Origin: Hymenobacter nitidus
Lineage (GTDB): Bacteria; Bacteroidota; Bacteroidia; Cytophagales; Hymenobacteraceae
Direction: 5' to 3'
Assembly: GCF_020447315.1 (NCBI RefSeq)
Contig: NZ_JAJADQ010000014.1
Location: forward strand, 62,001 to 126,000
DNA: 64,000 nt
Made by a program: the position numbers and the translations under genes. Positions within the stretch are counted from its first letter, which is position 1. Each line of letters starts with the position of its first letter. Under the pieces are notes generated by a model, which saw only the letters and a program-made list of their open reading frames with translations, did not search any database and was not told where the DNA came from. Positions 1-64,000 of the stretch are shown one piece after another.

Positions 1-261
1 TTTTCGGTGTTTGCCTTCTCCGAGTTTGGCGGTACCAAGGCCCTGGGCTTGCTCATGTCGGCCAGCTTGCTGATTACCAACTTCTCGAACCTGATTCTGC
101 TGCCCTGCCTGCTGGTCACCTTCGAGCACGGCAAGGACGAGAACATCAACGAATCCTTCATTCAGCACTTCGACCACACCTACCACGAGGAAGACGACGA
201 CGCGGAAATCAACCTTCGCCGCATCCCGCTGCAGAAGAGCCCGGATACGCTGGAGTCGTAG
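1..261 (+). CDS. RND/MMPL-type exporter, C-terminal end (partial)
   Basis: Only the last 86 codons are in the window; the reading frame is open from the first base. The visible part holds one hydrophobic membrane segment with a small-residue and Asn/Leu-rich pattern (ASLLITNFSNLILLPCLL), then an acidic, His-containing cytoplasmic tail. This is how large RND or MMPL-like transporters end: the last transmembrane helix followed by a short charged tail. The substrate cannot be told. The stop codon is followed at once by a palindromic repeat. The family call rests on the last helix alone, so it is tentative. Confidence 0.5.
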   Translation, partial: FSVFAFSEFGGTKALGLLMSASLLITNFSNLILLPCLLVTFEHGKDENINESFIQHFDHTYHEEDDDAEINLRRIPLQKSPDTLES

Positions 262-262
262 C

Positions 263-390
263 GCCTCACCCCTAGCCCCTCACCAAAAGAGAGGGGGACT
301 AGCTCTAAAATTTTACAATCTAGTTCTCTTACTAGCTCTACTACTTCTATTTCTAATCCCTCTCTTTCGGAGAGGGGCTAGGGGTGAGGC
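263..390. repeat. Inverted repeat, arms of about 33 bp, between exporter gene and ileS
   Basis: The left arm (263-295) and right arm (358-390) are near-perfect reverse complements; both contain CCTCACCCCTAGCCCCT or its complement and a run of GAGAGGG. The roughly 60 bp between them is AT-rich and low in complexity (repeated CTAGCT/TTCTA). The arms could fold into a long hairpin in RNA. The structure resembles small palindromic intergenic elements (REP/MITE-like) and contains no gene. Confidence 0.7.
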
Positions 391-420
391 GGCTAAAGGC
401 TAGCTACTAAGTCCTCAACA

Positions 421-3400
421 ATGAACTACCCCGAATACAAGCAGCCGCTCAACTACGGCCAGGTCGGCACCGATATCCTGGCCTGGTGGAAGCAAAACGG
501 CATCTTTGAGAAAAGCGTGAGCACCCGGGAAGGGCAGGCCACCTTCGTGTTCTATGAAGGGCCGCCTTCGGCCAACGGCGCCCCCGGCATTCACCACGTC
601 ATGGCCCGCACCGTGAAGGACATCTTCTGCCGCTACCAGACGCTGCTGGGCAAGCAGGTGTCGCGGAAAGGCGGCTGGGATACCCATGGCCTGCCCATCG
701 AGCTGCAGGTGGAAAAGGAGCTGGGCATCACCAAGGAGGATATCGGCAAGAAAATCAGCATTGAGGAGTACAACCAGCGCTGCCGCGAAACTGTCATGCG
801 CTTCAAGGCCCAGTGGGACGACCTCACCGAGAAAATGGGCTATTGGGTAGACCTCGACGACCCCTATATCACCTTCGAGCCCGAGTACATCGAAAGCTGC
901 TGGGCGCTGCTCAAAAAGCTCTACGACAAGGGCCTGCTCTACAAAGGCTACACCATTCAGCCCTATTCCCCGGCCGCCGGCACGGGTCTGTCTTCGCACG
1001 AGCTGAACCAGCCCGGCACCTACCGCGACGTGAAGGACACGACCATCGTGGCCCAGTTCAAGGTGAAGCAGGATGAGAAATCCGCCCAGCTTTTTGCCGG
1101 CGCCGAGAACGTGCCAACCTTCATCCTGGCCTGGACGACCACGCCCTGGACCTTGCCGGCCAACACCGGTCTGGCCGTGGGCAAAAACATCAGCTACGTG
1201 CTGGTACGCACCTTCAACCCCTACACCTACGCGCCCATCCGGGTGGTACTGGCCGAGGCGTTGGTGGGTCGTCATTTCGCCGAGAAAGGCAAAGACGCCT
1301 CGCTCGAAGACTACAAAGCCGGCGACAAAGTGCTGCCCTGGCGCATCGAAGCAACCTTCAAGGGGGCCGACCTGGTTGGCATCAACTACGAGCGGCTGTT
1401 CGGCCACGACAAGGGCTTTCCGGCCTTTGAAGGGGAGGAGCGCGCCTTCCGCGTTATCAACGGGGACTTCGTCACTACCGAGGACGGTACCGGCATCGTG
1501 CACATTTCGCCCACCTTCGGCGCCGACGACTTCCGCGCCGCAGCCCTGGCCGACGTGCCCGCGTTGCTAGTAGCCGACGACGAAGGCAAGCTGGGCCCCA
1601 TCGTGGACCGCACCGGCCGCTACGTGGCTCAAATGGGTGAATTCGGGGGCCGCTGGGTGAAAAACTACGACGGCCACGACCAGAGCGGCGCCGACTACAA
1701 AACCCTGGACGAAAGCATTGCCATCCGTATGAAAGGCGACGGTACGGCCTTCAAAGTGGAAAAGTACGAGCACACCTACCCCCACTGCTGGCGCACCGAC
1801 AAGCCCGTGCTCTACTACCCGCTCGACTCCTGGTTTATCAAAACCACGGCGGTAAAAGACCGGCTCATCGAGCTCAACAAAACCATCAACTGGAAGCCCG
1901 AAAGCACCGGCACCGGCCGCTTCGGCAACTGGCTGGAAAACCTGGTGGACTGGAACCTGAGCCGCTCCCGCTACTGGGGCACGCCCCTGCCCATCTGGCG
2001 CAGCCAGGACGGCTCCGAGGAAATCTGCATCGGCAGCATTGAGCAGCTCAGCGCCGAAATCGACAAGGCCGTAGCCGCCGAAATCATGACCCACAACCCC
2101 TACCGCAAGGTAAATGGCGCTTGGGTGATGGCCGACGGCAGCGAAGCTGAATCGACCAAGAAAATCGACTTGCACCGCCCCTACGTAGATGATATTTTCC
2201 TGGTGAGCCCCACCGGCCAGGCCATGTACCGCGAAACCGACCTCATCGACGTGTGGTTTGACAGCGGCGCTATGCCCTACGCCCAGTGGCACTACCCCCT
2301 GGAAAACAAGGACGTGTTTGAGCGGAATTTCCCGGCCGACTTCATTGCCGAAGGCGTGGACCAGACCCGCGGCTGGTTCTTCACGTTGCACGCCCTGGGC
2401 GTGATGCTGGAGGATTCCGTGGCCTTCAAGAACGTCATGGCCAACGGCCTGGTGCTGGACAAGAACGGCAACAAGATGAGCAAGCGCCTCGGCAATGCCG
2501 TCGACCCGTTTGCCACCATCAGCCAGTACGGCCCCGACGCCACCCGCTGGTACATGATTGCCAACGCCCAGCCCTGGGACAACCTCAAGTTTGACCTCGC
2601 CGGCATCACCGAAGTGCAGCGCCGCTTCTTCGGCACGCTCTTTAACACCTACTCCTTCTACTCGCTCTACGCCAACCTCGACGGTTTCCAGGCCACCGAA
2701 ACCGGCCGCGTGCCCCACGCCGAGCTGAGCGAGCTGGACCGCTGGATTCTGAGCAAGCTCCAGTCCCTCATCCTTGAAGTGCGCGGCTATTACGACGGCT
2801 ACGACCCCACCAAAGCGGCCCGCGCCATCCAGGATTTCGTGACCGATCAGCTCTCCAACTGGCATGTGCGCCTCTCGCGCCGCCGTTTCTGGAAGGGCGA
2901 GCTGACCACTGACAAGCGCGCCGCCTACGAAACCCTGCAGGAATGCCTCGTGACCGTGGCCCAGCTCATGGCTCCCATTGCGCCCTTCTTCGCCGAATGG
3001 CTCTACAAGAACATGACCGACGGCCTGCGTCAGGAAGGCAACGCCCAACAATGGACCGCCGAATCGGTGCACCTGACGCTGCTCGTGCAGGCCGACGAAG
3101 CCCGTATCGACAAGGCTTTGGAAGAGCGGATGGAACTGGCCCAGCGCATTTCTTCGCTCACGCACTCGTTGCGGAAGAAGTCGGTGCTGAAGGTTCGTCA
3201 GCCTCTGCAGCGCATCCTGGTGCCCGTGCTGAACGACACCACGCGGGAGCAAGTCGGCAAGGTCGAGGATTTGATCTGCGCCGAGGTGAACGTGAAGCAC
3301 GTGGAGTTCCTCGACGATACCAGCGGCGTACTGGTGAAGTCGGTGAAGCCCAACTTTAAGCGTCTGGGCCAGCAATACGGTCCGAAACTGAAGGTAGTAG

Positions 3401-3861
3401 GCGCCCGAATTCAGCAGATGACGGCCGAGGAAATCAGCACGCTCGAAAAAACCGGGCAGCTGGCCGTCGAAATTGAGGGTGAAACCTATACCCTGGCCCC
3501 CGACGACGTGGAAATCCGCACCGACGATTTGCCCGGCTGGCTCGTGGCCACCGACGGCCCGCTCACCGTGGCCCTCGATGTGACCCTGACTGAGGAGCTG
3601 CGCCAGGAAGGCGTGGCCCGCGAGCTGGTGAACCGCCTGCAGAATCTGCGCAAGGACAACGGACTGGAAGTACAGGACAAAATCCGCGTGACTTTGGGTC
3701 AGCAGCCCGAGCTGGAAGCCGCTGTGCAGTCGTTCGGTGCCTACATCCGGGAGGAAATTCAGGCCCTGGCGTTGGATTTCGCGCCCGAAATCAGCGGCGG
3801 TTCGGTGCTCGAATTCGATGAGTATTCGGTGCCCGTGCAGCTGGAAGTCGCAAACAGCTGA
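421..3861 (+). CDS. ileS: Isoleucine--tRNA ligase, long (IleRS2-like) form
   Basis: Cytoplasmic class I enzyme that charges tRNA-Ile. The 1146-residue length exceeds the roughly 940 of the common bacterial form and fits the eukaryote-like IleRS2 group. The KMSKS loop is seen as KMSKR at 685-689. The first signature, normally HxGH, reads GIHH at 56-59 after PPSANGAP, so the first and third positions are swapped. An editing (CP1) domain lies between these motifs and an anticodon-binding domain after about 740. IleRS2 enzymes are known for mupirocin resistance, and the GxHH variant has been linked to extreme resistance. The ATG at 421 gives the expected MNYPEYKQ start. A palindromic repeat follows the stop. 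Confidence 0.97.
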   Translation: MNYPEYKQPLNYGQVGTDILAWWKQNGIFEKSVSTREGQATFVFYEGPPSANGAPGIHHVMARTVKDIFCRYQTLLGKQVSRKGGWDTHGLPIELQVEKELGITKEDIGKKISIEEYNQRCRETVMRFKAQWDDLTEKMGYWVDLDDPYITFEPEYIESCWALLKKLYDKGLLYKGYTIQPYSPAAGTGLSSHELNQPGTYRDVKDTTIVAQFKVKQDEKSAQLFAGAENVPTFILAWTTTPWTLPANTGLAVGKNISYVLVRTFNPYTYAPIRVVLAEALVGRHFAEKGKDASLEDYKAGDKVLPWRIEATFKGADLVGINYERLFGHDKGFPAFEGEERAFRVINGDFVTTEDGTGIVHISPTFGADDFRAAALADVPALLVADDEGKLGPIVDRTGRYVAQMGEFGGRWVKNYDGHDQSGADYKTLDESIAIRMKGDGTAFKVEKYEHTYPHCWRTDKPVLYYPLDSWFIKTTAVKDRLIELNKTINWKPESTGTGRFGNWLENLVDWNLSRSRYWGTPLPIWRSQDGSEEICIGSIEQLSAEIDKAVAAEIMTHNPYRKVNGAWVMADGSEAESTKKIDLHRPYVDDIFLVSPTGQAMYRETDLIDVWFDSGAMPYAQWHYPLENKDVFERNFPADFIAEGVDQTRGWFFTLHALGVMLEDSVAFKNVMANGLVLDKNGNKMSKRLGNAVDPFATISQYGPDATRWYMIANAQPWDNLKFDLAGITEVQRRFFGTLFNTYSFYSLYANLDGFQATETGRVPHAELSELDRWILSKLQSLILEVRGYYDGYDPTKAARAIQDFVTDQLSNWHVRLSRRRFWKGELTTDKRAAYETLQECLVTVAQLMAPIAPFFAEWLYKNMTDGLRQEGNAQQWTAESVHLTLLVQADEARIDKALEERMELAQRISSLTHSLRKKSVLKVRQPLQRILVPVLNDTTREQVGKVEDLICAEVNVKHVEFLDDTSGVLVKSVKPNFKRLGQQYGPKLKVVGARIQQMTAEEISTLEKTGQLAVEIEGETYTLAPDDVEIRTDDLPGWLVATDGPLTVALDVTLTEELRQEGVARELVNRLQNLRKDNGLEVQDKIRVTLGQQPELEAAVQSFGAYIREEIQALALDFAPEISGGSVLEFDEYSVPVQLEVANS

Positions 3862-3868
3862 GCCTAAG

Positions 3869-3903
3869 GTGCCAACCGACTTTGTAAAAAGGTCGGTTGG
3901 CAC
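3869..3903. repeat. Palindrome GTGCCAACCGAC...GTCGGTTGGCAC after ileS
   Basis: Twelve bases at 3869-3880 are the exact reverse complement of 3892-3903, with an 11-base loop that can pair further (TTT/AAA). It sits 7 bp after the ileS stop and could end its transcript, but there is no T-run after it, so it may be a mobile palindromic repeat rather than an intrinsic terminator. Confidence 0.65.
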
Positions 3904-4124
3904 ACCGGCGCACAAAGTGTTTTCCGACCCCGCAAATTCGGCTCAAAAGGGCACAAAACGCCCGAAAAATATATACCAGAGGGCAGGAGCAAGGCTGGCC
4001 CGCTTCCCACGGGAAAGTCTAAAATTCTTCGTCCCTTTGTACCCGGAGAGGAGAGAGGGTAGCAGGCTGCACTTTTGTCAGGCTTTCCACCCACTTCTAC
4101 CGTCTCGCTTCTCACTACCTGCTT

Positions 4125-4763
4125 ATGAAGTACTGGAAATACTACCTGCTGGCGCTGCTGGTCATCGTCATCGACCAACTCTCGAAGTGGGCTACGCACA
4201 CCTACATGCAGCCCGGCATGGCGGGCGAGATTCACCTGATTGGCGACTGGGCCAAGCTGCACTATACGCTGAACCCCGGTATGGCTTTCGGCGTGGAGCT
4301 GCCACCGCCCTACGGTAAAATCCTGCTCACCAGCTTCCGGTTGGTGGCCATGGTGGGTATCAGCTACTACATCTATAAGCTGTGGCAGCGCCGGGCCGTA
4401 CCCGGCTTCATAGCCTGCGTGGCCCTGATTCTGGGTGGGGCCGTGGGCAACCTGATTGACTCGATTTTCTACGGCAAAATCTATAATAATGCCCCGTTTG
4501 GCGCGCCTACGCCCTGGTTCCACGGCCAGGTTATCGACATGCTGTACGTGGACATCTACGAAGGCTTTTTGCCCGCCTCCTGGCCGCTGGTCGGAGGGAC
4601 GCACCTGTCGCTGTGGCCCATCTTCAACATCGCCGACTCGGCCATCTTCATCGGGGTAATGCTGATTCTGTTCAATCAGAACAAGTTCTTCGCCGAAGAA
4701 AGGGCCGCCGAAGCCGCCCCCGAAGTACCCCGCCGCGACGCCGAAACTCCGGAAGTGGTGTAG
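4125..4763 (+). CDS. lspA: Lipoprotein signal peptidase (signal peptidase II)
   Basis: Inner-membrane aspartyl protease that removes the signal peptide from prolipoproteins after lipidation. The motif GGAVGNLID carries catalytic Asp112, and FNIADSAIF carries catalytic Asp171. VIDQLSK near residue 16 and NPGMAFG at 50-56 are also conserved. Four hydrophobic segments are visible. At 212 residues it is longer than the 160-170 of the E. coli enzyme, because of an insert at about 113-163 and a charged C-terminal tail. The window encodes several lipoproteins with clear lipoboxes that would be its substrates. A strong terminator follows the stop. Confidence 0.95.
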   Translation: MKYWKYYLLALLVIVIDQLSKWATHTYMQPGMAGEIHLIGDWAKLHYTLNPGMAFGVELPPPYGKILLTSFRLVAMVGISYYIYKLWQRRAVPGFIACVALILGGAVGNLIDSIFYGKIYNNAPFGAPTPWFHGQVIDMLYVDIYEGFLPASWPLVGGTHLSLWPIFNIADSAIFIGVMLILFNQNKFFAEERAAEAAPEVPRRDAETPEVV

Positions 4764-4780
4764 CCGCCACTTTAAAAGCA

Positions 4781-4817
4781 AAAAAAGCCCGTTGGATTGC
4801 TCCAACGGGCTTTTTTT
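4781..4817 (+). terminator. Intrinsic terminator after lspA
   Basis: AAGCCCGTTGGA pairs with TCCAACGGGCTT around a short loop, flanked by an A-run on the left and a seven-T run on the right, so it could work in both directions. It separates lspA from the next gene. Confidence 0.9.
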
Positions 4818-4878
4818 ATGACTTAAAACGAGCTGCAGGCAGTATCTTAGGGGCTGGCCAAGTCCCGCTATTCGCACC

Positions 4879-5253
4879 ATGATCCTGAAACAGAAACGAA
4901 TCTACCGCACCGACTTACAGGTTAATCCTACTACGCTTTACCTGTTCGGTGACAATGAGCAGCGCCGCGGCAAAGGTGGGCAGGCCATTGAAATGCGAGA
5001 TGAGCCCAATGCCGTGGGAATTCGGGTCAAACGCCGGCCTCGCCTGCAGGAAGCCGATTTCTGGACCGATGCTGCGTTTGAAGCCAACTGCCGCATGATT
5101 GAAGATGATTTGGCCCCGGTCCGCCAACATCTGGCTGCTGGCGGCACGGTTGTTTTGCCTGAGGATGGCATCGGAACCGGATTGGCCCAACTAGAGCAGC
5201 GGGCTCCTAGAACCTTTGCCTTCCTGCAGCAAGCCCTGCAAAGCCTGGGTTAA
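4879..5253 (+). CDS. Small conserved protein with FGDNxxRxGKGGQA motif
   Basis: A 124-residue soluble protein. The N-terminal half has LYLFGDNEQRRGKGGQAIE (about 20-38) followed by EPNAVGIRVKRRP; the C-terminal half has a GGTVVLPEDGIGTG turn. This pattern is that of a small domain family (I recall it as DUF7831) found in bacteria and phages, perhaps related to macro-like or nucleotide-sugar-binding folds. The glycine-rich loops suggest phosphate or nucleotide binding, but this is inference. It has its own transcription unit after the lspA terminator and converges on the aldo/keto reductase gene. Confidence 0.6.
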   Translation: MILKQKRIYRTDLQVNPTTLYLFGDNEQRRGKGGQAIEMRDEPNAVGIRVKRRPRLQEADFWTDAAFEANCRMIEDDLAPVRQHLAAGGTVVLPEDGIGTGLAQLEQRAPRTFAFLQQALQSLG

Positions 5254-5280
5254 GCCCTTTTAAAGCTTCAAAATGCCGTT

Positions 5281-6267
5281 TTACCAAGTATAATGCACCA
5301 TGGGCCGGATGCGCTGGTCGTAGATGGCGCGCACCTGCTGCATCTGTTCCTCGGTAATGGCCGGCAGCTCGGCTGCTCTCAGGTTTGATTCGAGCTGGCT
5401 GGGCTTGGAAGCGCCGGGAATCACACAGCTCACCTGGTCGAACATCAGCACCCAGCGCAGGGCGACAGGCGCCAGGTTAGGCTGGTCGGGAAATACCTTT
5501 TTAAGCGCTTCTACGGCCTCCAGGCCCACCTCGTAGTCAACGCCTGAGAAGGTCTCGCCTTTGTCAAAGGCGGCCCCTTCCCGGTTGAATTGGCGGTGGT
5601 CGTCGGCTGAGAAGGTAGTGTCGCGCGAAAACTTGCCCGTGAGCAGCCCGCTGGCCAGCGGCACCCGCACGATTAGGCCCACGTTGTGGCGCTTGGCTTC
5701 GCTGAACAGCAGCTCCTGGGGTCGTTGGCGGAACATGTTGAAGATGAGCTGGATGGAGCATACGTTTGGGAAGGTTAGGGCTTTGAGGCCTTCTTCCACC
5801 TTTTCCACGCTCACGCCCAGGTGCCGGATCTTGCCTTCTTCCTTAAGCCGGTCGAACACCTCGAAGATTTCGGGCCGGTAATAGACCTCGGTAGGGGGGC
5901 AGTGGAGCTGAATCAGGTCGATGGTGTCGAGCTGCATGTTGCGCAGGCTCTGCTCCACGAACTTGCGCAATACGTCCGGTTGGTAAGCATCGGCAGTGTG
6001 GGGCTGCAGCTGCCGGCCGCATTTGGTAGCCACGTATACCTGCTCGGAGCGGCTGCGCACGAGCCGGCCCACGGCCTTTTCACTCTCGCCGTCGCCGTAC
6101 ACGTCGGCCGTGTCGATGAAGTTGATGCCGCTGTCCACGGCGGCATTCAGAATCTGGTCGGCGTTTTCGTGGCTGAACGGGTCACCCCATTTGCCGCCCA
6201 CCTGCCAGGTGCCGAGGCTGATTTCGGAGACGGAAAGGTTGGTTTTGCCTAGTTTGCGATACTGCAT
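5281..6267 (-). CDS. Aldo/keto reductase
   Basis: A cytoplasmic NADPH-dependent oxidoreductase of 328 residues with a TIM-barrel fold. The start MQYRKLGKTNLSVSEI at 6267 was chosen over longer in-frame options because AKR proteins begin there. The catalytic tetrad is visible: Asp and Tyr in FIDTADVYGDGESE, Lys in VATKCGR and His in LIQLHCP. The general architecture is that of the YghZ/YajO-like group that reduces aldehydes and ketones; the natural substrate is unknown. It is divergent from the ABC ATPase gene, with 124 bp between the two starts. Confidence 0.9.
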   Translation of the reverse strand: MQYRKLGKTNLSVSEISLGTWQVGGKWGDPFSHENADQILNAAVDSGINFIDTADVYGDGESEKAVGRLVRSRSEQVYVATKCGRQLQPHTADAYQPDVLRKFVEQSLRNMQLDTIDLIQLHCPPTEVYYRPEIFEVFDRLKEEGKIRHLGVSVEKVEEGLKALTFPNVCSIQLIFNMFRQRPQELLFSEAKRHNVGLIVRVPLASGLLTGKFSRDTTFSADDHRQFNREGAAFDKGETFSGVDYEVGLEAVEALKKVFPDQPNLAPVALRWVLMFDQVSCVIPGASKPSQLESNLRAAELPAITEEQMQQVRAIYDQRIRPMVHYTW

Positions 6268-6391
6268 AGTGCGTAAAAAAAGTGTTTTGGGTGTGATGGA
6301 GGGCTTATTAGGCCTTACGTAAGCCCCGGCCGGCAAGCTACGGCCCGCCTGCCTATCTTTACCGATTGTCGTCCCGAATTTCCCGTTTCCC

Positions 6392-8290
6392 GTGCCCGAG
6401 CCCATTCTTTCCGTCCGCAACCTGACCATCGACTTTCGTTCCCACCGCGGCGACGTGCGGGCTGTGCAGGACGTATCGTTCGACCTGCACCGGGGCGAAA
6501 CCGTGGCCATCGTGGGCGAATCCGGCTCGGGCAAGTCGGTAACCTCATTGGCCCTGATGGGTCTGATTCCGCTGCCGCCCGGCCGCATTGCCTCGGGCAC
6601 GGCACAGTTTCATTCTGAGGCCCTGGGCGAAGTGGATTTGCTGCAGCTTTCGGATCAGCAGCTGCAAAAAGTGCGCGGCAACGACATCAGTATGATTTTT
6701 CAGGAGCCGATGACGTCCCTGAATCCGGTGTATACCTGCGGCAGTCAGGTGGTGGAAGCCCTGCGCCTGCACACCACACTAACGCAGAAGGAAGCTGAGG
6801 CCCGCACCGTGGAGCTGTTTCGCATGGCCCAGCTGCCCCGCCCCGAGAAAATCCTGACCAGCTACCCCCACGAAATCAGTGGCGGCCAGAAGCAGCGCGT
6901 GATGATTGCCATGGCCATGGCCTGCAACCCGGCCATCCTCATTGCCGACGAGCCCACCACCGCCCTCGACGTAACTGTGCAGGCCCGCATGCTGCAGCTC
7001 ATCGACGAGCTGCGCCGCCAGCACAACACCGCCGTGCTCTTCATCACCCACGATTTGGGCGTGGTGGCCGAAATTGCCGACCGGATTCTGGTCATGTACC
7101 GCGGCTGGGTAGTAGAGCAGGGTTCGGTGCTCGACATCTTCACCAACCCCCAGCATCCCTACACGAAAGGTTTGCTGGCCTGTCGGCCCAAACTTTCCGT
7201 AGGCCGGCAGTGGCTGCCCGTGGTGGCCGATTTCATGACGGAGGACGCCGCGGGCAACCTCGTGGAAAAATTCACCCGTTCCACGTCGGAAAGCTCAACA
7301 ATTGCCGTAACTGCTACCTCTGATAACATTTCTCTTGAAACCACCAAAACGTTCCCCGTGGAACAAAATGAGGCAGTTTTGGCCGGTGAAACGCAAGGGA
7401 AGGTGCTCAATCCAAGGTTGGCTGCTGAGGCGGCCCGGGTACCTGCCGGCAGCCCACAGCCGGTGCTGCTGCGGGTAGAAAACCTGAACGTCCACTTCCC
7501 CATTCGCAAGGGCTGGTTCAGCAAACCCGAGTTTGTGCGGGCCGTGGATGGGGTCAGCTTCGACATCTTCCGGGGCGAAACCGTGGGACTGGTGGGCGAG
7601 TCGGGCTGCGGCAAAACCACGCTGGGTCGGGCTCTTTTGCGCCTGGTGGAACCAACGGCCGGCCGCATTCTGTTCGAAGACACGGATCTGGCGGCCTTGC
7701 CCGCCGGCGAACTGCGCAGACGGCGCAAGGAATTCCAGATGGTTTTTCAGGACCCCTACGCGGCGTTGAACCCCATGATGACGGTGGGCGAAGCCATTCT
7801 GGAGCCGATGCGCGTGCATAACGTGGGCGGCACAAAGCAGGAGCAAAAGGCCCGGGTGCTGGAGCTGCTGCGTACTGTGGGCCTCAAGGAAGAGCATTAC
7901 CTGCGCTATCCGCACGAATTCTCGGGTGGGCAGCGCCAACGCATCTGCATTGCCCGCGCCTTGGCTCTGCAACCCAAGTGCATCGTCTGCGACGAGTCGG
8001 TATCAGCCCTCGACGTGTCGGTGCAGGCCCAGGTGCTGAATCTGCTCAACCAGCTCAAGCGCGACTTCGGCATCACCTACCTGTTCATTACCCACGACTT
8101 GTCGGTGGCCCGCTTCATGTCCGACCGACTCCTGGTCATGAGTCAGGGTCGGATCGTGGAAAGCGGCCCCGCCGCCGAGGTCTACGCCAACCCCCAGCAC
8201 GAGTACACCAAACAGCTGCTGGCTGCCATTCCCAAAGACGAGCCCAGCGACATCCGTGCCGCCGTAGCCCGCCGGGCCGTGGAAGCGTAG
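6392..8290 (+). CDS. Fused double ABC ATPase, oligopeptide/nickel (Dpp/Opp) type
   Basis: One 632-residue chain carries two complete ABC ATPase domains. Domain 1: Walker A GESGSGKS at 42-49, signature ISGGQKQR, Walker B ILIADEP. Domain 2 starts near 355: [17 protein letters not shown] and IVCDES. It therefore replaces a DppD-DppF pair that would drive uptake of peptides or similar solutes at the inner membrane. A GTG start at 6392 gives [10 protein letters not shown]. No permease or binding-protein gene is adjacent, so the partner must be encoded elsewhere. The linker at about 275-350 is poorly conserved and Thr/Ser-rich. Confidence 0.92.
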
Positions 8291-8691
8291 TTAAACATCC
8301 ATTCCCTTCTCATCCTGAGCCCCGCGAAGGACCTTATCACGCTAGCACGAGTCGTGACAACGCTTGCCGTTCGTATCCCATAAGGTCCTTCGCTCTGCGT
8401 ACGTCAGATGAAGAATGACAGCACTTATCTATAGTCTCCCAAATCCTTAACCGCTACCATATCAGCCCTGTCATCATTCCATAACATTCCGCATATAGTT
8501 CTTCTCGAATTTATTCCGTATTATCCCTCAAACCCCGCGACCCGCCATTTTGCGCCGCGACTATAACCCGGCCGCGTGGGCCGCGTTCAACTCCTAATCA
8601 ACCCCGCGCCGGGCTACTGAGTCCGGCGTAATTTCCATTTATCTGCGCCGCCTGCGAAACCGAAAACCACTGGCGGCACCCTTGTTTTCTA
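8291..8691. other. Gene-free 400 bp between ABC ATPase and rnr
   Basis: The first part holds an inverted repeat (8308-8418). From about 8420 to 8691 I see no gene, RNA or clear terminator; this part changes from AT-rich to GC-rich and must contain the rnr promoter, which I could not place. Confidence 0.6.
8308..8418. repeat. Inverted repeat of the TCATCCTGAGC...GAAGGACCTTAT family
   Basis: The left arm at 8308-8336 (CATCCTGAGCCCCGCGAAGG then ACCTTAT) is complemented by the right arm at 8380-8418 (ATAAGGTCCTTCGC then a diverged ATGAAGAATGACA). The right arm has a short insertion. The ends resemble those of the repeat at 31724-31818 (GTCATGCTGAGC), so both may belong to one palindromic element family. 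Confidence 0.65.
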
Positions 8692-11223
8692 ATGAAGAAA
8701 AAAGACGAATCCGAGGCTCCCCGCGCTTCCGCGAAAGCCTCCCGCGCTCCGAAAAGTGAGCCAGCCCCAGTAACCAAAAACCTGGTGTACCGCATTTTTG
8801 CCGATAACCCCGGTAAAGTATTTTCCTATCGTCAACTCTCACGCCGCCTGGGCGTGACCACCAAGGAGCAGCGCGAAGACGTGTTTGCTCACCTCAAAGC
8901 CCTCAAGAACGCCGGCCAGCTGACCCTGCTCCAAAATGATGACTACCGCCTCACCGACGCGGAAGCTCTGAAGGTGCAGCCCCTGGCCAGTGAGCGCAAA
9001 GACCACGGCAAAACCTTCGTGAAAGGTGGCCGCCCCGTCGAAGCCGAGTTCGGCAACGACCCCATCGTGCGCCGCCGCCGCACCCAGGGCTTCGACGAGC
9101 CCGGCGACGGTCAGCCCGCCGCGCCCCAGTACCGGGAGCGGGGCCAGCCGGGCAATGACACCATTACCGGAACCGTGGCCCTGGCCACCAGCCAGTATGC
9201 TTTCATCATCTCGGAGGAAAGCGAAACTGATGTGCGCGTCTTCACCGACCGCCTTAAGTTTGCCATGCAGGGCGACACGGTCCGCATCCGCCTGCGCGGC
9301 CAGCGCGACGGCCGCCCGGTGGGCGACGTGGTGGAAGTGGTGAACCGGGTGAAAACCGAAATCGTGGGCCAGCTCAAGCTGCAGGGCGGCTTCGGCTTCG
9401 TGTCGCCCGACCACCGCAAGCTCTACTTCGATGTGTTCGTACCCTACGAAGCACTGAACGGCGCCAACGACGGCGAGAAGGTGCTGGTCAGCATCACCGA
9501 GTGGCCCGAGGACAGCAGCCGCCAGCCGGTGGGCGAAATCGTGCGCAGCTTTGGCCCCGCCGGCCAGAACGAGGCCGAGATTAACGCCATCATGGCCGAA
9601 TTCGGCCTGCCCTTCGAATTCCCCGCCGACGTGGAGGAGGAGTCCGAAGCCATTCCGGACCGGATTCCGGAGGAGGAAATTGCCAAGCGCCGCGACTTCC
9701 GTCCCATCACCACCTTCACCATTGACCCCGCCGACGCTAAGGACTTCGACGATGCCCTCAGCATTCAGAAGCTGGAAAACGGCCACTGGGAAATTGGGGT
9801 GCACATTGCCGACGTGACCCACTACGTGACGCCCGGCACCATGCTGGAGAAGGAAGCCAAGCACCGCGCCACCTCGGTCTACCTGGTCGACCGGGTGATT
9901 CCGATGCTGCCCGAACGGCTCTCGAATGGCGTCTGCTCGCTGCGCCCCCACGAGGACAAGCTCACCTTCTCGGCCGTGTTTGAGCTCGATGAGAAGGGCA
10001 AGCTCTACGATTCGTGGTTTGGCAAAACCATCATTCACTCCGACCGCCGCTTCTCTTATGAGGAGGCTCAGGAGCGGATCGAAAGCGGCGAAGGCGAGTA
10101 CGCGGCCGAAATCGTGCTGATGAACGACATAGCCAAGAAGATCTGCGCCGAGCGGTTTCGTAAGGGCGCCATCAGCTTCGAAACCCAGGAAGTGAAGTTC
10201 CGCCTCGACGAGAACGGCAAGCCGCTGGGCGTGTACGTGAAGGAGCGCAAGGATGCTCACAAGATGATTGAGGAGTTCATGCTCATGGCCAACCGCAAGG
10301 TGGCCGAGTTCGTGTTCAAGCTCAAGAAAACCAACCCGCGCTTCACGATGGTGTACCGCACCCACGATGCGCCCGACGCCGACCGGCTCCAGAACTTTGC
10401 CCTCTTCGCCCAGAAGTTTGGTCACACTCTGGACCTGAGCAACCCCAAAAAGCTGAGCACCGAGCTCAACGATTTGTCGATGGAAGTGGTGGGCCGGCCC
10501 GAGCAGAACGTCATCCAGACGCTGGCCGTGCGCACCATGTCGAAGGCCAAGTACAGCACCGAGCCACTGGGCCACTTCGGCCTGGCCTTCGAGCACTACT
10601 CGCACTTCACTTCGCCCATCCGCCGCTACCCCGACATGATGGCCCACCGCCTGCTGGAGCACTATCTGCAAGGTGGCAAAAACGTGAAGACCGAGCCCGT
10701 GGAGGAAGAGTGCAAGCACTCCTCCGAGCGCGAGAAGCTGGCCGCCAATGCCGAGCGCGCCAGCATCAAGTACAAGCAGGTCGAGTTCATGGCCGACGTG
10801 ATTGGCGAACAGTTCAAGGGCGTCGTGTCGGGCCTCACCGAGTGGGGCCTGTACGTGGAAATCGAGGAGAACAAGTGCGAAGGCATGATCCGCCTGAGCG
10901 ACTTGCCCGGCGACTTCTACGAGCTCGATAAGGACAACTACCGTCTCATCGGGCAGCGCAACAAGAAGATCATCCAGTTCGGCGACGAAATCCAGGTAAT
11001 CGTGAAAGCCGCCAACCTGCTCGACCGCACCATTGACTTCGAAGTGGTGGATAACCGTCCCGACCACGAGAAAAGCCGCGAGAAGGACGAGCGCCGCCAC
11101 AGCCGCGGCAATGATCGTTCGGACCGCAGCCGAGGCCCCCGCAACGAGAAGCCCGGCGGTGGCCGTGGCCCCGGCGGCAAAGGTGGCGGCCGCAGCGGCG
11201 GTGGCGACAAGCGCCGGCGGTAG
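8692..11223 (+). CDS. rnr: Ribonuclease R
   Basis: A 3'-5' exoribonuclease of the RNB family that degrades structured RNA. Domains in order are an N-terminal winged helix (about 25-85), cold-shock OB folds (150-300), the RNB catalytic domain (335-665) and an S1 RNA-binding domain (707-785). The catalytic aspartates lie in TIDPADAKDFDDALS, with Asp345, 351, 353 and 354. The last 50 residues are a low-complexity Gly/Arg/Lys/Ser tail likely to bind RNA. The ATG at 8692 gives a Lys-rich start. A terminator at 11254-11287 follows. Confidence 0.95.
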   Translation: MKKKDESEAPRASAKASRAPKSEPAPVTKNLVYRIFADNPGKVFSYRQLSRRLGVTTKEQREDVFAHLKALKNAGQLTLLQNDDYRLTDAEALKVQPLASERKDHGKTFVKGGRPVEAEFGNDPIVRRRRTQGFDEPGDGQPAAPQYRERGQPGNDTITGTVALATSQYAFIISEESETDVRVFTDRLKFAMQGDTVRIRLRGQRDGRPVGDVVEVVNRVKTEIVGQLKLQGGFGFVSPDHRKLYFDVFVPYEALNGANDGEKVLVSITEWPEDSSRQPVGEIVRSFGPAGQNEAEINAIMAEFGLPFEFPADVEEESEAIPDRIPEEEIAKRRDFRPITTFTIDPADAKDFDDALSIQKLENGHWEIGVHIADVTHYVTPGTMLEKEAKHRATSVYLVDRVIPMLPERLSNGVCSLRPHEDKLTFSAVFELDEKGKLYDSWFGKTIIHSDRRFSYEEAQERIESGEGEYAAEIVLMNDIAKKICAERFRKGAISFETQEVKFRLDENGKPLGVYVKERKDAHKMIEEFMLMANRKVAEFVFKLKKTNPRFTMVYRTHDAPDADRLQNFALFAQKFGHTLDLSNPKKLSTELNDLSMEVVGRPEQNVIQTLAVRTMSKAKYSTEPLGHFGLAFEHYSHFTSPIRRYPDMMAHRLLEHYLQGGKNVKTEPVEEECKHSSEREKLAANAERASIKYKQVEFMADVIGEQFKGVVSGLTEWGLYVEIEENKCEGMIRLSDLPGDFYELDKDNYRLIGQRNKKIIQFGDEIQVIVKAANLLDRTIDFEVVDNRPDHEKSREKDERRHSRGNDRSDRSRGPRNEKPGGGRGPGGKGGGRSGGGDKRRR

Positions 11224-11253
11224 ACTGCGAAGATCTCACAATTGCACAATTGG

Positions 11254-11287
11254 AAAGCCCCGATACTAGAAATGGTATCGGGGCTTT
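11254..11287. terminator. Bidirectional terminator between rnr and TonB-like gene
   Basis: AAAGCCCCGATAC pairs with GTATCGGGGCTTT around an eight-base loop. It lies between convergent genes and carries A and T residues on both sides. Confidence 0.9.
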
Positions 11288-11310
11288 CTGCTTCTGGCCG
11301 CATCCGATTT

Positions 11311-11829
11311 TCAGAACTCCACGGGTAGCTTTACCTCAATAGCTGCTGGCTTCCCAGCTCGCTTGCCCGGCATAAAAGCTGGTGCTTTGCTGATCAACTC
11401 CACGGCGGCAGCGTCGTAGGCGGGACTGATACCTTTGCCTGCAGCTACGTGGGCATCTGTTACGGCTCCTGATGGCAGCACGGTGAACGTGACCAGCACT
11501 ACGCCCGCTGCCCGCGGTCCTTTGGGACGTTTCAGGTTCTTCTGAACGTACTGCCGGTACGCTGGGTAGCCACCCGGAAATTCGGGCATTATTTCTACCA
11601 CGTTACCTCTGGTCTTGTCAGACGCTTCGGTTGCTGATTCAGCAATAGTTTCCAGTTCGACCACACCAGTGTTGCGAGTCGGCGGCGGGGCAGTTGCGGG
11701 ACGTGCCGGCTTGGCTACCGGGGCCGGTGACTGGGCTTCCCAGCGGTTGTAGGAGGTCTGAGCTGCGGTCAACTCGGGTAGCAGTAACAGCAGGCAAAAC
11801 AAGGCTCTAAAACAGCTCGACAGTGACAT
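11311..11829 (-). CDS. TonB C-terminal domain protein, secreted
   Basis: A 172-residue protein. The start at 11829 gives a clear signal peptide (MSLSSCFRALFCLLLLLPEL, then TAAQ), followed by a Pro/Ala/Thr-rich linker and a TonB-type C-terminal domain from about 85 (MPEFPGGYPAYRQYVQKNL, VLVTFTVLPSGAV, FMPGKRAGKP). In Bacteroidota many such proteins exist outside classical TonB-ExbBD systems. It has no N-terminal anchor beyond the signal peptide, so it may be periplasmic and may not transduce energy. It is divergent from the polyprenyl synthase gene. Confidence 0.8.
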   Translation of the reverse strand: MSLSSCFRALFCLLLLLPELTAAQTSYNRWEAQSPAPVAKPARPATAPPPTRNTGVVELETIAESATEASDKTRGNVVEIMPEFPGGYPAYRQYVQKNLKRPKGPRAAGVVLVTFTVLPSGAVTDAHVAAGKGISPAYDAAAVELISKAPAFMPGKRAGKPAAIEVKLPVEF

Positions 11830-11905
11830 AATGAGAGGCTGGAGGTTGTAGGATAGGAGAACGTACTTGGCCGCTCCTGAAGTGCGCCAAGAAAACTTTC
11901 TCCCC

Positions 11906-11929
11906 CACCATTTCACAATTTCACCTTCC
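11906..11929. repeat. Possible fragment of the GGTGAAATnGTGA repeat
   Basis: CCACCATTTCACAATTTCACC in the divergent promoter region resembles the arms of the repeats at 42270-42369 and 42571-42669. Only one arm is present, so this may be a chance match or a decayed copy. Confidence 0.3.
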
Positions 11930-11960
11930 GTACCTTTCCACCGCACCTTTTTGATGCTCT

Positions 11961-12932
11961 GTGAATCTGTCTTTCTTCTCTGATAAAATCACTGCTGCCC
12001 TGGCGCAGCAGCGCTACGGCGAGGCCCCCGAGGCCCTCTACGAACCCATCCGCTACATCATGGCCCTGGGTGGCAAACGGATTCGGCCCCTGCTCACGCT
12101 GCTGGGCGCCCACCTCTTCACCGACGACCTCGACCCGGTCGTGAAGCCGGCTTTGGGCACCGAGGTCTTCCACAACTTCACCCTGCTTCACGACGACATC
12201 ATGGACCAGGCCCCGCTGCGGCGCGGCCAGCCCACGGTGCACGAAAAATGGAATGCCAACGTGGCCATCCTCAGCGGCGACGTGATGCTGGTGCGGGCCT
12301 ACGAGCTGTTTCTGGACGTGCGGCCCGAGCTGCTGGCTACCGTGCTGCGCAAGTTCAGCCAGACGGCTGCTGAGGTCTGCGAAGGCCAGCAGTGGGACAT
12401 GCTTTTCGAGAAGGACGAGCAGGTCAGCATCGCGCAGTACCTGGATATGATCCGGCTGAAAACGGCCGTGCTGCTGGGCTTCTGCCTGGAGCTGGGTGCC
12501 CTGCTGGGCGGCGCATCTGCCGAGGCCGCCGACCACCTGCGCCAGTTCGGTACCGATATCGGTCTGGCCTTCCAGCTCCGCGACGACCTGCTCGACGTGT
12601 ACGGCGACGCGGCCACCTTTGGTAAGCGCGTCGGCGGCGACATCGTTTCCGACAAGAAGACCTTCTTACTACTTACCGCCCAGGCGCAGGCCGGTCCGGA
12701 GCAGGCCGCCACGCTGGGCCGCCACATTGGTCAGCCCGTGACCGATGCCGACGGCAAAGTGCAGGCCGTGCGGGCCGTGTACGACGAGCTGGGTATCCGG
12801 GCCCAGACCGAGGCGCTCATCAACGAGTACTTCCAGGATGCGCTGCAGCACCTGGAGCGGGTGGAGGTGGCGGCGGCCCGGAAAGAGCCATTGCGTGGTC
12901 TGGCGTTGCAGCTGATGGAGCGTGAAAGCTAA
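11961..12932 (+). CDS. Polyprenyl diphosphate synthase
   Basis: A cytoplasmic trans-prenyltransferase that adds isopentenyl diphosphate to an allylic chain. The 323-residue protein shows GGKRIRP at 37-43, the first Asp-rich motif DDIMD at 78-82 and the second DDLLD at 208-212. The length and the bulky residues before the first motif suggest a medium to long chain product, for example for menaquinone, but this cannot be fixed from sequence. The start is GTG at 11961 (MNLSFFSDKI). TACCTTTC at 11931-11938 is close to the Bacteroidota -7 element and would place the transcript start about 15 bp before the gene. Confidence 0.92.
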   Translation: MNLSFFSDKITAALAQQRYGEAPEALYEPIRYIMALGGKRIRPLLTLLGAHLFTDDLDPVVKPALGTEVFHNFTLLHDDIMDQAPLRRGQPTVHEKWNANVAILSGDVMLVRAYELFLDVRPELLATVLRKFSQTAAEVCEGQQWDMLFEKDEQVSIAQYLDMIRLKTAVLLGFCLELGALLGGASAEAADHLRQFGTDIGLAFQLRDDLLDVYGDAATFGKRVGGDIVSDKKTFLLLTAQAQAGPEQAATLGRHIGQPVTDADGKVQAVRAVYDELGIRAQTEALINEYFQDALQHLERVEVAAARKEPLRGLALQLMERES

Positions 12933-12966
12933 GCCTGCCAAATAGCCCGGTTTTAGGCCCGTTGCG

Positions 12967-12995
12967 AAGACTTAGCCGTTTGGGCTAGGTCTTTG
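12967..12995 (+). terminator. Intrinsic terminator after polyprenyl synthase
   Basis: AAGACTTAGCC pairs with GGCTAGGTCTT (one G-T pair) over a five-base loop, with a T-rich end. Confidence 0.75.
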
Positions 12996-13072
12996 TTCGT
13001 TCTAAGCACTGCCAGGCTCTCAGAAGCCTTAAAATCGACTTTGAATCCTCTTCTCTTTTCTAATCCGAATCC

Positions 13073-13717
13073 ATGCTCAACCTTGATGTCCCCATTGTTC
13101 TGTTAATCCTTACCGCTGGTATCTCCATCTATGCCTGGTCCAACCAGGATTTGATGGAAAGCTGGATTCTGAACCCGGTGCGGGTCAGTAAGCACGGCGA
13201 GTGGTACCGGCTGCTGACCTCCGGCTTTCTGCACGCCGACTGGATGCACCTTATTTTCAATATGATTGCCTTCTACTCCTTCGGGCAGGTAGTGCAGGGC
13301 GTATTGGTAGCCAACAGCGGCACCACGGTAGGCCTGCTGCAGTTTCTGGCCCTCTACCTCGGCGGCATCATCATCTCCGACCTGCCCACCTACTTCCGCC
13401 ACCGCAACGACCCTGACTACCGCAGCCTCGGGGCCTCGGGCGGAGTGGCCGCCGTACTGTTTGCCAGTATCCTCTTCAACCCCGTGGGCGGCGAGGGGCA
13501 GGGCATCATCATTTTCCCCATTCTAATTCCAATCAAGCCCTTCATCTTCGGCTTCCTGTACCTAGGCTATTCCTACTATATGGGCCGCCGCCGGGGCGAC
13601 AACATCAACCATGATGCTCACTTTTACGGCGCCTTGTACGGTATCATACTGACGCTCATATTCTTACCGGAAGCAGCGCCTCATTTTTGGAGCGAAATCC
13701 AACGTTTTGTATTTTAA
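13073..13717 (+). CDS. Rhomboid-family intramembrane serine protease
   Basis: An inner-membrane protease of 214 residues with about six hydrophobic segments. The active-site serine is in SLGASGGVAAV (Ser122) and the catalytic histidine in DAHFYGALYG (His183). The oxyanion-hole pattern HxxxN is seen at His59/Asn63 (DWMHLIFNMIAF). All key residues are present, so it should be active. Its substrates are unknown. It stands alone, with a terminator before it and an AT-rich gap after it. Confidence 0.92.
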   Translation: MLNLDVPIVLLILTAGISIYAWSNQDLMESWILNPVRVSKHGEWYRLLTSGFLHADWMHLIFNMIAFYSFGQVVQGVLVANSGTTVGLLQFLALYLGGIIISDLPTYFRHRNDPDYRSLGASGGVAAVLFASILFNPVGGEGQGIIIFPILIPIKPFIFGFLYLGYSYYMGRRRGDNINHDAHFYGALYGIILTLIFLPEAAPHFWSEIQRFVF

Positions 13718-13831
13718 TTAACTGATAATCAGGTTGTTGAATATATAGAATAGTTCGGATTATATCCATTCCCGGACTCGTGCGTAAAGAGCGGCATATT
13801 CTTCCTCCACTCTTCCTACACCTGACTCCAC

Positions 13832-14101
13832 ATGAATAAGATTGCTGCCCTCGCCAACCGTCTGCCGGTTACCGCCCTTCTGCTGACTTTCGTTTCGTTG
13901 CTCTCCAGCTGCTCCGGGCGCCGGTCCGACGGTTCGCTCACGATTTTCGGAATTGCCTACCTGATCCTGGCTGTGCTGGCCGTCATCAGCCTCATCAAGC
14001 AGGACTGGTCCATCGGCAAAAAAATCATCTGGGGACTTATCATCTGGTTCTTCCCCTTCGGTGGCTCTATTATCTACTTCCTCTTTTCGGGGCGTAAATA
14101 G
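13832..14101 (+). CDS. Small PLDc_N-domain membrane lipoprotein
   Basis: An 89-residue protein. The N-terminus is a signal peptide ending in the lipobox LSSC (Cys27 region). The rest is a PLDc_N-type two-helix domain: ILAVLAVISLI, a short loop with KQDWSIGKKIIW, then FFPFGGSIIYFLF. This domain is known as the membrane anchor of cardiolipin synthases and occurs alone in many small proteins of unknown role. A lipobox on such a protein is less common. No catalytic HKD motif is present. Confidence 0.7.
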   Translation: MNKIAALANRLPVTALLLTFVSLLSSCSGRRSDGSLTIFGIAYLILAVLAVISLIKQDWSIGKKIIWGLIIWFFPFGGSIIYFLFSGRK

Positions 14102-14118
14102 CTCCCCGCTCAACCCAT

Positions 14119-14160
14119 AAAAAAAGCCCCGTCACAATTCTGTGGCGGGGCTTTTCTTTT
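14119..14160. terminator. Bidirectional terminator
   Basis: AAAAAAAGCCCCG(T/C)CACA pairs with TGTGGCGGGGCTTTT over a short loop, between the convergent PLDc_N and DUF2939 genes. Confidence 0.9.
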
Positions 14161-14176
14161 AACAGGCAAGACTGCG

Positions 14177-14800
14177 CTAGTCGCGTTTTAGCAGCCGGTC
14201 TTTTTCCATGCGCGCTACGTGTTTCAGCAGGTCGCCGGTGTTCGTGATTTCCTTCACCTGCCAGTGGTCGCCCTGGTCCTGCATCTTCACTTCTATCACC
14301 ATCGTGGTATCGTACTTGGGCTGGGTTATCTCGATGCCCACCAGTGCCTGGCCGTTCTGCTCGTTCACGTACTTGATGTCTTTAAACTTGCTATCGGTGC
14401 TGACCACTTTGCTAGCCAGGCCGGCCAGTGAGACCTTTACTACCCGTTCGGGCTGAGCGGCTGCGGCGGCTTCCAACGAACCCGTCTCCACGTAGTTCTG
14501 CACTTCTTTGTGCGCGGCCTTGGCCAGTTGGGGCTTCAGCAGGCGCAGAGCACCTTTGAAAGCAAACGAGCCGGGGTTAAGCATGCCCAGCACCGAGCTT
14601 TGCGCCGTCACCTGGTCAACGAGGCTGCCCGTCACGCTGTTCACATCCACGTAGCGCTCAAAGGCTGTCATATCGTGGTCCTGCGTGGCTTTAGCCGCCT
14701 GCATCAAGGAGTACTCAGGGCCGGTAGTGAGGCTACGGTAGTACAGATAACCGCCAACGCCCAGTACGGCCAGCAGCAACAGCAAAACAATCTTTTTCAT
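14177..14800 (-). CDS. DUF2939 family protein
   Basis: A 207-residue protein with one N-terminal membrane anchor (IVLLLLLAVLGVGGYLYY) and an exported domain. The pattern Y-S-L-M-Q-A-A-K-A-x-x-D-H-D (about 30-43) followed by FERYVDVNSV is the hallmark of DUF2939, whose function is unknown. The C-terminal half is predicted beta-rich, with WQVKEITNTGDLLK near the end. It is monocistronic and converges on the PLDc_N gene across a shared terminator. Confidence 0.75.
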   Translation of the reverse strand: MKKIVLLLLLAVLGVGGYLYYRSLTTGPEYSLMQAAKATQDHDMTAFERYVDVNSVTGSLVDQVTAQSSVLGMLNPGSFAFKGALRLLKPQLAKAAHKEVQNYVETGSLEAAAAAQPERVVKVSLAGLASKVVSTDSKFKDIKYVNEQNGQALVGIEITQPKYDTTMVIEVKMQDQGDHWQVKEITNTGDLLKHVARMEKDRLLKRD

Positions 14801-15018
14801 ACGAGGGGAAGAATAGGTAGAGTTTGGACCACAAAACTATTGGTTTTGCGGCCTATTCCAGTGTGCGTCGTGCGTGGGCCTGCACTGGCGGCTTTTGAGT
14901 CGGATAAAGCCTTGTTGCGCTCCAGGCTGCTTCTTTCTGGGGGCGCCTGCTCTCTTGCCCTAGGGCGTTACTACAGCCGTGCTTTCGCCTTGACGCCGGG
15001 TCCTGCGTACGTTACGCT

Positions 15019-15864
15019 ATGGCTACTTATTCTGCTCTTACGCGCCCCGAAGTTCACGGGCACCGTGGCTGCCGGGGGCTTTTTCCCGAGAATACCTTGC
15101 CCGCGTTCCAGCATGCGGTGGCTCTTGGCGTTGATGTGCTGGAAATGGATGTTGTTATTTCCGCCGATGGGCAGGTAGTGGTTTCGCACGAGCCGTGGTT
15201 TTCGGCCGCTATATGCCGGCTTCCTTCCGGAAAGCCCATTCCGCCTGAGCAGGAGCTGCGCTACAATCTCTTCCAGCTTTCATACGACGAGATTCAGCGG
15301 TTTGACTGCGGGCTGACTCCCCACCCACGCTTTCCCCGGCAACAAAATCTGGCGGCTTCCAAGCCCTTGTTAAGGGATGTGCTACGCTCAGTTGAGGCCC
15401 AGGCCATCCACCTGAATCGGGCGCCACTCCGCTACAGCATTGAACTAAAAACCGAGCCCGGCGGTGACGGTATCTTTCATCCTGATCCTACGGTATTTGT
15501 TCCGCTGGTGCTGGCCGTGCTAGGGGAGGAGCAGGTGCTGGGCCGGGCCACGCTGCTTTCTTTCGACCCCCGGATTCTGCGTGTCGCCCGGCTGGTAGCG
15601 CCGCTCATCCGGCTGTGCCTGCTAGTAGAAGATGCCCGGCCCTTAACTGAGCATCTGGACGAGCTTGGCTTCATTCCGCAGGTCTTCGGCCCCAATTATC
15701 CCCTGCTTACCGCTAGCCTGCTGCAAGCCGTACATGCCCACGGAATGCAGCTCGTTCCCTGGACTGTGAACGGTGCCAACATGATGCGCAGCCTTATTCA
15801 GAGCGGTGTAACAGGTATCACAACCGACTACCCAGACGTACTCTTGGCGGTGCTGGACGAATAG
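15019..15864 (+). CDS. Glycerophosphodiester phosphodiesterase
   Basis: Hydrolyses glycerophosphodiesters to glycerol-3-phosphate and an alcohol. The metal and catalytic residues of the GDPD family are visible: His15-Arg16 in HGHRG, PENT, Glu42 and Asp44 in LEMDV, and His57 in VSHEP. The C-terminal half has the WTVN motif and GITTDYPD. The 281 residues match the family length. No signal peptide is seen, so it is probably cytoplasmic. The ATG at 15019 fits the conserved start. It is followed by the AT-rich array region. Confidence 0.92.
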   Translation: MATYSALTRPEVHGHRGCRGLFPENTLPAFQHAVALGVDVLEMDVVISADGQVVVSHEPWFSAAICRLPSGKPIPPEQELRYNLFQLSYDEIQRFDCGLTPHPRFPRQQNLAASKPLLRDVLRSVEAQAIHLNRAPLRYSIELKTEPGGDGIFHPDPTVFVPLVLAVLGEEQVLGRATLLSFDPRILRVARLVAPLIRLCLLVEDARPLTEHLDELGFIPQVFGPNYPLLTASLLQAVHAHGMQLVPWTVNGANMMRSLIQSGVTGITTDYPDVLLAVLDE

Positions 15865-16224
15865 CGTGCGGGTCCTGCGCCGAGTAAGAACATTTCATTT
15901 CTGCTCGGCTACTGCCGTTACACGGGCCACATTCTGTAATAAACACGGCCCGATGGCGTCTATTATAGGTTTTGCGTTTGCCAAGCCATCAAAGGAAGTA
16001 ACCTGCGAGATAGTGTTACAGAGTAAATAGTTACACATGATGATACGGTGTAATAGATTGTGCGTGTAACATGTATATGTAAAAGCGTAATTTGTTTCGT
16101 GTTACATTTAACATCTTGTATCATTGTTACACGCGTAACGAGTAGTTGTATTTACACGTTTGATTTGTTTCAGTGAAACACTTTTGGCATCTTTACAGCC
16201 TGTCCTTATTACAACCTGCCCACT
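15865..16224. other. AT-rich gene-free region carrying the first half of the TTACA/TGTAA array
   Basis: No gene was found. The region is much richer in A and T than its surroundings from about 15960 and is dense in TTACA or TGTAA. It includes the inverted repeat GTTAC-ACGC-GTAAC (16126-16139) and the 15-base palindrome at 16166-16180. It must hold the promoter of the HTH gene that follows. Confidence 0.7.
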
Positions 16225-16544
16225 ATGCCACACCAAGGCGAAATCCTTCAAGAAGCCATTAAAAACAGCGGTATTTCGATTACCCGCATCGTGGAGGAGC
16301 TTGGTATTACCCGTCCTACTATCTACCGTAAATTCAAAGACGATAATCTGGATTACGCTTTTGTAAAGCGAGTGGGTGAAATTATCGGACATGATTTTTC
16401 GAACGATTTTACCTCTTTACAGCAAGGTGTTTTACCTTTTGTTGCGACAACTGTAACTGTAACGCCTGCTGCAGTTGTTACAGGTCGTGTAAATGCGTTA
16501 CAGCAGCCGGATAATGATCCTGTAAAACAGCTTATGGCGTTACA
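15918..16544. repeat. Array of 21 TTACA/TGTAA motifs spanning promoter and HTH gene
   Basis: Read by eye, TTACA starts at 15918, 16016, 16031, 16102, 16127, 16152, 16193, 16209, 16417, 16478, 16498 and 16540; TGTAA starts at 15935, 16049, 16065, 16078, 16362, 16452, 16458, 16488 and 16521. Many extend to TGTTACA, GCGTTACA or GTGTAAC. About one to three would be expected by chance in 627 bp. The spacing is irregular and both orientations occur, so this is a cluster of binding sites rather than a tandem repeat. It ends 74 bp before the parS site. Confidence 0.75.
16166..16180. promoter_or_regulatory. 15-bp perfect palindrome TGTTTCAGTGAAACA, likely operator
   Basis: TGTTTCA and TGAAACA flank a central G, 45 bp upstream of the HTH gene start. 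It differs from a parS palindrome (TGTTTCACGTGAAACA) by loss of one central base. That loss changes the spacing of the half-sites, so it may be an operator for another protein or a decayed parS. Confidence 0.5.
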
Positions 16545-16611
16545 AACTAAGTATATAGCGCTATTGGAAGCCTACAATGAGCTCCTCATGAAGGTGTATG
16601 GCCCTAAATGA
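16225..16611 (+). CDS. Small helix-turn-helix DNA-binding protein inside the TTACA array
   Basis: A 128-residue protein. Residues 5-45 form a helix-turn-helix (ILQEAIKNSGISITRIVEEL, then TRPTIYRKFKDDN), of the Fis/phage-repressor-like kind. The middle (70-95) is Val/Thr/Ala-rich, and residues 99-126 (KQLMALQTKYIALLEAYNEL) could form a coiled coil for dimerisation. Its DNA contains nine array motifs and is AT-richer than neighbouring genes. The stop codon lies inside the parS palindrome. Likely roles, all inferred, are repressor of its own promoter or a DNA-organising protein of the array. No function is established. Confidence 0.8.
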   Translation: MPHQGEILQEAIKNSGISITRIVEELGITRPTIYRKFKDDNLDYAFVKRVGEIIGHDFSNDFTSLQQGVLPFVATTVTVTPAAVVTGRVNALQQPDNDPVKQLMALQTKYIALLEAYNELLMKVYGPK

Positions 16612-16644
16612 CAAAAATGTTCCACGTGAAACATTTTTGTCATT
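16607..16644. other. parS centromere site within a 38-bp palindrome
   Basis: 16618-16633 reads TGTTCCACGTGAAACA, identical to the 16-bp parS consensus bound by ParB/Spo0J in Bacillus subtilis and widely conserved in bacteria. It is embedded in a longer palindrome: AATGACAAAAATGTT (16607-16621) and AACATTTTTGTCATT (16630-16644), with only one mismatched pair at the centre. The palindrome starts within the last codon of the HTH gene. With its T-run it might also end transcription. ParA and ParB genes are not in this window. Confidence 0.85.
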
Positions 16645-16713
16645 CCTGCAGTAGGTCGGCTGTATAACAACGAGACGAATTATTGAACAAAGCAGGCCGG
16701 ATTCAGGCCAGAA

Positions 16714-17277
16714 TCAGTAAGCTATTTGACACCGTTCCTGCTGGAGCAGATGCATGTCCTGGTGCACCGCCAGCGCCGACAGGGCATTGTCAAACTCAGC
16801 TTTGTGACGCTCCCGAAACTCACGGCGTTTTATGGATTCCAGAAAGCGGCGGCTGTCTTCGGGAGTTTCCAAAGTCAGGCCGGGAACCGTGGTTGGTCGT
16901 CCATCGTCGTCCTTGGCAACCATGGTGAAGTAGCAAGTGTTAGTATGCTTCACGGTGCCGGTGCGAACATCCTCCGCAATGACTTTAATGCCTACGAGTA
17001 GCGAGGTGCGTCCAACGTAGTTCACCGAGGCTAGTAGTGACACCAACTCGCCTACCTCGACGGGCTGCAGAAAATTGACTCCGTCTACACTGACCGTGAC
17101 GCAGTAGTTGCCGGCATGCTTGGAGGCAGCAGCGTAGGCTACTTTGTCCATCAGTGAGAGCAGAATGCCGCCGTGAATTTTGCCACCGAAGTTGGCATAG
17201 GAGGGAATCATCAACTCAGTCAACGTGACACGTGAGTAAGAAACAGGTCTGAATTCGGGCTTGAGGGAATCGGGCAT
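16714..17277 (-). CDS. Acyl-CoA thioesterase, hotdog fold
   Basis: Hydrolyses acyl-CoA to free acid and CoA in the cytoplasm. The 187-residue protein shows the YciA/ACOT-type pattern: Asn29 in PSYANFGGKIHGG, the HGG turn at 35-37 and the catalytic Asp44 in SLMDKVAYAAA, then VSVDGVNFLQPVEVGE and VGRTSL. The C-terminal 40 residues form a charged helical extension. The start MPDSLKPEF at 17277 was chosen over longer in-frame options because the hotdog domain begins soon after it and the upstream frame is not conserved-looking. Confidence 0.88.
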   Translation of the reverse strand: MPDSLKPEFRPVSYSRVTLTELMIPSYANFGGKIHGGILLSLMDKVAYAAASKHAGNYCVTVSVDGVNFLQPVEVGELVSLLASVNYVGRTSLLVGIKVIAEDVRTGTVKHTNTCYFTMVAKDDDGRPTTVPGLTLETPEDSRRFLESIKRREFRERHKAEFDNALSALAVHQDMHLLQQERCQIAY

Positions 17278-17501
17278 GGGAGTAATGGGTGAGAGGGAAA
17301 GTGAAGTGAACAAAGTGCTGGAACCGGAGCTGTCAGGTAGCCCCAGGTGTTCTCCCAAGATGAATGGGACGAAACAAGAAAGGCCCCACATCCTGCGGAG
17401 CCTTAGGTAAGCAATACAACAAAGGAAAAGCAAGCCGCAGCAGCAACGCTGGCCTGGAAAAATAGCGGCGTGGAAGCTACACCTCAGGAAGCAGAAGCTG
17501 C

Positions 17502-17825
17502 CTATAAAAAGACGACCTCCTTTATGACCTTTTCCCCAACCTCGGCATTTATCAGGTCGAGTACCCGGGTCTTGGCCATTACCAGCTCGTGCTTGAGCGG
17601 GGCTGAGCTGAGCCGGACAAACAGCTTGCCCTGGCTGATGTAGACTTCCTGAGTTTTTAGGGCCACGGCCTTGCCCATAATTCGCTCCCAACTGGAAACA
17701 ACCATCGTTTCGTTCAGCTTGCCCTGAATCCGGTAAGCTTTCAGCAGGGCGGTAATTCCCTCCTGCAAAGTCAGGATATCAGCTTTGCGGGAATTTTCGG
17801 GCGAGTTATACTTTTTCAAAATCAA
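17502..17825 (-). CDS. dciA: DUF721 / DciA-like protein
   Basis: A 107-residue protein of the DUF721 family. Its members, named DciA, are the ancestral loaders of the replicative helicase DnaB in bacteria lacking DnaC or DnaI. The typical SWERIMGKAVALKT segment and the VRLSSAPLKHEL segment are visible. It lies downstream of recF on the same strand with 86 bp between, the common arrangement in this phylum. A role in replication initiation or fork restart is inferred from the family. Confidence 0.8.
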   Translation of the reverse strand: MILKKYNSPENSRKADILTLQEGITALLKAYRIQGKLNETMVVSSWERIMGKAVALKTQEVYISQGKLFVRLSSAPLKHELVMAKTRVLDLINAEVGEKVIKEVVFL

Positions 17826-17911
17826 GCTATATAATACGCGCGAACTGATGAGCTTGCCGGAGTCACGGAAAGCTTGATTGCAACCAGCTACAAAGGTAGG
17901 GGAGACGGCAG

Positions 17912-19021
17912 CTAAAGCGCCGTCACTTTGCCATTTTCTACCCGAAACCGGCTGATCTGTTCGGAAAGGTTGGCCAGTGCCCGGTCGGTACGCTCAAGGT
18001 GAGTGTCGGTCAGGAAAACTTGGCCGAAGGTCTGGTCGGCTACTAGCTGCAGCAGGCGGGTGATTCGCTTCTCATCCAGCCGGTCGAAAATGTCGTCGAG
18101 CAACAGGATGGGCTTGTGTTGCTTGCGCGTTGCCGCTATTTCAAACTGAGCCAGCTTGAGTGCAATAGCGTACGATTTTTGCTGTCCCTGCGAGCCGTAG
18201 TTCTTCACCGATACCTCATCCATTAGGAATACAAAGTCGTCCTTGTGAGGCCCGACGGTAGTGCGTTGGAGGGCCAGGTCTTTGCGCTCGAAGGTGCGTA
18301 GCAGATGGCCAAAGTCAGCGCCGGGTAGCTGACTCTTATAGTCTAAGGTTACCTGCTCCCGGCTGTCGGCTAGCTGCTGATAGTGGCGCTGAAAGATAGG
18401 AGTGAAGTCGGCTAGGAACTGCTGCCGCAGCTGCACGAGCTGCGTGCCCACGGGGGCCAGCTGCTCATCTAATGCTAACAGGTAGTCCCGGTCGTAGCCT
18501 TGGCGGTCGGCGGCCTGCTTGAGTAGGGCGTTGCGCTGCCGCAGAATGTGGTTGTACTGAATGAGCAACTCCAAGTACTCATGGTTGAGCTGCGAAATCA
18601 GGCTGTCGAAATAGCGCCGCCGCTCCTCGCTGCCCTGTCGGATAAGGTCAGTGTCGTACGGAGAGATGAGCACCACTGGGAAACGGCCGATGTGGTCGGA
18701 GATACGCTCGTAGGCTTGCTTGTTGCGTGTCACGGCCTTCTTCTGCCCGGCACGTAGGCTGCACTGTATGGTTTCGCGCACATCGTCGGGAGGAGTGCAA
18801 AACCGGCCCTTCACCACGAAGAACTCTTCGCCCTGCTTAATGCTCTGGGCGTCAGATGTGGTAAAAGCGCTTTTGGTTAATGCCAAGTAATGGATAGCAT
18901 CGAGCAGGTTGGTCTTGCCGCTGCCGTTGTCGCCGATAAAGCAATTGATATGAGGCGAGAGCTGCAGCGTCGCTTCATCATAGTTTTTGAAGAACAGCAG
19001 ATGTAGTGTTTCAAGAATCAT
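17912..19021 (-). CDS. recF: DNA replication/repair protein RecF
   Basis: An SMC-like ATPase that loads RecA at gaps with RecO and RecR. The 369 residues include Walker A GDNGSGKT at 30-37, a coiled central part and Walker B LLLDDIFDRLD near 305 with the adjacent signature (SQGQQKS) upstream. The start MILETLHLLFFKNY agrees with the family. It overlaps no gene if pdhA starts at 19087, leaving a 65-bp divergent promoter region. recF beside dciA and parS suggests an origin-proximal setting. Confidence 0.96.
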   Translation of the reverse strand: MILETLHLLFFKNYDEATLQLSPHINCFIGDNGSGKTNLLDAIHYLALTKSAFTTSDAQSIKQGEEFFVVKGRFCTPPDDVRETIQCSLRAGQKKAVTRNKQAYERISDHIGRFPVVLISPYDTDLIRQGSEERRRYFDSLISQLNHEYLELLIQYNHILRQRNALLKQAADRQGYDRDYLLALDEQLAPVGTQLVQLRQQFLADFTPIFQRHYQQLADSREQVTLDYKSQLPGADFGHLLRTFERKDLALQRTTVGPHKDDFVFLMDEVSVKNYGSQGQQKSYAIALKLAQFEIAATRKQHKPILLLDDIFDRLDEKRITRLLQLVADQTFGQVFLTDTHLERTDRALANLSEQISRFRVENGKVTAL

Positions 19022-19086
19022 TCAGGTTCGGAATTGCAATCCTTTTACGTACTTTCGCATCCCAAACGCGAACAACCGAGAGTACG

Positions 19087-20259
19087 ATGGCGGAGACGAA
19101 AGTAAAGGCTACCCCAAGCGCTTCCAATTCGGCGAAAAAATCGTCGAGCAAGAAGACCACCCCTAAGGCAGACGGTGCCACCGGTACGGTGAAGCAACCC
19201 GACCCAGTATTGCCGCCGACGCACGATCAGCAGCCCGAGAGCAATGCTCCCCGGGCTACGTCGCCTGCTGAGCCGCAATTTCCCAAGGAAACCTACATGG
19301 CTTGGTATGAGCAGATGCAGCTCATGCGCAAGTTTGAGGAGAAGGCTGGTCAGCTCTACGGTCAACAGAAGATTAAGGGTTTCTGCCACCTCTATATTGG
19401 TCAGGAAGCCTGCGTCGCTGGTGCCGTATCGGCCCTGGAAAAAGGTGACAAATGGATTACCGCCTACCGCGACCATGCGCACCCGCTGGCCCTGGGCACC
19501 TCGCCCAATGCTATCATGGCCGAGCTGTATGCTAAAGCTACCGGCTGCTCGAAAGGCAAGGGTGGCTCCATGCACATGTTCGACAAGGAAGTGAACTTCG
19601 TCGGTGGCCACGGCATCGTGGGCGGGCAGGTACCAATGGGTGCCGGCCTGGCCTTTGCTGAGAAGTACAACAAAACCGGCAAGCTCTGCATCTGCTACAT
19701 GGGCGATGGCGCGGTTCGGCAGGGTGCCCTGCACGAGGCCTTCAACATGGCGATGCTGTGGAAGCTGCCCGTCATCTTCGTGGTTGAGAACAACGGCTAC
19801 GCCATGGGTACTTCAGTGCAGCGCACCTCCAACGTAACGGAGCTCTACCACATCGGCCGCGGCTACGACATGCCCTCCGAACCCGTCAACGGCATGAACG
19901 TGGAAGACATTCACGACGCTGTGGCCCGGGCCGCCGAGCGCGCCCGCGCCGGGGAAGGCCCCACGTTCCTGGAGTTCAAAACCTACCGCTACAAAGGTCA
20001 CTCGATGAGCGACCCGGCTAAATATCGTACGAAAGAGGAACTGGAAGATTACCGTTCGCGTGATGCTATCGAATCGGTACGCCACACCATCCTGACCCAT
20101 AACATGGCGACGGAAGAGGAGCTGGCGGCTATCGACGAGAAGATAAAAGCGCAGGTGCTGGAGTCGGTCGAGTTTGCCGAGAATTCGCCTTTCCCCACTG
20201 CCGACGAGCTGTACAAAGACGTCTACGTACAGCAGGATTACCCATACATCCGCGACTAA
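19087..20259 (+). CDS. pdhA: Pyruvate dehydrogenase E1 component, alpha subunit
   Basis: With the E1 beta subunit it decarboxylates pyruvate using thiamine diphosphate. The TPP motif starts at GDGAVRQG and ends in VVENNGY; the serine loop RYKGHSMSDPAKYRT is also seen. The start MAETKVKATP at 19087 was chosen because an upstream in-frame codon would overlap recF. The first 65 residues are a low-complexity Lys/Ser/Thr/Pro extension absent from most E1 alpha proteins, perhaps a tether to the complex. No E1 beta gene is adjacent. Confidence 0.93.
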   Translation: MAETKVKATPSASNSAKKSSSKKTTPKADGATGTVKQPDPVLPPTHDQQPESNAPRATSPAEPQFPKETYMAWYEQMQLMRKFEEKAGQLYGQQKIKGFCHLYIGQEACVAGAVSALEKGDKWITAYRDHAHPLALGTSPNAIMAELYAKATGCSKGKGGSMHMFDKEVNFVGGHGIVGGQVPMGAGLAFAEKYNKTGKLCICYMGDGAVRQGALHEAFNMAMLWKLPVIFVVENNGYAMGTSVQRTSNVTELYHIGRGYDMPSEPVNGMNVEDIHDAVARAAERARAGEGPTFLEFKTYRYKGHSMSDPAKYRTKEELEDYRSRDAIESVRHTILTHNMATEEELAAIDEKIKAQVLESVEFAENSPFPTADELYKDVYVQQDYPYIRD

Positions 20260-20313
20260 CGTCGAAGCGGAGTTTTACCCGGCTGTCCGGCCGCCCTTTT
20301 TGAAAGCCTAGTA

Positions 20314-21090
20314 ATGTCTAAGATTCCCTACACGCGCAATAGCCCGCAGAATCGTCCGCAGCAGACTCCCGTTCCGGCGGACCCGAACCAGCCGCTCGAA
20401 GGTGACCTGGTAACGGCGCACCCCATGCTCGAAGACCCGGATGCTTTGGCTGCCCGCCTAGCCGACACCGAAGATTTCCTGCGTCGCAAGAAAGGTATCC
20501 TGCTGGGCTTGCTGACGGTGCTGGTCGTAGCCGTAGTTGGTGCTTTTGCTTACTTCACCTGGCGCTCCTCGCAGGACACCAAGGCCCAGGCGGCCATGTT
20601 CCAGGCGGTGAACTACTGGGAGGCCGACTCGCTGAAGAAAGCCATGAAGGGCGACGGTCAGTACGACGGCCTCGAAGCCATAGCCTCGGAGTACGGTGGA
20701 ACCAAAGCCGGCAACCTGGCCAACTTCTACGCTGGCGTAGGCGCCCTAAAGCAGGGACAATACCAGGCCGCTATCGACTACCTGGAAGACTTCAGCTCGA
20801 AAGACCTGCTGGTGCAGGCCCGGGCCTACGCGCTGCTGGGCGATGCCAACATGGAGCTCAACAAGTACAAGGAAGCCGCTGATCTGTACAGCAAAGCCGC
20901 CAGCCACAACGCCAATGAGTTCTTCTCCCCTGGCTACCTGATGAAGGAAGCTGCGGCCCGCGAAATGGCCAAGGACTACGACGGAGCCGTGAAGGCCTAC
21001 GACAAAATCCTGAACGACTACCAGAACGCCCAGGAAGTAGCCGAAGCCAAGCAGTTCAAGGCCCGCGCCGAAGGATTGACGGGTAAGTAA
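20314..21090 (+). CDS. Membrane-anchored TPR protein (YfgM-like)
   Basis: A 258-residue protein with a hydrophilic N-terminus, one membrane helix at 61-82 (ILLGLLTVLVVAVVGAFAYF) and an exported domain of three to four tetratricopeptide repeats (about 105-250), such as YQAAIDYLEDF and YKEAADLYSKA. The layout matches YfgM-like partners of the secretion and periplasmic chaperone network. It sits upstream of ribH and a terminator separates them. Its exact role is inferred. Confidence 0.8.
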   Translation: MSKIPYTRNSPQNRPQQTPVPADPNQPLEGDLVTAHPMLEDPDALAARLADTEDFLRRKKGILLGLLTVLVVAVVGAFAYFTWRSSQDTKAQAAMFQAVNYWEADSLKKAMKGDGQYDGLEAIASEYGGTKAGNLANFYAGVGALKQGQYQAAIDYLEDFSSKDLLVQARAYALLGDANMELNKYKEAADLYSKAASHNANEFFSPGYLMKEAAAREMAKDYDGAVKAYDKILNDYQNAQEVAEAKQFKARAEGLTGK

Positions 21091-21110
21091 GCTTCCCTGA
21101 AGACACAAAT

Positions 21111-21152
21111 AAGAGCTGCGCTTTTCCGTAAGGAGGGCGCAGCTTTATTTTA
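21111..21152 (+). terminator. Intrinsic terminator between TPR gene and ribH
   Basis: AAGAGCTGCGC pairs with GCGCAGCTTT (AGCTGCGC core) around a 15-base loop, followed by TTATTTTA. Confidence 0.75.
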
Positions 21153-21185
21153 TAGTAACGTGCCCAACTTAACGAAGACCGGCTT

Positions 21186-21662
21186 ATGGCTACTTCCCTG
21201 AAAAACCTGAGCGACTACACCGCTACCACCTTTGTCGATATCTCCGAGAAGCGCTTTGGCCTTGTAGTAGCCGAATGGAACCGCGAAATCACCGATGTGC
21301 TGGCCCAGGGTGCCTACGATACCCTGATTCAGCACGGCGCCAAAGACGAGAACATCTACCGCAACACGGTACCAGGCAGCTTCGAACTAACTCTGGGGGC
21401 TCAGTTTCTGGCCCAGCACGAGGAAATAGATGCGGTAATCTGCCTCGGGGTGGTTATCCGGGGCGACACCAAGCACGACGACTACATCAACCACGCCGTG
21501 GCCCAGGGCCTGACCAACGTCGGGCTGAAGTTCAATAAACCCATTATTTTCGGATTGGTAACGACCAATACGCTGGAACAGGCGCAGGACCGGGCGGGTG
21601 GCAAGCACGGCAACAAAGGCGTGGAAGCTGCTGCCGCGGCTATTCACATGCTGAGCTTCTAG
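21186..21662 (+). CDS. ribH: 6,7-dimethyl-8-ribityllumazine synthase
   Basis: Makes the riboflavin precursor lumazine from a pyrimidine and dihydroxybutanone phosphate. The 158-residue protein shows PGSFELTL at 63-70, the active-site GDTKHDDY with His97, and the C-terminal GNKGVEAAAAAIHML helix. It forms icosahedral or pentameric assemblies in other bacteria. No FMN riboswitch is seen upstream, so control by flavin is not evident here. Confidence 0.96.
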   Translation: MATSLKNLSDYTATTFVDISEKRFGLVVAEWNREITDVLAQGAYDTLIQHGAKDENIYRNTVPGSFELTLGAQFLAQHEEIDAVICLGVVIRGDTKHDDYINHAVAQGLTNVGLKFNKPIIFGLVTTNTLEQAQDRAGGKHGNKGVEAAAAAIHMLSF

Positions 21663-21908
21663 CCGAACGGTAGCGTCGAGCTTTCGGCAAAGAAAAATCG
21701 TAGCTGGCTGATTATCGGACAAAAGCGTAGCTTTGCGGCCAAATAGCGCGGGAATACGCCAAAACCGGGAACCCAACCTCTGCGGGAGGCTGAATAGCAA
21801 ACTTATTTGAAAAGGATGCTGTTTAAAAGCCAGATATGCCGGGATTTTGCTAAGACCTTGCTTGGTAAGAACTTAATATTCAATTTATTAACCTCTCCCT
21901 GAAACCCC

Positions 21909-22292
21909 ATGAGTGAAGAAAACCTACGCTATTCCAGGGAAGAACTGGCTGAGTTTGCGGAAATCATCCAAGATAAACTCAACGCAGCCCGCAAGGAAGT
22001 AGCATTCATCAAAGAAACACTGAGCCGTAAAAACGATTCGGGTACCGACAACACTGCCTCCTCCGCCAAAGTGCTGGAAGACGGTGCTGACACGGCCGAA
22101 AAGGAAAGCATGAACCAATTGGCCTCGCGCCAGATGAAGTTCATTCAGCAGCTCGAAAACGCACTGGTACGCATTAAGAACGGCACCTACGGCGTGTGCA
22201 TCGGCACCGGCAAGCTGATTCCGAAAGAGCGCCTGCGCGCCGTACCGCACACCCAGCACTCCATCGAAGCTAAAATGGCGCGCCGCGACTAG
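21909..22292 (+). CDS. TraR/DksA-family protein with lost zinc ligands
   Basis: A 127-residue protein with an N-terminal helical hairpin (15-95) and a C-terminal segment GTYGVCIGTGKLIPKERLRAVPH. DksA binds RNA polymerase through its secondary channel. The normal zinc site has four cysteines; only Cys97 remains, as in other Bacteroidota members. It could act as a general transcription factor of the stringent response, inferred from the family. TAGCTTTG at 21728-21735 matches the -7 element and would give a leader of about 165 bases. Confidence 0.85.
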   Translation: MSEENLRYSREELAEFAEIIQDKLNAARKEVAFIKETLSRKNDSGTDNTASSAKVLEDGADTAEKESMNQLASRQMKFIQQLENALVRIKNGTYGVCIGTGKLIPKERLRAVPHTQHSIEAKMARRD

Positions 22293-22450
22293 CCGCGTTC
22301 CTTCCCTTATTCCTTGCCCGGACTTTCGGCAGGCGGCCTTCACCATCCGCGCCGCTGGTCCGGGCACTGTTTTCTGGGCTAATTCGTTAGCCCTTCTCCC
22401 TATTACTTTTTAACTCGTACCGTAGCGATACGGCACTTATACTTGCAACC

Positions 22451-24292
22451 ATGGGCAAGAAACACAACAACGATAACTCCGCCCGGCGGGGACGCCCCGG
22501 CGACCGGCCGGCCGGCAATTTTGGCAACAGCGGTGGGCCGCGCAAATTCACTTCCCGCCCCGGCGAAGGTGGGTTTGGTGGTAGCCGCTCCGGCAATGAT
22601 TCCGGTGGCCGCGACTTCTCCTCGCGCCCTTCTTCCGACCGTCCGAGCTATGGGGGCGGCAACCGCTTCGGCGGCAGCGAGGGTGGCCCGCGTAAGTTCG
22701 GCAACAGCTCCGGCGGCTTCGGCCGTAACGAGGGCGCTGGCAACCGGGGCGGTTTTGGTGGCCCCCGCCGCGAAGGAGGCGACGACCGCCGCTCCTTCGG
22801 CCGCGACAATGACCGCAATGGTCCGCGCCGCTTTGAGGGCCGTAACGAAGAGCGCCGCGACGAGCGTCCTGCTCAGCCCTACAACCCCAAGGCCAACTGG
22901 CCCGGCCAGCCCTACCGGCAGGAAGGCAAGCCCGCCGTGCCCCGCGGTGGTGCCGGTGAGCGGAACCGTAAGTTCAATAAGGTAAATCCGTTCGCTCAGC
23001 CTAAGCCCAGCATGCCCGAGCCCCCGGTAGATTTCCACCGCGAGGAGCGCGACGGCGACACCGGGCCCAACCGGGCCATCCGGCCGGCGCGTCCGTTCGA
23101 CTTTCGTGGCGTGCCGGAAGGCTTCAACCGCGACGAGCAGCCTCGCGCTGAACGTCGGGAGAACGGTTTCAACCGGGAGGAAGGCCAGCGGCCCGAGCGC
23201 CGTGAGGGTGGCTTTAGCCGCGACCGGGATGAGCGGCGGAGCACGCCCGACCGCCGCGAAGGTGGTTTCGGCAATCGCAGCTTCGGTGAGCGACCTAGCT
23301 TTGGCAGCAAGCCGTATGGCGACAAAGGTGCGTCGCGTGGCGGCGACGCCAAGCCGCGTGCATTCGGCGATAAGCCAGCCTATGGCGACAAGCGGGAGGC
23401 CCGGCCTTACGGGGACCGGCCCGAGCGCACGGAACGCCCAGCCAAGCCAGCGTTTGACAACCGGGCTGATAAGCCCAAGCGGGGTGAAGTAGCCGGCGAA
23501 GCGCCCGACTACCGCAACCTGCGCCACTACGAGGAAGACAAAAACCGCGGCAACAAGCGCCGGCGCGATGAGGAAGAGCAGGCCGACACGACGCGGCTGA
23601 ACCGCTACATCGCCAATGCTGGCATTTGCTCGCGCCGGGAAGCCGATGCGCTAATTGCCGCTGGCGAAATTAAGGTGAACGGGGAGGTGGTGACGGAAAT
23701 GGGCTACCAGGTGCAGCCCACCGACACGGTGCAGTACGGCAAGACCAACCTGAAGCGGGAAAAGCACGTGTACGTGCTGCTCAACAAGCCGAAGGACTTC
23801 CTGACAACCACCGACGACCCCGAAGGCCGCCGCACGGTAATGGAGTTGGTGGCTTCGGCCTCAAAGGAGCGCATCTTCCCGGTAGGTCGCCTAGACCGCA
23901 ACACGACGGGCCTGCTGCTGTTCACCAACGATGGCGAAGTAGCACAGAAACTCTCGCACCCCTCACACAAGAACAAGAAGATCTACCAGGTAGAGCTGAA
24001 CAAGCCGCTGACGGAAGAGGACCTGGGCAAAATTGCGGCCGGTGTGGAGCTGGAGGATGGCAAAGCCGATGTGGATGACGTTGCCGTGGTAGCGGGCAAC
24101 CCGCACTTCGTGGGTATCGAGCTGCATCTGGGTCGTAACCGCATCGTGCGCCGCATCTTCGAGCATCTGGGCTACGAGGTCGTGACCCTGGACCGGGTGC
24201 AGTACGCGGGCCTTACCAAAAAGGACCTGCCCCGCGGCAAATGGCGCTTCCTGAGCGAAAAGGAAGTTATCCGACTGAAGTATTTCCTGTAA
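22451..24292 (+). CDS. rluB: Pseudouridine synthase (RsuA/RluB family) with long disordered N-terminus
   Basis: Converts uridine to pseudouridine, probably in 23S rRNA. The catalytic half has an S4 RNA-binding domain (381-430, RLNRYIANAGICSRREAD) and the synthase domain with catalytic Asp482 in GRLDRNTTG. The first 375 residues are low-complexity, rich in Gly, Arg, Asp, Ser and Phe, with repeated GGFG and ERREGGF units. Such RG-rich tails bind RNA and can drive phase separation, which is inference here. The total of 613 residues is more than twice the family length. Confidence 0.9.
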   Translation: MGKKHNNDNSARRGRPGDRPAGNFGNSGGPRKFTSRPGEGGFGGSRSGNDSGGRDFSSRPSSDRPSYGGGNRFGGSEGGPRKFGNSSGGFGRNEGAGNRGGFGGPRREGGDDRRSFGRDNDRNGPRRFEGRNEERRDERPAQPYNPKANWPGQPYRQEGKPAVPRGGAGERNRKFNKVNPFAQPKPSMPEPPVDFHREERDGDTGPNRAIRPARPFDFRGVPEGFNRDEQPRAERRENGFNREEGQRPERREGGFSRDRDERRSTPDRREGGFGNRSFGERPSFGSKPYGDKGASRGGDAKPRAFGDKPAYGDKREARPYGDRPERTERPAKPAFDNRADKPKRGEVAGEAPDYRNLRHYEEDKNRGNKRRRDEEEQADTTRLNRYIANAGICSRREADALIAAGEIKVNGEVVTEMGYQVQPTDTVQYGKTNLKREKHVYVLLNKPKDFLTTTDDPEGRRTVMELVASASKERIFPVGRLDRNTTGLLLFTNDGEVAQKLSHPSHKNKKIYQVELNKPLTEEDLGKIAAGVELEDGKADVDDVAVVAGNPHFVGIELHLGRNRIVRRIFEHLGYEVVTLDRVQYAGLTKKDLPRGKWRFLSEKEVIRLKYFL

Positions 24293-24304
24293 CCAAGCAA
24301 CCTG

Positions 24305-24345
24305 CAGGCTGGCTGTTGACTCATACAGCCAGCCTGTTTGGTTTA
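24305..24345 (+). terminator. Intrinsic terminator after rluB
   Basis: CAGGCTGGCTGT (24305-24316) pairs with ACAGCCAGCCTG (24325-24336), with an eight-base loop and TTTGGTTT after it. Confidence 0.8.
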
Positions 24346-24415
24346 CGGCCGCGCCCTGCGGCGGCACCAGCAAGCTGGCTTGAAACCAGTAAGCACCTCT
24401 CTGTCTTCTTTCCTC

Positions 24416-25159
24416 ATGCGTACCCTGGCCCTCGATATTGGCAACACTGCCGTGAAATACGGCTGCTTCGAGGGTGACGTACTGCTGGAAACGGCGGTGC
24501 TACCGGCCGTGGAGCAGGTGAATACCTTGCTGGCCAGGCTGACGCCGCAGCACGTGGTGGTCAGTTCCGTGGCCGAGGATACCGGCCGCTGGGCGCAGCA
24601 GTGGCAGCAGCTGGTGCGGGGCCGGGTGCTGGAGTTTGTGCCGGCCACCACGTCCTTGCCCATCCGCAATGCCTACGCTACGCCCCACACGCTGGGCGCC
24701 GACCGACTGGCCGCGGCCGCAGGAGCTGCCTGGTTCTGGCCGGGCCAAAGCACGCTCATCATTGATGCGGGCACGGCCATCAAGTGCGACTGGGTGGAAG
24801 ACGGACGCACGTTTCGGGGCGGCAGCATCGCGCCGGGACTCCGGTTGCGGTTTGAGGCCCTGCACACGTTTACCGGCCGCCTGCCGTTGGTAGCAATGCC
24901 GACTGACACGGCGGCTCCCGTGACCCTGACCGGCGACGATACGCAGGCCGCTATTCGAAGCGGCGTGCTGAACGGAGCCGTGGCCGAAGTCAACGGTTTT
25001 ATTGACGCGTATCAGGCCCAGAATCCTGGGCTGCGCGTGGTACTGGCCGGGGGCGACGCCGGCTTTTTTCAACCACGGCTGAAAGGCCGTATCTTTGTCA
25101 TTCCGGAGCTCGTGCTCATTGGGCTTCACCGAATACTGGTGCATAATGTTGAAAACTAA
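24416..25159 (+). CDS. coaX: Type III pantothenate kinase
   Basis: First step of coenzyme A synthesis from pantothenate; the type III enzyme needs a monovalent cation and is not inhibited by CoA. The 247-residue protein shows the phosphate-binding DIGNT at 7-11, GADR at 94-97, DAGTAIK at 117-123 and GGSIAPG. The start MRTLALDIGN at 24416 is the conserved one. It ends 14 bp inside the following outer membrane protein gene, so the two are probably co-transcribed. panC and panD at 48-49 kb supply its substrate. Confidence 0.94.
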   Translation: MRTLALDIGNTAVKYGCFEGDVLLETAVLPAVEQVNTLLARLTPQHVVVSSVAEDTGRWAQQWQQLVRGRVLEFVPATTSLPIRNAYATPHTLGADRLAAAAGAAWFWPGQSTLIIDAGTAIKCDWVEDGRTFRGGSIAPGLRLRFEALHTFTGRLPLVAMPTDTAAPVTLTGDDTQAAIRSGVLNGAVAEVNGFIDAYQAQNPGLRVVLAGGDAGFFQPRLKGRIFVIPELVLIGLHRILVHNVEN

Positions 25160-26495
25160 ATCCGCTGGCTTTGTAGGGCTGGTAGTATTGGGCCTGATGG
25201 CCGCCCCCAACGTCTATGGCCAAGGCCTGGGCAACTCTCCCTATTCGCGCCTGGGGCTGGGCGACTACAGCGCCAACGTGGGCGGGGTGCGGCAGATGGG
25301 CATGGGCGGCGTCGGCGTGGCCGCGCCTAACAGCATCAACGTCAACGATCTGAATCCGGCGCTGCTGTACTATACGGCCCGCACCACCTACGAAGTAGGC
25401 TTCAACGGGCAGTACAAAACGCTGCGTAACGCTACGTCTTCTAACAAGACCGGCAGCGGCAACCTGAGCTATCTGGCCCTGAGCCTGCCCATCTCCAAAA
25501 GCTGGGCCGCATCCGTTGGTCTGCGTCCGCTAAGCTCGGTCGACTACGAGTCAAACAACGTGGGCACGGTAGCCAACGACCCGAACAGCACTCAGATTAT
25601 TCAGCAGAAAGGGGAAGGCGAAATCTCCGAGGCCTATATGTCGCACGCCTACCGGCTGGCTAAGGGCCTCTCGGTTGGCGTTACGGCGGCGTATGTGTTC
25701 GGAACGATAGATGAATCCGTGGGCTCTACCGTGGTGCCAGCCGGCACTACCACCACGGACGACATTACCAAGTCGGCCCTCAACGACCGGGTTCATTACT
25801 CAGACTTTGCTTTCCGGGGTGGCGTGCACTACCGCGGCAAGGCCAGTGAAAAGCTCAACTACAACCTGGGCGCGGTTTATAGCTTCAAAAGCAACCTGAG
25901 CGGCACCCGCACTACCACGCTCAGCCGCACGGATGTGAACGGGCTGGTGCTGGAGCAGATAACGCTGGCCAACGACGAGAAAGGTGCCGCCAACCTGCCG
26001 GCCCTCGCGCAGCTGGGCGTCAGCTTCGACAACAACAAGAACTGGAGCGCCAGCCTGGACGTGGCCCAGCAGCAGTGGTCCAAATTCAAAGGCTTCAGCG
26101 GTATCGGGGCCACCATTCCGCTCGACAACACCCTGCGCCTGGGCCTGGGCGGCGAGTACACGCCCGATGCTACCTCGGTCGAGAACTACTTTAAGCGCAT
26201 CAGCTACCGGGCCGGCCTTAGCGTAAGCCAGCTGCCCTACCGCCCCAATGGCAAAACCCTCTACGACCGGGCCGTGAGCTGGGGCTTTGCTTTCCCCATG
26301 CCCTCGGCTACGCCCCTCGATGCCACCGTGGTCAGCCTGGGCTTCACCTACGGGCAGCGCGGCAACACCGACGCCAGCACCCTGGTGGAAGGCGGCACCT
26401 CGCGCACGATCAGCAACGTGAAGGAAGATTACATCCGCATGCAACTGGGCGTGACGCTGAATAACCGTTGGTTTATCAAACGTCGGATTGAGTAA
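25146..26495 (+). CDS. Outer membrane protein, beta-barrel
   Basis: A 449-residue protein with a signal peptide (GFVGLVVLGLMAAPNVYGQ) and then NSPYSRLGLGDYS, a start typical of Bacteroidota barrel proteins related to the FadL/OMPP1-like group. The rest consists of alternating hydrophobic and polar strands with aromatic ends (GGVHYRGKASEKLNYNLGAV). It overlaps coaX by 14 bp at its start and lptC follows directly, hinting at an envelope operon. The transported substrate is unknown. Confidence 0.75.
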   Translation: MLKTKSAGFVGLVVLGLMAAPNVYGQGLGNSPYSRLGLGDYSANVGGVRQMGMGGVGVAAPNSINVNDLNPALLYYTARTTYEVGFNGQYKTLRNATSSNKTGSGNLSYLALSLPISKSWAASVGLRPLSSVDYESNNVGTVANDPNSTQIIQQKGEGEISEAYMSHAYRLAKGLSVGVTAAYVFGTIDESVGSTVVPAGTTTTDDITKSALNDRVHYSDFAFRGGVHYRGKASEKLNYNLGAVYSFKSNLSGTRTTTLSRTDVNGLVLEQITLANDEKGAANLPALAQLGVSFDNNKNWSASLDVAQQQWSKFKGFSGIGATIPLDNTLRLGLGGEYTPDATSVENYFKRISYRAGLSVSQLPYRPNGKTLYDRAVSWGFAFPMPSATPLDATVVSLGFTYGQRGNTDASTLVEGGTSRTISNVKEDYIRMQLGVTLNNRWFIKRRIE

Positions 26496-26508
26496 GGTCC
26501 GTTTCGCT

Positions 26509-27081
26509 ATGCCGGTTCAGCGCGCAAGTTGGTTGTTGTGGGGTGTTCTGCTGGCAGCAGGCAGTAGCGCGGGCTGTCAGGAAAAGGAAACGGAAGTCGC
26601 CAAGAAGAAGGTTGTGTATACCGGCCCGGCCGCCGAGACGACCAACGTACTGACCCTGCTCAGCGACTCGGCCGAGCTGCAGATCCGGCTCACGGCCCCG
26701 CTGGAGCAAACCTTCGAAACCGGGGACCAGATCTACCCTAAGGGCGTGAAGGTGAGCTTTTACGGGGAAGGCGGCCGCACGGTAATTAACACCCTGGAGG
26801 GCAAGTACGCCAAGTACGACAAGGCCAAAAACCTGTATGTGGTGCGCGGCGACGTGCGCGTGGCCAACCAGGTGAAGCAGCAGAAGATGAACACCGAAGA
26901 GCTGTTCTACGACCGGGTCAAGGCCATCATCTACACCCAGCCAGCCACCTTGGTGCGGGTGCAGACCCAAACCGAAATCCTGACGGGTAAAGGCTTGACG
27001 GCCAACCAGGACTTTTCGCGCTACAGCATTGCGGAGCCTACCGGCGTGTTCAGCATCAACCCGGATGCTCCAAAGCAATAA
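26509..27081 (+). CDS. lptC: LptC-like LPS export protein, lipoprotein
   Basis: Part of the bridge that carries lipopolysaccharide from the inner to the outer membrane. The 190-residue protein has a lipoprotein signal with lipobox SAGC, then an LptC domain (OstA-like beta strands; KGVKVSFYGEGGRTV and VVRGDVRVANQVKQQKM). The ATG at 26509 was chosen over the TTG at 26488 because it places the signal peptide at the start. Its partner ATPase lptB is 10 kb away at 36299. E. coli LptC has an uncleaved helix, so the lipobox is a variation. Confidence 0.82.
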   Translation: MPVQRASWLLWGVLLAAGSSAGCQEKETEVAKKKVVYTGPAAETTNVLTLLSDSAELQIRLTAPLEQTFETGDQIYPKGVKVSFYGEGGRTVINTLEGKYAKYDKAKNLYVVRGDVRVANQVKQQKMNTEELFYDRVKAIIYTQPATLVRVQTQTEILTGKGLTANQDFSRYSIAEPTGVFSINPDAPKQ

Positions 27082-27093
27082 CGATTTACCCGT

Positions 27094-27384
27094 ATGAGCA
27101 TGCGCATCGACCCGTCCATGGGACGCACCATCCTGTTTTCGCTGGGCGTCGTCACTTTCGTCATCGGGGTGTACCAGACGCTGGTAGAAAACAACCCCAA
27201 GGTGCCCCTGGAAAGCCTGCAGCGCAATTATTGGCTGTTCATGATTTCCCTGGGCTGCATTATGTACTACCGCTACCTCAAACAGCGGGAAAAGGAAGCC
27301 AACTTCCTGGCGCAGCAGCGGCAAGCCCCAAAAACGCCGACAAAATCCGGCATAGCCGAACCCCGCAAGAAGCCCCGAAACTAG
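27094..27384 (+). CDS. Small membrane protein, two helices
   Basis: A 96-residue protein with two membrane segments (about 12-28 and 46-62) and a basic tail rich in Lys, Pro and Arg. It follows lptC by 12 bp and probably belongs to the same operon. I do not recognise a family. A role beside LptC in the envelope is only suggested by position. Confidence 0.65.
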   Translation: MSMRIDPSMGRTILFSLGVVTFVIGVYQTLVENNPKVPLESLQRNYWLFMISLGCIMYYRYLKQREKEANFLAQQRQAPKTPTKSGIAEPRKKPRN

Positions 27385-27444
27385 CTTTCTACCTGAAAGT
27401 TGCGTCTCCGTACCCGCCCGCGGGCGGCGTTGCATTCGGCTGGC

Positions 27445-27475
27445 TTTGAATGTCCGGCAGATTCTGGTTATTTTG
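27445..27475 (+). promoter_or_regulatory. Promoter of the PpiD-like gene
   Basis: TTTG at 27445-27448 and TATTTTG at 27469-27475 are spaced by 20 bases, close to the Bacteroidota pattern TTG-N19-TAnnTTTG. The ATG is 41 bp downstream. Confidence 0.55.
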
Positions 27476-27516
27476 CGCCTCTTTCTACTTCTCTTACCGC
27501 GCTTTTTTTCAAGTAA

Positions 27517-29649
27517 ATGGCATTAATTAACACGATCCGAGAAAAATCGAGTTGGGCTGTTGGCATCGTCGCCATCGGCTTGCTGCTCTTTATCGTCGGG
27601 GGAGACCTGATAGGCGGTAACAACCGTCTGTTTAACCGTAATGATAATTCGGTAGGCGAAATAGCCGGCGAAAAAGTAGACTACGAACAGTTTCAGGCTG
27701 CCCTGGAGCAGGCCAAGCAAAACTTCATCCAGCAGCAGGGCCGCCAGCCCGACGAAGCCACGATGGGCTACCTGCGCGACCAGGCCTGGAACCAGACCAT
27801 CTACCGCATTGCCTTCCAGAAGGAGTTCGAAAAGCTGGGCATCACGGTATCGGATGACGAGCTGACCGACATGGTGCAGGGCAAGAACATTCATCCCAGC
27901 ATCCGCCAAGCCTTCACCGACCAGCAGACCGGCCAGTTCGACCGCACTAAGGTGATTGAGTACCTGCGCAACCTCGAAAAGCTGCCCCCTCAGTCGCAGG
28001 ACGCGTGGCGCAATTTCGAAGCCAACCTGCCCGCCGAGCGCATGGGCAACAAGTACAACAACCTGCTCAAGCTCTCGACCTACGTAACGACGGCCGAAGC
28101 CAAGCTCTACAACGAGAACCAGAACACGCGCGCTAGCATCCGCTACCTGTTCGTGCCTTACTTCTCGATTTCGGATTCGGCCGTGAAGGTGACCGATGCG
28201 CAGCTGCAGGCCTACCTCGACAAGAACAAAGCCCGCTACAAAGTGGAAGACGGCCGTACTATCGAGTACGTGACCATTCCGGTAACGGCTTCGGTGGAAG
28301 ACAGCACGGCCGTTCGCAAATCGGTAGACGAGCTGGCTGCCCAGTTCCGTACCGCTCCCAACGATTCGCTGTTTGCCAAGCTAAACACCGACCCCGAGCA
28401 CCCCTACAGCTCGGCCTACGTGTCGCCGGCCGATATGCCCGAGAAGCTGCGTCAGCAGCTGCCCCTCACGGTTGGTCAGGTATATGGCCCCTACGCCGAA
28501 AACGGCCTGTATTCCATCTTCAAAGTAACCGGCCAGAAAGCCGGTGCCCAGCCTGCCGCCCGCGCCAGCCACATCCTGATCAAGACCGAAGGCACCACGC
28601 CCGAAGCCAAAGCCGCGGCCCTGGCCAAAGCCAAAGACCTGCTGGCCAAAATCAAAGGTGGCGCTGACTTCGCCGCCATGGCGCGTCAGTTCGGCACCGA
28701 CGGTACCACCGCTACTGGCGGCGACCTGGGCTGGTTTACGCAGGGCCGCATGGTGCCCGAGTTCGAGAAAGCCGTATTCGGTGCTACCTCGGCCGGCTTG
28801 TTGCCCAACCCCGTAGAGACTTCCTTCGGTTACCACATCATCAAGGTTACCGCTCCCAAAACCAACCAGACCTACCAGATTGCGGCCGTGCAGAAAAGCA
28901 TCGTGCCCTCTGAGGCTACCCGCGAAGCTGCCTACGCCCGGGCGCAGGAGCTGAAGGGTAAAGCCACGGATCTGGCTTCGTTCCGCGCGGCCGTAGCCGC
29001 CGACAAGACCCTGCAGAAGCAGGAGGCCAAAGGTCTGGGTGCCAGCGACCGGGCGGTGAACAACATCCAGAATGCCCGCGAAGTAGTGCGCTGGGCCTAT
29101 GGGGCCAACCCCGGTGGCAAGAAAACCGAAATCGGTGACATATCGGAAGTGTACGAGCTGGGCGACCAGTACGTAATTGCTGTCCTGACCGAGGAGCGCG
29201 CCAAAGGCACCGCCACCGTAGCCAGCCTGAAGCCCGAGCTGACGGCTGCCGTGCGCAACGAGGAGAAAGCCAAGCAGATCATTGCTAAGCTGAACGGTAA
29301 GAAAGGCACGCTGGAGCAGATTGCCGCCGCTTACGGCCCCACGGCTCAGGTGAAAACCGCTGACAACGTGGTGCTCGGCACCGGCGTAATTCAGGGCCTG
29401 GGCGGTGAGCCTCTGGCCGTGGGCAAAGCCTTTGGGGTGAAGCCCGGTCAGCAGTCGGCCCCGTTCCAGGGTGAGCAGGGTGTGCTGATTGTAGAGCCCG
29501 TGAAAGTAGAGAAGCCCACTGCTCCCGCCGATGTGAAGCAGATTCGTCAGCAACTGACGGCTCAGCGCACGGCCCGCGCCGATGGTGCCATCTACGAAGC
29601 GGTGAAGGCCAACGCCAACATCAAAGACGAGCGCACCAAGTTCTTCTAG
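27517..29649 (+). CDS. ppiD: PpiD-like periplasmic chaperone / peptidyl-prolyl isomerase
   Basis: Anchored in the inner membrane by one helix (12-35) and exported. The 710-residue protein has a SurA_N-like domain (about 50-240), then a parvulin PPIase domain at 350-450 (ASHILIKTEG, GGDLGWFTQGRMVPEFEKAVF, FGYHIIKV) and a C-terminal helical domain. PpiD assists newly exported outer membrane proteins. It has its own promoter and a strong terminator. The N-terminal start MALINTIREKSSWAVGI is the family one. Confidence 0.9.
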   Translation: MALINTIREKSSWAVGIVAIGLLLFIVGGDLIGGNNRLFNRNDNSVGEIAGEKVDYEQFQAALEQAKQNFIQQQGRQPDEATMGYLRDQAWNQTIYRIAFQKEFEKLGITVSDDELTDMVQGKNIHPSIRQAFTDQQTGQFDRTKVIEYLRNLEKLPPQSQDAWRNFEANLPAERMGNKYNNLLKLSTYVTTAEAKLYNENQNTRASIRYLFVPYFSISDSAVKVTDAQLQAYLDKNKARYKVEDGRTIEYVTIPVTASVEDSTAVRKSVDELAAQFRTAPNDSLFAKLNTDPEHPYSSAYVSPADMPEKLRQQLPLTVGQVYGPYAENGLYSIFKVTGQKAGAQPAARASHILIKTEGTTPEAKAAALAKAKDLLAKIKGGADFAAMARQFGTDGTTATGGDLGWFTQGRMVPEFEKAVFGATSAGLLPNPVETSFGYHIIKVTAPKTNQTYQIAAVQKSIVPSEATREAAYARAQELKGKATDLASFRAAVAADKTLQKQEAKGLGASDRAVNNIQNAREVVRWAYGANPGGKKTEIGDISEVYELGDQYVIAVLTEERAKGTATVASLKPELTAAVRNEEKAKQIIAKLNGKKGTLEQIAAAYGPTAQVKTADNVVLGTGVIQGLGGEPLAVGKAFGVKPGQQSAPFQGEQGVLIVEPVKVEKPTAPADVKQIRQQLTAQRTARADGAIYEAVKANANIKDERTKFF

Positions 29650-29672
29650 GCCACTAGAAAACCAGAAGCACG

Positions 29673-29706
29673 AAAAAGGGCTGTATCTTCGGGTACAGCC
29701 CTTTTT
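29673..29706 (+). terminator. Intrinsic terminator after the PpiD-like gene
   Basis: AAAAAGGGCTGTA pairs with TACAGCCCTTTTT over an eight-base loop containing TTCG. Confidence 0.92.
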
Positions 29707-29873
29707 GTTTGCCCACAAGCAGCCTTGCCTTCTCCAGCGGCTTCTTTTCGGCCGTAGACAAGTCCGCCAGGGGCCGGTTGTACGTTAGCAAGCTGGTTTT
29801 CAAACCGGAGTGAATGAAAGTAGGCCCGCCCCGGTTTACAGTCTCAGACTATTACTTGATTGACTTCTGCGCT

Positions 29874-31709
29874 ATGCGTCTGTTTTCTTTGCGTCGGTTT
29901 ACAAAGGTTGGTTCGGCTTTGGTGCTGTGCCTGGGGCTGGGTTTGCACGCGGTGCAGGCCCAAGATGACGGCGGCATTGCCTTGGCCCGGGAGTATGCGC
30001 GCAAGGGCGAAAACGAGAAGGCTGCCTTTCTTTTCGGTCGGCTGCGCAGCGAGGAGCAGGCGGCCCCCAACGTATTGCCCGAATACCTGACGGTGCTCGA
30101 AAACCTGAAGCGCTACAAGGAGGCGGAAAAGCTGGTGAAAAAGGCCATTCGTCAGCGCCCCGAGGAGCCATCCTACGGCGTGGCGCTGGGCAGCCTCTAC
30201 ACCACCGCCGGCGACGCCCCGGCCGCCACCAAGCAGTACGAGCGGGTCGTGAGCCAGCTGACGGCGGCCCAGGTAGCGCCTGTTGCTACCGAATTCATGC
30301 GCCGCAACCTGCCGGACTGGGCCGAGAAAACCTACCTGAAGGGCCGCATCCTGACTAAAGACGACACCGAGTATGCGCCCCAGTTGATTCAGCTCTACAC
30401 CCAGTCGGGCCAGACGGATAAGGTGATGAGCGAAACCCTGCGCCTGGTGCAGGACGACGAGCAGCAGCTGCCTTTCGTGCGCAACATGCTGCAGAACAGC
30501 CTGCGCGAAGACAAGGATTTCGATGCCCTAGAGAAGGTGCTGTTTGCCAACGTGCAGAAGTTTCCCGAGCGGGCTGTGTACAGCGAGCTGCTGTTGTGGC
30601 TCCAGACCCAGCGCCGCGACTTTACCGGGGCCCTAGTACAGGCCAAAGCCCTCGACCGGCGCGGCCGCACCGACGGAGCCCGCGTGATGGAGCTGGCCAG
30701 CATTGCCCAGCGCAACAAAGATTACGAAAGCGCCATTGCCGGCTTCGACTACGTGACGCGCGAGTACCGCAGCGGCATGTACTACCGCCTGGCCCGGCAG
30801 CGGCTGGTGCAGGCCCGCGAGGAGCAGGTGCGCTCCACCTACCCCGTCGACCCGGCCAAGATCCGCGGCCTGATCGGGGAGTACCAGCAGGTGCTGACGG
30901 AGCTGGGTAAAACGCCCGAAACCGCTCCGGTGCTGCGCAACATGGCAGCCCTGTATGCCTTCCAGCTCGATGAGAAGGACAAGGCCATGACCATGCTGCA
31001 GGAGGTAATCGACCTGCCCCGCGCCAGCCTCGACGTGGTGGATGAAGCCAAAATCAACCTGGCCGACATTTTCCTGCTGCGCAGTGAGCCCTGGGAAGCC
31101 ACGCTATTGTATTCGCAGGTGGAGAAGTCGCACAAAGACTCGCCGGTGGGCTACGAGGCCAAGCTGCGCAATGCCCGCCTGAGCTACTACGCCGGCGACT
31201 TCAAGCTGGCCAAAAGCCACCTGGACATTCTGAAGGAAGCCACCAGCCGCGAAATTGCTAACGACGCCATGCAACTCAGCCTGCTCATCACCGACAACAC
31301 GGCCATGGACACCTCGGGCGTGGCCCTGCGCGACTACTCGGCCGTGGAGCTGCTCGTGTTCCAGAATAAGCTGCCTGCCGCCCTCAAGGGCCTCGATAAC
31401 CTCCTGCAGAAGTACCCCGGCCACGCCCTCACCGACGATGCCTGGTACCTGAAGGCCCAGCTGCAGCGCCGCATGGGCGACTACCCGGCGGCCCTCACCA
31501 CGCTGGAGAAGATTACGGCCAACCCTAAATACGACGTGCTCAGCGACGACGCCCTGTTTCTGACGGCCAGCATTGCCGAGGAAAACCTGCAGGACCGCGA
31601 AAAAGCTAAAACGCTCTACAACCAGCTGCTGGTGAAATACCCCGGCAGCATTTACACGGCGGAAGCCCGCAAGCGCTTCCGCAAGCTGCGCGGCGACGCA
31701 GTAAACTAG
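29874..31709 (+). CDS. Secreted TPR-repeat protein
   Basis: A 611-residue protein with a signal peptide (MRLFSLRRFTKVGSALVLCLGL, cleaved after VQAQ) and tetratricopeptide-like repeats throughout, for example YKEAEKLVKKAIRQRPEEP and YPAALTTLEKI. The ATG at 29874 was chosen over an upstream in-frame codon at 29814 because the signal peptide starts there. TPR proteins of this kind assemble envelope complexes or outer-membrane machinery. The specific role is unknown. Confidence 0.8.
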   Translation: MRLFSLRRFTKVGSALVLCLGLGLHAVQAQDDGGIALAREYARKGENEKAAFLFGRLRSEEQAAPNVLPEYLTVLENLKRYKEAEKLVKKAIRQRPEEPSYGVALGSLYTTAGDAPAATKQYERVVSQLTAAQVAPVATEFMRRNLPDWAEKTYLKGRILTKDDTEYAPQLIQLYTQSGQTDKVMSETLRLVQDDEQQLPFVRNMLQNSLREDKDFDALEKVLFANVQKFPERAVYSELLLWLQTQRRDFTGALVQAKALDRRGRTDGARVMELASIAQRNKDYESAIAGFDYVTREYRSGMYYRLARQRLVQAREEQVRSTYPVDPAKIRGLIGEYQQVLTELGKTPETAPVLRNMAALYAFQLDEKDKAMTMLQEVIDLPRASLDVVDEAKINLADIFLLRSEPWEATLLYSQVEKSHKDSPVGYEAKLRNARLSYYAGDFKLAKSHLDILKEATSREIANDAMQLSLLITDNTAMDTSGVALRDYSAVELLVFQNKLPAALKGLDNLLQKYPGHALTDDAWYLKAQLQRRMGDYPAALTTLEKITANPKYDVLSDDALFLTASIAEENLQDREKAKTLYNQLLVKYPGSIYTAEARKRFRKLRGDAVN

Positions 31710-31723
31710 TCGGCGTGTTGAAC

Positions 31724-31818
31724 GTCATGCTGAGCGCAGCCGAAGCATCTCTACCGCTTCGTTGCAATGGCAATTAATTACTGCTGCAGTAGAGATGCTT
31801 CGGCAAGCTCAGCATGAC
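31724..31818. repeat. Inverted repeat GTCATGCTGAGC...GAAGCATCTCTAC
   Basis: The left arm at 31724-31754 and the right arm at 31789-31818 are near-perfect complements (GTCATGCTGAGCGCAGCCGA against TCGGCAAGCTCAGCATGAC). The 34-bp loop is AT-rich. The terminal GTCATGCTGAGC resembles the repeat at 8308-8418. It lies just after the TPR gene and contains no gene. Confidence 0.8.
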
Positions 31819-31906
31819 AATATTGTCTAGGCTGTTCTTTCTCCAGCAACGTCAGCACGCGAGATTCCTCGCGCTGCTCGGACTGATGGCCGCAGGTAAT
31901 AATTGC

Positions 31907-32020
31907 TTACCGGAAGAAGGTGAACATGATGGCCAGGGCCAGCAGGAATATCAGATACATCAGCCCGTCGGTCAGGATGTACTGTTTGTACTGCTTGTAA
32001 AAGGCAATCAGCTTCTTCAT
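31907..32020 (-). CDS. Small membrane protein, 37 residues
   Basis: Reading on the minus strand from ATG at 32020 gives a 37-residue protein: MKKLIAFYKQYKQYILTDGL, then a hydrophobic helix MYLIFLLALAIMFTFFR and a stop. The amphipathic basic N-terminus followed by one membrane helix is protein-like, and codon use fits the GC-rich neighbours. It sits in the recJ upstream region, convergent with the TPR gene. The function is unknown. Confidence 0.6.
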   Translation of the reverse strand: MKKLIAFYKQYKQYILTDGLMYLIFLLALAIMFTFFR

Positions 32021-32108
32021 GGGTGCGGGCTCGGGCAAGAGGAAGGCAAAAATAGGAATTCAGCCCGCGCCAAAACGCCGGTATTCGGAAGGACCGCCGT
32101 TTTCTTCT

Positions 32109-32116
32109 TACTTTTG
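32109..32116 (+). promoter_or_regulatory. Probable -7 element of recJ
   Basis: TACTTTTG matches TAnnTTTG and lies 34 bp before the recJ start. No clear TTG is found at the -33 position, so the support is moderate. Confidence 0.45.
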
Positions 32117-32149
32117 AAGATAACGCCCGTTAGGGCCCGCCGCTGAATC

Positions 32150-33874
32150 ATGGAAAAAAGATGGATCCGCAAGCCTGCGCCTGAACCTACCAAGGTCAGT
32201 CACCTGGCTGACGCCCTGCGCGTAAACGAGGCCATCATCGCGCTGCTCTGCCAGCGCGGGGTGTGTTCTTACGACGAAGCCTACGAATACTTCCGGCCCA
32301 GCCTCGACCATCTTCCTGATCCGCTGCGCATGCGCGACATGGACCGGGCCGTGGAACGCCTCCTGACCGCGTTGCACGAAGGCCAGAAGGTGCTGGTGTT
32401 CGGCGACTACGACGTGGACGGCACCACCTCGGTAGCTGTCGTATTTTCCTATTTGCGCACCCTGTTCGGTCCCGAGCGGGTCGACTACTACATTCCGGAC
32501 CGCTACAAGGAAGGCTACGGCATTTCCGACGCCGGCATCGATTTCGCCGTTGCTCAGAACTTCAGCCTCATCATTGCCCTCGACTGCGGCGTGAAGGCCA
32601 TCGACCGGATTGACTACGCCAACGAGCGGGGCATCGACTTCATTATCTGTGACCACCACTTGCCCGGGACCGAGCTGCCCAAGGCCGTGGCCGTACTCGA
32701 CCCCAAGCGCGCCGACTGCGAATACCCTTTCAAGGAGCTTTCCGGCTGCGGCGTGGGCTTCAAGCTGATGCAGGCTTTGTGCCAGCACCTGGGCATGGAC
32801 CAGGCGCCGCTGTATGAGCTGCTGGATCTGGTGGCCATCAGCATTGCGGCCGATATTGTACCCATCACCGGTGAAAACCGCATTCTGGCCTACCACGGCC
32901 TGCGCCTGCTCAACGACCGGGTGCAGGGGCAGCGGCCCGGCGTGGCAGCTCTGCGCGAGCTGGCCGGCCTGCGCGACGGGGAGCTGACGATCAGCAGCCT
33001 CGTGTTTGGCTTTGCCCCCCGCATCAACGCGGCGGGCCGCATGGGCGACGCCAAACGCTCGGTAGCTATGCTGCTGGCCGAAAGCAAGGAAGAAGCGGTG
33101 GAGAAAACCGGCGTGGTGGATAAAACCAACATTGAGCGCCGCGGCTTCGATACCAGCATCACCAAAGAGGCTTTGAGCATGATTGAGGACGATGCCTCGC
33201 TGCGCAACGCCAGCTCCACGGTGCTCTACAAGGAAGACTGGCACAAGGGCGTCATCGGCATTGTGGCCTCGCGCTGCCTCGACAAGTACTACCGGCCCAC
33301 CATCATCCTGACCCAGAGCAACGGTAAGGCCACCGGCTCGGCCCGCTCGGTAGTGGGCTTCGACGTGCACCAGGCCATCAGTGAGTGCGCCGATTTGCTC
33401 GACCAGTACGGCGGGCACATGTATGCCGCCGGCCTCACGCTGCCGGTCGAAAACGTGCCCAAGTTCCGGGAGCGGTTCGAGCAGGTAGTAGCCGGCCGTA
33501 TTCTGCCCGAGCAGCTGATTCCGCCGGTGGAAATCGACAGCGTGCTGAAGCTGGCCGACATCACCGAGAGCTTCTACAAGCTGCTGCACCAGATGGAGCC
33601 CTTCGGCCCCGGCAACCCCAATCCGGTATTCGAGTCGGAGTACGTGTATGCCACCCCAGACTCGGCCCGCATCGTGGGCAACTCCCACCTGAAGCTGACC
33701 CTGACCCAGGACGGCCACCACACCGTGGATGCCATTGGCTTTGGGCTGGGCGAGTACCAGGAGCGAATTTCCGACGGGCACCCGTTTAACGTGTGCTACA
33801 CGGTGGAAATAAACGAGTACCGCGGGCAGCGCACCCTGCAACTGCGGGTGAAGGATATTCGCTGGGTAGAATAG
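32150..33874 (+). CDS. recJ: Single-stranded-DNA-specific exonuclease RecJ
   Basis: A 5'-3' exonuclease of the DHH family used in recombination and mismatch repair. The 574-residue protein shows FGDYDVDGTTS with metal ligands Asp86, 88 and 90, DCG at 145-147, and the DHH motif at 168-170 in IICDHHLPG. The DHHA1 domain (GGHMYAAGLTLP) and the C-terminal OB domain follow. The start MEKRWIRKPAP is the usual RecJ one. It is alone and convergent with the DoxX gene. Confidence 0.96.
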   Translation: MEKRWIRKPAPEPTKVSHLADALRVNEAIIALLCQRGVCSYDEAYEYFRPSLDHLPDPLRMRDMDRAVERLLTALHEGQKVLVFGDYDVDGTTSVAVVFSYLRTLFGPERVDYYIPDRYKEGYGISDAGIDFAVAQNFSLIIALDCGVKAIDRIDYANERGIDFIICDHHLPGTELPKAVAVLDPKRADCEYPFKELSGCGVGFKLMQALCQHLGMDQAPLYELLDLVAISIAADIVPITGENRILAYHGLRLLNDRVQGQRPGVAALRELAGLRDGELTISSLVFGFAPRINAAGRMGDAKRSVAMLLAESKEEAVEKTGVVDKTNIERRGFDTSITKEALSMIEDDASLRNASSTVLYKEDWHKGVIGIVASRCLDKYYRPTIILTQSNGKATGSARSVVGFDVHQAISECADLLDQYGGHMYAAGLTLPVENVPKFRERFEQVVAGRILPEQLIPPVEIDSVLKLADITESFYKLLHQMEPFGPGNPNPVFESEYVYATPDSARIVGNSHLKLTLTQDGHHTVDAIGFGLGEYQERISDGHPFNVCYTVEINEYRGQRTLQLRVKDIRWVE

Positions 33875-33899
33875 CTGAACTGGCTGAGCGCTTCGGTGC

Positions 33900-34286
33900 C
33901 TAGGATGTAGCGCGTGCTTCGTCGGGCCGCGTGTGCCACCATGCCCACAAGATGAGCACTGCCTGCAAGGGTAGCCGGGCCCAGAGCAGCCAGGGCGCTA
34001 CGCCCAGGCCCGCGCCGCTGGTTTGGGCCATGTACACGTTGGCCGGAAACACGGCTAGCAACAGCGCAATGATGCCCCAGGCGGCCCCGCGCCGGGTGCG
34101 GGAGGGTAGGAGCAACAGGCCCAGCGCTACTTCCGCCACGCCGCTGATAAGCACCAGCTCCCGGTGCCAGGGCAAATACGGCGGCATGATGCGCAGGTAC
34201 GGTTCGGGTTTGATGAAATGCAGCAGGCCGGCGCCAATGAACACCAGGCTCAGCGTGTAGCGGCTGATGGTTTTAAGACGCGGCAT
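33900..34286 (-). CDS. DoxX-family membrane protein
   Basis: A 128-residue inner-membrane protein with four hydrophobic helices. The start MPRLKTISRYTLSLVFIGAG and the motif HFIKPEPYLRIMPPYLPWH are typical of the DoxX/MauE-like group. Members are linked to thiol or quinone redox chemistry, but most are uncharacterised. The 3' end faces recJ, and the start faces the M61 peptidase gene with 117 bp between. Confidence 0.8.
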   Translation of the reverse strand: MPRLKTISRYTLSLVFIGAGLLHFIKPEPYLRIMPPYLPWHRELVLISGVAEVALGLLLLPSRTRRGAAWGIIALLLAVFPANVYMAQTSGAGLGVAPWLLWARLPLQAVLILWAWWHTRPDEARATS

Positions 34287-34403
34287 AAGAAAGCAGGGAA
34301 ATTCTCACCGAAGGGTTTCAGAAGGGCAATTTTGGCTGACCCGGCGTACTGCGTACCTTCGCCAGACGTTGTAACTCTAGTCCCTGTTACTATTCCCTCC
34401 CGC

Positions 34404-36245
34404 ATGAAATTGTTATATCTCGCCCTGGGCCTTGGGCTGGCTACCGCTATGCCCGCCGTTGCCCAGCAGCCCGCTGGCTATCAGATTACCCTCGACCTGG
34501 AGCACACGACCAACGACCAGGTGAAGGTGGTTATCAACACGCCGCCGGTGAAGGAAGCCCAGGCTACCTACGTAATGCCCTCGGTGGTGCCCGGCTCGTA
34601 TTCCAAGAAAGACTATGGCCGCTTCGTGCAGGGCTTCACGGCCCTCGACCGCAAAGGCCAGAAGCTGAAAGTGAAGCAGCAGGGCGACAACCTGTTTATC
34701 ATTGACAAAGCCCCCAGCCTGGCCCGCATCGAGTACCTGGTGAATGACACCTGGGACGTGAAGCAGGACGACAGCTTCATCTTCCAGCCCGGCGGCACCA
34801 ACTTCGAGGCTGGTCAGAACTTCGTGCTCAACCACTACGGCCTCTACGGCTACCTCGAAGGCTACAAGATGCAGCCCTACCAGGTAACTGTGGCCAAGCC
34901 GGCCGACCTTTACGGGGCCAGCTCCCTGGCCGCCCGCCGTGCCACGCCCACCCAGGACGTCTTCACGGCCGCCAGCTACGTGGAGCTGGCCGACTCGCCC
35001 ATTCTCTACAGCCGCCCCGATACGGCCAGCTTCAGCACCGGTGGGGCGCGCATTGCCGTGTCGGTAGTGTCGGAAACGGGGGCGGTGAAGGCCGTGCAGG
35101 TACGCGAGATTATGCGCCCCATGGCCGAGGCCCTGACCAAGTTCTTCGGCCAGATGCCCGTGCCGACCTACCATTTCCTAATGTACTTCCCGAGCTTCAA
35201 CTCCCCGCTGGCCAGCAAAAAAGGCGGCTACGGCGCCATGGAGCATTCGTATTCGTCGGTGTATTTCCTACCCGAAGTGCCCGACGAGGACGGCCTGCGC
35301 AGCATGGTACAGGAGGTAGCCTCCCACGAGTTTCTGCACATGCTGGCCCCGCTGAATATCCACAGCCGCGAAATCGGGGAGTTCGACTTCCGCAACCCCA
35401 AGATGTCGCAGCACCTGTGGCTGTACGAGGGCGTAACGGAGTACATTGCCCAGCTGGTACAGGTGCGCGGGGGCCTGAGTACGCCCGCCGAGTTTCGGGA
35501 ACGGATGAAAGGCAAGATTGATAAGGCCGCCAAGCACCCGGCCGTATCGTTCACCGAGATGAGCCGCAAGATTCTGGAGGCACCCTACAAGGACATGTAC
35601 GAAACCGTGTATGACAAAGGCGCGCTCATCGGCTTTCTGCTCGATATCCGCATTCAGGAGCTGAGCCAGGGCAAGCAAACCCTGCGCGACGTGCTGCTGG
35701 CCCTGCGCGCCAAATACGGCCCCACGCGTTCCTTCGAAGATGCCGAGCTGATTCCCGAAGTCGTGGCCCTGACCAACCCCGCCATCCAGCAGTTCTTCGA
35801 CCAGTACGTCATTGGCAAGCAGCCTTTGCCCTACGCCGAGTACTTCGACAAAATTGGGTGGCGCTACCAGGCCACCGGCCGCGGCACCGTGAAGGCCTTC
35901 GGCCGCCTGGGCTTCCGCTACGACACCGATAAAAAGCAGTTTTTCGTGGCCAGTACCAAGCCTGATCAGAATGCCTTCGGCGTGCAGGACGGCGACGCCG
36001 TGCTGGCCGTGAACGGGACACCCGTGACGATGGCCAACGCCGAGAAGATGCTGCGGCCCCTGGTAGAGCCCACCACCGCCGATGCCGTGCGCCTGCAGTT
36101 TCAGTCGGGCACGGCGGCGGCCCAGGAACGGCAGGCCACGCCCCGGGAGTTTGAGGTGGAAGTCAAAAATGGCGTGGAGGAAGTAGCCGCGCCTACGCCG
36201 GCCCAGCTGCAGCTGCGCAATCAGGTGCTGAAGCCGCTGGGTTAG
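34404..36245 (+). CDS. M61 glycyl aminopeptidase-like protein with PDZ domain
   Basis: A 613-residue exported metalloprotease. The signal peptide ([20 protein letters not shown]) follows the ATG at 34404, which was chosen over the longer in-frame codon at 34164. A beta-rich N-terminal domain is followed by the zinc motif HEFLH at 308-312 (in [17 protein letters not shown]), with ligand Glu further on in [12 protein letters not shown] domain lies at about 490-590 ([17 protein letters not shown]). The family is named for a glycyl aminopeptidase of Sphingomonas. Confidence 0.9.
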
Positions 36246-36285
36246 GCTGCTACGGCTGGCCTTCAGGCTTCTGCTTTCTAACGCC

Positions 36286-36293
36286 TACCTTTG
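36286..36293 (+). promoter_or_regulatory. Probable -7 element of lptB, with almost no leader
   Basis: TACCTTTG is a perfect TAnnTTTG and lies only 5 bp before the ATG at 36299. In this phylum transcription starts 5 to 7 bases after the element, which would make the mRNA leaderless. No clear -33 TTG is seen. Confidence 0.4.
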
Positions 36294-36298
36294 CACTG

Positions 36299-37036
36299 AT
36301 GATTCTGCGCGCTGAACACCTCGTAAAAACCTATAAGTCCCGTACCGTTGTCAACGACATGTCGTTGTCGGTGGAGCAGGGCGAAATTGTGGGTCTGCTG
36401 GGCCCCAACGGCGCCGGCAAAACCACCTGTTTCTACATGACGGTGGGCATGGTGAAGCCCAACAGCGGCCGCATTTTTCTGGACGATGAGGAAATCACCA
36501 AGCTGCCCATCTACCAGCGGGCCCGGCGCGGTGTGGGCTACCTGGCGCAGGAGGCTTCCGTGTTTCGCGACCTGTCGGTGGAGGAAAACATCCTGTCGGT
36601 GCTGGAAATGACGGATATGCCCAAGCAGGCCCAGCGCGACAAGGTAGAGGAGCTGCTCGACGAGTTCAGCCTGAACCACGTGCGCAAAAACCTGGGCCGC
36701 GTGCTGAGCGGGGGCGAGCGGCGGCGCACTGAAATTGCCCGGGCGCTGGCCGTCAGCCCCAAGTTTGTGCTGCTCGACGAGCCCTTTGCCGGCGTCGACC
36801 CCATTGCTACCGAAGAAATTCAGGGCATCGTCGCCAAGCTCAAGAACAAGAACATCGGTATTCTCATCACCGACCACGACGTAAACTCCACGCTGAGCAT
36901 CGTCGACCGGGCCTATCTGCTTTTCGAAGGCAAGCTGCTGAAGGCTGGCACGGCCGAGGAACTGGCCGCCGACGAAACCGTGCGGCGGGTGTATCTGGGC
37001 AAGAATTTCGAGCTGAAACGCAACGTACAAGTCTGA
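36299..37036 (+). CDS. lptB: LPS export ABC transporter ATPase LptB
   Basis: Powers lipopolysaccharide extraction at the inner membrane with LptF and LptG. The 245-residue protein shows Walker [10 protein letters not shown] at 35-43, signature LSGGERRR, Walker [14 protein letters not shown] and the switch His in ITDHDVNS. The sequence [18 protein letters not shown] is typical of LptB. It has no adjacent lptF or lptG; lptC is 10 kb upstream. A GH3 gene follows. Confidence 0.95.
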
Positions 37037-37183
37037 GGCTGCGCCGCCTGCCTGCTTGTTGGCCTGTGCGGGGCAGCTACGCGGGCCACATTTGCGTATA
37101 CGCCCCACCCATCCACAGCGAGCTTCGTTTATGGGCCCCCTCGACCATCAAACCGCTCCCGAACCACCGGCAACGAACCCTGA

Positions 37184-38701
37184 ATGATTGACTCTATTCT
37201 GACGTGGACCGTACAGCGGCGGCTGGCCAGCATCGACCATTTTCGCCAGAATCCGCATGAGGTTCAGGCGCGGGTACTGCAGGAATTACTGCTAAAGGCC
37301 CGCACCACGGAATGGGGGCAGCGCTACGGGTTTGCGGATGCACCGAGTGCCGGCGAGTTTGCCCAGCGGGTGCCCGTCAGCAGCTACGAGGAGCTCTACC
37401 CGGCCATCGAGCGGGTACTGCGCGGTGAGCCCGACGTGCTGTGGCCGGGCACGGTGCAGTGGTTTGCCAAGTCGAGCGGCACGACCAACGCCCGTAGCAA
37501 GTACATTCCCGTCACCCGTGAGTCGTTGCAGGAGGGCCACTACCGCGCCGGCCGCGACATGACGGCCTTGGCCACCGTTATCTATCCCGAAAGCCGCGTG
37601 CTGTCCGGCAAAACGCTGTCGTTGGGCGGTACGCACGCACCCAACCCGTTTCGGCCGTTGGAAGCAGAGTCCAGAGTCGGCGACGTGTCGGCCGTGATTA
37701 TGCAGAACCTGCCGTCCTGGGCCGAGTTTCTGCGCACTCCACCTCTGGAGCTGGCCTTGCTGGATGAGTGGGAGGAAAAGATTGAGCGGATTGCCCGCCA
37801 CGTGCTCCACGTAAACGTGGCCGCGCTGGCCGGAGTGCCTACCTGGATGATTATGTTATTGCGCCGCGTCACGGAGCTGGCCGGGGCCGACAACATCACC
37901 GAAGTATGGCCTAATCTGGGGCTGTTTCTGCACGGAGCCGTGGCTTTTGGACCCTACCGGGAGCTGTTTCGCCAGTTGATTCCCTCGGAGCAGATGCGCT
38001 ATCTGGAAATCTACAACGCCTCGGAAGGCTACATTGCCCTGCAGGACGAGCCCGATTCGGAAGACCTGCTACTGCTCCTTGACCACGGTATCTACTACGA
38101 GTTCATTCCCTTGGAGCAGTTCGATGCCGAAAATCCGCAGACGCTCACGCTGGAGCAGGTAGAGCTAGGCCAGACCTACGCGCTGGTCATGACGACGAAT
38201 GCCGGCCTGTGGCGCTACAAAATCGGGGATACGGTGCGTTTTACCAGTCTGGCGCCCTACCGCATTCGGATTACGGGCCGTACGAAGCACTTTTTGAATG
38301 CTTTCGGGGAAGAAGTGGTCATCGAAAACGCCGATGCGGCCATAGCCGCCGCCTGCCAGGCTACGGGCGCCACCGTCCGTGACTACACCGCGGCCCCCAT
38401 CTACTTCGACGCTTCCGATACCTCGCGCGGCGGGCACCAATGGCTGGTGGAATTTAGCACCGCCCCCCAGCAGCCCGCCGACTTCAGCACCATCCTCGAC
38501 CAGACGTTACGGCAGCTAAACTCCGACTACGACGCCAAGCGGCACCGCGACCTAGCGCTGGGGCCGCCACTGCTCACAGTAGCCAGCTCCGGAGCCTTTA
38601 CGCGCTGGCTGGCCAGCAAAGGCAAGTTGGGCGGTCAGCACAAAGTGCCACGGCTGAGCAACTCCCGGGAAATCATGGAGGAAATTCTACAGCAGCTTTA
38701 G
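37184..38701 (+). CDS. GH3-family acyl-adenylate (amido) synthetase
   Basis: A 505-residue protein homologous to plant GH3 enzymes, which adenylate carboxylic acids and join them to amino acids. The nucleotide-binding motif SSGTTNARSKYIPV (about 102-116), the YNASEGYIALQ motif and RYKIGDTVRF are visible. Bacteria often carry GH3 proteins of unknown substrate. It stands alone after lptB and is followed by a long AT-rich gap. Confidence 0.88.
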   Translation: MIDSILTWTVQRRLASIDHFRQNPHEVQARVLQELLLKARTTEWGQRYGFADAPSAGEFAQRVPVSSYEELYPAIERVLRGEPDVLWPGTVQWFAKSSGTTNARSKYIPVTRESLQEGHYRAGRDMTALATVIYPESRVLSGKTLSLGGTHAPNPFRPLEAESRVGDVSAVIMQNLPSWAEFLRTPPLELALLDEWEEKIERIARHVLHVNVAALAGVPTWMIMLLRRVTELAGADNITEVWPNLGLFLHGAVAFGPYRELFRQLIPSEQMRYLEIYNASEGYIALQDEPDSEDLLLLLDHGIYYEFIPLEQFDAENPQTLTLEQVELGQTYALVMTTNAGLWRYKIGDTVRFTSLAPYRIRITGRTKHFLNAFGEEVVIENADAAIAAACQATGATVRDYTAAPIYFDASDTSRGGHQWLVEFSTAPQQPADFSTILDQTLRQLNSDYDAKRHRDLALGPPLLTVASSGAFTRWLASKGKLGGQHKVPRLSNSREIMEEILQQL

Positions 38702-38966
38702 CATCTGCCGTCCCCATACGGCGGCCTTGTATAGTGCTAGTTTCAGTGGCCATTGCAAAAGGCAAAGCACTTCCTAAAACACAAATTTAAACAACGCAGA
38801 TAACACAGGCTGTGACGTTAGGGGGTGTCTGTTCTAAACTGATTATTAAATGGTTGTGCTTATTTCAATAAGAATTTTACTACTAAGAATATTTTCACTC
38901 GAAATGGCGTTGATTTAATCCAATAAAGCATATATTGTCGGATTATTAACGTTCACGACCACACCC

Positions 38967-39200
38967 GTGCCCGCTATTTCGACCTCCTCCTCTCGCCCCT
39001 ACGTGTCCCGCCGGAAACGTAGCCGTTCCTCGGAACCATCTTCGCTAAGTACCAAAGCAACGCTAGGCTTGCTCAGCCTGCTGGTGTTTGCTTTGCTGGC
39101 GAGCCTGGCAATTATTGCCGCCAACCTCACTCAGGACAAATCCAACGCTTCTGCCCAGACAGCCAGCGCCACCTTCACCGATTCAGAATTGAACCGATAA
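38967..39200 (+). CDS. Small membrane protein, 77 residues
   Basis: Starts at GTG 38967 and reads a basic, Ser/Arg-rich N-terminus (about 1-30), one membrane helix (LGLLSLLVFALLASLAIIAAN) and a polar tail. The AT-rich 265 bp before it, from 38702, contains no gene I could see. I do not recognise the protein and the start is uncertain. Confidence 0.5.
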   Translation: MPAISTSSSRPYVSRRKRSRSSEPSSLSTKATLGLLSLLVFALLASLAIIAANLTQDKSNASAQTASATFTDSELNR

Positions 39201-39230
39201 ACGTGGCGCTGCCAGTTATCCGAGAGTCAA

Positions 39231-40013
39231 TTATTGGTCCAGTACTCCCCCCACCATTCGACCTAAAACGCTACCACTCTCCTTCGAAGCATTGCCGCCA
39301 TTCGGTGCCAGCGCCTGAATCAGCTTCTTCACCGGCATCGACTGCAGCCACACCCGGCCCGTGCCCTGCAGTGTCGCCAGCAACAGCCCTTCGCCGCCAA
39401 AAATCATTGATTTTAGGCCACCGGCGCGTGCAATACTGAAATTGATGCTGGGCTCGAAGGCTACTACGCAGCCCGTGTCCACGCGCAGCAGCTCGTTGTT
39501 GAGCTGCTTTTCAATGATGGTGCCGCCGGCGTGAATAAAGGCTTTGCCATCGCCGGTGAGCTTTTCCAGGATGAAGCCCTCACCGCCGAAAAAGCCCGCG
39601 CCCAGCTTCTGGTTGAAGTGAATACCAATTTTGGTGCCCCGGGCCGCTGCCAGAAAGCCATCTTTCTGCACAATAAGGCCCTGGGGCATGGTGCTGAGGT
39701 CGACGGGAATGATGGTGCCGGGGTAGGGGGCCGAGAAAGCCACGCGGCTTTTGCCGTAGCCGCCGCGGTGCGTGAAGTGGGTCATGAACAGCGACTCGCC
39801 GGTAATCAGGCGGGTGCCGGCCGAAAACAGCTTGCCCAAGATGCCCTGGTCGGGCTCCGAGCCGTCGCCCATCTTGGTTTCAAACGCTATGGCCTCTTCC
39901 ATGTACACCATGGCGCCGGCTTCGGCAATGACAGTTTCGTTCGGGTCCAGCTCAATTTCCAGCACCTGTATGTCGGAGCCAAGAATGCGGTAATCTACGT
40001 CGTGGGACTGCAT
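39231..40013 (-). CDS. AIM24/TIGR00266-family protein
   Basis: A 260-residue protein with the beta-rich repetitive fold of this family ([81 protein letters not shown]). Eukaryotic AIM24 acts in mitochondrial inner-membrane organisation; the bacterial role is unknown. The start at 40013 ([17 protein letters not shown]) is taken because upstream codons lack similarity. It ends in convergent fashion with the 77-residue gene. Confidence 0.85.
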
Positions 40014-40085
40014 AGGGAAAAAGGTTAAGTCAGATAACGGATTCAAGTATAGCGAACTGGCAATAATTGCGGGGACTCGGCAGGA

Positions 40086-40118
40086 AAATAAAAAGCCCTT
40101 CTCGTTTGAGAAGGGCTT
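40086..40118 (-). terminator. Terminator of the 125-residue gene
   Basis: AAGCCCTTCTC pairs with GAGAAGGGCTT around a four-base loop; the A-run on the left is a T-run in the minus-strand transcript. Confidence 0.85.
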
Positions 40119-40150
40119 GGCGTACTGATTATTATGGCGGGTAGCCGGGG

Positions 40151-40528
40151 TTATTCTTTGCTTAGCTCCCCTCGGATTTCGTTTTCGGTATCGGCTTCCG
40201 GATCATTTTTGCCACCCTTCTTCTTGGTTTCGCTGCTGGTGCGGCGCATGAAGTCCTCATCCGATTCTTCGGGCTCGGCCGCGCCGTTTTCGAGTGGAAA
40301 GTCCTCGTCTTCCTCCTCTACTTTTTCGCCGAATTGTCCGTCGCGGTTCACGAGCTTCTTGTCACGCACGTGCTGGTTGAGGAAGGTGTTGATTTCCTCA
40401 ATCGAGTAGTTCGAGGTGATTTCTCCCAGCGGATTCACCTTGATTTCGAAGCCTTCGAGGTCTTTGTGCACCCGGGCTTTTTTCTCGGGGTCGTTTTTCT
40501 TGGTCTTATTGACGGGTTTCTTAGCCAT
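40151..40528 (-). CDS. Conserved hypothetical protein, charged
   Basis: A 125-residue, strongly charged protein starting [20 protein letters not shown]. The middle part ([20 protein letters not shown], then [17 protein letters not shown]) looks folded; the end is acidic and then Lys-rich, so disordered. Small proteins of this layout are conserved in the phylum. It has its own terminator. No function is known to me. The start at 40528 was preferred because it begins the conserved-looking part. Confidence 0.75.
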
Positions 40529-40579
40529 GATGTCGCGTCCGTAGTTGGGGTTGCCACGCCAGCGCCCCTTCCCAACGAG

Positions 40580-40615
40580 AAGGCCGCTCCGTACCACGTA
40601 GTACGAAGCGGCCTT
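40580..40615 (-). terminator. Hairpin after gltX
   Basis: AAGGCCGCT pairs with AGCGGCCTT, and GTAC with GTAC inside, separated by a six-base loop. It lies between gltX and the gene downstream of it. There is no long T-run, so termination is likely but not certain. Confidence 0.6.
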
Positions 40616-40647
40616 GCTGCCGGATGCGCGAATTTTAAAACGAGCTT

Positions 40648-42207
40648 CTAGGCGTTGGTATTAGCCGCCAGGCGCTCTACGGCCGCCGTAATGCGCTGCG
40701 CCGTTTCCCGGGCCCCGATAATGCTCATAATAGCCATTAAGTCGGGGCCGGCGGCTACGCCGGTTACTACCACGCGCAGCGCCTGCAGCACCTGCCCGAT
40801 TTTCACGCCCTGACGCTCCAGCACCATTGTCAGCAGGGTTTTGATGCCGTCGGGTGTGGTGTCGTGATGGGCGGGCAGCTCCTGAGCAAAAGCCAGCAGG
40901 GCCGAAGCCGTAGCCGCGTTCCACTTCTTGCTGATAACCTGCTCGTCGTAGCTCTCGGGAGCAATAAAGAAGTACTGGGCCTCGCGCCAGAAGTCCTGCG
41001 GGAAGGTGACGCGCTCCTTCATGGCGCCCACAATCTGCACGGCCTTTTCCTCGGAGCACTCAATGTTGTGCTCTTTCACCGCCGTGAGCAGGAACTGGGC
41101 CAGCTCGGCGTCGGGCTTGGCACGCAGGTAGTGCTCGTTGTACCAGCGCACCTTGTTCTGGTCGAAGCGGGCCGGCGACTTGCTCACCCGCTCAATGCTG
41201 AAGGCCTCAATCAGCTCGGGCATCGAGAAAATCTCCTGCTGGGAGCCAGGGTTCCAGCCCAGGAAAGCCAGGAAGTTGATGAAAGCGTCGGGCAGGTAGC
41301 CACTTTCGCGGTAGCCACTGCTCACTGTGGGCTGGCCGGTTTCGGAGTCGGTGCCGTGCCATTCGAGCGGGAATACGGGGAAGCCGAGCTTATCGCCGTC
41401 GCGCTTGCTGAGCTTGCCGGTGCCGTCGGGCTTGAGCAGCAGGGGCAGGTGGGCAAACTGCGGCATGGTGCTTTCCCAGCCAAAGTAGCGGTAGAGCAGC
41501 ACGTGGAGCGGCGCCGAGGGCAGCCACTCCTCGCCCCGAATGACGTGGGTGATTTCCATCAGGTGGTCATCCACGATGTTGGCCAAGTGGTAGGTCGGCA
41601 TGCCGTCCGACTTCATCAGCACCTTGTCGTCGATGCTGCTGGAGTGTACTACTACCCAGCCGCGAATCATGTCGTTGAAGCGGACTTCCTCCTTGCGCGG
41701 CACCTTCAGGCGAATGACGTAGGGCGAGCCGCTGTCCAGCAACTGCTTTACCTCGTCTTCGGGCAGGGTCAGGGAGTTACGCATCTGGGTGCGCGTAATG
41801 CTGTTATACTGCGGATTAGGCACCTTGGCCGCCGTCAGGCGGGCGCGCATGGCGTCTAGCTCTTCGGGCGTGTCGAAGGCGTAGTAGGCGTGGCCGCTGC
41901 TGATGAGCTGCATGGCGTACTCCATGTACATGGGCTTCCGCTCACTCTGCCGGTAGGGCGCGTGCGGGCCGGGCGTTTCGCTCCAGGGGCTTTCGTCCAG
42001 CTCAATGCCGCACCACTTCAGGGATTCAGCAATGTACTGCTCGGCGCCGGGCACGAAGCGGTTCTGGTCGGTGTCCTCGATGCGCAGCAGCATTTTGCCG
42101 CCCATCTTACGTGCAAACAAATAGTTATACAGCGCCGTGCGCACGCCGCCGATATGTAACGGTCCCGTAGGGCTGGGCGCAAAGCGCACCCGTACTTCTC
42201 TCTCCAT
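40648..42207 (-). CDS. gltX: Glutamate--tRNA ligase
   Basis: Charges tRNA-Glu in the cytoplasm. The 519-residue protein has the class I signature HIGG at 18-21 in PSPTGPLHIGGVRTAL and the KMSKS-like loop KLSKR at 265-269, as in other bacterial GluRS. The anticodon-binding domain occupies the C-terminal third. The start MEREVRVRFAP fits the family. Confidence 0.97.
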   Translation of the reverse strand: MEREVRVRFAPSPTGPLHIGGVRTALYNYLFARKMGGKMLLRIEDTDQNRFVPGAEQYIAESLKWCGIELDESPWSETPGPHAPYRQSERKPMYMEYAMQLISSGHAYYAFDTPEELDAMRARLTAAKVPNPQYNSITRTQMRNSLTLPEDEVKQLLDSGSPYVIRLKVPRKEEVRFNDMIRGWVVVHSSSIDDKVLMKSDGMPTYHLANIVDDHLMEITHVIRGEEWLPSAPLHVLLYRYFGWESTMPQFAHLPLLLKPDGTGKLSKRDGDKLGFPVFPLEWHGTDSETGQPTVSSGYRESGYLPDAFINFLAFLGWNPGSQQEIFSMPELIEAFSIERVSKSPARFDQNKVRWYNEHYLRAKPDAELAQFLLTAVKEHNIECSEEKAVQIVGAMKERVTFPQDFWREAQYFFIAPESYDEQVISKKWNAATASALLAFAQELPAHHDTTPDGIKTLLTMVLERQGVKIGQVLQALRVVVTGVAAGPDLMAIMSIIGARETAQRITAAVERLAANTNA

Positions 42208-42269
42208 AAAAACAGAAATTCGCGTCGAATCTGACTAGAAACGCGCCGCGAAGGTACAAAGATCAAATG

Positions 42270-42369
42270 GTGAAATAGTGAGGTGGTGAAATGGCGAGTT
42301 TGCTGTTCAATCCGCGCAAACGCCGTCAGCGGAACAACAACTCACCATTTCACCAGCTCACTATTTCAC
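42270..42369. repeat. Inverted repeat GTGAAATAGTGA..., copy A
   Basis: Left arm 42270-42308 and right arm 42331-42369 are nearly exact complements over about 39 bp (GTGAAATAGTGAGGTGGTGA against the complement of the right arm), with a 22-bp GC-rich loop. It lies just after the 61-residue membrane gene and resembles copy B at 42571-42669. Confidence 0.75.
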
Positions 42370-42371
42370 TG

Positions 42372-42557
42372 CTAGTCCCGGTTGCGGTAGGCAAGGTAGA
42401 GGATGAGGCCCAGCAGCGTGATGCCGCCCCGGATAACCCAGGCCACAGTGGTGCCCCATTGATCAATCCAGGTGAGCAACATGGATTTCATACCCAGGAA
42501 GGGCAGAATCAACGACAGCAAGCCGAGCAGCAGCAGGCCTAGTCCAAGTTCTTTCAT
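42372..42557 (-). CDS. Small membrane protein, 61 residues
   Basis: Two membrane helices with small residues (LGLGLLLLGLLSLILPFLG and VIRGGITLLGLILYL) separated by a short loop, and a basic end. It lies between two repeat copies, A and B, in the same orientation as ridA and gltX. The function is unknown. Confidence 0.65.
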   Translation of the reverse strand: MKELGLGLLLLGLLSLILPFLGMKSMLLTWIDQWGTTVAWVIRGGITLLGLILYLAYRNRD

Positions 42558-42570
42558 AAGACGAAATTGT

Positions 42571-42669
42571 AAGGTGGTGAAATAGGGAGTTGTTGTTCAA
42601 TATGCGCAATGACGCGCAGTCAGAACGAAAAACTCACCATTTCCCTATTTCACCATCTCGCTACTTCAC
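42571..42669. repeat. Inverted repeat GTGAAATAG..., copy B
   Basis: GGTGGTGAAATAGGGAGTTG and the later CACCATTTCCCTATTTCACC arm are complementary, with an insertion in the right arm. The right arm overlaps the last codons and stop of ridA. The sequence is clearly related to copy A. Confidence 0.65.
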
Positions 42670-43047
42670 CGCAATGCACGAAATTTCGACCTGCACGTCT
42701 TTGGGCAGGCGACTCACTTCCACAGTTTCGCGGGCCGGGGCATAGTCGTCCTTGAAGTAGCTACCGTAGATTTCGTTGATCAGGCCAAAGTTGCCGAGGT
42801 CTTTGACGAAGATGCTGCACTTCACTACGTCGCGCAGCGTCATGCCGGCCGCGCCCAGCACGGCCTGCAGGTTGCGCATTACTTGGTGGGTTTCGGCGGC
42901 TACGTCGCCGTTGCCGACGAGCTGGCCCGAGGTGGCATCCAGGGCAATCTGGCCCGAGACGTACACGGTGTTACCGGCCTGAATAGCCTGGCTGTAGGGG
43001 CCGATGGGAGCAGGAGCGTCGGGCGAGTAAATGATGGTGTTGGCCAT
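42661..43047 (-). CDS. ridA: RidA-family reactive intermediate deaminase
   Basis: Hydrolyses 2-aminoacrylate and related imines made by PLP enzymes, protecting them. The 128-residue protein has the RidA pattern: APAPIGPYSQAI near the start, VYVSGQIALD, GMTLRDVVKCSIFVKDL, then the conserved Arg in PARETVEVSRLPKDVQVEI. It is a trimer in other bacteria. Its last codons are overlapped by repeat copy B. The MANTIIYSPDAP start is the standard one. Confidence 0.93.
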   Translation of the reverse strand: MANTIIYSPDAPAPIGPYSQAIQAGNTVYVSGQIALDATSGQLVGNGDVAAETHQVMRNLQAVLGAAGMTLRDVVKCSIFVKDLGNFGLINEIYGSYFKDDYAPARETVEVSRLPKDVQVEISCIAVK

Positions 43048-43103
43048 AGAAAAGAGCGTGCGGGTGGATGGTTTATCTTTAGGTCAAAAGTAAGCGGAAA
43101 AAT

Positions 43104-43769
43104 ATGCACCTCTTTATCGTCGACGGCCATTACCTGGAAGCGGAGTTTCGGCGCAAGTTCGGCCCGGCCCACAGTTACGACTTCTGCCCTGGTACGGCCC
43201 CCGACCTGCTTACCCGCCTTGGCGCGGCCGATGTAGCTTTCGACCTGCGGCCCTGGCCCGAGCTGCACTACGAACAGCCGCGCCAGCCGCTTTTCTACCA
43301 CACCAGCAGCCGTACCCTGGCCGAGATTTTCCGGGGCGAAGAGCCACCGTTCGGGCCAGTGTTTGGCTTTTGTGCCCTGCCCACTTTACTCGACCGGCCG
43401 GTGCTGGAAGCAAGCCTGTACCGGCCGGAAGATTCTCCGGAGCTGGTACGGCTATGCGCTGCCCTGGGCACCGATTACTGCCTGGTGCAGGACCGCGTCG
43501 GGCTGCTCACGCCGCGCGTGGTCTGCGCGGCCATCAACGAAGCTTGCCATGCCCTGCAGGAATCGGCCGCCAGTCTGGCCGATATAGAGCGCACCGTGCG
43601 GCCCGCCGCTAGTAGCGGCCTGGGCCCTTTTGGGTGGGCCAATGCCCTCGGGATAGAGCGGGTGTACGAAGTGCTCGAAGCGCTGTATCAGGACACGCAC
43701 GATGCCCGCTACCGGGTTGCGCCGCTGCTGAAAAGCATGGCCCTGCGAAACCAGTCTTTCGCGCTGTAG
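43104..43769 (+). CDS. Protein with 3-hydroxyacyl-CoA dehydrogenase C-terminal domain only
   Basis: A 221-residue protein. Residues about 125-215 (LTPRVVCAAINEACHALQES, ADIERTVRPA, LGPFGWANALGIERVYEVL) are a 3HCDH C-terminal dimerisation and substrate domain. The N-terminal half (1-115) has no GxGxxG NAD-binding motif and instead shows HLFIVDGHYLEAEFRRK and FRGEEPPFGPVFGF. It may therefore be a catalytically dead or substrate-binding relative. It is divergent from ridA; a terminator follows. Confidence 0.7.
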   Translation: MHLFIVDGHYLEAEFRRKFGPAHSYDFCPGTAPDLLTRLGAADVAFDLRPWPELHYEQPRQPLFYHTSSRTLAEIFRGEEPPFGPVFGFCALPTLLDRPVLEASLYRPEDSPELVRLCAALGTDYCLVQDRVGLLTPRVVCAAINEACHALQESAASLADIERTVRPAASSGLGPFGWANALGIERVYEVLEALYQDTHDARYRVAPLLKSMALRNQSFAL

Positions 43770-43791
43770 AGCATACGTGAATCAACGCAAC

Positions 43792-43825
43792 AAAAAGCCC
43801 TGCCAGATTGCTCTGGCAGGGCTTT
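43792..43825. terminator. Terminator between convergent genes
   Basis: AAAAAGCCCTGCCAG pairs with CTGGCAGGGCTTTG over a six-base loop. It lies between the 3HCDH-like gene and glmS. Confidence 0.9.
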
Positions 43826-43845
43826 GTCGTAAGCTAGCGGGTGGA

Positions 43846-45681
43846 TTACTCTACCGTAACCGACTTGGCCAGGTTACGGGGCTGGTCGACGTTGCAGCCG
43901 CGCAGCACCGCAATGTGGTAAGAGAGCAGCTGCAGCGGAATCACCGATACCAGCGGCATCAGCACTTCGCTCGTAGCGGGCACCTCAATCACGAATTCGG
44001 CCATAGCTGGAATCACCGTGTCACCTTCGGTTACGACGGCAATAATGCGGCCTTTGCGAGCCTTCACTTCCTGAATGTTCGATACGACCTTCTCGTACGA
44101 GCTGTCTTTGGTGGCAATAACCACTACCGGCATGTTCTCGTCAATCAGGGCAATCGGGCCGTGCTTCATTTCGGCGGCGGGGTAGCCTTCCGCGTGGATG
44201 TAGCTGATTTCTTTCAGCTTCAAAGCACCTTCCAAAGCTACGGGGAAGTTGTAGCCCCGGCCCAGATAGAGGAAGTTCGGCACATCGCGGAAGATTTCGG
44301 CAATAGCCTCAATCTCGTCGTTGAGCTTCAGTGCCTTCTCCACTTTCGCGGGAATGTTGCTCAGCTCCACCATCAGCTCACGCATCTTCGAGTCGGTGAG
44401 TGCGCCGCGCTTGTGGCCCACAATCATGGCCAGCAGCGTCAGCACCGTAACCTGAGCCGTGAAGGCCTTGGTCGAAGCCACCCCGATTTCGGGGCCGGCG
44501 TGGGTGTAGGCACCCGCATCGGTAGCGCGGGCGATGCTCGAGCCCACCACGTTGCAGATACCGAAGATGGTTGCGCCCTTGCTCTTAGCCAGCTCAATGG
44601 CTGCCAGCGTATCGGCCGTTTCGCCCGACTGGGAAATGGCAATAACGATGTCGCGCTCGGTGATAATCGGGTTGCGGTAGCGGAATTCCGAAGCGTATTC
44701 CACTTCGACCGGAATGCGCGCCAGATCCTCAATTAGGTACTCAGCCACTAGGCCAGCGTGCCACGAGGTGCCGCAAGCCACGATGATGATCCGGTCGGCA
44801 TTCACAAACTTCCGCTCGTAGGCCCGGATGCCGCCCATGTTCAGATGGCCGGCCTCCAGCTCCAGACGACCCCGCATGGAGTCGAGGATAGAGCGGGGTT
44901 GCTCGAAAATCTCCTTCAGCATGAAGTGCTCGTAGCCACCTTTCTCGATGCTGTCCAGCTCCATTTCCAGCTTCTGGATATAGGGTGTCTGCTGCACGTC
45001 CTCCTTGGTACGAATGTCGAGCTTACCATCACGGATAACCGCAATTTCGTAGTCGTTCACATATACAACCTCGTTTGTGTACTCGATGATGGGTGTCGCG
45101 TCGGAGGCTAGGAAGAACTCGTCCTTGCCAATGCCGATTACCAGGGGGGAGCCTTTACGGGCCGCAATCAGCTGGCCTGGGTCGTCCTTGCTCAGAACCA
45201 CAATGGCATAGGCGCCAACTACTTCGTGCAGGGCCAGGCGCACGGCCTCTTCCAGCGAGCAGCTGTTCTGCTTCTGAATCTCCTCAATCAGGTTCACGAA
45301 TACTTCCGTATCCGTATCGGAGTGGAACGCATGGCCTTGCTTCTGCAAGTGGGTCTTCAAGGCCGCGTAGTTCTCGATAATGCCGTTGTGAATAATGGCA
45401 ATCCGCTCCGAGGTGGAGTAGTGCGGGTGGGCATTCGAGTCGTTTGGCTCACCGTGGGTAGCCCAGCGCGTATGGCCCATGCCGATGTGGGCGTGGGTGT
45501 CTTTCTCGGCAATGAAGTTTTCCAGCTCCTGGACCTTGCCTTTTTTCTTATAAACGTTCAGGGACCCGTTCAGCAGGGCCACGCCGGCTGAGTCATAGCC
45601 ACGATATTCCAGACGGCGCAGGCCTTTCAGGATAATAGGGCAAGCCTCACGGTACCCGATGTAAGCGACAATTCCGCACAT
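43846..45681 (-). CDS. glmS: Glutamine--fructose-6-phosphate aminotransferase
   Basis: Makes glucosamine-6-phosphate for peptidoglycan and LPS. The 611 residues begin MCGIVAYIG, so Cys2 is the glutaminase nucleophile after Met removal. The glutaminase domain ends near 240, followed by two SIS domains (SQSGETADTLAAIELAKSKG and GRGYNFPVALEGALKLKEISYIH) and the C-terminal PRNLAKSVTVE tail that shapes the active site. No glmS ribozyme is seen upstream. The upstream gene on this strand ends at 45779 with its own terminator. Confidence 0.97.
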   Translation of the reverse strand: MCGIVAYIGYREACPIILKGLRRLEYRGYDSAGVALLNGSLNVYKKKGKVQELENFIAEKDTHAHIGMGHTRWATHGEPNDSNAHPHYSTSERIAIIHNGIIENYAALKTHLQKQGHAFHSDTDTEVFVNLIEEIQKQNSCSLEEAVRLALHEVVGAYAIVVLSKDDPGQLIAARKGSPLVIGIGKDEFFLASDATPIIEYTNEVVYVNDYEIAVIRDGKLDIRTKEDVQQTPYIQKLEMELDSIEKGGYEHFMLKEIFEQPRSILDSMRGRLELEAGHLNMGGIRAYERKFVNADRIIIVACGTSWHAGLVAEYLIEDLARIPVEVEYASEFRYRNPIITERDIVIAISQSGETADTLAAIELAKSKGATIFGICNVVGSSIARATDAGAYTHAGPEIGVASTKAFTAQVTVLTLLAMIVGHKRGALTDSKMRELMVELSNIPAKVEKALKLNDEIEAIAEIFRDVPNFLYLGRGYNFPVALEGALKLKEISYIHAEGYPAAEMKHGPIALIDENMPVVVIATKDSSYEKVVSNIQEVKARKGRIIAVVTEGDTVIPAMAEFVIEVPATSEVLMPLVSVIPLQLLSYHIAVLRGCNVDQPRNLAKSVTVE

Positions 45682-45710
45682 AGTGTGTCAGAGAAAGAGA
45701 TGTTGAGAGA

Positions 45711-45756
45711 AAAATCACTCCGGCCCGGCCCATTAACAAAGGCCGTGCCGGAGTGA
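45711..45756 (-). terminator. Terminator of the DUF4270 gene
   Basis: CACTCCGGCCCGGCC pairs with GGCCGTGCCGGAGTG (one mismatch), and the minus-strand transcript ends in GATTTTT. It separates the DUF4270 gene from glmS. Confidence 0.8.
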
Positions 45757-45778
45757 TTCGTGTGACAGTAGCTGAGCG

Positions 45779-47290
45779 CTAGCGCAACTTGGAGGAGTAT
45801 ACGCGTAGCTTGATATTCCGGGCGTCGAGCACGCTTCTATTTAGCGACAGGCCAAACGACCGCCGCAGAAATGGGCTCAACATGAAAGCAGCGGGTTGTT
45901 CGCCCAACTGATTGGCCAGGTAGGCCTGCAGGTAGGTGGTGATTACTACGCTGTAATACTTATTGGTTGGGCTCACATTGTAAAGACTTACAATGGCTTC
46001 ATTGCCCTGCCCCAGCGGGCTGGCTAAGTTGGTTTGAACAATCCGCTCCGCGGGAGAGGTGTTTATCGTGCGCAGCAGCACCCGGTTGTTGGCGTTCAGC
46101 TCGTAGAGATAAGCTTGCGTGGGGGAAGGAAACAGCAGGGCCCCCGACGATTTGACCGGAATCAGCAGCTCGGCCCGGTTGATGGCCAGTGCATTCTGGC
46201 CTTTCAGCGCATCAATGTCCGAAATCACCAGCTTGGTGCCCAAACCGATGCCTTCTTGCATATAGGCCAGCCCATCCGCCGTCGTTGCCGACTTGGTTGG
46301 ATCGGTCAGCACATTGAACGGGGCTTTGAAATCCGTGGTGAGCTGGGTGTAGTAGCGCGGAGCGTTGGGGTCGTTTATGCCGTAGGAGTTGGCCAGCCGG
46401 ACGCTGTACGACTGAGATGTGACGGCCGTAGCGCCGGTTTTAGTGCCAGTGAAGTAGAAGTATACCCGGTTGTCAAACAGCCGGTTCAGGCCAGCCACGG
46501 CGCCGGCATAGCCGTCGGATGGTACCAGGCCCAACCCTTTCCACAGCTCGTTCAGCCTGGTTTGGGAAAAGGACGCATCCTTCATGGCCGTAAACAGCTG
46601 AGTTGCAAACTCCGAGTTGCGGACCTGGTCTTTGTGGAGTACTAGGCGAATGGTCTGATCTGGTACCGTGATGCTCGTCGTGCTATCAACAGTACCCGGA
46701 TACTTCTTGCCGGTGGCGTCCAACAGAAACTTGCCGTTAGCATCCACAGCCAGCTTCTTCAGGCCGTTTTTCCGCTGTTCGGTTTTGGTTCGGTTTAGCG
46801 AGCTGATCAGATTCGTAGCTACCCGGGTGCCCAGGGGCACACTTACGCCGGCGTTGTAGCTTTTCTTTTCCTCCAGGCTCGATGCCAGGTTATACAGGTC
46901 GAAGCTGATGGGCCGGGCGGCACTGCCATACACCTGGTCGAAGCTCATGACCAGCACTACCGAGTCCAGCTTGGTGTTGGTGAACAGGCTGGGCAGCTCT
47001 TCGGAGCCCGCCCGCAGGTTAAAGAACGCCTTGGCGGTGGTGGTGCCAATAGCATCATCGTTGATACGTCCGGCCAAGGCCCGCTCGGCGTTCAGCGTTT
47101 CGGCCGAGTCCTGCAGGATGGTGGAAGCAGTAACGCTATAATCGCGGTATTCAGTGCTGATGGGGGAGGTGCCGGGCACCTCAACTCCTAGGTCGTTGGC
47201 ATCTTCGCAGCCGGTAGCGGTGAAGAGCAGGGCAGAGGAGCAAAAAGTAACCGAGGCTATTCGGAAGGCGTTACTAATTAGCCAATTCAT
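45779..47290 (-). CDS. DUF4270-family lipoprotein
   Basis: A 503-residue secreted lipoprotein of a Bacteroidota-specific family. The signal peptide ends in the lipobox ATGC (SSALLFTATGCED), then DLGVEVPGTSPISTEYRDYSV. The rest is beta-rich. Related proteins are outer-membrane or surface-exposed and of unknown function. The start at 47290 overlaps the upstream GT5-like gene by 17 bp, so the two are translationally coupled. Confidence 0.82.
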   Translation of the reverse strand: MNWLISNAFRIASVTFCSSALLFTATGCEDANDLGVEVPGTSPISTEYRDYSVTASTILQDSAETLNAERALAGRINDDAIGTTTAKAFFNLRAGSEELPSLFTNTKLDSVVLVMSFDQVYGSAARPISFDLYNLASSLEEKKSYNAGVSVPLGTRVATNLISSLNRTKTEQRKNGLKKLAVDANGKFLLDATGKKYPGTVDSTTSITVPDQTIRLVLHKDQVRNSEFATQLFTAMKDASFSQTRLNELWKGLGLVPSDGYAGAVAGLNRLFDNRVYFYFTGTKTGATAVTSQSYSVRLANSYGINDPNAPRYYTQLTTDFKAPFNVLTDPTKSATTADGLAYMQEGIGLGTKLVISDIDALKGQNALAINRAELLIPVKSSGALLFPSPTQAYLYELNANNRVLLRTINTSPAERIVQTNLASPLGQGNEAIVSLYNVSPTNKYYSVVITTYLQAYLANQLGEQPAAFMLSPFLRRSFGLSLNRSVLDARNIKLRVYSSKLR

Positions 47291-48086
47291 TATAAAGCGT
47301 GTAGTAAGAGGAAAGCAGGTTGTCGCCGGTGCCAACTTGGCCGATCTGCCGCTTCTGCGAGTACTCGGAGAACAGGGCATTCAGGTTGTCGCTGAAATCC
47401 TCGTCGGATTTCACCACGGAGTCGGCATATTCCATGCCCACTTTAATGAAGCCGCCGAAGTCAGCCGACTTCAGGGCCGCCAGCATTTCGTCATCAATAT
47501 CCAGCATTTTAGCCTTCTCAATGATGTCGCTCTCGAATTTGTGGCTGAACTCGTTGTTGTAAACCGTGAATACCGACTTGGCGTCCTTGAAGATCGGGTC
47601 CTTCTTGTAGGTAGTTTTCAGGTACATCGGAATCAGGCCCGTCATCCAGTCGTTGCAGTGCACAATATCCGGCGCCCAGCCTAGCTTTTTCACGGTTTCG
47701 AGCACGCCTTTGCAGAAAAAGATAGCCCGTTCATCGTTGTCGGCGTGGAACTTATCGTTTTTGTCGACGAGCACCGACTTGCGGTGGAAGTAATCTTCGT
47801 TGTCGATGAAGTATACTTGCAGCTTCGCATTGGGGATAGAGGCCACTTTGATAATCAGCGGCTTTTCTTCTTCTCCCACGGCGATGTTGATACCAGAGAG
47901 GCGCACTACCTCGTGCAAGCGGTTCTTACGTTCGTTGATAATACCGAAACGGGGCACAAAAATGCGGATTTCCATCCCCATCTCCTGCATTCCCTGCGGT
48001 AGCATGCGCAGAAACTCCGCTACCTTGGTCGTCTGCAAAAACGGGTTAATTTCCGTGGCAGCGTAGAGTATTCTCAACTTGGACAT
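47274..48086 (-). CDS. Truncated glycogen/starch synthase-like protein (GT5 N-terminal domain only)
   Basis: A 270-residue protein matching the N-terminal Rossmann domain of GT5 glycogen synthase (KLRILYAATEINPF, PDIVHCNDWMTGLIPMYLK, KSVFTVYNNEFSHKF). A full GlgA has about 480 residues, and the C-terminal catalytic domain is absent. The normal KxGGL site near residue 15 is replaced by TKVAEFL. Short forms of this kind are common in the phylum, and their activity is doubtful. It is coupled to the DUF4270 gene by a 17-bp overlap. Confidence 0.8.
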   Translation of the reverse strand: MSKLRILYAATEINPFLQTTKVAEFLRMLPQGMQEMGMEIRIFVPRFGIINERKNRLHEVVRLSGINIAVGEEEKPLIIKVASIPNAKLQVYFIDNEDYFHRKSVLVDKNDKFHADNDERAIFFCKGVLETVKKLGWAPDIVHCNDWMTGLIPMYLKTTYKKDPIFKDAKSVFTVYNNEFSHKFESDIIEKAKMLDIDDEMLAALKSADFGGFIKVGMEYADSVVKSDEDFSDNLNALFSEYSQKRQIGQVGTGDNLLSSYYTLYNELAN

Positions 48087-48206
48087 ATAGAGTCAGTTGG
48101 TGTGATTGGGATAGGGCAACACTTTGGGATGCACAAAATTAAGCATTTTTGAGCGAATTATCAATTAAACCAGCCTGGGCACTCTGCCAACGGGCCTTTT
48201 CACCCT

Positions 48207-49067
48207 ATGGAGATACTCCAATCGGCCGCCGCGTTGCAAGCCCAAACCGAAATCTGGCGACAAAACAAATTACGCGTCGGACTGGTGCCCACCATGGGTG
48301 CCCTGCACGAAGGACACTTGCAGCTGGTGCGCGCCGCCGCCCGGGAAAATGATGTGGTCGTCGTCAGCGTGTTCGTGAACCCCACGCAGTTCAATAACCC
48401 TGAGGACTTCCGCCTCTATCCGCGCGTGCCCGACGCCGATGCCGAGCTGCTGGGCCCGGCGGGCTGCACGGCGCTGTTTATGCCCTCGGTAGAGCAGATG
48501 TATCCCCAGCCCACGGTGCTGCGCTTCGATTTCGGCTCCCTGGAGCAGGTGATGGAGGGCGAGCACCGGCCGGGCCACTTCCACGGCGTGGCCACAGTGG
48601 TCAGCAAGCTGTTTCATCTGAGCCGGCCCCACCGCGCGTATTTCGGCCAGAAAGATTTGCAGCAGGTCACCATTATCCGGCAGCTGGTGGCCGATTTGTC
48701 GTTTGATCTGGAAGTAGTAGCCTATCCGACTATCCGCGAAACGGACGGGCTGGCTATGTCGTCGCGCAACCGGCGGTTGTCGCCCGAGGCCCGGGCCGTG
48801 GCACCCCGGCTCTACCAGGCCCTGATGCTGGGCGCGGGCCTGGTGCAGCAGCAGCAGCACGCGCCCCAGGCCGTGGAGCAGACCGTAGCGCAGTTTCTGA
48901 CTACTGAGCCGGCTATCCAGCTTGAGTACTTTACCCTGGCTGATGCCCAGACCCTGCAGCCCCTGACCACGGGCTGGGTGGCCGGCCGCACCGTGGCTCT
49001 GTGCCTGGCCGCGCACTTGGGTGGCGTGCGTCTGATCGACAACGTGCTGGTGACGCTGCCGGAGTAA
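48207..49067 (+). CDS. panC: Pantothenate synthetase
   Basis: Joins pantoate and beta-alanine with ATP to make pantothenate. The 286-residue protein shows the HIGH-like VPTMGALHEGHLQLV at 31-46, NPTQFNNPEDF, and the KMSKS-like MSSRNRRLSPEAR. The start at 48207 (MEILQSAAAL) is divergent from the GT5-like gene. The next gene is panD, and together they feed coenzyme A synthesis with coaX at 24.4 kb. About 80 bp separate the pair. Confidence 0.96.
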   Translation: MEILQSAAALQAQTEIWRQNKLRVGLVPTMGALHEGHLQLVRAAARENDVVVVSVFVNPTQFNNPEDFRLYPRVPDADAELLGPAGCTALFMPSVEQMYPQPTVLRFDFGSLEQVMEGEHRPGHFHGVATVVSKLFHLSRPHRAYFGQKDLQQVTIIRQLVADLSFDLEVVAYPTIRETDGLAMSSRNRRLSPEARAVAPRLYQALMLGAGLVQQQQHAPQAVEQTVAQFLTTEPAIQLEYFTLADAQTLQPLTTGWVAGRTVALCLAAHLGGVRLIDNVLVTLPE

Positions 49068-49111
49068 ATGGGTTCCAAGGAGAGGCATTCAGGCGTTCGG
49101 CCCGATTTAGT

Positions 49112-49119
49112 TACCTTTG
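49112..49119 (+). promoter_or_regulatory. -7 element of panD
   Basis: TACCTTTG matches TAnnTTTG and lies 29 bp upstream of the panD start. The -33 part is weak (TTC instead of TTG). It suggests panD can be transcribed apart from panC. Confidence 0.45.
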
Positions 49120-49148
49120 CGCCCTGAAAATTACCCCCTTCTGTACCC

Positions 49149-49496
49149 ATGCATATCGAAGTTCTCAAGTCTAAGATTCACCGGGCCAAGGTTACCCAGG
49201 CCGAACTGCACTACGTCGGGAGCGTCACCATCGACGAAGACCTGCTGGACGCGGCCAACATGGTGGAAAACGAGAAAGTGACCATCGTCAACGTTAACAA
49301 CGGCGAGCGGTTCGAAACCTACACGATTCGGGGGGAGCGGGGCTCAGGCATGGTGTGCCTCAACGGCCCGGCCGCCCGGCGCGTCGCCGTGGGCGACATC
49401 GTTATTATTTTCTCGTATGCCCTGATTGATTTTGCTGAAGCCCGCGCCCACAAGCCCACGCTCGTGTTTCCGGACCAGCATAATCGGTTGGTATAA
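49149..49496 (+). CDS. panD: Aspartate 1-decarboxylase (precursor)
   Basis: Makes beta-alanine from aspartate. The 115-residue precursor cleaves itself between Gly24 and Ser25 in [10 protein letters not shown]; Ser25 becomes the pyruvoyl cofactor. Lys9 in VLKSKIH, Tyr22 and the [10 protein letters not shown] and [18 protein letters not shown] segments are also conserved. It follows panC by 81 bp and shares its pathway. Confidence 0.96.
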
Positions 49497-49591
49497 GCAC
49501 TGGCTGCTACCGCAGGGCAACGCTTTCGGCCAGAGCCGAGTATGGCCCTTGGACGACCTTCTCTTCGGTATTTATTGCCCGTTCGGTATTC

Positions 49592-50647
49592 ATGAAAACG
49601 CTACTTAATATTTTAAAGTACGCCCTGCTGCTGTCGGTATCGGGGCTGCTGATGTGGTATGCCGTGCAGGGACAGGACCTGAGCAGTATTGGCCGGCACA
49701 TGCGGGAGGCCAACTACTCCTGGCTGATTATCACCATGATTCTCTCGGCGCTGGGGTATTTCAGCCGGGCCTACCGCTGGAAAATGCAGCTCGATGCCAG
49801 CAAGCACAAGGCGCCGTATTGGGACGTGTACCACGCCATGATGGTGGGCTACCTGGCCAATATGGTGCTGCCGCGCATGGGCGAAGTAATCCGCTGCTCT
49901 ATTCTGCAGCGCACGAGTAAAGTGCCGGTGCAAGTAGCTCTGGGCACCGTCGTCACGGAGCGGGTAATCGATGTGCTGGTGTTGCTGGGCCTGCTGGGCA
50001 GCACCCTGCTGCTCGACTTCAACACGTTCTGGTCGTTCGTAACCGATAAGATACTGGGTGGGCGCTACGACGCGCTGGCCCGCAACCGCACGCCCCTGCT
50101 CGTGGCCGGCGGTATTGCCTTGCTGCTGCTGCTGGGCCTGGCCTACGCCCTGTTCCAGAATCTGGAGCGGCTGCGGCAGAACCGGCTGTTCAACAAGGTA
50201 GTTGTCTTTGCCAAAGGCCTGTTGGCCGGCGTATTCAGCATCCTGAAGATGGAGAACAAGGGTATTTTTCTGCTCCACACCTTCTTCACCTGGTTTGTCT
50301 ACTACCTGATGGATTACCTGGCCTTCCGGTGCTTCCCGGCTACCTACTCGCTCGATATGCGGGCCGGTTTGGCCGTTCTCACCTTCGGCGCCTTTGGCAT
50401 GGCCGCTCCCGTGGCGGGTGGTATCGGGCCGTTTCACGTGATGGTGCAGGGTATTCTGCTGGCCTACGGTATCAGCAAGGAAGCCGGTATTGCCTACGCT
50501 CTGGTAGTGCACGGCTCCCAAACCCTGCTAGTGGTGTTTATGGGCGGTATCAGCTTTGTCGCCAGTATGATGAAATCGGGCAGAACGCTGAGGCAGGTAG
50601 TTGCCGAGCCGGCCCTCGCCGTAACAACCGATGTGGAGCAAGGATAA
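49592..50647 (+). CDS. Lysylphosphatidylglycerol-synthase-like flippase domain protein
   Basis: A 351-residue protein with about eight membrane helices of the UPF0104/LPG_synthase_TM family. Signature parts include SRAYRWKMQLDASKHKA, NMVLPRMGEVIRCSIL, and FGAFGMAAPVAGGIGPFHVM near the end. The family includes lipid flippases such as the MprF transmembrane part; here no aminoacyl-transferase domain is present. Its last 17 bp overlap rfaE2, so the two are co-translated. Confidence 0.82.
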   Translation: MKTLLNILKYALLLSVSGLLMWYAVQGQDLSSIGRHMREANYSWLIITMILSALGYFSRAYRWKMQLDASKHKAPYWDVYHAMMVGYLANMVLPRMGEVIRCSILQRTSKVPVQVALGTVVTERVIDVLVLLGLLGSTLLLDFNTFWSFVTDKILGGRYDALARNRTPLLVAGGIALLLLLGLAYALFQNLERLRQNRLFNKVVVFAKGLLAGVFSILKMENKGIFLLHTFFTWFVYYLMDYLAFRCFPATYSLDMRAGLAVLTFGAFGMAAPVAGGIGPFHVMVQGILLAYGISKEAGIAYALVVHGSQTLLVVFMGGISFVASMMKSGRTLRQVVAEPALAVTTDVEQG

Positions 50648-51116
50648 AATTGTCAGCCAGGAGGCGCTTTTGCCCCAACTGGCGCAGTGGCGGGAGCAGG
50701 GTAAGCGCGTCGTTTTCACCAACGGCTGCTTCGACTTGCTGCACCTGGGCCACGTCGATTACCTGGAGAAGGCCCGCAACCTGGGCGACGTAATGGTGCT
50801 GGGCCTCAACACGGATGCCTCGGTGAGCCGGCTGAAGCCGGGCCGCCCCCTGCAGGACGAAGTGTCACGTGCGCGCATTCTGGCGTCCCTTTTGTTTGTG
50901 GATGCCGTGGTTCTGTTCGACGAGCCGACCCCGCTGGAGCTGATTACGCTCATCAAGCCCGACATTCTGGTGAAGGGCGACGACTATGCCATCAGCGGAA
51001 TTGTCGGCCACGAATTAGTGTTAGCTAATGGCGGGCAGGTACTCACCGTGCCGCTCGTGCAGGGCTACAGCACTACTCGAATCGTCGAGCGGATTCAGGC
51101 CCACCTTCACTCCTAA
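50631..51116 (+). CDS. rfaE2: D-glycero-beta-D-manno-heptose 1-phosphate adenylyltransferase
   Basis: Makes ADP-heptose precursor for the LPS core. The 161-residue protein is the adenylyltransferase half of HldE as a separate enzyme. The nucleotidyltransferase motif TNGCFDLLHLGHVDYLEKA (HxGH at about 39-42) and the SRARILASLLFVDAVVLFD and GHELVLANGGQVLTVPLVQG segments are clear. The ATG at 50631 overlaps the flippase gene by 17 bp. The kinase half must be elsewhere. Confidence 0.93.
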   Translation: MWSKDKIVSQEALLPQLAQWREQGKRVVFTNGCFDLLHLGHVDYLEKARNLGDVMVLGLNTDASVSRLKPGRPLQDEVSRARILASLLFVDAVVLFDEPTPLELITLIKPDILVKGDDYAISGIVGHELVLANGGQVLTVPLVQGYSTTRIVERIQAHLHS

Positions 51117-51128
51117 GCAACCTCCTCC

Positions 51129-51827
51129 ATGTTCTACAACGCAAGCCCTATTTATTTCCTCGTCATTGCGGCGATGGTCGTAAGCTGGATCATCCAGTGG
51201 CGGCTGCGCAGCAAGTCTGAGAAATACGCCCAGATTGGCCTGCAGTCGGGCCTCTCCGGCCGGCAGATTGCCGAGTTAATGCTGGCCGACCACGGCATTA
51301 CCGACGTGCGGGTCATCTCCACCGAAGGCCGCCTGACCGACCACTACAACCCCGCCGATAAGACCGTTAACCTCAGCGAAACCGTGTATGAGGAGCGCAG
51401 TGCCATGGCGGCGGCCGTAGCGGCCCACGAGTGCGGCCACGCCGTGCAGCACGCCACGGCCTACAGCATGCTGCAGTTCCGCTCGGCCATGGTGCCGGCC
51501 CTGAGTGGCGTGTCCAAGTTCATGCCCTTCATTCTGCTGGCCGGCGTGCTGATGATTCGCACGTCTCTCATTCCGTTGGGCGTTGGTATTGCCTTGTTTT
51601 CCCTGACCACGCTGTTCTCCTTCGTTACGCTGCCCGTCGAGTTCGATGCCAGCCGCCGGGCCCTGGCCTGGATTGATAAGCGCGGCATCGTAACGCCCCA
51701 GGAGCACGTGATGGCCAAGGATGCTCTCTGGTGGGCTGCCATGACCTACGTAGTAGCGGCCCTCAGCTCCCTGGCTACGCTGCTCTACTACGTCAGCATT
51801 TTCATGGGCAGCCGCGACCGGCGCTAA
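51129..51827 (+). CDS. Membrane zinc metallopeptidase (YugP-like)
   Basis: A 232-residue inner-membrane protein. The zinc motif HECGH is at 100-104 in VAAHECGHAVQHATAY. An N-terminal helix and several C-terminal helices (FILLAGVLMIRTSLIPLGVGI, FSFVTLPVEFDASRRAL) are seen. This is the YugP/neutral zinc metallopeptidase group of unknown substrate. It follows rfaE2 by 12 bp and may share its operon. Confidence 0.9.
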   Translation: MFYNASPIYFLVIAAMVVSWIIQWRLRSKSEKYAQIGLQSGLSGRQIAELMLADHGITDVRVISTEGRLTDHYNPADKTVNLSETVYEERSAMAAAVAAHECGHAVQHATAYSMLQFRSAMVPALSGVSKFMPFILLAGVLMIRTSLIPLGVGIALFSLTTLFSFVTLPVEFDASRRALAWIDKRGIVTPQEHVMAKDALWWAAMTYVVAALSSLATLLYYVSIFMGSRDRR

Positions 51828-51853
51828 TCCCGGATTGCTGGTAAAAGTCTTCT

Positions 51854-51893
51854 GCAACAGCCGCTCTATCTTCTGGGGCGGCTGTTGTTTTGT
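51854..51893 (+). terminator. Intrinsic terminator after metallopeptidase gene
   Basis: CAACAGCCGC pairs with GCGGCTGTTG over a loop of 13 bases, followed by TTTTGTGG. Confidence 0.8.
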
Positions 51894-52087
51894 GGCTCCT
51901 AAACGGTAATCTGTCAAACTGCCAGCCCAAACCTGCCGGGCATCTACTAGTTATAGTAGCGGTAGTAGCGGCGGGACGAATAAAAATGCCAGCGTCCTGC
52001 TTATTGTCCAACATCTAAGGGTTAATTTTGAACCCTATTCCGCCGTCTACTGGCTCTACTTTTCCCTCCCACCCAAGCGTATTACCA

Positions 52088-53227
52088 ATGGATTTTCAGC
52101 TCACCGAAGAACAACTCGCTGTACAAGCAGCTGCCCGTGATTTTGCACAGAGTGAACTCTGGGCCGGCGTTATTGAGCGCGACGAACACCAGAAATTCCC
52201 TACCGAGCAAATCAAGAAGATGGGCGAGCTGGGCTTTCTGGGTATGATGGTGAGCCCCGAGTACGGCGGCGGCGGCATGGATACGGTTTCCTACGTGCTG
52301 GCTATGGAGGAAATCTCCAAGGTCGATGCCTCGTGCTCCGTCATTATGTCGGTAAATAACTCGCTGGTATGCTGGGGCCTGGAAAAGTACGGTACGGAAG
52401 AGCAGAAGCGTAAGTACCTGCCCCGCCTCACCAGCGGCGAAATCATCGGGGCCTTCTGCCTCTCCGAGCCCGAAGCCGGTTCCGATGCGACGATGCAGCG
52501 CACCACAGCCGAAGACAAAGGTGACCACTACCTGCTGAACGGCACCAAAAACTGGATTACCAACGGTAGCTCAGCCTCTGTATATCTGGTAGTAGCTCAA
52601 ACCAACCCTGAGCTGAAGCACCGCGGCATCAACGTGCTGATAGTGGATAAGGACATGCCCGGTTTTGTGGTGGGCCCGAAGGAGAACAAGCTCGGTATCC
52701 GTGGCTCCGACACGCACTCCCTGATGTTTACGGACGTGAAAGTGCCCAAGGAAAACCGCATCGGCGAGGACGGCTTCGGCTTCAAGTTCGCCATGCAGGT
52801 GCTGGCCGGCGGCCGGATCGGCATTGCCGCCCAGGCCCTGGGGATTGCCTCCGGCGCATTCGAGTTGTCGCTGAAGTACTCCAAGGAGCGTAAGGCATTC
52901 GGCGTCGAAATCGCCAAGCACCAGGCCATTCAGTTTAAGCTGGCCGACATGGCTACCAACATCGACGCGGCCCGCTTGCTGTGCCTGCAAGCCGCCCACG
53001 ATAAGGACGCTCATCAGGACTACGCCAAGACGGGCGCCATGGCCAAGCTCTTCGCTTCGAAAGTTGCTATGGATACGGCCGTGGAAGCCGTACAGATCCA
53101 CGGTGGCTACGGTTTTGTGAAAGAATTCCACGTGGAGCGCATGATGCGCGACGCTAAAATCACCCAGATTTACGAGGGAACCTCTGAGATTCAGAAAATT
53201 GTAATCTCGCGTGAATTGCTGAAGTAA
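52088..53227 (+). CDS. Acyl-CoA dehydrogenase, short-chain (butyryl-CoA) type
   Basis: An FAD flavoenzyme of beta-oxidation that makes an alpha-beta double bond. The 379-residue protein shows CLSEPEAGSDATMQRTTAE (FAD site), the ITNGSSASVYLV loop and the catalytic base Glu363 in QIYEGTSEIQK. The start MDFQLTEEQLAV at 52088 was chosen over an upstream codon. Sequence and length fit short-chain dehydrogenases that work with an electron-transfer flavoprotein. A terminator follows. Confidence 0.95.
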   Translation: MDFQLTEEQLAVQAAARDFAQSELWAGVIERDEHQKFPTEQIKKMGELGFLGMMVSPEYGGGGMDTVSYVLAMEEISKVDASCSVIMSVNNSLVCWGLEKYGTEEQKRKYLPRLTSGEIIGAFCLSEPEAGSDATMQRTTAEDKGDHYLLNGTKNWITNGSSASVYLVVAQTNPELKHRGINVLIVDKDMPGFVVGPKENKLGIRGSDTHSLMFTDVKVPKENRIGEDGFGFKFAMQVLAGGRIGIAAQALGIASGAFELSLKYSKERKAFGVEIAKHQAIQFKLADMATNIDAARLLCLQAAHDKDAHQDYAKTGAMAKLFASKVAMDTAVEAVQIHGGYGFVKEFHVERMMRDAKITQIYEGTSEIQKIVISRELLK

Positions 53228-53263
53228 AAGGCGAATTGCCTAAAAGTCAGAATCATTGCATTA

Positions 53264-53294
53264 AACCCAGCCATAAAATGGCTGGGTTTTTCGT
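53264..53294 (+). terminator. Intrinsic terminator after acyl-CoA dehydrogenase
   Basis: AAACCCAGCCAT pairs with ATGGCTGGGTTT over a short loop, and a T-run follows (GGGTTTTTCGTTTTT). Confidence 0.9.
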
Positions 53295-53386
53295 TTTTGT
53301 GAATTTTTATATGTTATTTTGCATTGTCTAAATCCAACCCCTCCACTGGTCGGTTTTAACCCGCTACCCCAACCACCCACTAGAAT

Positions 53387-54310
53387 ATGGAAGATTACAA
53401 TAAAGTGATAGAGTCGCTTGGTGTACGATACATTAAAGCGAAGAATTTGGTCCTTCAGCAGCCGTTCACGGTTCGTAATTACTATGATGTTGGCAATAAC
53501 CTGATCCTGCTGCACAAGGGCCGTATTGCCTTCGGCGACGAGGAGCAAACCGTGGAAGAAGGCGAAATGCTCTTCATTCCCGGTGGCCGCGCTACCAAGG
53601 TGAGCTACGGCGAAGCCGCTGGTAAGTCGATTACCAACGATGACCTGATCAGCAACAAGGACAAGTTCTTCCACTCCAACGCTGATCTGGACCTGATTGG
53701 CGATGCCGAGGAAAGCCACAGCCACGTGAGCTTTGAGGCTAAGGTGTTCGACTCGGTGAACTTCTTCGCCTCGCTCGACGTGCCTGCCTTCCTGATTACT
53801 GGCAACTCTAAGCTGGCCAATCTGGTGATTAAGGTGGTAGAAGAAAGCCTGCAGGAACTGCCCGGCCGGGAGCGTCTTATCACCATCTACACCGAGAACA
53901 TCGTGGTGGAGATTGTGCGCTACATTCTTAAGAACAAGATGTTTGTGGAGCAGCTCGCTACCAACAGCACCTACTTCAAGGATCCGCGCCTCATCGACCT
54001 GTTCAACTACATCAAGGAGAACATCGGTGGCGACTTGTCGAACAAGGTGCTCTCGAGCGTGGCCAACGTGAGTGAGGACTATGTAGGTCAGTACTTCAAG
54101 ATGCTGACCGGTATTAATCCCCAGGACTACATCGAGTACCAGCGCATGGAACGCGCCGTATTCCTGCTACGCACGACCAAGAAAAGCATCCGCGACATTG
54201 GCAAGGAAGTGGGCTACAAGGACACGGCTTACTTCTGCCGCCGCTTCAAGATGATGTTCGGTATTCCGGCCGGTAAAATGCGCCGCCGCGAGTCGGCCAT
54301 GAATATCTAA
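53387..54310 (+). CDS. AraC-family transcriptional regulator
   Basis: A 307-residue protein. A cupin-like sensor domain (about 20-110, GRIAFGDEEQTVEEGEMLFI) is followed by an AraC-type DNA-binding domain at about 205-300: first helix-turn-helix in LSSVANVSEDYVGQYFKMLTG, second in SIRDIGKEVGYKDTAYFCRRFKMMFGIPAGKMR. A binding or control site is not visible. It follows a terminator and converges on the GGGP-synthase group through a remarkable palindromic terminator. Confidence 0.9.
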   Translation: MEDYNKVIESLGVRYIKAKNLVLQQPFTVRNYYDVGNNLILLHKGRIAFGDEEQTVEEGEMLFIPGGRATKVSYGEAAGKSITNDDLISNKDKFFHSNADLDLIGDAEESHSHVSFEAKVFDSVNFFASLDVPAFLITGNSKLANLVIKVVEESLQELPGRERLITIYTENIVVEIVRYILKNKMFVEQLATNSTYFKDPRLIDLFNYIKENIGGDLSNKVLSSVANVSEDYVGQYFKMLTGINPQDYIEYQRMERAVFLLRTTKKSIRDIGKEVGYKDTAYFCRRFKMMFGIPAGKMRRRESAMNI

Positions 54311-54382
54311 GCTACCTTAGAGCAAGCAAAAGGCCCGCGTCGAGTACTCGACGCGGGCCTTTTTGCTTGCTCTAAGGTAGCT
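54310..54382. terminator. Long bidirectional terminator, near-perfect 73-bp palindrome
   Basis: 54310-54345 and 54346-54382 are reverse complements except for one extra T. The centre is GAGTACTC with no loop. It contains GGCCCGCGTCGAGT flanked by an A-run and a T-run, so it can terminate in both directions between convergent genes. The arms extend to AGCTACCTTAGAGCAAGCAA. Confidence 0.92.
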
Positions 54383-54408
54383 AGGGCGTAGCAGTTAGCA
54401 GGGAAGAT

Positions 54409-55179
54409 CTAGACCTTCACGTCCAGCACAGTATTGAAGGTGCGGACTACTTTCGACATTTCGGCCAGGAACTCCGGGGCCTTTTCAATCTGGTTCCCAA
54501 TGACAATTACGTCGGCACCGGCTGATAGCGCGGCGTAGGCCTTTTCAGCCGTGTTGATGCCGCCACCCACTATCAGGGGAGTGTCGGTGGCCTGCCGCAC
54601 AGCCCGAATCATGGTGGACGACACCGGGTACATAGCACCACTGCCTCCGTCGAGGTACATTAGGCGCAGGCCCAACTGCTCGCCGGCCATAGCCGTGCAG
54701 GCGGCAATAGTAGGCTTATCGTAGGGCAGGGGCGTGGTGCCGCTCATGTAACTGGCCGTCGTCTGACGGCCGGTATCGACGAGCATGTAGCCGGTGGGCA
54801 GAATCTGCAGGTTGCTGGCCCGTAGAAGCGGGGCGGCCACCACGTGTTGCCCGATCAGAAAGTCAGGGTTGCGGCCCGAAATCAAGGAGAGCAGCAGGAT
54901 ACCGTCGGCTTGGGTATCGAGGTGCAGGCTGTGGCTGGGAAAGAGCAGCACCGGAACAGCGCTGCAACTCTTTATCAAACGAATGAGCGACGCCTGGTGA
55001 GAGTTCATCACCAGGCTGCCGCCCACAAAAAAGTAGTCTACTGGGTTTGCTTCACTTAGCTGCAGCAGGTGCCGGCACCCGGCCTCGTCCAGATGGTCTG
55101 GATCGAGCAGGACGGCCAAGGATTTTTGGCCTCGGGCGCGGCGTTTACTGAGGGTTTCGTGCAGACTGGTGAGGCGCAT
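54409..55179 (-). CDS. Geranylgeranylglyceryl / heptaprenylglyceryl phosphate synthase-like protein
   Basis: Joins glycerol-1-phosphate to a long prenyl chain in archaea and some bacteria (PcrB family). The 256-residue protein shows AVLLDPDHLD, FFVGGSLVMN, ILPTGYMLVDTG, MYLDGGSGAMYPVS and IVGGGINTAEKA, all of the TIM-barrel family. The start at 55179 overlaps the upstream gene by 35 bp. This would make ether lipid precursors if active. A bacterial function is not established here. Confidence 0.88.
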   Translation of the reverse strand: MRLTSLHETLSKRRARGQKSLAVLLDPDHLDEAGCRHLLQLSEANPVDYFFVGGSLVMNSHQASLIRLIKSCSAVPVLLFPSHSLHLDTQADGILLLSLISGRNPDFLIGQHVVAAPLLRASNLQILPTGYMLVDTGRQTTASYMSGTTPLPYDKPTIAACTAMAGEQLGLRLMYLDGGSGAMYPVSSTMIRAVRQATDTPLIVGGGINTAEKAYAALSAGADVIVIGNQIEKAPEFLAEMSKVVRTFNTVLDVKV

Positions 55180-55912
55180 CCGCTTCGTCGTGGTGATACG
55201 TAAAGTCGATATCCTTCGTCTCGGGTTCCACTGTGAAAGAGCCGGGAGAAGTTGCAAGGTCGGGATTTTTGACCATAGGTAAATAGTCACCCACCTTTTT
55301 CGCTACGTATGCCATCAATACGGCTGTCACCTGGGCCAGCAGCATTTTGCCGGTATCCGACTCCAGAAAGCTCTGAAAAGCAGAAGCCATCAGCTTGCCA
55401 GTGCCCGACGACTCTGCCGGAGCCTGGTACGCCTGCACCGGATAGCGGCGGGTGCGGGAGCGGGGCAGGGGCGGAAAAGGGTCGATATCGGAGTCGGTGT
55501 GGTATACATCGGGGGCCAGGTGAGCCCGCTCGTGGGTTGCGGCCGTAGCGCCCCGGTCGGCTTGGTGAGCGTGCGCCGAGCCAAAGCCCAGATCATCAGC
55601 TACGGACGTATCGACATCGGAGTAGTGATTATCGTTGTGGCGCAGCTTCTTCTTGGAGGCTGCTACTCGCTCGTGCGTGTCCCACTCGTCGAGGCCTTCC
55701 TCGAAAGCAGAGTGTTTCTTACTACTGAAAGCTTTCTTGATCAGCCAGAGGCTGCCCAACAGGCCCGCCCCGATCAGGGCGTACTTGCCGGCCGTCTGGG
55801 TTTTTTCCTTGATTTCATCAACGTCACCCTGCAGGGCGCGCTCATATTCAAGCTTTTGGCGCTCCAGAAACTCTCTTTCGTTGTCGAACAGGGGATTAGT
55901 CAGCTCAGCCAT
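55145..55912 (-). CDS. Hypothetical protein with membrane helix
   Basis: A 255-residue protein. The N-terminus has a coiled-coil-like NEREFLERQKLEYERALQGD, then one helix (YALIGAGLLGSLWLIKKAF), a charged His-rich stretch, a low-complexity middle and a second hydrophobic segment (MLLAQVTAVLMAYVAKKVGDYL). I do not recognise a family. It lies between the holin-like and GGGP-synthase-like genes, overlapping the latter, so the three are likely one operon. Confidence 0.6.
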   Translation of the reverse strand: MAELTNPLFDNEREFLERQKLEYERALQGDVDEIKEKTQTAGKYALIGAGLLGSLWLIKKAFSSKKHSAFEEGLDEWDTHERVAASKKKLRHNDNHYSDVDTSVADDLGFGSAHAHQADRGATAATHERAHLAPDVYHTDSDIDPFPPLPRSRTRRYPVQAYQAPAESSGTGKLMASAFQSFLESDTGKMLLAQVTAVLMAYVAKKVGDYLPMVKNPDLATSPGSFTVEPETKDIDFTYHHDEADAPHQSARNPQ

Positions 55913-55920
55913 GAGGTAGA

Positions 55921-56298
55921 TTATGCTTGACGTTTGTCAGATTTGTAGATAGTGTTGTCCAGCAGCTTGTCAGCCACACCCTGGAACAACTTTTTGTCGA
56001 CTCCGACAAGGAAGATGATGAGCAGCACCAGGTAGAAACCGGCCACGGCCCCAAAGCCCCAGAAGGAGCTGTCGAAGACTTCATTCAAGGCCAGACCGGC
56101 AAAGATGCTGAGGAAAATCAGGAAAAATAGCCCGATGATGGCCATAGCCGCACCGTGCATGGTACCGACAAAGGCCACCTTGACTTTCTCCTGAACTTCG
56201 AGGCGGACTAGGTCGATGCGGGTGTCGAGGTAGCCTTTGAGGTTGCCCACCAAGCTGTCGTTGCGGGGCGTTTTGGAATCGTCGTCGTCGTAAGCCAT
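55921..56298 (-). CDS. Phage-holin-III-like (DUF1469) membrane protein
   Basis: A 125-residue protein with two central membrane helices (AAMAIIGLFFLIFLSIFAGLAL and FGAVAGFYLVLLIIFLVGV) and a start with NLKGYLDTRIDLVRLEVQEKV. It fits the Phage_holin_3_6/DUF1469 family, which is common on bacterial chromosomes and mostly not phage-derived. It is the first gene of the minus-strand group. Confidence 0.75.
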   Translation of the reverse strand: MAYDDDDSKTPRNDSLVGNLKGYLDTRIDLVRLEVQEKVKVAFVGTMHGAAMAIIGLFFLIFLSIFAGLALNEVFDSSFWGFGAVAGFYLVLLIIFLVGVDKKLFQGVADKLLDNTIYKSDKRQA

Positions 56299-56449
56299 AC
56301 GGCGGGGAGAAGAATAGCGAGAAAAGATGTTAGATAGGTCGGAACCCGAAAAGCCGGCTCCTAAGCCATTTTTTCGGTTTGTTCGTTCATACGCAAAACC
56401 ATACGCGGTGTCTGAGTTTTGCGTTACTTTTACTATATAATGTCCTGCT

Positions 56450-57592
56450 TTGAGCCAAAATCATTACCAGTTGCTGGGAGTTGCCGCTACTGCTACAACT
56501 CAGGAAATAAAGCTGGCTTACAAGCGGTTAGCTATTCAGTTTCACCCTGATAAGCACGGCGGTAGCACGCAGTTTGAGGAGCAGTTCAAAGCCATCAGCG
56601 CTGCCTACCGCGTGCTGAGCGACCCGGCCCGGCGCGCTTCCTACGACCACCAGCTGCGGGCCGCTGTGCTGCGGGCTGAGGAAGCCCGGCGCCAGCAGCA
56701 GTTTCGGGCCCAGGGCCAGCATGTGTACGGAGTGCCTATGCCGCCGCCCCAGCCCCTGCGTACCCGGCGCCCGGCCGACTCATCGGAGCGACACTACCGC
56801 ACCATTCCCAAGCGCCGCCCCCGCTTCACGCGCCGCGACTACCTGCTCACGGCCGGCTTGTTTCTGCTGTTGCTGCTCTTTGTGGTGTCGGTGAAGGTGA
56901 CGATGGACCACGTGACGGCCGTGAGCAACTACGAGAATGGCCTGCGGGCCTACGCCGAGCGAAAGTGGAGCACAGCGCACGGCTTTTTCTCCGAGGCCAT
57001 CGAGTTTAAGCCCAGCTACACCCAGGCCCTGCGCCGCCGAGCCGAGATTGAGCAGCTTATCTATCAGAACTACAAAGCCGCCCGTGCCGACTACGAAGTG
57101 GCCCTGCAGCAGGACAACACCCCGCAGAATACCGCGCTGCTGCTGTATCGGCTGGGCCAGTGCCAGACCAATCTGGCGCAGAAAGAGTCGGCGCAGCGTA
57201 ACCTCAATCAGGCACTGGCCCTCGACTCGACGCTGAGCGGGGCGTGGCTGGCCCGGGGAGAGCTGCGCCTGTTCGACCTGCTACAGTTTCAGGCCGCCGC
57301 CGATGACTTCTCCGTGGGCATGCGGCAGCGTGCGGCCACCGGCAAAAAGCCCGCCCTGAAATACCTGACTTACCGTGGCTTGGCCTTCTATAAGCTCCGC
57401 GACTTCGGGGCTGCCCGTCAGGATTACCGCGAAGTGCTGCTGCAAAATCCGAAAAACGGGCAGGTACACTTCCTGCTGGGGCGCCTGGCCCAGCAGGAAG
57501 GCAATACGGTGGCGGCCTGTGAGTTTTTCCGCCGTGCTATCCAGCTAGGTTATCTGTACGCCGGGGAAGCATTAGGACAGCAATGCCCGTAG
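56450..57592 (+). CDS. DnaJ-domain protein with TPR repeats
   Basis: A 380-residue membrane protein. A J-domain (1-65) has the HPD motif in FHPDKHGGS, the contact that stimulates Hsp70. A membrane helix at about 128-148 (YLLTAGLFLLLLLFVVSVKV) and five or so TPR repeats follow. The start is TTG at 56450, which gives MSQNHYQLLGVAA, the usual J-domain beginning. Its Hsp70 partner is not in the window. It is divergent from the holin-like gene. Confidence 0.85.
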   Translation: MSQNHYQLLGVAATATTQEIKLAYKRLAIQFHPDKHGGSTQFEEQFKAISAAYRVLSDPARRASYDHQLRAAVLRAEEARRQQQFRAQGQHVYGVPMPPPQPLRTRRPADSSERHYRTIPKRRPRFTRRDYLLTAGLFLLLLLFVVSVKVTMDHVTAVSNYENGLRAYAERKWSTAHGFFSEAIEFKPSYTQALRRRAEIEQLIYQNYKAARADYEVALQQDNTPQNTALLLYRLGQCQTNLAQKESAQRNLNQALALDSTLSGAWLARGELRLFDLLQFQAAADDFSVGMRQRAATGKKPALKYLTYRGLAFYKLRDFGAARQDYREVLLQNPKNGQVHFLLGRLAQQEGNTVAACEFFRRAIQLGYLYAGEALGQQCP

Positions 57593-57646
57593 CCGCTGCA
57601 ATGAAGTAGGGTTGGAGGATCGATTAACATACTTATGCCAAATAAA

Positions 57647-57665
57647 TTAGTAAAATATATACTAT
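57647..57665 (+). promoter_or_regulatory. Possible operator TTAGTA-N7-TACTAT before umuD
   Basis: TAGTA (57648-57652) and TACTA (57660-57664) form an inverted repeat with a 7-base spacer in an AT-rich promoter region 48 bp before umuD. It could bind a repressor of the DNA-damage genes, such as LexA, but the LexA site of this phylum is not known to me and the assignment is inferred. Confidence 0.4.
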
Positions 57666-57712
57666 TGTAATTAGCATGCGTATTATTGCGGCAAACCTAT
57701 TGTGCTGCTGCT

Positions 57713-58180
57713 ATGAGCCGAGTCGTTGTTGTTCCCGTGGTCCGGAAGCCCCTGCTGCTTCCCTTTTTCCAGTCCCGCGTCCCGGCCGGGTTTCCTTCCC
57801 CGGCCGAAGATCATCTGGGCGCTAAGCTGGATTTGAATGCGCTGCTGCTGCCTCACCCGCACGCTACTTATCTGGTCCGGGTTGAGGGCCATAGCATGAC
57901 CGGCGGCGAATCGGGAATCCGGGATGGAGCGCTGCTGGCAGTAGATTGTCGGCTTAATCCGCAGCACAACGACATCATCATTGCCGTGGTCGAGGGCCAG
58001 TACACCGTCAAACGTCTGCTCAAGCGCGGCGACATCTGGTGGCTGGTCCCTGATAACCCCACGTTTCCATCCACCCCGCTCACCGGCGAGCCAGACCTCT
58101 ACGACTGTTGGGGCGTGGTGACACATGTAGTGACCGAAATTCGCCCTGGCAGACTTTCACGCTATGTTCGCATTAGTTGA
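57713..58180 (+). CDS. umuD: UmuD-like self-cleaving S24 peptidase
   Basis: A DNA-polymerase V accessory protein of 155 residues. Cleavage occurs between Ala25 and Gly26 (PAGFPSPAED), and the active pair is Ser61 (EGHSMTGG) and Lys100 (TVKRLLK). The start MSRVVVVPVVRK at 57713 was chosen over an upstream codon. It overlaps umuC by 17 bp, so both are translated together. In other bacteria RecA triggers cleavage after DNA damage. Confidence 0.92.
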   Translation: MSRVVVVPVVRKPLLLPFFQSRVPAGFPSPAEDHLGAKLDLNALLLPHPHATYLVRVEGHSMTGGESGIRDGALLAVDCRLNPQHNDIIIAVVEGQYTVKRLLKRGDIWWLVPDNPTFPSTPLTGEPDLYDCWGVVTHVVTEIRPGRLSRYVRIS

Positions 58181-59468
58181 TTGCAACAACTTCTACGTGA
58201 GCTGCGAGCGGGCCTTTCAGCCCCGGTTGGAGGGCCGCCCCGTGGTGGTGCTCAGCAATAATGACGGCTGCATCGTTTCACGCTCCAACGAAGCCAAGGA
58301 GCTGGGCATCCGAATGGGGACGCCCTACTTTCAGGCTAAACCCGTGCTGGACCAGCACCAGGGGCACGTTTTCTCCTCCAACTATGCCCTTTACGGCGAC
58401 ATGTCGCGGCGGGTGATGGGCTATCTGGCGGATGTTGCCCCGGAGGTAGAAGTGTATTCGGTAGATGAGGCATTCCTGAACTTGGCTGGCATGGCACACT
58501 GGCAGGATGGGCTGGAAGCTTATGGCCACCAGATCCGGCAGGAGATTCGCCGATATGTGCACCTGCCGACCTGCGTGGGCATTGCGCCCACCAAAACCTT
58601 GGCCAAGCTGGCAAACCACATAGCCAAGAAACAAGTGGAACACGGCGGGGTGCTGTATCTGGATTCGCCGGAGCGCTGCCGTTGGGCCCTGGCGCAGGTG
58701 GCCGTAGAAGATGTGTGGGGTGTTGGCCACCAACACGCCCTCAGGCTGCACGAACAGGGCATTAGGACGGCGGCCGAGCTGGCCGGGGTGTCCGAGGTCT
58801 GGGCCCGCAAGCATTTGGGCGGGGTAGTGGGCGCCCGACTCGTGCGGGAGCTACAGGGCCGTTCGTGTCTGGAGATTACTCCCGTAGAGAGTGGGGCAAG
58901 GCAGCGGCACAGCATTGCCCACACCCGCAGTTTCGGCACCCCGCTAACGGCTTATCAGCAGCTGTTGGGCGCGGTAGCGGCCTTTACCACCCGAGCCGCG
59001 GAAAAGCTGCGCCGGCAGAACAGTGCTGTCAATATCCTGACCGTATTCATCAGCAGGAACCGCTACGGGCCCGAGCTGCCACCCTATACCCACTCCGCCA
59101 CGCTAAGCCTACCCGTAGCCACGGACGACACCGCCGAACTGATCCGCTACGCCCGCACTGCGCTAAAGAGAATCTGGCAGGCGGGTGTGCCCTACAAGAA
59201 GGCCGGAGTGATTTTCAATGGTCTGGAAACGGCCGGTCAGCAACAGCTAAATCTGTTTGAAGCGCCGACCCGGGCGGCAGAGCGGGTGCGCCTGATGGCG
59301 GAGCTGGACAAGCTGAACGCCCGCTATGGAGCCGGTACCGTTGGGTTTGCTACGGCGCTGGCTGGCAAGGAGGGAGGCTGGGCCGGAAAAAAAGACTTGC
59401 GCACCCCGGCCTATACCACCAGCTTCGAGGAGTTGTGGTGCATCCATATGGATGGTGGCCTTCTTTGA
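58164..59468 (+). CDS. umuC: DNA polymerase V catalytic subunit UmuC
   Basis: Error-prone Y-family polymerase. The 434-residue protein has catalytic Asp6 (FALVDCNNFY), Asp101 and Glu102 (YSVDEAFLNL), the palm-fingers motif NNDGCIVSRSNEAK and thumb motifs (GIAPTKTLAKLANHIAKK, VWGVGHQHALRLHEQGI). The little-finger domain is complete. It follows umuD with overlap and is followed by the tRNA-Phe gene on the other strand. Confidence 0.95.
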   Translation: MFALVDCNNFYVSCERAFQPRLEGRPVVVLSNNDGCIVSRSNEAKELGIRMGTPYFQAKPVLDQHQGHVFSSNYALYGDMSRRVMGYLADVAPEVEVYSVDEAFLNLAGMAHWQDGLEAYGHQIRQEIRRYVHLPTCVGIAPTKTLAKLANHIAKKQVEHGGVLYLDSPERCRWALAQVAVEDVWGVGHQHALRLHEQGIRTAAELAGVSEVWARKHLGGVVGARLVRELQGRSCLEITPVESGARQRHSIAHTRSFGTPLTAYQQLLGAVAAFTTRAAEKLRRQNSAVNILTVFISRNRYGPELPPYTHSATLSLPVATDDTAELIRYARTALKRIWQAGVPYKKAGVIFNGLETAGQQQLNLFEAPTRAAERVRLMAELDKLNARYGAGTVGFATALAGKEGGWAGKKDLRTPAYTTSFEELWCIHMDGGLL

Positions 59469-59538
59469 GAATATAGCGTTGGCTCAACTTATCTGCAATT
59501 GCCAGCCCGCCTCACACACTTTTTCGCCCACCCAAAAC

Positions 59539-59574
59539 AAAAAAGCCCTTCCGCGGGATGCAGAAGGGCTTTTT
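59539..59574. terminator. Terminator between umuC and tRNA-Phe
   Basis: AAAAAAGCCCTTC pairs with GAAGGGCTTTTT over an 11-base loop; it can work for both strands. Confidence 0.88.
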
Positions 59575-59576
59575 AG

Positions 59577-59649
<73 letters not shown>

Positions 59650-59689
59650 AGCTCTTGGCCCCCGAGGCCGTTATTGCCGTTGGGGAGCA

Positions 59690-59719
59690 CAAAAGTAGTA
59701 AACGAAAACGAACCTGCAA
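59690..59719 (-). promoter_or_regulatory. Promoter of tRNA-Phe
   Basis: On the minus strand it reads TTG, 19 bases, then TACTTTTG: an exact match to the Bacteroidota -33/-7 pattern (TTG-N19-TAnnTTTG). It lies 40 bp upstream of the tRNA. Confidence 0.8.
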
Positions 59720-59764
59720 GAGAAGAGCAAAAAAATCTTTCTGCTAAAAAAGCCGTAATTTGTT

Positions 59765-61207
59765 ATGCATAACGAGTATATTTCGGACCTAACCCCAAAC
59801 CTACCCTTTCCCGTGCACTTCTCTATCCAAAACATCCTCTTCTTGCTCGTCGCGCTGGCAGGCTTCGGTCTGTTTGTCTGGCAGATTCGCAAGGTTCGGG
59901 CAAATATCCTCGTCGGGCGCGACCGGGATATGTCGGGCAACGTCAGCGAGCGGCTGAACAAAACCCTGCTGGTGGCTTTCGGCCAGCAAAAGATGTTTAA
60001 GCGCATCACTCCCGCCCTGTTACACCTGATTGTGTACGTGGGTTTCATCGTCATCAACATCGAGGTCATCGAGATTATGATTGATGGCCTCTTTGGCACC
60101 CACCGCGCACTGAGCTTCCTAGGGCCGCTCTACAGCCTGCTGGTCGGTACCAACGAAGTCCTCGGCGCCCTGGTAATCGTGGCCGTTATAGCGTTCTGGT
60201 GGCGCCGCAACGTGGGCGTAGTACGCCGCTTCACCGGCCCCGAGCTGCGCATGTGGCCCAAGATGGACGCCAATATCATTCTCTACGTCGAGGTGATTCT
60301 GATGGCGGCCCTGTTCACCATGAATGCCGCCGACCTGAAAATGCACCAGCTGGAAGGCGTGGACCTGCCCGGCGCTTTTCCTATCAGCTCCCTGCTCACC
60401 GGTCTGCTGCCTGATAACGTGGACGCGCTGCATATCCTGGAGCGCGTAGGCTGGTGGGCGCATATCATCGGCATTCTGTGCTTTCTGAACTACCTGCCCA
60501 GCAGCAAGCACTTCCACATCATTATGGCGTTTCCCAACGTGTACTACTCCCGCCTGGTACCGCAGGGGCAGTTTTCCAACGTCGACAGCATCACCCACGA
60601 GGTGAAGGCCATGATGGACCCCAGCTACCAAGTGCCGGCCCCGGCTACCAATCCCGATGGCTCGGCTATGGCTCCTACGCCTTTCGGGGCCAAAGATGTG
60701 GACGATTTGGCCTGGACCAACCTGCTGAACGCTTATTCCTGCACCGAGTGCGGCCGCTGCACTTCGGTGTGCCCCGCCAACATCACCGGCAAGCTGCTCT
60801 CGCCCCGCAAGATCATCATGGATACCCGCGACCGGGTGGAGGAGAAGTACAACTCGCCGCTGATTTTTCAGCCCAACCTCTACGGCACGGAAGCCAAGCA
60901 CGCCGAGCAGGAAGTGCTCGACAAGGACAGCCACACGCTGCTGCGTGGCTACGTGACGCCCGAGGAGCTGTGGGCCTGCACTACCTGCAACGCCTGCGTG
61001 GAAGCCTGCCCGGTGAACATCAACCCGCTGGAAAGCATCATCGAGATGCGCCGCTTCCTGGTGCTGGAAGAGTCGGCGGCGCCCAACTCGCTGAACGTGA
61101 TGTTCTCCAACATCGAGAACAACGGTGCGCCCTGGGCCTTTTCGCCTTCCGACCGGTTCAACTGGGCCGACGACCTGCACGTAGCCGAAAAGGCGGTGCA
61201 GGCCTAA
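59765..61207 (+). CDS. Membrane 4Fe-4S dicluster protein, heterodisulfide-reductase-like
   Basis: A 480-residue protein. The N-terminal part has about five membrane helices, and the C-terminal part two 4Fe-4S motifs: Cys326, 329, 332 and 336 (SCTECGRCTSVCPANI) and Cys405, 408, 411 and 415 (CTTCNACVEACPVNI). It resembles HdrC/GlpC-like and Fe-S oxidoreductase membrane subunits that pass electrons to or from quinones. The next gene is its likely partner with cysteine-rich CCG domains. The donor is unknown. Confidence 0.88.
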   Translation: MHNEYISDLTPNLPFPVHFSIQNILFLLVALAGFGLFVWQIRKVRANILVGRDRDMSGNVSERLNKTLLVAFGQQKMFKRITPALLHLIVYVGFIVINIEVIEIMIDGLFGTHRALSFLGPLYSLLVGTNEVLGALVIVAVIAFWWRRNVGVVRRFTGPELRMWPKMDANIILYVEVILMAALFTMNAADLKMHQLEGVDLPGAFPISSLLTGLLPDNVDALHILERVGWWAHIIGILCFLNYLPSSKHFHIIMAFPNVYYSRLVPQGQFSNVDSITHEVKAMMDPSYQVPAPATNPDGSAMAPTPFGAKDVDDLAWTNLLNAYSCTECGRCTSVCPANITGKLLSPRKIIMDTRDRVEEKYNSPLIFQPNLYGTEAKHAEQEVLDKDSHTLLRGYVTPEELWACTTCNACVEACPVNINPLESIIEMRRFLVLEESAAPNSLNVMFSNIENNGAPWAFSPSDRFNWADDLHVAEKAVQA

Positions 61208-61311
61208 CTTAAGAACGCCTCATTTGCTTCTGACAAGTCTTGAATAGAAGGGCAGAAGCAGGCGGGGCAAGATTCAACAACTAACTACTGACATCTGTCA
61301 ACCAAGCGTAT

Positions 61312-62214
61312 ATGGCTGAGCAAACTGCCACCCGTCAAATCAACGTTCCTCTCATGTCCAATCTGGCGGCAGCCGGGGAGGAGCCTGAAATTCTGTTCTG
61401 GGTGGGCTGCGCCGGAGCCTTCGACGACCGGTACAAGCGCGTAACCCGCGCTTTCGTGCGGATTCTGGAGCACGCGAATGTGAAGTACGCCGTGCTGGGC
61501 ATGGAAGAGACCTGCACCGGCGACCCGGCCAAGCGGGCCGGTAATGAGTTCCTGTTTCAGATGCAGGCCATGCAGAACATTACCACCTTCGAGGGCTACG
61601 GCATCAAGAAGATCGTGACGGCCTGCCCGCACTGCTTCAACACGATTAAGAATGAGTACCCCGCGCTGGGCGGCAACTACGAGGTGATTCATCACAGCAC
61701 CTTCCTGCAGCAGCTCATCAATGAGGGCCGCGTGGGCGTAGCCGGTGGTGGCGAGTTCAAAGGTCAGCGCATCACTTTCCACGACTCCTGCTACCTGGGT
61801 CGGGCCAACAACATCTACGAAGCCCCGCGCGACGTGCTGGCCGCCCTGGATGCCGACCTAGTGGAAATGAAGCGCAGCAAAGCAAACGGCCTGTGCTGCG
61901 GCGCCGGCGGGGCCCAGATGTGGAAAGAGCCCGAGCCCGGCAAAAAGGACATTAACGTGGAGCGCACCGAGGAAGCCCTGGCCGCGCTGGACGGCAACGC
62001 GGCCGCCCTGAACAATATGCTGGGCGTGGAAAGCGGCAACGCCGGCGCTACGCCCGTCCCGCGCAACAGCCAGCAGGGCAGCATTATTGCCGTGTCGTGC
62101 CCGTTCTGCATGACCATGATGAGCGACGGAGTGAAGAACAAGGAGCGAGAAAACAATGTGCAGGTGTTCGATATAGCCGAGCTGATTGCCACGGCCGAAG
62201 GGCTGAATGCCTAG
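61312..62214 (+). CDS. CCG-domain (HdrB/GlcF-like) heterodisulfide-reductase-related protein
   Basis: A 300-residue cytoplasmic protein with two cysteine-rich domains of HdrB type. The motifs are FWVGCAGAFDD, METCTGDP-like EETCTGD, TACPHCFNT, then DSCYLGR, LCCGAGGAQMW and SCPFCMTM. In HdrB such cysteines bind a noncubane 4Fe-4S cluster. It is in the same direction as, and 104 bp from, the membrane Fe-S gene and is probably co-transcribed. Confidence 0.9.
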   Translation: MAEQTATRQINVPLMSNLAAAGEEPEILFWVGCAGAFDDRYKRVTRAFVRILEHANVKYAVLGMEETCTGDPAKRAGNEFLFQMQAMQNITTFEGYGIKKIVTACPHCFNTIKNEYPALGGNYEVIHHSTFLQQLINEGRVGVAGGGEFKGQRITFHDSCYLGRANNIYEAPRDVLAALDADLVEMKRSKANGLCCGAGGAQMWKEPEPGKKDINVERTEEALAALDGNAAALNNMLGVESGNAGATPVPRNSQQGSIIAVSCPFCMTMMSDGVKNKERENNVQVFDIAELIATAEGLNA

Positions 62215-62268
62215 AGCCGAAGCTCTCCGGGAATAAGAGGCATTAATGCTTCTTATTAAGGATAAGAA

Positions 62269-62304
62269 AGCTGCCCCGGTGGAACTTCCCACCGGGGCAG
62301 CTTA
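62269..62304 (+). terminator. Intrinsic terminator after the Fe-S pair
   Basis: AAGCTGCCCCGGTG pairs with CACCGGGGCAGCTT over a short loop, then ATGTTT. Confidence 0.88.
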
Positions 62305-62408
62305 TGTTTATAGGCACGGGCCGACGTACTATTGCGTTGCCTGTTGCCCGGCCCTGGTTGAGCTTATGCCCACCTGGTATCCTTCATTCTTCGGTTTCAA
62401 CTCCTGCT

Positions 62409-62891
62409 ATGTTTGTTCCCTTCTCTGAGCTGCCCGCTTCGGCCCGTATCTGGATTTATCAGGCCAGCCGTCCTTTCACTGCCACCGAGCTAGCGCAGCT
62501 GGAGCCCGAGCTGCAGCGGTTCGCGGCCGAGTGGACCAGCCATGGCCGCAACCTGGAAGCTTCGGCCGTTATTCTGCACCACCAGTTCCTGGTTATTGGA
62601 TTAAACGAGGCTGTAGCCGACGCCAGCGGCTGTTCCATCGACGCCTCCGTGCGCTTCGTGCGGCTGGTGGAAGAGCAGACCGGACTTCAGCTGCTGGAAA
62701 AATCCCAGCTGGCTTTCCTAGTGGATAATCAGGTGCAGCTCATCGACCGGCGGCAGCTGCGGGAGGCTATTGCTGCTGGGCGACTTACGGCCCAGACACC
62801 CTACTTCGACAACACCGTAGCTGAAAATGGCCAGCTGCGGCAGGCGTGGCCAGCCCCGGCCGCAACGACTTGGCTGGCGAAATATTTCTAG
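62409..62891 (+). CDS. Conserved hypothetical protein, often mislabelled ABC transporter ATPase
   Basis: A 160-residue cytoplasmic protein, starting MFVPFSELPASARIWIYQASRP. It has FAAEWTSHGRNLEASAVI and FLVIGLNEAVADASGCSIDASVRFV, which are conserved in this phylum. Databases often call this family an ABC transporter ATPase, but no Walker A, signature or Walker B motif is present. The role is unknown. The start at 62409 was chosen over an upstream in-frame codon. Confidence 0.75.
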   Translation: MFVPFSELPASARIWIYQASRPFTATELAQLEPELQRFAAEWTSHGRNLEASAVILHHQFLVIGLNEAVADASGCSIDASVRFVRLVEEQTGLQLLEKSQLAFLVDNQVQLIDRRQLREAIAAGRLTAQTPYFDNTVAENGQLRQAWPAPAATTWLAKYF

Positions 62892-63008
62892 CCCGGCGAA
62901 ATGTTTTTTTGCCTCTGAGTATATTAATAGGTAAACTTAGTATTATTGCTAGGCTCAAATTGGCATAACGCAGAGCCTTCCACCTTTCCATTCCACCTTC
63001 AGACATCC

Positions 63009-64000
63009 ATGAGGAAATTACTGTTTGTGTGCGCCGCAGCAGGTTCGGCTGCTATGCTGAGCAGTTGTGCTACGACGGGCAGCATGAGTAAAGCCGATAA
63101 GCGTTTTGCCCGCGGCGAATACGAAACTGCAATTGAACTGTACAAAGCCGATGTAGCCAAGGGCAAGAATATCGCCATGGCTAATTTTCGGCTGGCGGAG
63201 TCTTACCGACTCTCTAACCGCATCGAGCAGGCTGAAGGCTACTACAAAGCAGCACTGGATGGTGGCGTGAAAAACCCGGATGCCGCCTTTTATTATGGCC
63301 TGGCTCTGAAGGCGAATGGCAAGTTTGACGAGGCTGCTACCCAGTTTGACGCCTATACCCAGAGCGGCACCAACCGCACGCTGGCGGCCCGGGCCGAAAT
63401 GGAGGCCAAGAACTCCCGCCTCGGCACCCAGATTGTGGCCATGCAGACCAACAACGAGGTGATGCCCCTGGACCAGCTGAATACGCCCTCCGCCGAGTTC
63501 AGCGCCACGCTGATGCCGACTACTAAGGAACTGGTTTTCGCTTCGGGGCGGGAAGGCAAGAAGTACGCTGGCAACGGGGAAGGCTTCAACGACCTGTTCG
63601 CCATCAAGTTCGACGACGAGGCCAAGATGACGGGTGGCACCGTGCGCAAGCTGGAGCCGGCCTTCAACACCGAAGACATGCACGAGGCCAGCGCCACCTA
63701 CTCGCCCGATGGCAAGATGGTGGTGTTTGCCCGCTCCAACAATGGCTCGAAGAAGGGCTACCTGAGCGTTGACCTCTGGGCGTCGTTTTTCAAGAACGGC
63801 GTGTGGGAAGAGCCTAAGCTCATCAATATCAACGACCGCACGGCCGACGACTTCGCGCCGGTTTTCTCGCCCGACGGGCAGACGCTGTACTTCGCCTCGG
63901 GCCGCAAAGGCGGGCAGGGCGGCAACGACCTGTACAAAGCCACTCTGGGCGCTAATGGCCGCTTCACACCGGCCGAAAACCTGGGCTCAGAAATCAATAC
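63009..64000 (+). CDS. OmpA/PorE-like lipoprotein with TPR and PD40 repeats (partial)
   Basis: Starts at 63009 and runs off the window. The signal peptide ends in the lipobox LSSC (SAAMLSSCATTG). Next come TPR-like repeats (about 30-120, EYETAIELYKADVAKG, DEAATQFDAYTQSG) and then PD40/WD40-like beta-propeller repeats (ASATYSPDGKMVVFARSN, APVFSPDGQTLYFAS). This layout is shared with PorE and related OmpA-family lipoproteins of the type IX secretion system, whose OmpA domain would lie beyond the window. The assignment to PorE itself is inferred. Confidence 0.75.
   Translation, partial: MRKLLFVCAAAGSAAMLSSCATTGSMSKADKRFARGEYETAIELYKADVAKGKNIAMANFRLAESYRLSNRIEQAEGYYKAALDGGVKNPDAAFYYGLALKANGKFDEAATQFDAYTQSGTNRTLAARAEMEAKNSRLGTQIVAMQTNNEVMPLDQLNTPSAEFSATLMPTTKELVFASGREGKKYAGNGEGFNDLFAIKFDDEAKMTGGTVRKLEPAFNTEDMHEASATYSPDGKMVVFARSNNGSKKGYLSVDLWASFFKNGVWEEPKLININDRTADDFAPVFSPDGQTLYFASGRKGGQGGNDLYKATLGANGRFTPAENLGSEIN

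Follow-up and report, generated by a model that had tools for sequence, protein, structure and literature searches.

The region under study lies in a window of 64 kb, the whole stretch of Hymenobacter nitidus DNA that was analysed. It holds the minus-strand genes ridA, a small gene and gltX, together with two palindromes designated copy A and copy B. The features discussed below are the following:

11905-11925, minus strand: possible half arm of two in-register octamers, second arm not found.
40648-42207, minus strand: gltX, matching PF00749 (class I tRNA synthetase), the glutamyl assignment being a reading of the sequence.
42268-42371, no strand assigned: copy A, a palindrome and the best covariance-model match (101 bits).
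42372-42557, minus strand: small gene of 61 aa, no Pfam match, product probably a membrane protein as judged from its sequence.
42559-42669, no strand assigned: copy B, a palindrome of the same family (87 bits over 42559-42663), whose outermost octamer, to 42669, was assigned by eye beyond the model match.
42661-42669, minus strand: last codons of ridA, GTG AAG TAG (Val-Lys-stop), inside the outer octamer of copy B.
42661-43047, minus strand: ridA, matching PF01042.

Copy A is placed between the stop codon of the small gene (42372-42374, 2 nt past its arm) and gltX, while copy B occupies the junction from the ridA stop to the start of the small gene. Each palindrome stands directly after a minus-strand stop codon, in agreement with the initial annotation, which had located them at the 3' ends of two same-strand genes. 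The proposal that copy B forms the end of ridA was also confirmed, as Val-Lys and the TAG lie within its outer octamer and the stop (42661-42663) falls in its octamer register. Just after copy A, ahead of gltX, there is a promoter-like box, TACCTTCG, so called on the basis of the promoter consensus TANNTT[TC]G. The small gene was also considered as a mobile cassette, an idea that was discarded given that it adjoins ridA in several relatives both with and without the element. In one relative (G017, locus L099) the small gene is absent and a single element is found between ridA and gltX, an arrangement that could have resulted from recombination between two flanking copies.

The two related palindromes reported at 42270-42669 are real, with paired arms and folds far better than those of shuffled sequences. 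In copy A, arms of 31 nt (42270-42300 and 42339-42369) are 94% complementary and consist of octamers in the order GGTGAAAT-AGTGAGGT-GGTGAAAT-GGCGAG around the core GTTTGCTGTTC...GCGGAACAACAAC, while the 33-nt arms of copy B (42563-42595 and 42635-42667) are 76% complementary. The folding energy of copy A is -57.8 kcal/mol on the plus and -61.7 kcal/mol on the minus strand (z about -10), and that of copy B is -45.5 (z -6.8) and -41.9 kcal/mol (z -4.8); none of 200 shuffles matched these energies in any of the four strand tests. The sequence GTGAAATAGnGA, initially described as the shared unit, is indeed present in the arms, but since these are tandem octamers it represents one and a half words and not the basic unit. 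Similarly, the possible fragment noticed at 11906-11929 does contain two in-register octamers (11905-11925), but no partner arm was seen and it is absent from the covariance-model matches listed, for which the 150 best candidates were scored, so that its membership is not established. A search of copy A against plasmid and phage records gave no match at E 1e-3, so that carriage by either is unsupported. A search of Rfam returned eight matches up to E 1 (seven microRNA models and one snoRNA), all under the gathering score, and a known Rfam RNA was rejected as the identity of A or B.

The claim that A and B belong to a dispersed family was supported, and the two are not the only copies. With copy A as query, 77 aligned pieces were obtained in the H. 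nitidus genome, and a covariance model built from 19 H. nitidus copies gave 94 matches over both strands, counted as at least 50 places. This figure is a lower bound, since scoring was confined to the 150 best candidates from the first look; the places were accepted up to E 0.1, the last five having values of 0.002-0.1. Of 61 genomes of the genus, 56 gave a match at E 0.01, and the number of matches per genome ranged from 0 to at least 65. At the level of the taxonomic family matches at E 0.001 were found in 38 of 80 genomes and in four of six genera, and at the level of the class in 8 of 149 genomes at E 1e-4, H. nitidus included. No family match was found in the reversed-sequence control. 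When the exact core pattern was searched in the collection of named genomes, 79 of the 80 matches listed were titled Hymenobacter; among the matches listed, one exact core match (L132) belongs to a metagenome bin titled Chloroflexi. In other families of the class, the matching sequences have octamer arms but not the Hymenobacter core, and the loci L288-L299, from other Bacteroidia families, likewise show octamer-armed hairpins with the words GTGATTTA/GTGAATTA and without this core. Our literature searches found no published description of a GTGA-octamer hairpin family.

The element is a palindrome of about 104 bp, whose arms are arrays of about three or more tandem octamers of the form GTGARNTR, with a conserved inner stem, GTGAGTTTGATGTTC / GAACATCAAACTCAC, around a GCGC-containing loop. 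Four H. nitidus loci (L041, L055, L058 and L067) carry long versions with nested palindromes such as GTCCTTGCGAGG... and a terminator-like centre, AAAGCCCTTTCC...GGAAAGGGCTTTT, inside the octamer arms; GTCCTTGCGAGGCG occurs 41 times in the H. nitidus genome with up to one mismatch, while its reversed control is absent. In H. daecheongensis, several copies (loci such as L130, L150 and L166) hold tandem TGCGCCNNN 9-mers in the loop.

The two arms of a copy resemble each other more than they resemble the arms of other copies. In a set of 118 copies from named genomes, selected by the core pattern (hereafter the named set), octamer positions 5, 6 and 8 differ at frequencies of 0.51-0.57 between copies and 0.25-0.32 between the arms of one copy, and arm mismatches per 24 positions amount to 7.4 between and 4.5 within copies; 106 of the 118 left arms are distinct. 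In one species with 25 copies the arm difference was 3.1/24 within a copy, against about 6 between copies, and seven copies were perfect. Arm matching is weaker in the H. nitidus genome (7.4 within against 9.9 between, in 28 strict-search copies). The covariation score was 0.266, compared with 0.166 in shuffles, none of which reached 0.266 in 500 trials; when slid, the score did not exceed 0.160. Pairs with changes in both partners were not exceptionally numerous, since 67 of 500 shuffles reached the same count. With respect to mismatch types, 43 tandem copies contained 28 G-U and 31 A-C mismatches, and convergent copies with up to four mismatches leaned to A-C (18, against 8 G-U). Selection for an RNA-level stem, in so far as it would be seen as a G-U excess, is therefore unsupported.

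Regarding position, the distance from the element edge is in the range of -25 to +40 nt for 44 of 49 stop sides in H. nitidus. Genes were predicted with a codon-usage caller that trims some start codons (that of gltX by 102 nt), so that start-side distances are upper estimates in places. Among the 50 H. nitidus places, 41 are tandem, 4 convergent and 5 divergent. In 29 of the 41 tandem copies a stop codon lies up to 15 nt from one foot and the next start up to 35 nt from the other, and in 36 the next start is no more than 50 nt away, so that most of them look intercistronic. A box of the TANNTT[TC]G type is missing in 34 of these 36. Copy A is among the exceptions, with such a box before gltX. 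The suggestion that the repeats now serve as mRNA ends fits copy A and the convergent copies, but most H. nitidus copies lie between closely spaced genes of the same direction.

In the named set, 149 of 158 stop sides are within 60 nt of the element. After eight copies at a locus edge had been dropped, the remaining 110 comprised 58 tandem, 50 convergent and 2 divergent cases, compared with 428, 79 and 116 among 623 element-free gaps of the same loci; divergent gaps are depleted (Fisher p 4e-7) and convergent ones enriched (Fisher p 6e-14). The H. nitidus genome shows no such convergent excess (4 of 50 copies), given that the 54 element-free gaps of the window comprise 38 tandem, 8 convergent and 8 divergent cases. 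Stops in octamer register account for 75 of the 149 stops within 60 nt in the pattern-selected named set, where 2/8 is expected by chance, while in the H. nitidus genome they were found in 6 of 25, the chance level; copy B nevertheless does supply the ridA stop. Stops in all three frames are provided by 113 of 151 GTGA arms in the sense reading and by 1 of 151 in the antisense reading.

The same junctions were compared in relatives. Among 18 relatives, the slot downstream of ridA holds in some an octamer element or a remnant and in others a different hairpin or nothing, some of the different hairpins showing a T-run by eye. Together with the slots of 30 of 43 further matches, with orthology taken from best matches, 48 slots were classed: 11 have an octamer hairpin, 12 a different hairpin, 2 octamer words whose stem is weak, and 23 none. 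The rules are rough, as several slots scored as none hold weaker or decayed octamer arms by eye (L096, L097, L099, L103, L273) and L266, scored as octamer, appears by eye to be another hairpin beside a half arm. The coding control gave 0 hairpins in 48. The most clear-cut slot is flanked by an iron-sulphur gene (PF01799, PF00111) and by a gene of the FAD-binding molybdopterin-dehydrogenase type (PF00941), and 12 loci from 11 genomes were compared there. In 11 of these both flanking proteins are like the H. nitidus pair (at least 0.80 upstream and 0.66 downstream), while the G003 locus (0.68 and 0.38, genes overlapping by 4 nt) probably represents a paralogue and was not counted. In one orthologous locus, that of G011, the genes are separated by 4 nt and the junction is empty, and the other 10 of the 11 carry inserts of 71-132 nt, eight of which fold at z <= -4.2 (mononucleotide shuffles), the exceptions being G009 (z -1.9) and the decayed copy of G001 (z -0.3). 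About six unrelated insert sequences occur, namely GTGA octamers, TTAGGGC-like, GTGATGA-like, GTAGTAA-like and TGAATTA-like words, and a non-repetitive stem.

Word-built arms are also found outside the family. A total of 118 other hairpins with arms of at least 24 nt, from the named loci and the window, were screened for periodicity at p 0.01 and lags 5-12, and 26 were periodic (the period was 7 in 11 of them, 8 in 14 and 11 in one), about 10 of the 14 period-8 cases being, by eye, GTGA octamers missed by the strict search. In a second sample of 40 stretches of 20 kb at round positions (lags 4-14), 11 of 76 hairpins were periodic (three at lag 7, five at lag 8 and three at lag 14); this sample was not fully blind, since its genomes and contigs were picked among those with model matches and at least two stretches (L322, L332) hold a known place; judged by eye, one of the periodic cases (G105) resembles a chance event. 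Most hairpins are hence not periodic, and those that are keep to 7 or 8. In element-free gaps, hairpins occur in 43 of 67 convergent, 93 of 375 tandem and 10 of 113 divergent cases. At L136, L187 and L217 the heptamer arms GTTGTCA/GTTGTTA resemble Nostoc intergenic words (csR1.1, in the part of PMC2408588 drawn upon).

On balance, we favour, with some reservation, the reading that the GTGA-octamer hairpins are mRNA hairpins at gene ends, the arms of which are kept alike by copying at the DNA level. In mRNA the element would fold as a long hairpin with the upstream stop codon in its foot and, in same-direction pairs, with the opposite foot near the start codon that follows. Read inward, each arm contains TGA, and since an 8-letter word is out of step with the triplet code, three such words place a stop in every frame, whichever side is read. 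The likely effect, which is suggested by position, would be that the reading frame is closed and that the upstream message has its 3' end protected or set apart; the lack of a U-run in A and B argues against a canonical terminator. The arms of one copy would stay matched most likely through template switching during replication together with slippage of words. The equal numbers of G-U and A-C mismatches favour such copying over slow RNA compensation, although the lack of a G-U bias counts against RNA-stem selection as much as it does for copying. Moreover, local template switching does not account for how a single word set reached dozens of loci. Other points against the favoured reading are the 23 of 48 slots of relatives that scored as having no hairpin, the chance-level share of in-register stops and the missing convergent enrichment in H. 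nitidus, and the unexceptional number of pairs changed on both sides. As a broader and only tentative suggestion, to which we give less than even weight, the family may be one dialect of a wider class of hairpins built from 7- or 8-letter words, with many unrelated vocabularies, which one process (slippage with template switching, or an undescribed enzyme) re-creates in stop-to-start junctions; in operons the hairpin would then fold out the insert of 70-130 nt and join the stop to the next start.

Another explanation is a non-autonomous MITE- or REP-like element moved in trans by a transposase, for which the stop sites are merely tolerated insertion points; we regard it as rather doubtful. Terminal inverted repeats and dispersed copies, by which MITEs are recognized, are both present; dozens of scattered copies share one core, match numbers vary among congeners from 0 to at least 65, G001, the closest relative by ridA identity, has 5 matches against at least 65 in H. 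nitidus, and the 4-nt junction of G011 is empty. The suggested link to a RAYT or IS200-like transposase, however, was not supported. A search for Y1_Tnp (PF01797) at E 0.01 gave no match in the H. nitidus genome while being positive in 6 of 14 control genomes, which excludes a RAYT encoded in this genome as the mover, and no association was seen across the 61 genus genomes, Y1_Tnp being present in 13 of 23 genomes with at least 40 element matches and in 24 of 38 others. No target duplication was visible by eye in the empty or replaced slots compared, the relatives being too distant, and copy A lacks the plasmid or phage match mentioned above. The evidence for recent copy-and-paste inside a genome, as far as the sequences suggest, is mixed. 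The arm distance between loci is 0.348 for different species but only 0.244 inside H. daecheongensis, 0.218 inside H. telluris and 0.269 inside H. persicinus, and arm pairs at a distance of up to 0.10 are 27 of 856 within species and 15 of 3149 between; this likeness across loci in three species points to spread or conversion between loci. On the other hand, the within-species distance is not smaller in H. nitidus (0.396), H. roseosalivarius (0.431) and H. citatus (0.358), and the mean identity to the nearest copy within and in other species is nearly equal (0.827/0.796, 0.795/0.798 and 0.717/0.719), the between-species pool being larger.

A mutational by-product, in which slippage builds arrays of 7-8 nt words, template switching inverts them and they are kept only where harmless, appears unlikely to us, although it would account for the periods of 7, 8 or 14 in 25 of 26 and 11 of 11 periodic cases, for the several unrelated word sets and for the lack of an RNA-level mismatch bias, and template switching has a precedent (the portion of PMC8794818 cited). 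Local events would not be expected to bring one word set with one core to 50 or more loci, or to yield word-like copies in other families, and the concentration of hairpins at 3' ends in element-free gaps also speaks against it. We consider it less probable still that the elements are bidirectional transcription terminators spread by selection for termination. The excess of convergent and the shortage of divergent copies in the named set, the promoter-like box after copy A and the other hairpins in the ridA slot of relatives, some with a T-run by eye, are all in line with termination. Yet A and B lack a T-run after a G+C-rich stem and the region of 42100-43200 contains no terminator-like site (1.3 expected in shuffles), so that a canonical terminator was rejected for both copies; in addition, the 36 same-direction copies close to a start, 34 of them without the box, and the element between molybdopterin-type dehydrogenase genes that are only 4 nt apart in another species are difficult to reconcile with this role.

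If mRNA hairpins with DNA-level arm copying are what the family represents, a sizeable share of the gene separators in these bacteria would be self-correcting, word-built hairpins that close reading frames, and the position at a junction would be retained while the hairpin sequence is replaced. It would then become testable how perfect RNA stems arise and persist by template switching, and by what route small repeats disperse when no transposase is known for them; annotated protein ends in these bacteria should be treated with caution, as they can be repeat-derived.

Among known systems, REP/BIME sequences with their RAYT are also dispersed extragenic palindromes near stop codons, and REPs up to 15 nt from a stop stall ribosomes, according to the part of PMC12306157 considered. 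They differ from the present family in size, as an element of about 104 bp with octamer arrays contrasts with the 20-40 bp given for REPs in the cited portion of PMC3733652, and in their transposase, since the H. nitidus genome lacks Y1. The GTAG-tagged REPs also supply stop codons, as stated in the section of PMC3733652 used here, but copies A and B, by eye, have no GTAG or CGTC tag end, and Hymenobacter does not appear in the main text of that paper on GTAG/CGTC REPs, as far as its cited part extends. The heptamer tandem repeats of cyanobacteria, Beggiatoaceae and Bacteroidetes share the use of non-triplet words (PMC4679880 and PMC2408588, each for the part concerned): the TAACTGA repeats provide stops in all three frames (same part of PMC4679880), and the Nostoc words ttgtcagttgtca match heptamer arms found here (same part of PMC2408588). 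In most genomes heptamers are the commonest longer simple repeats, for which polymerase slippage was suggested, in a study cited in the relevant section of PMC4679880. As the same passages describe them, however, they are direct repeats, mostly just before start codons (main genome), and not inverted arms of post-stop hairpins. BrickBuilt, a MITE of Porphyromonas and thus also from the Bacteroidota, resembles our family in having tandem units inside a small inverted-repeat element, but its 23-nt units form a direct array 49-591 nt from genes and have promoter activity, according to the excerpted part of PMC4596501. Finally, the hairpins made by template switching were shown, in the part of PMC8794818 referred to, for RNA genes and not for a dispersed bacterial repeat, but they offer a mechanism that both creates and re-perfects stems.
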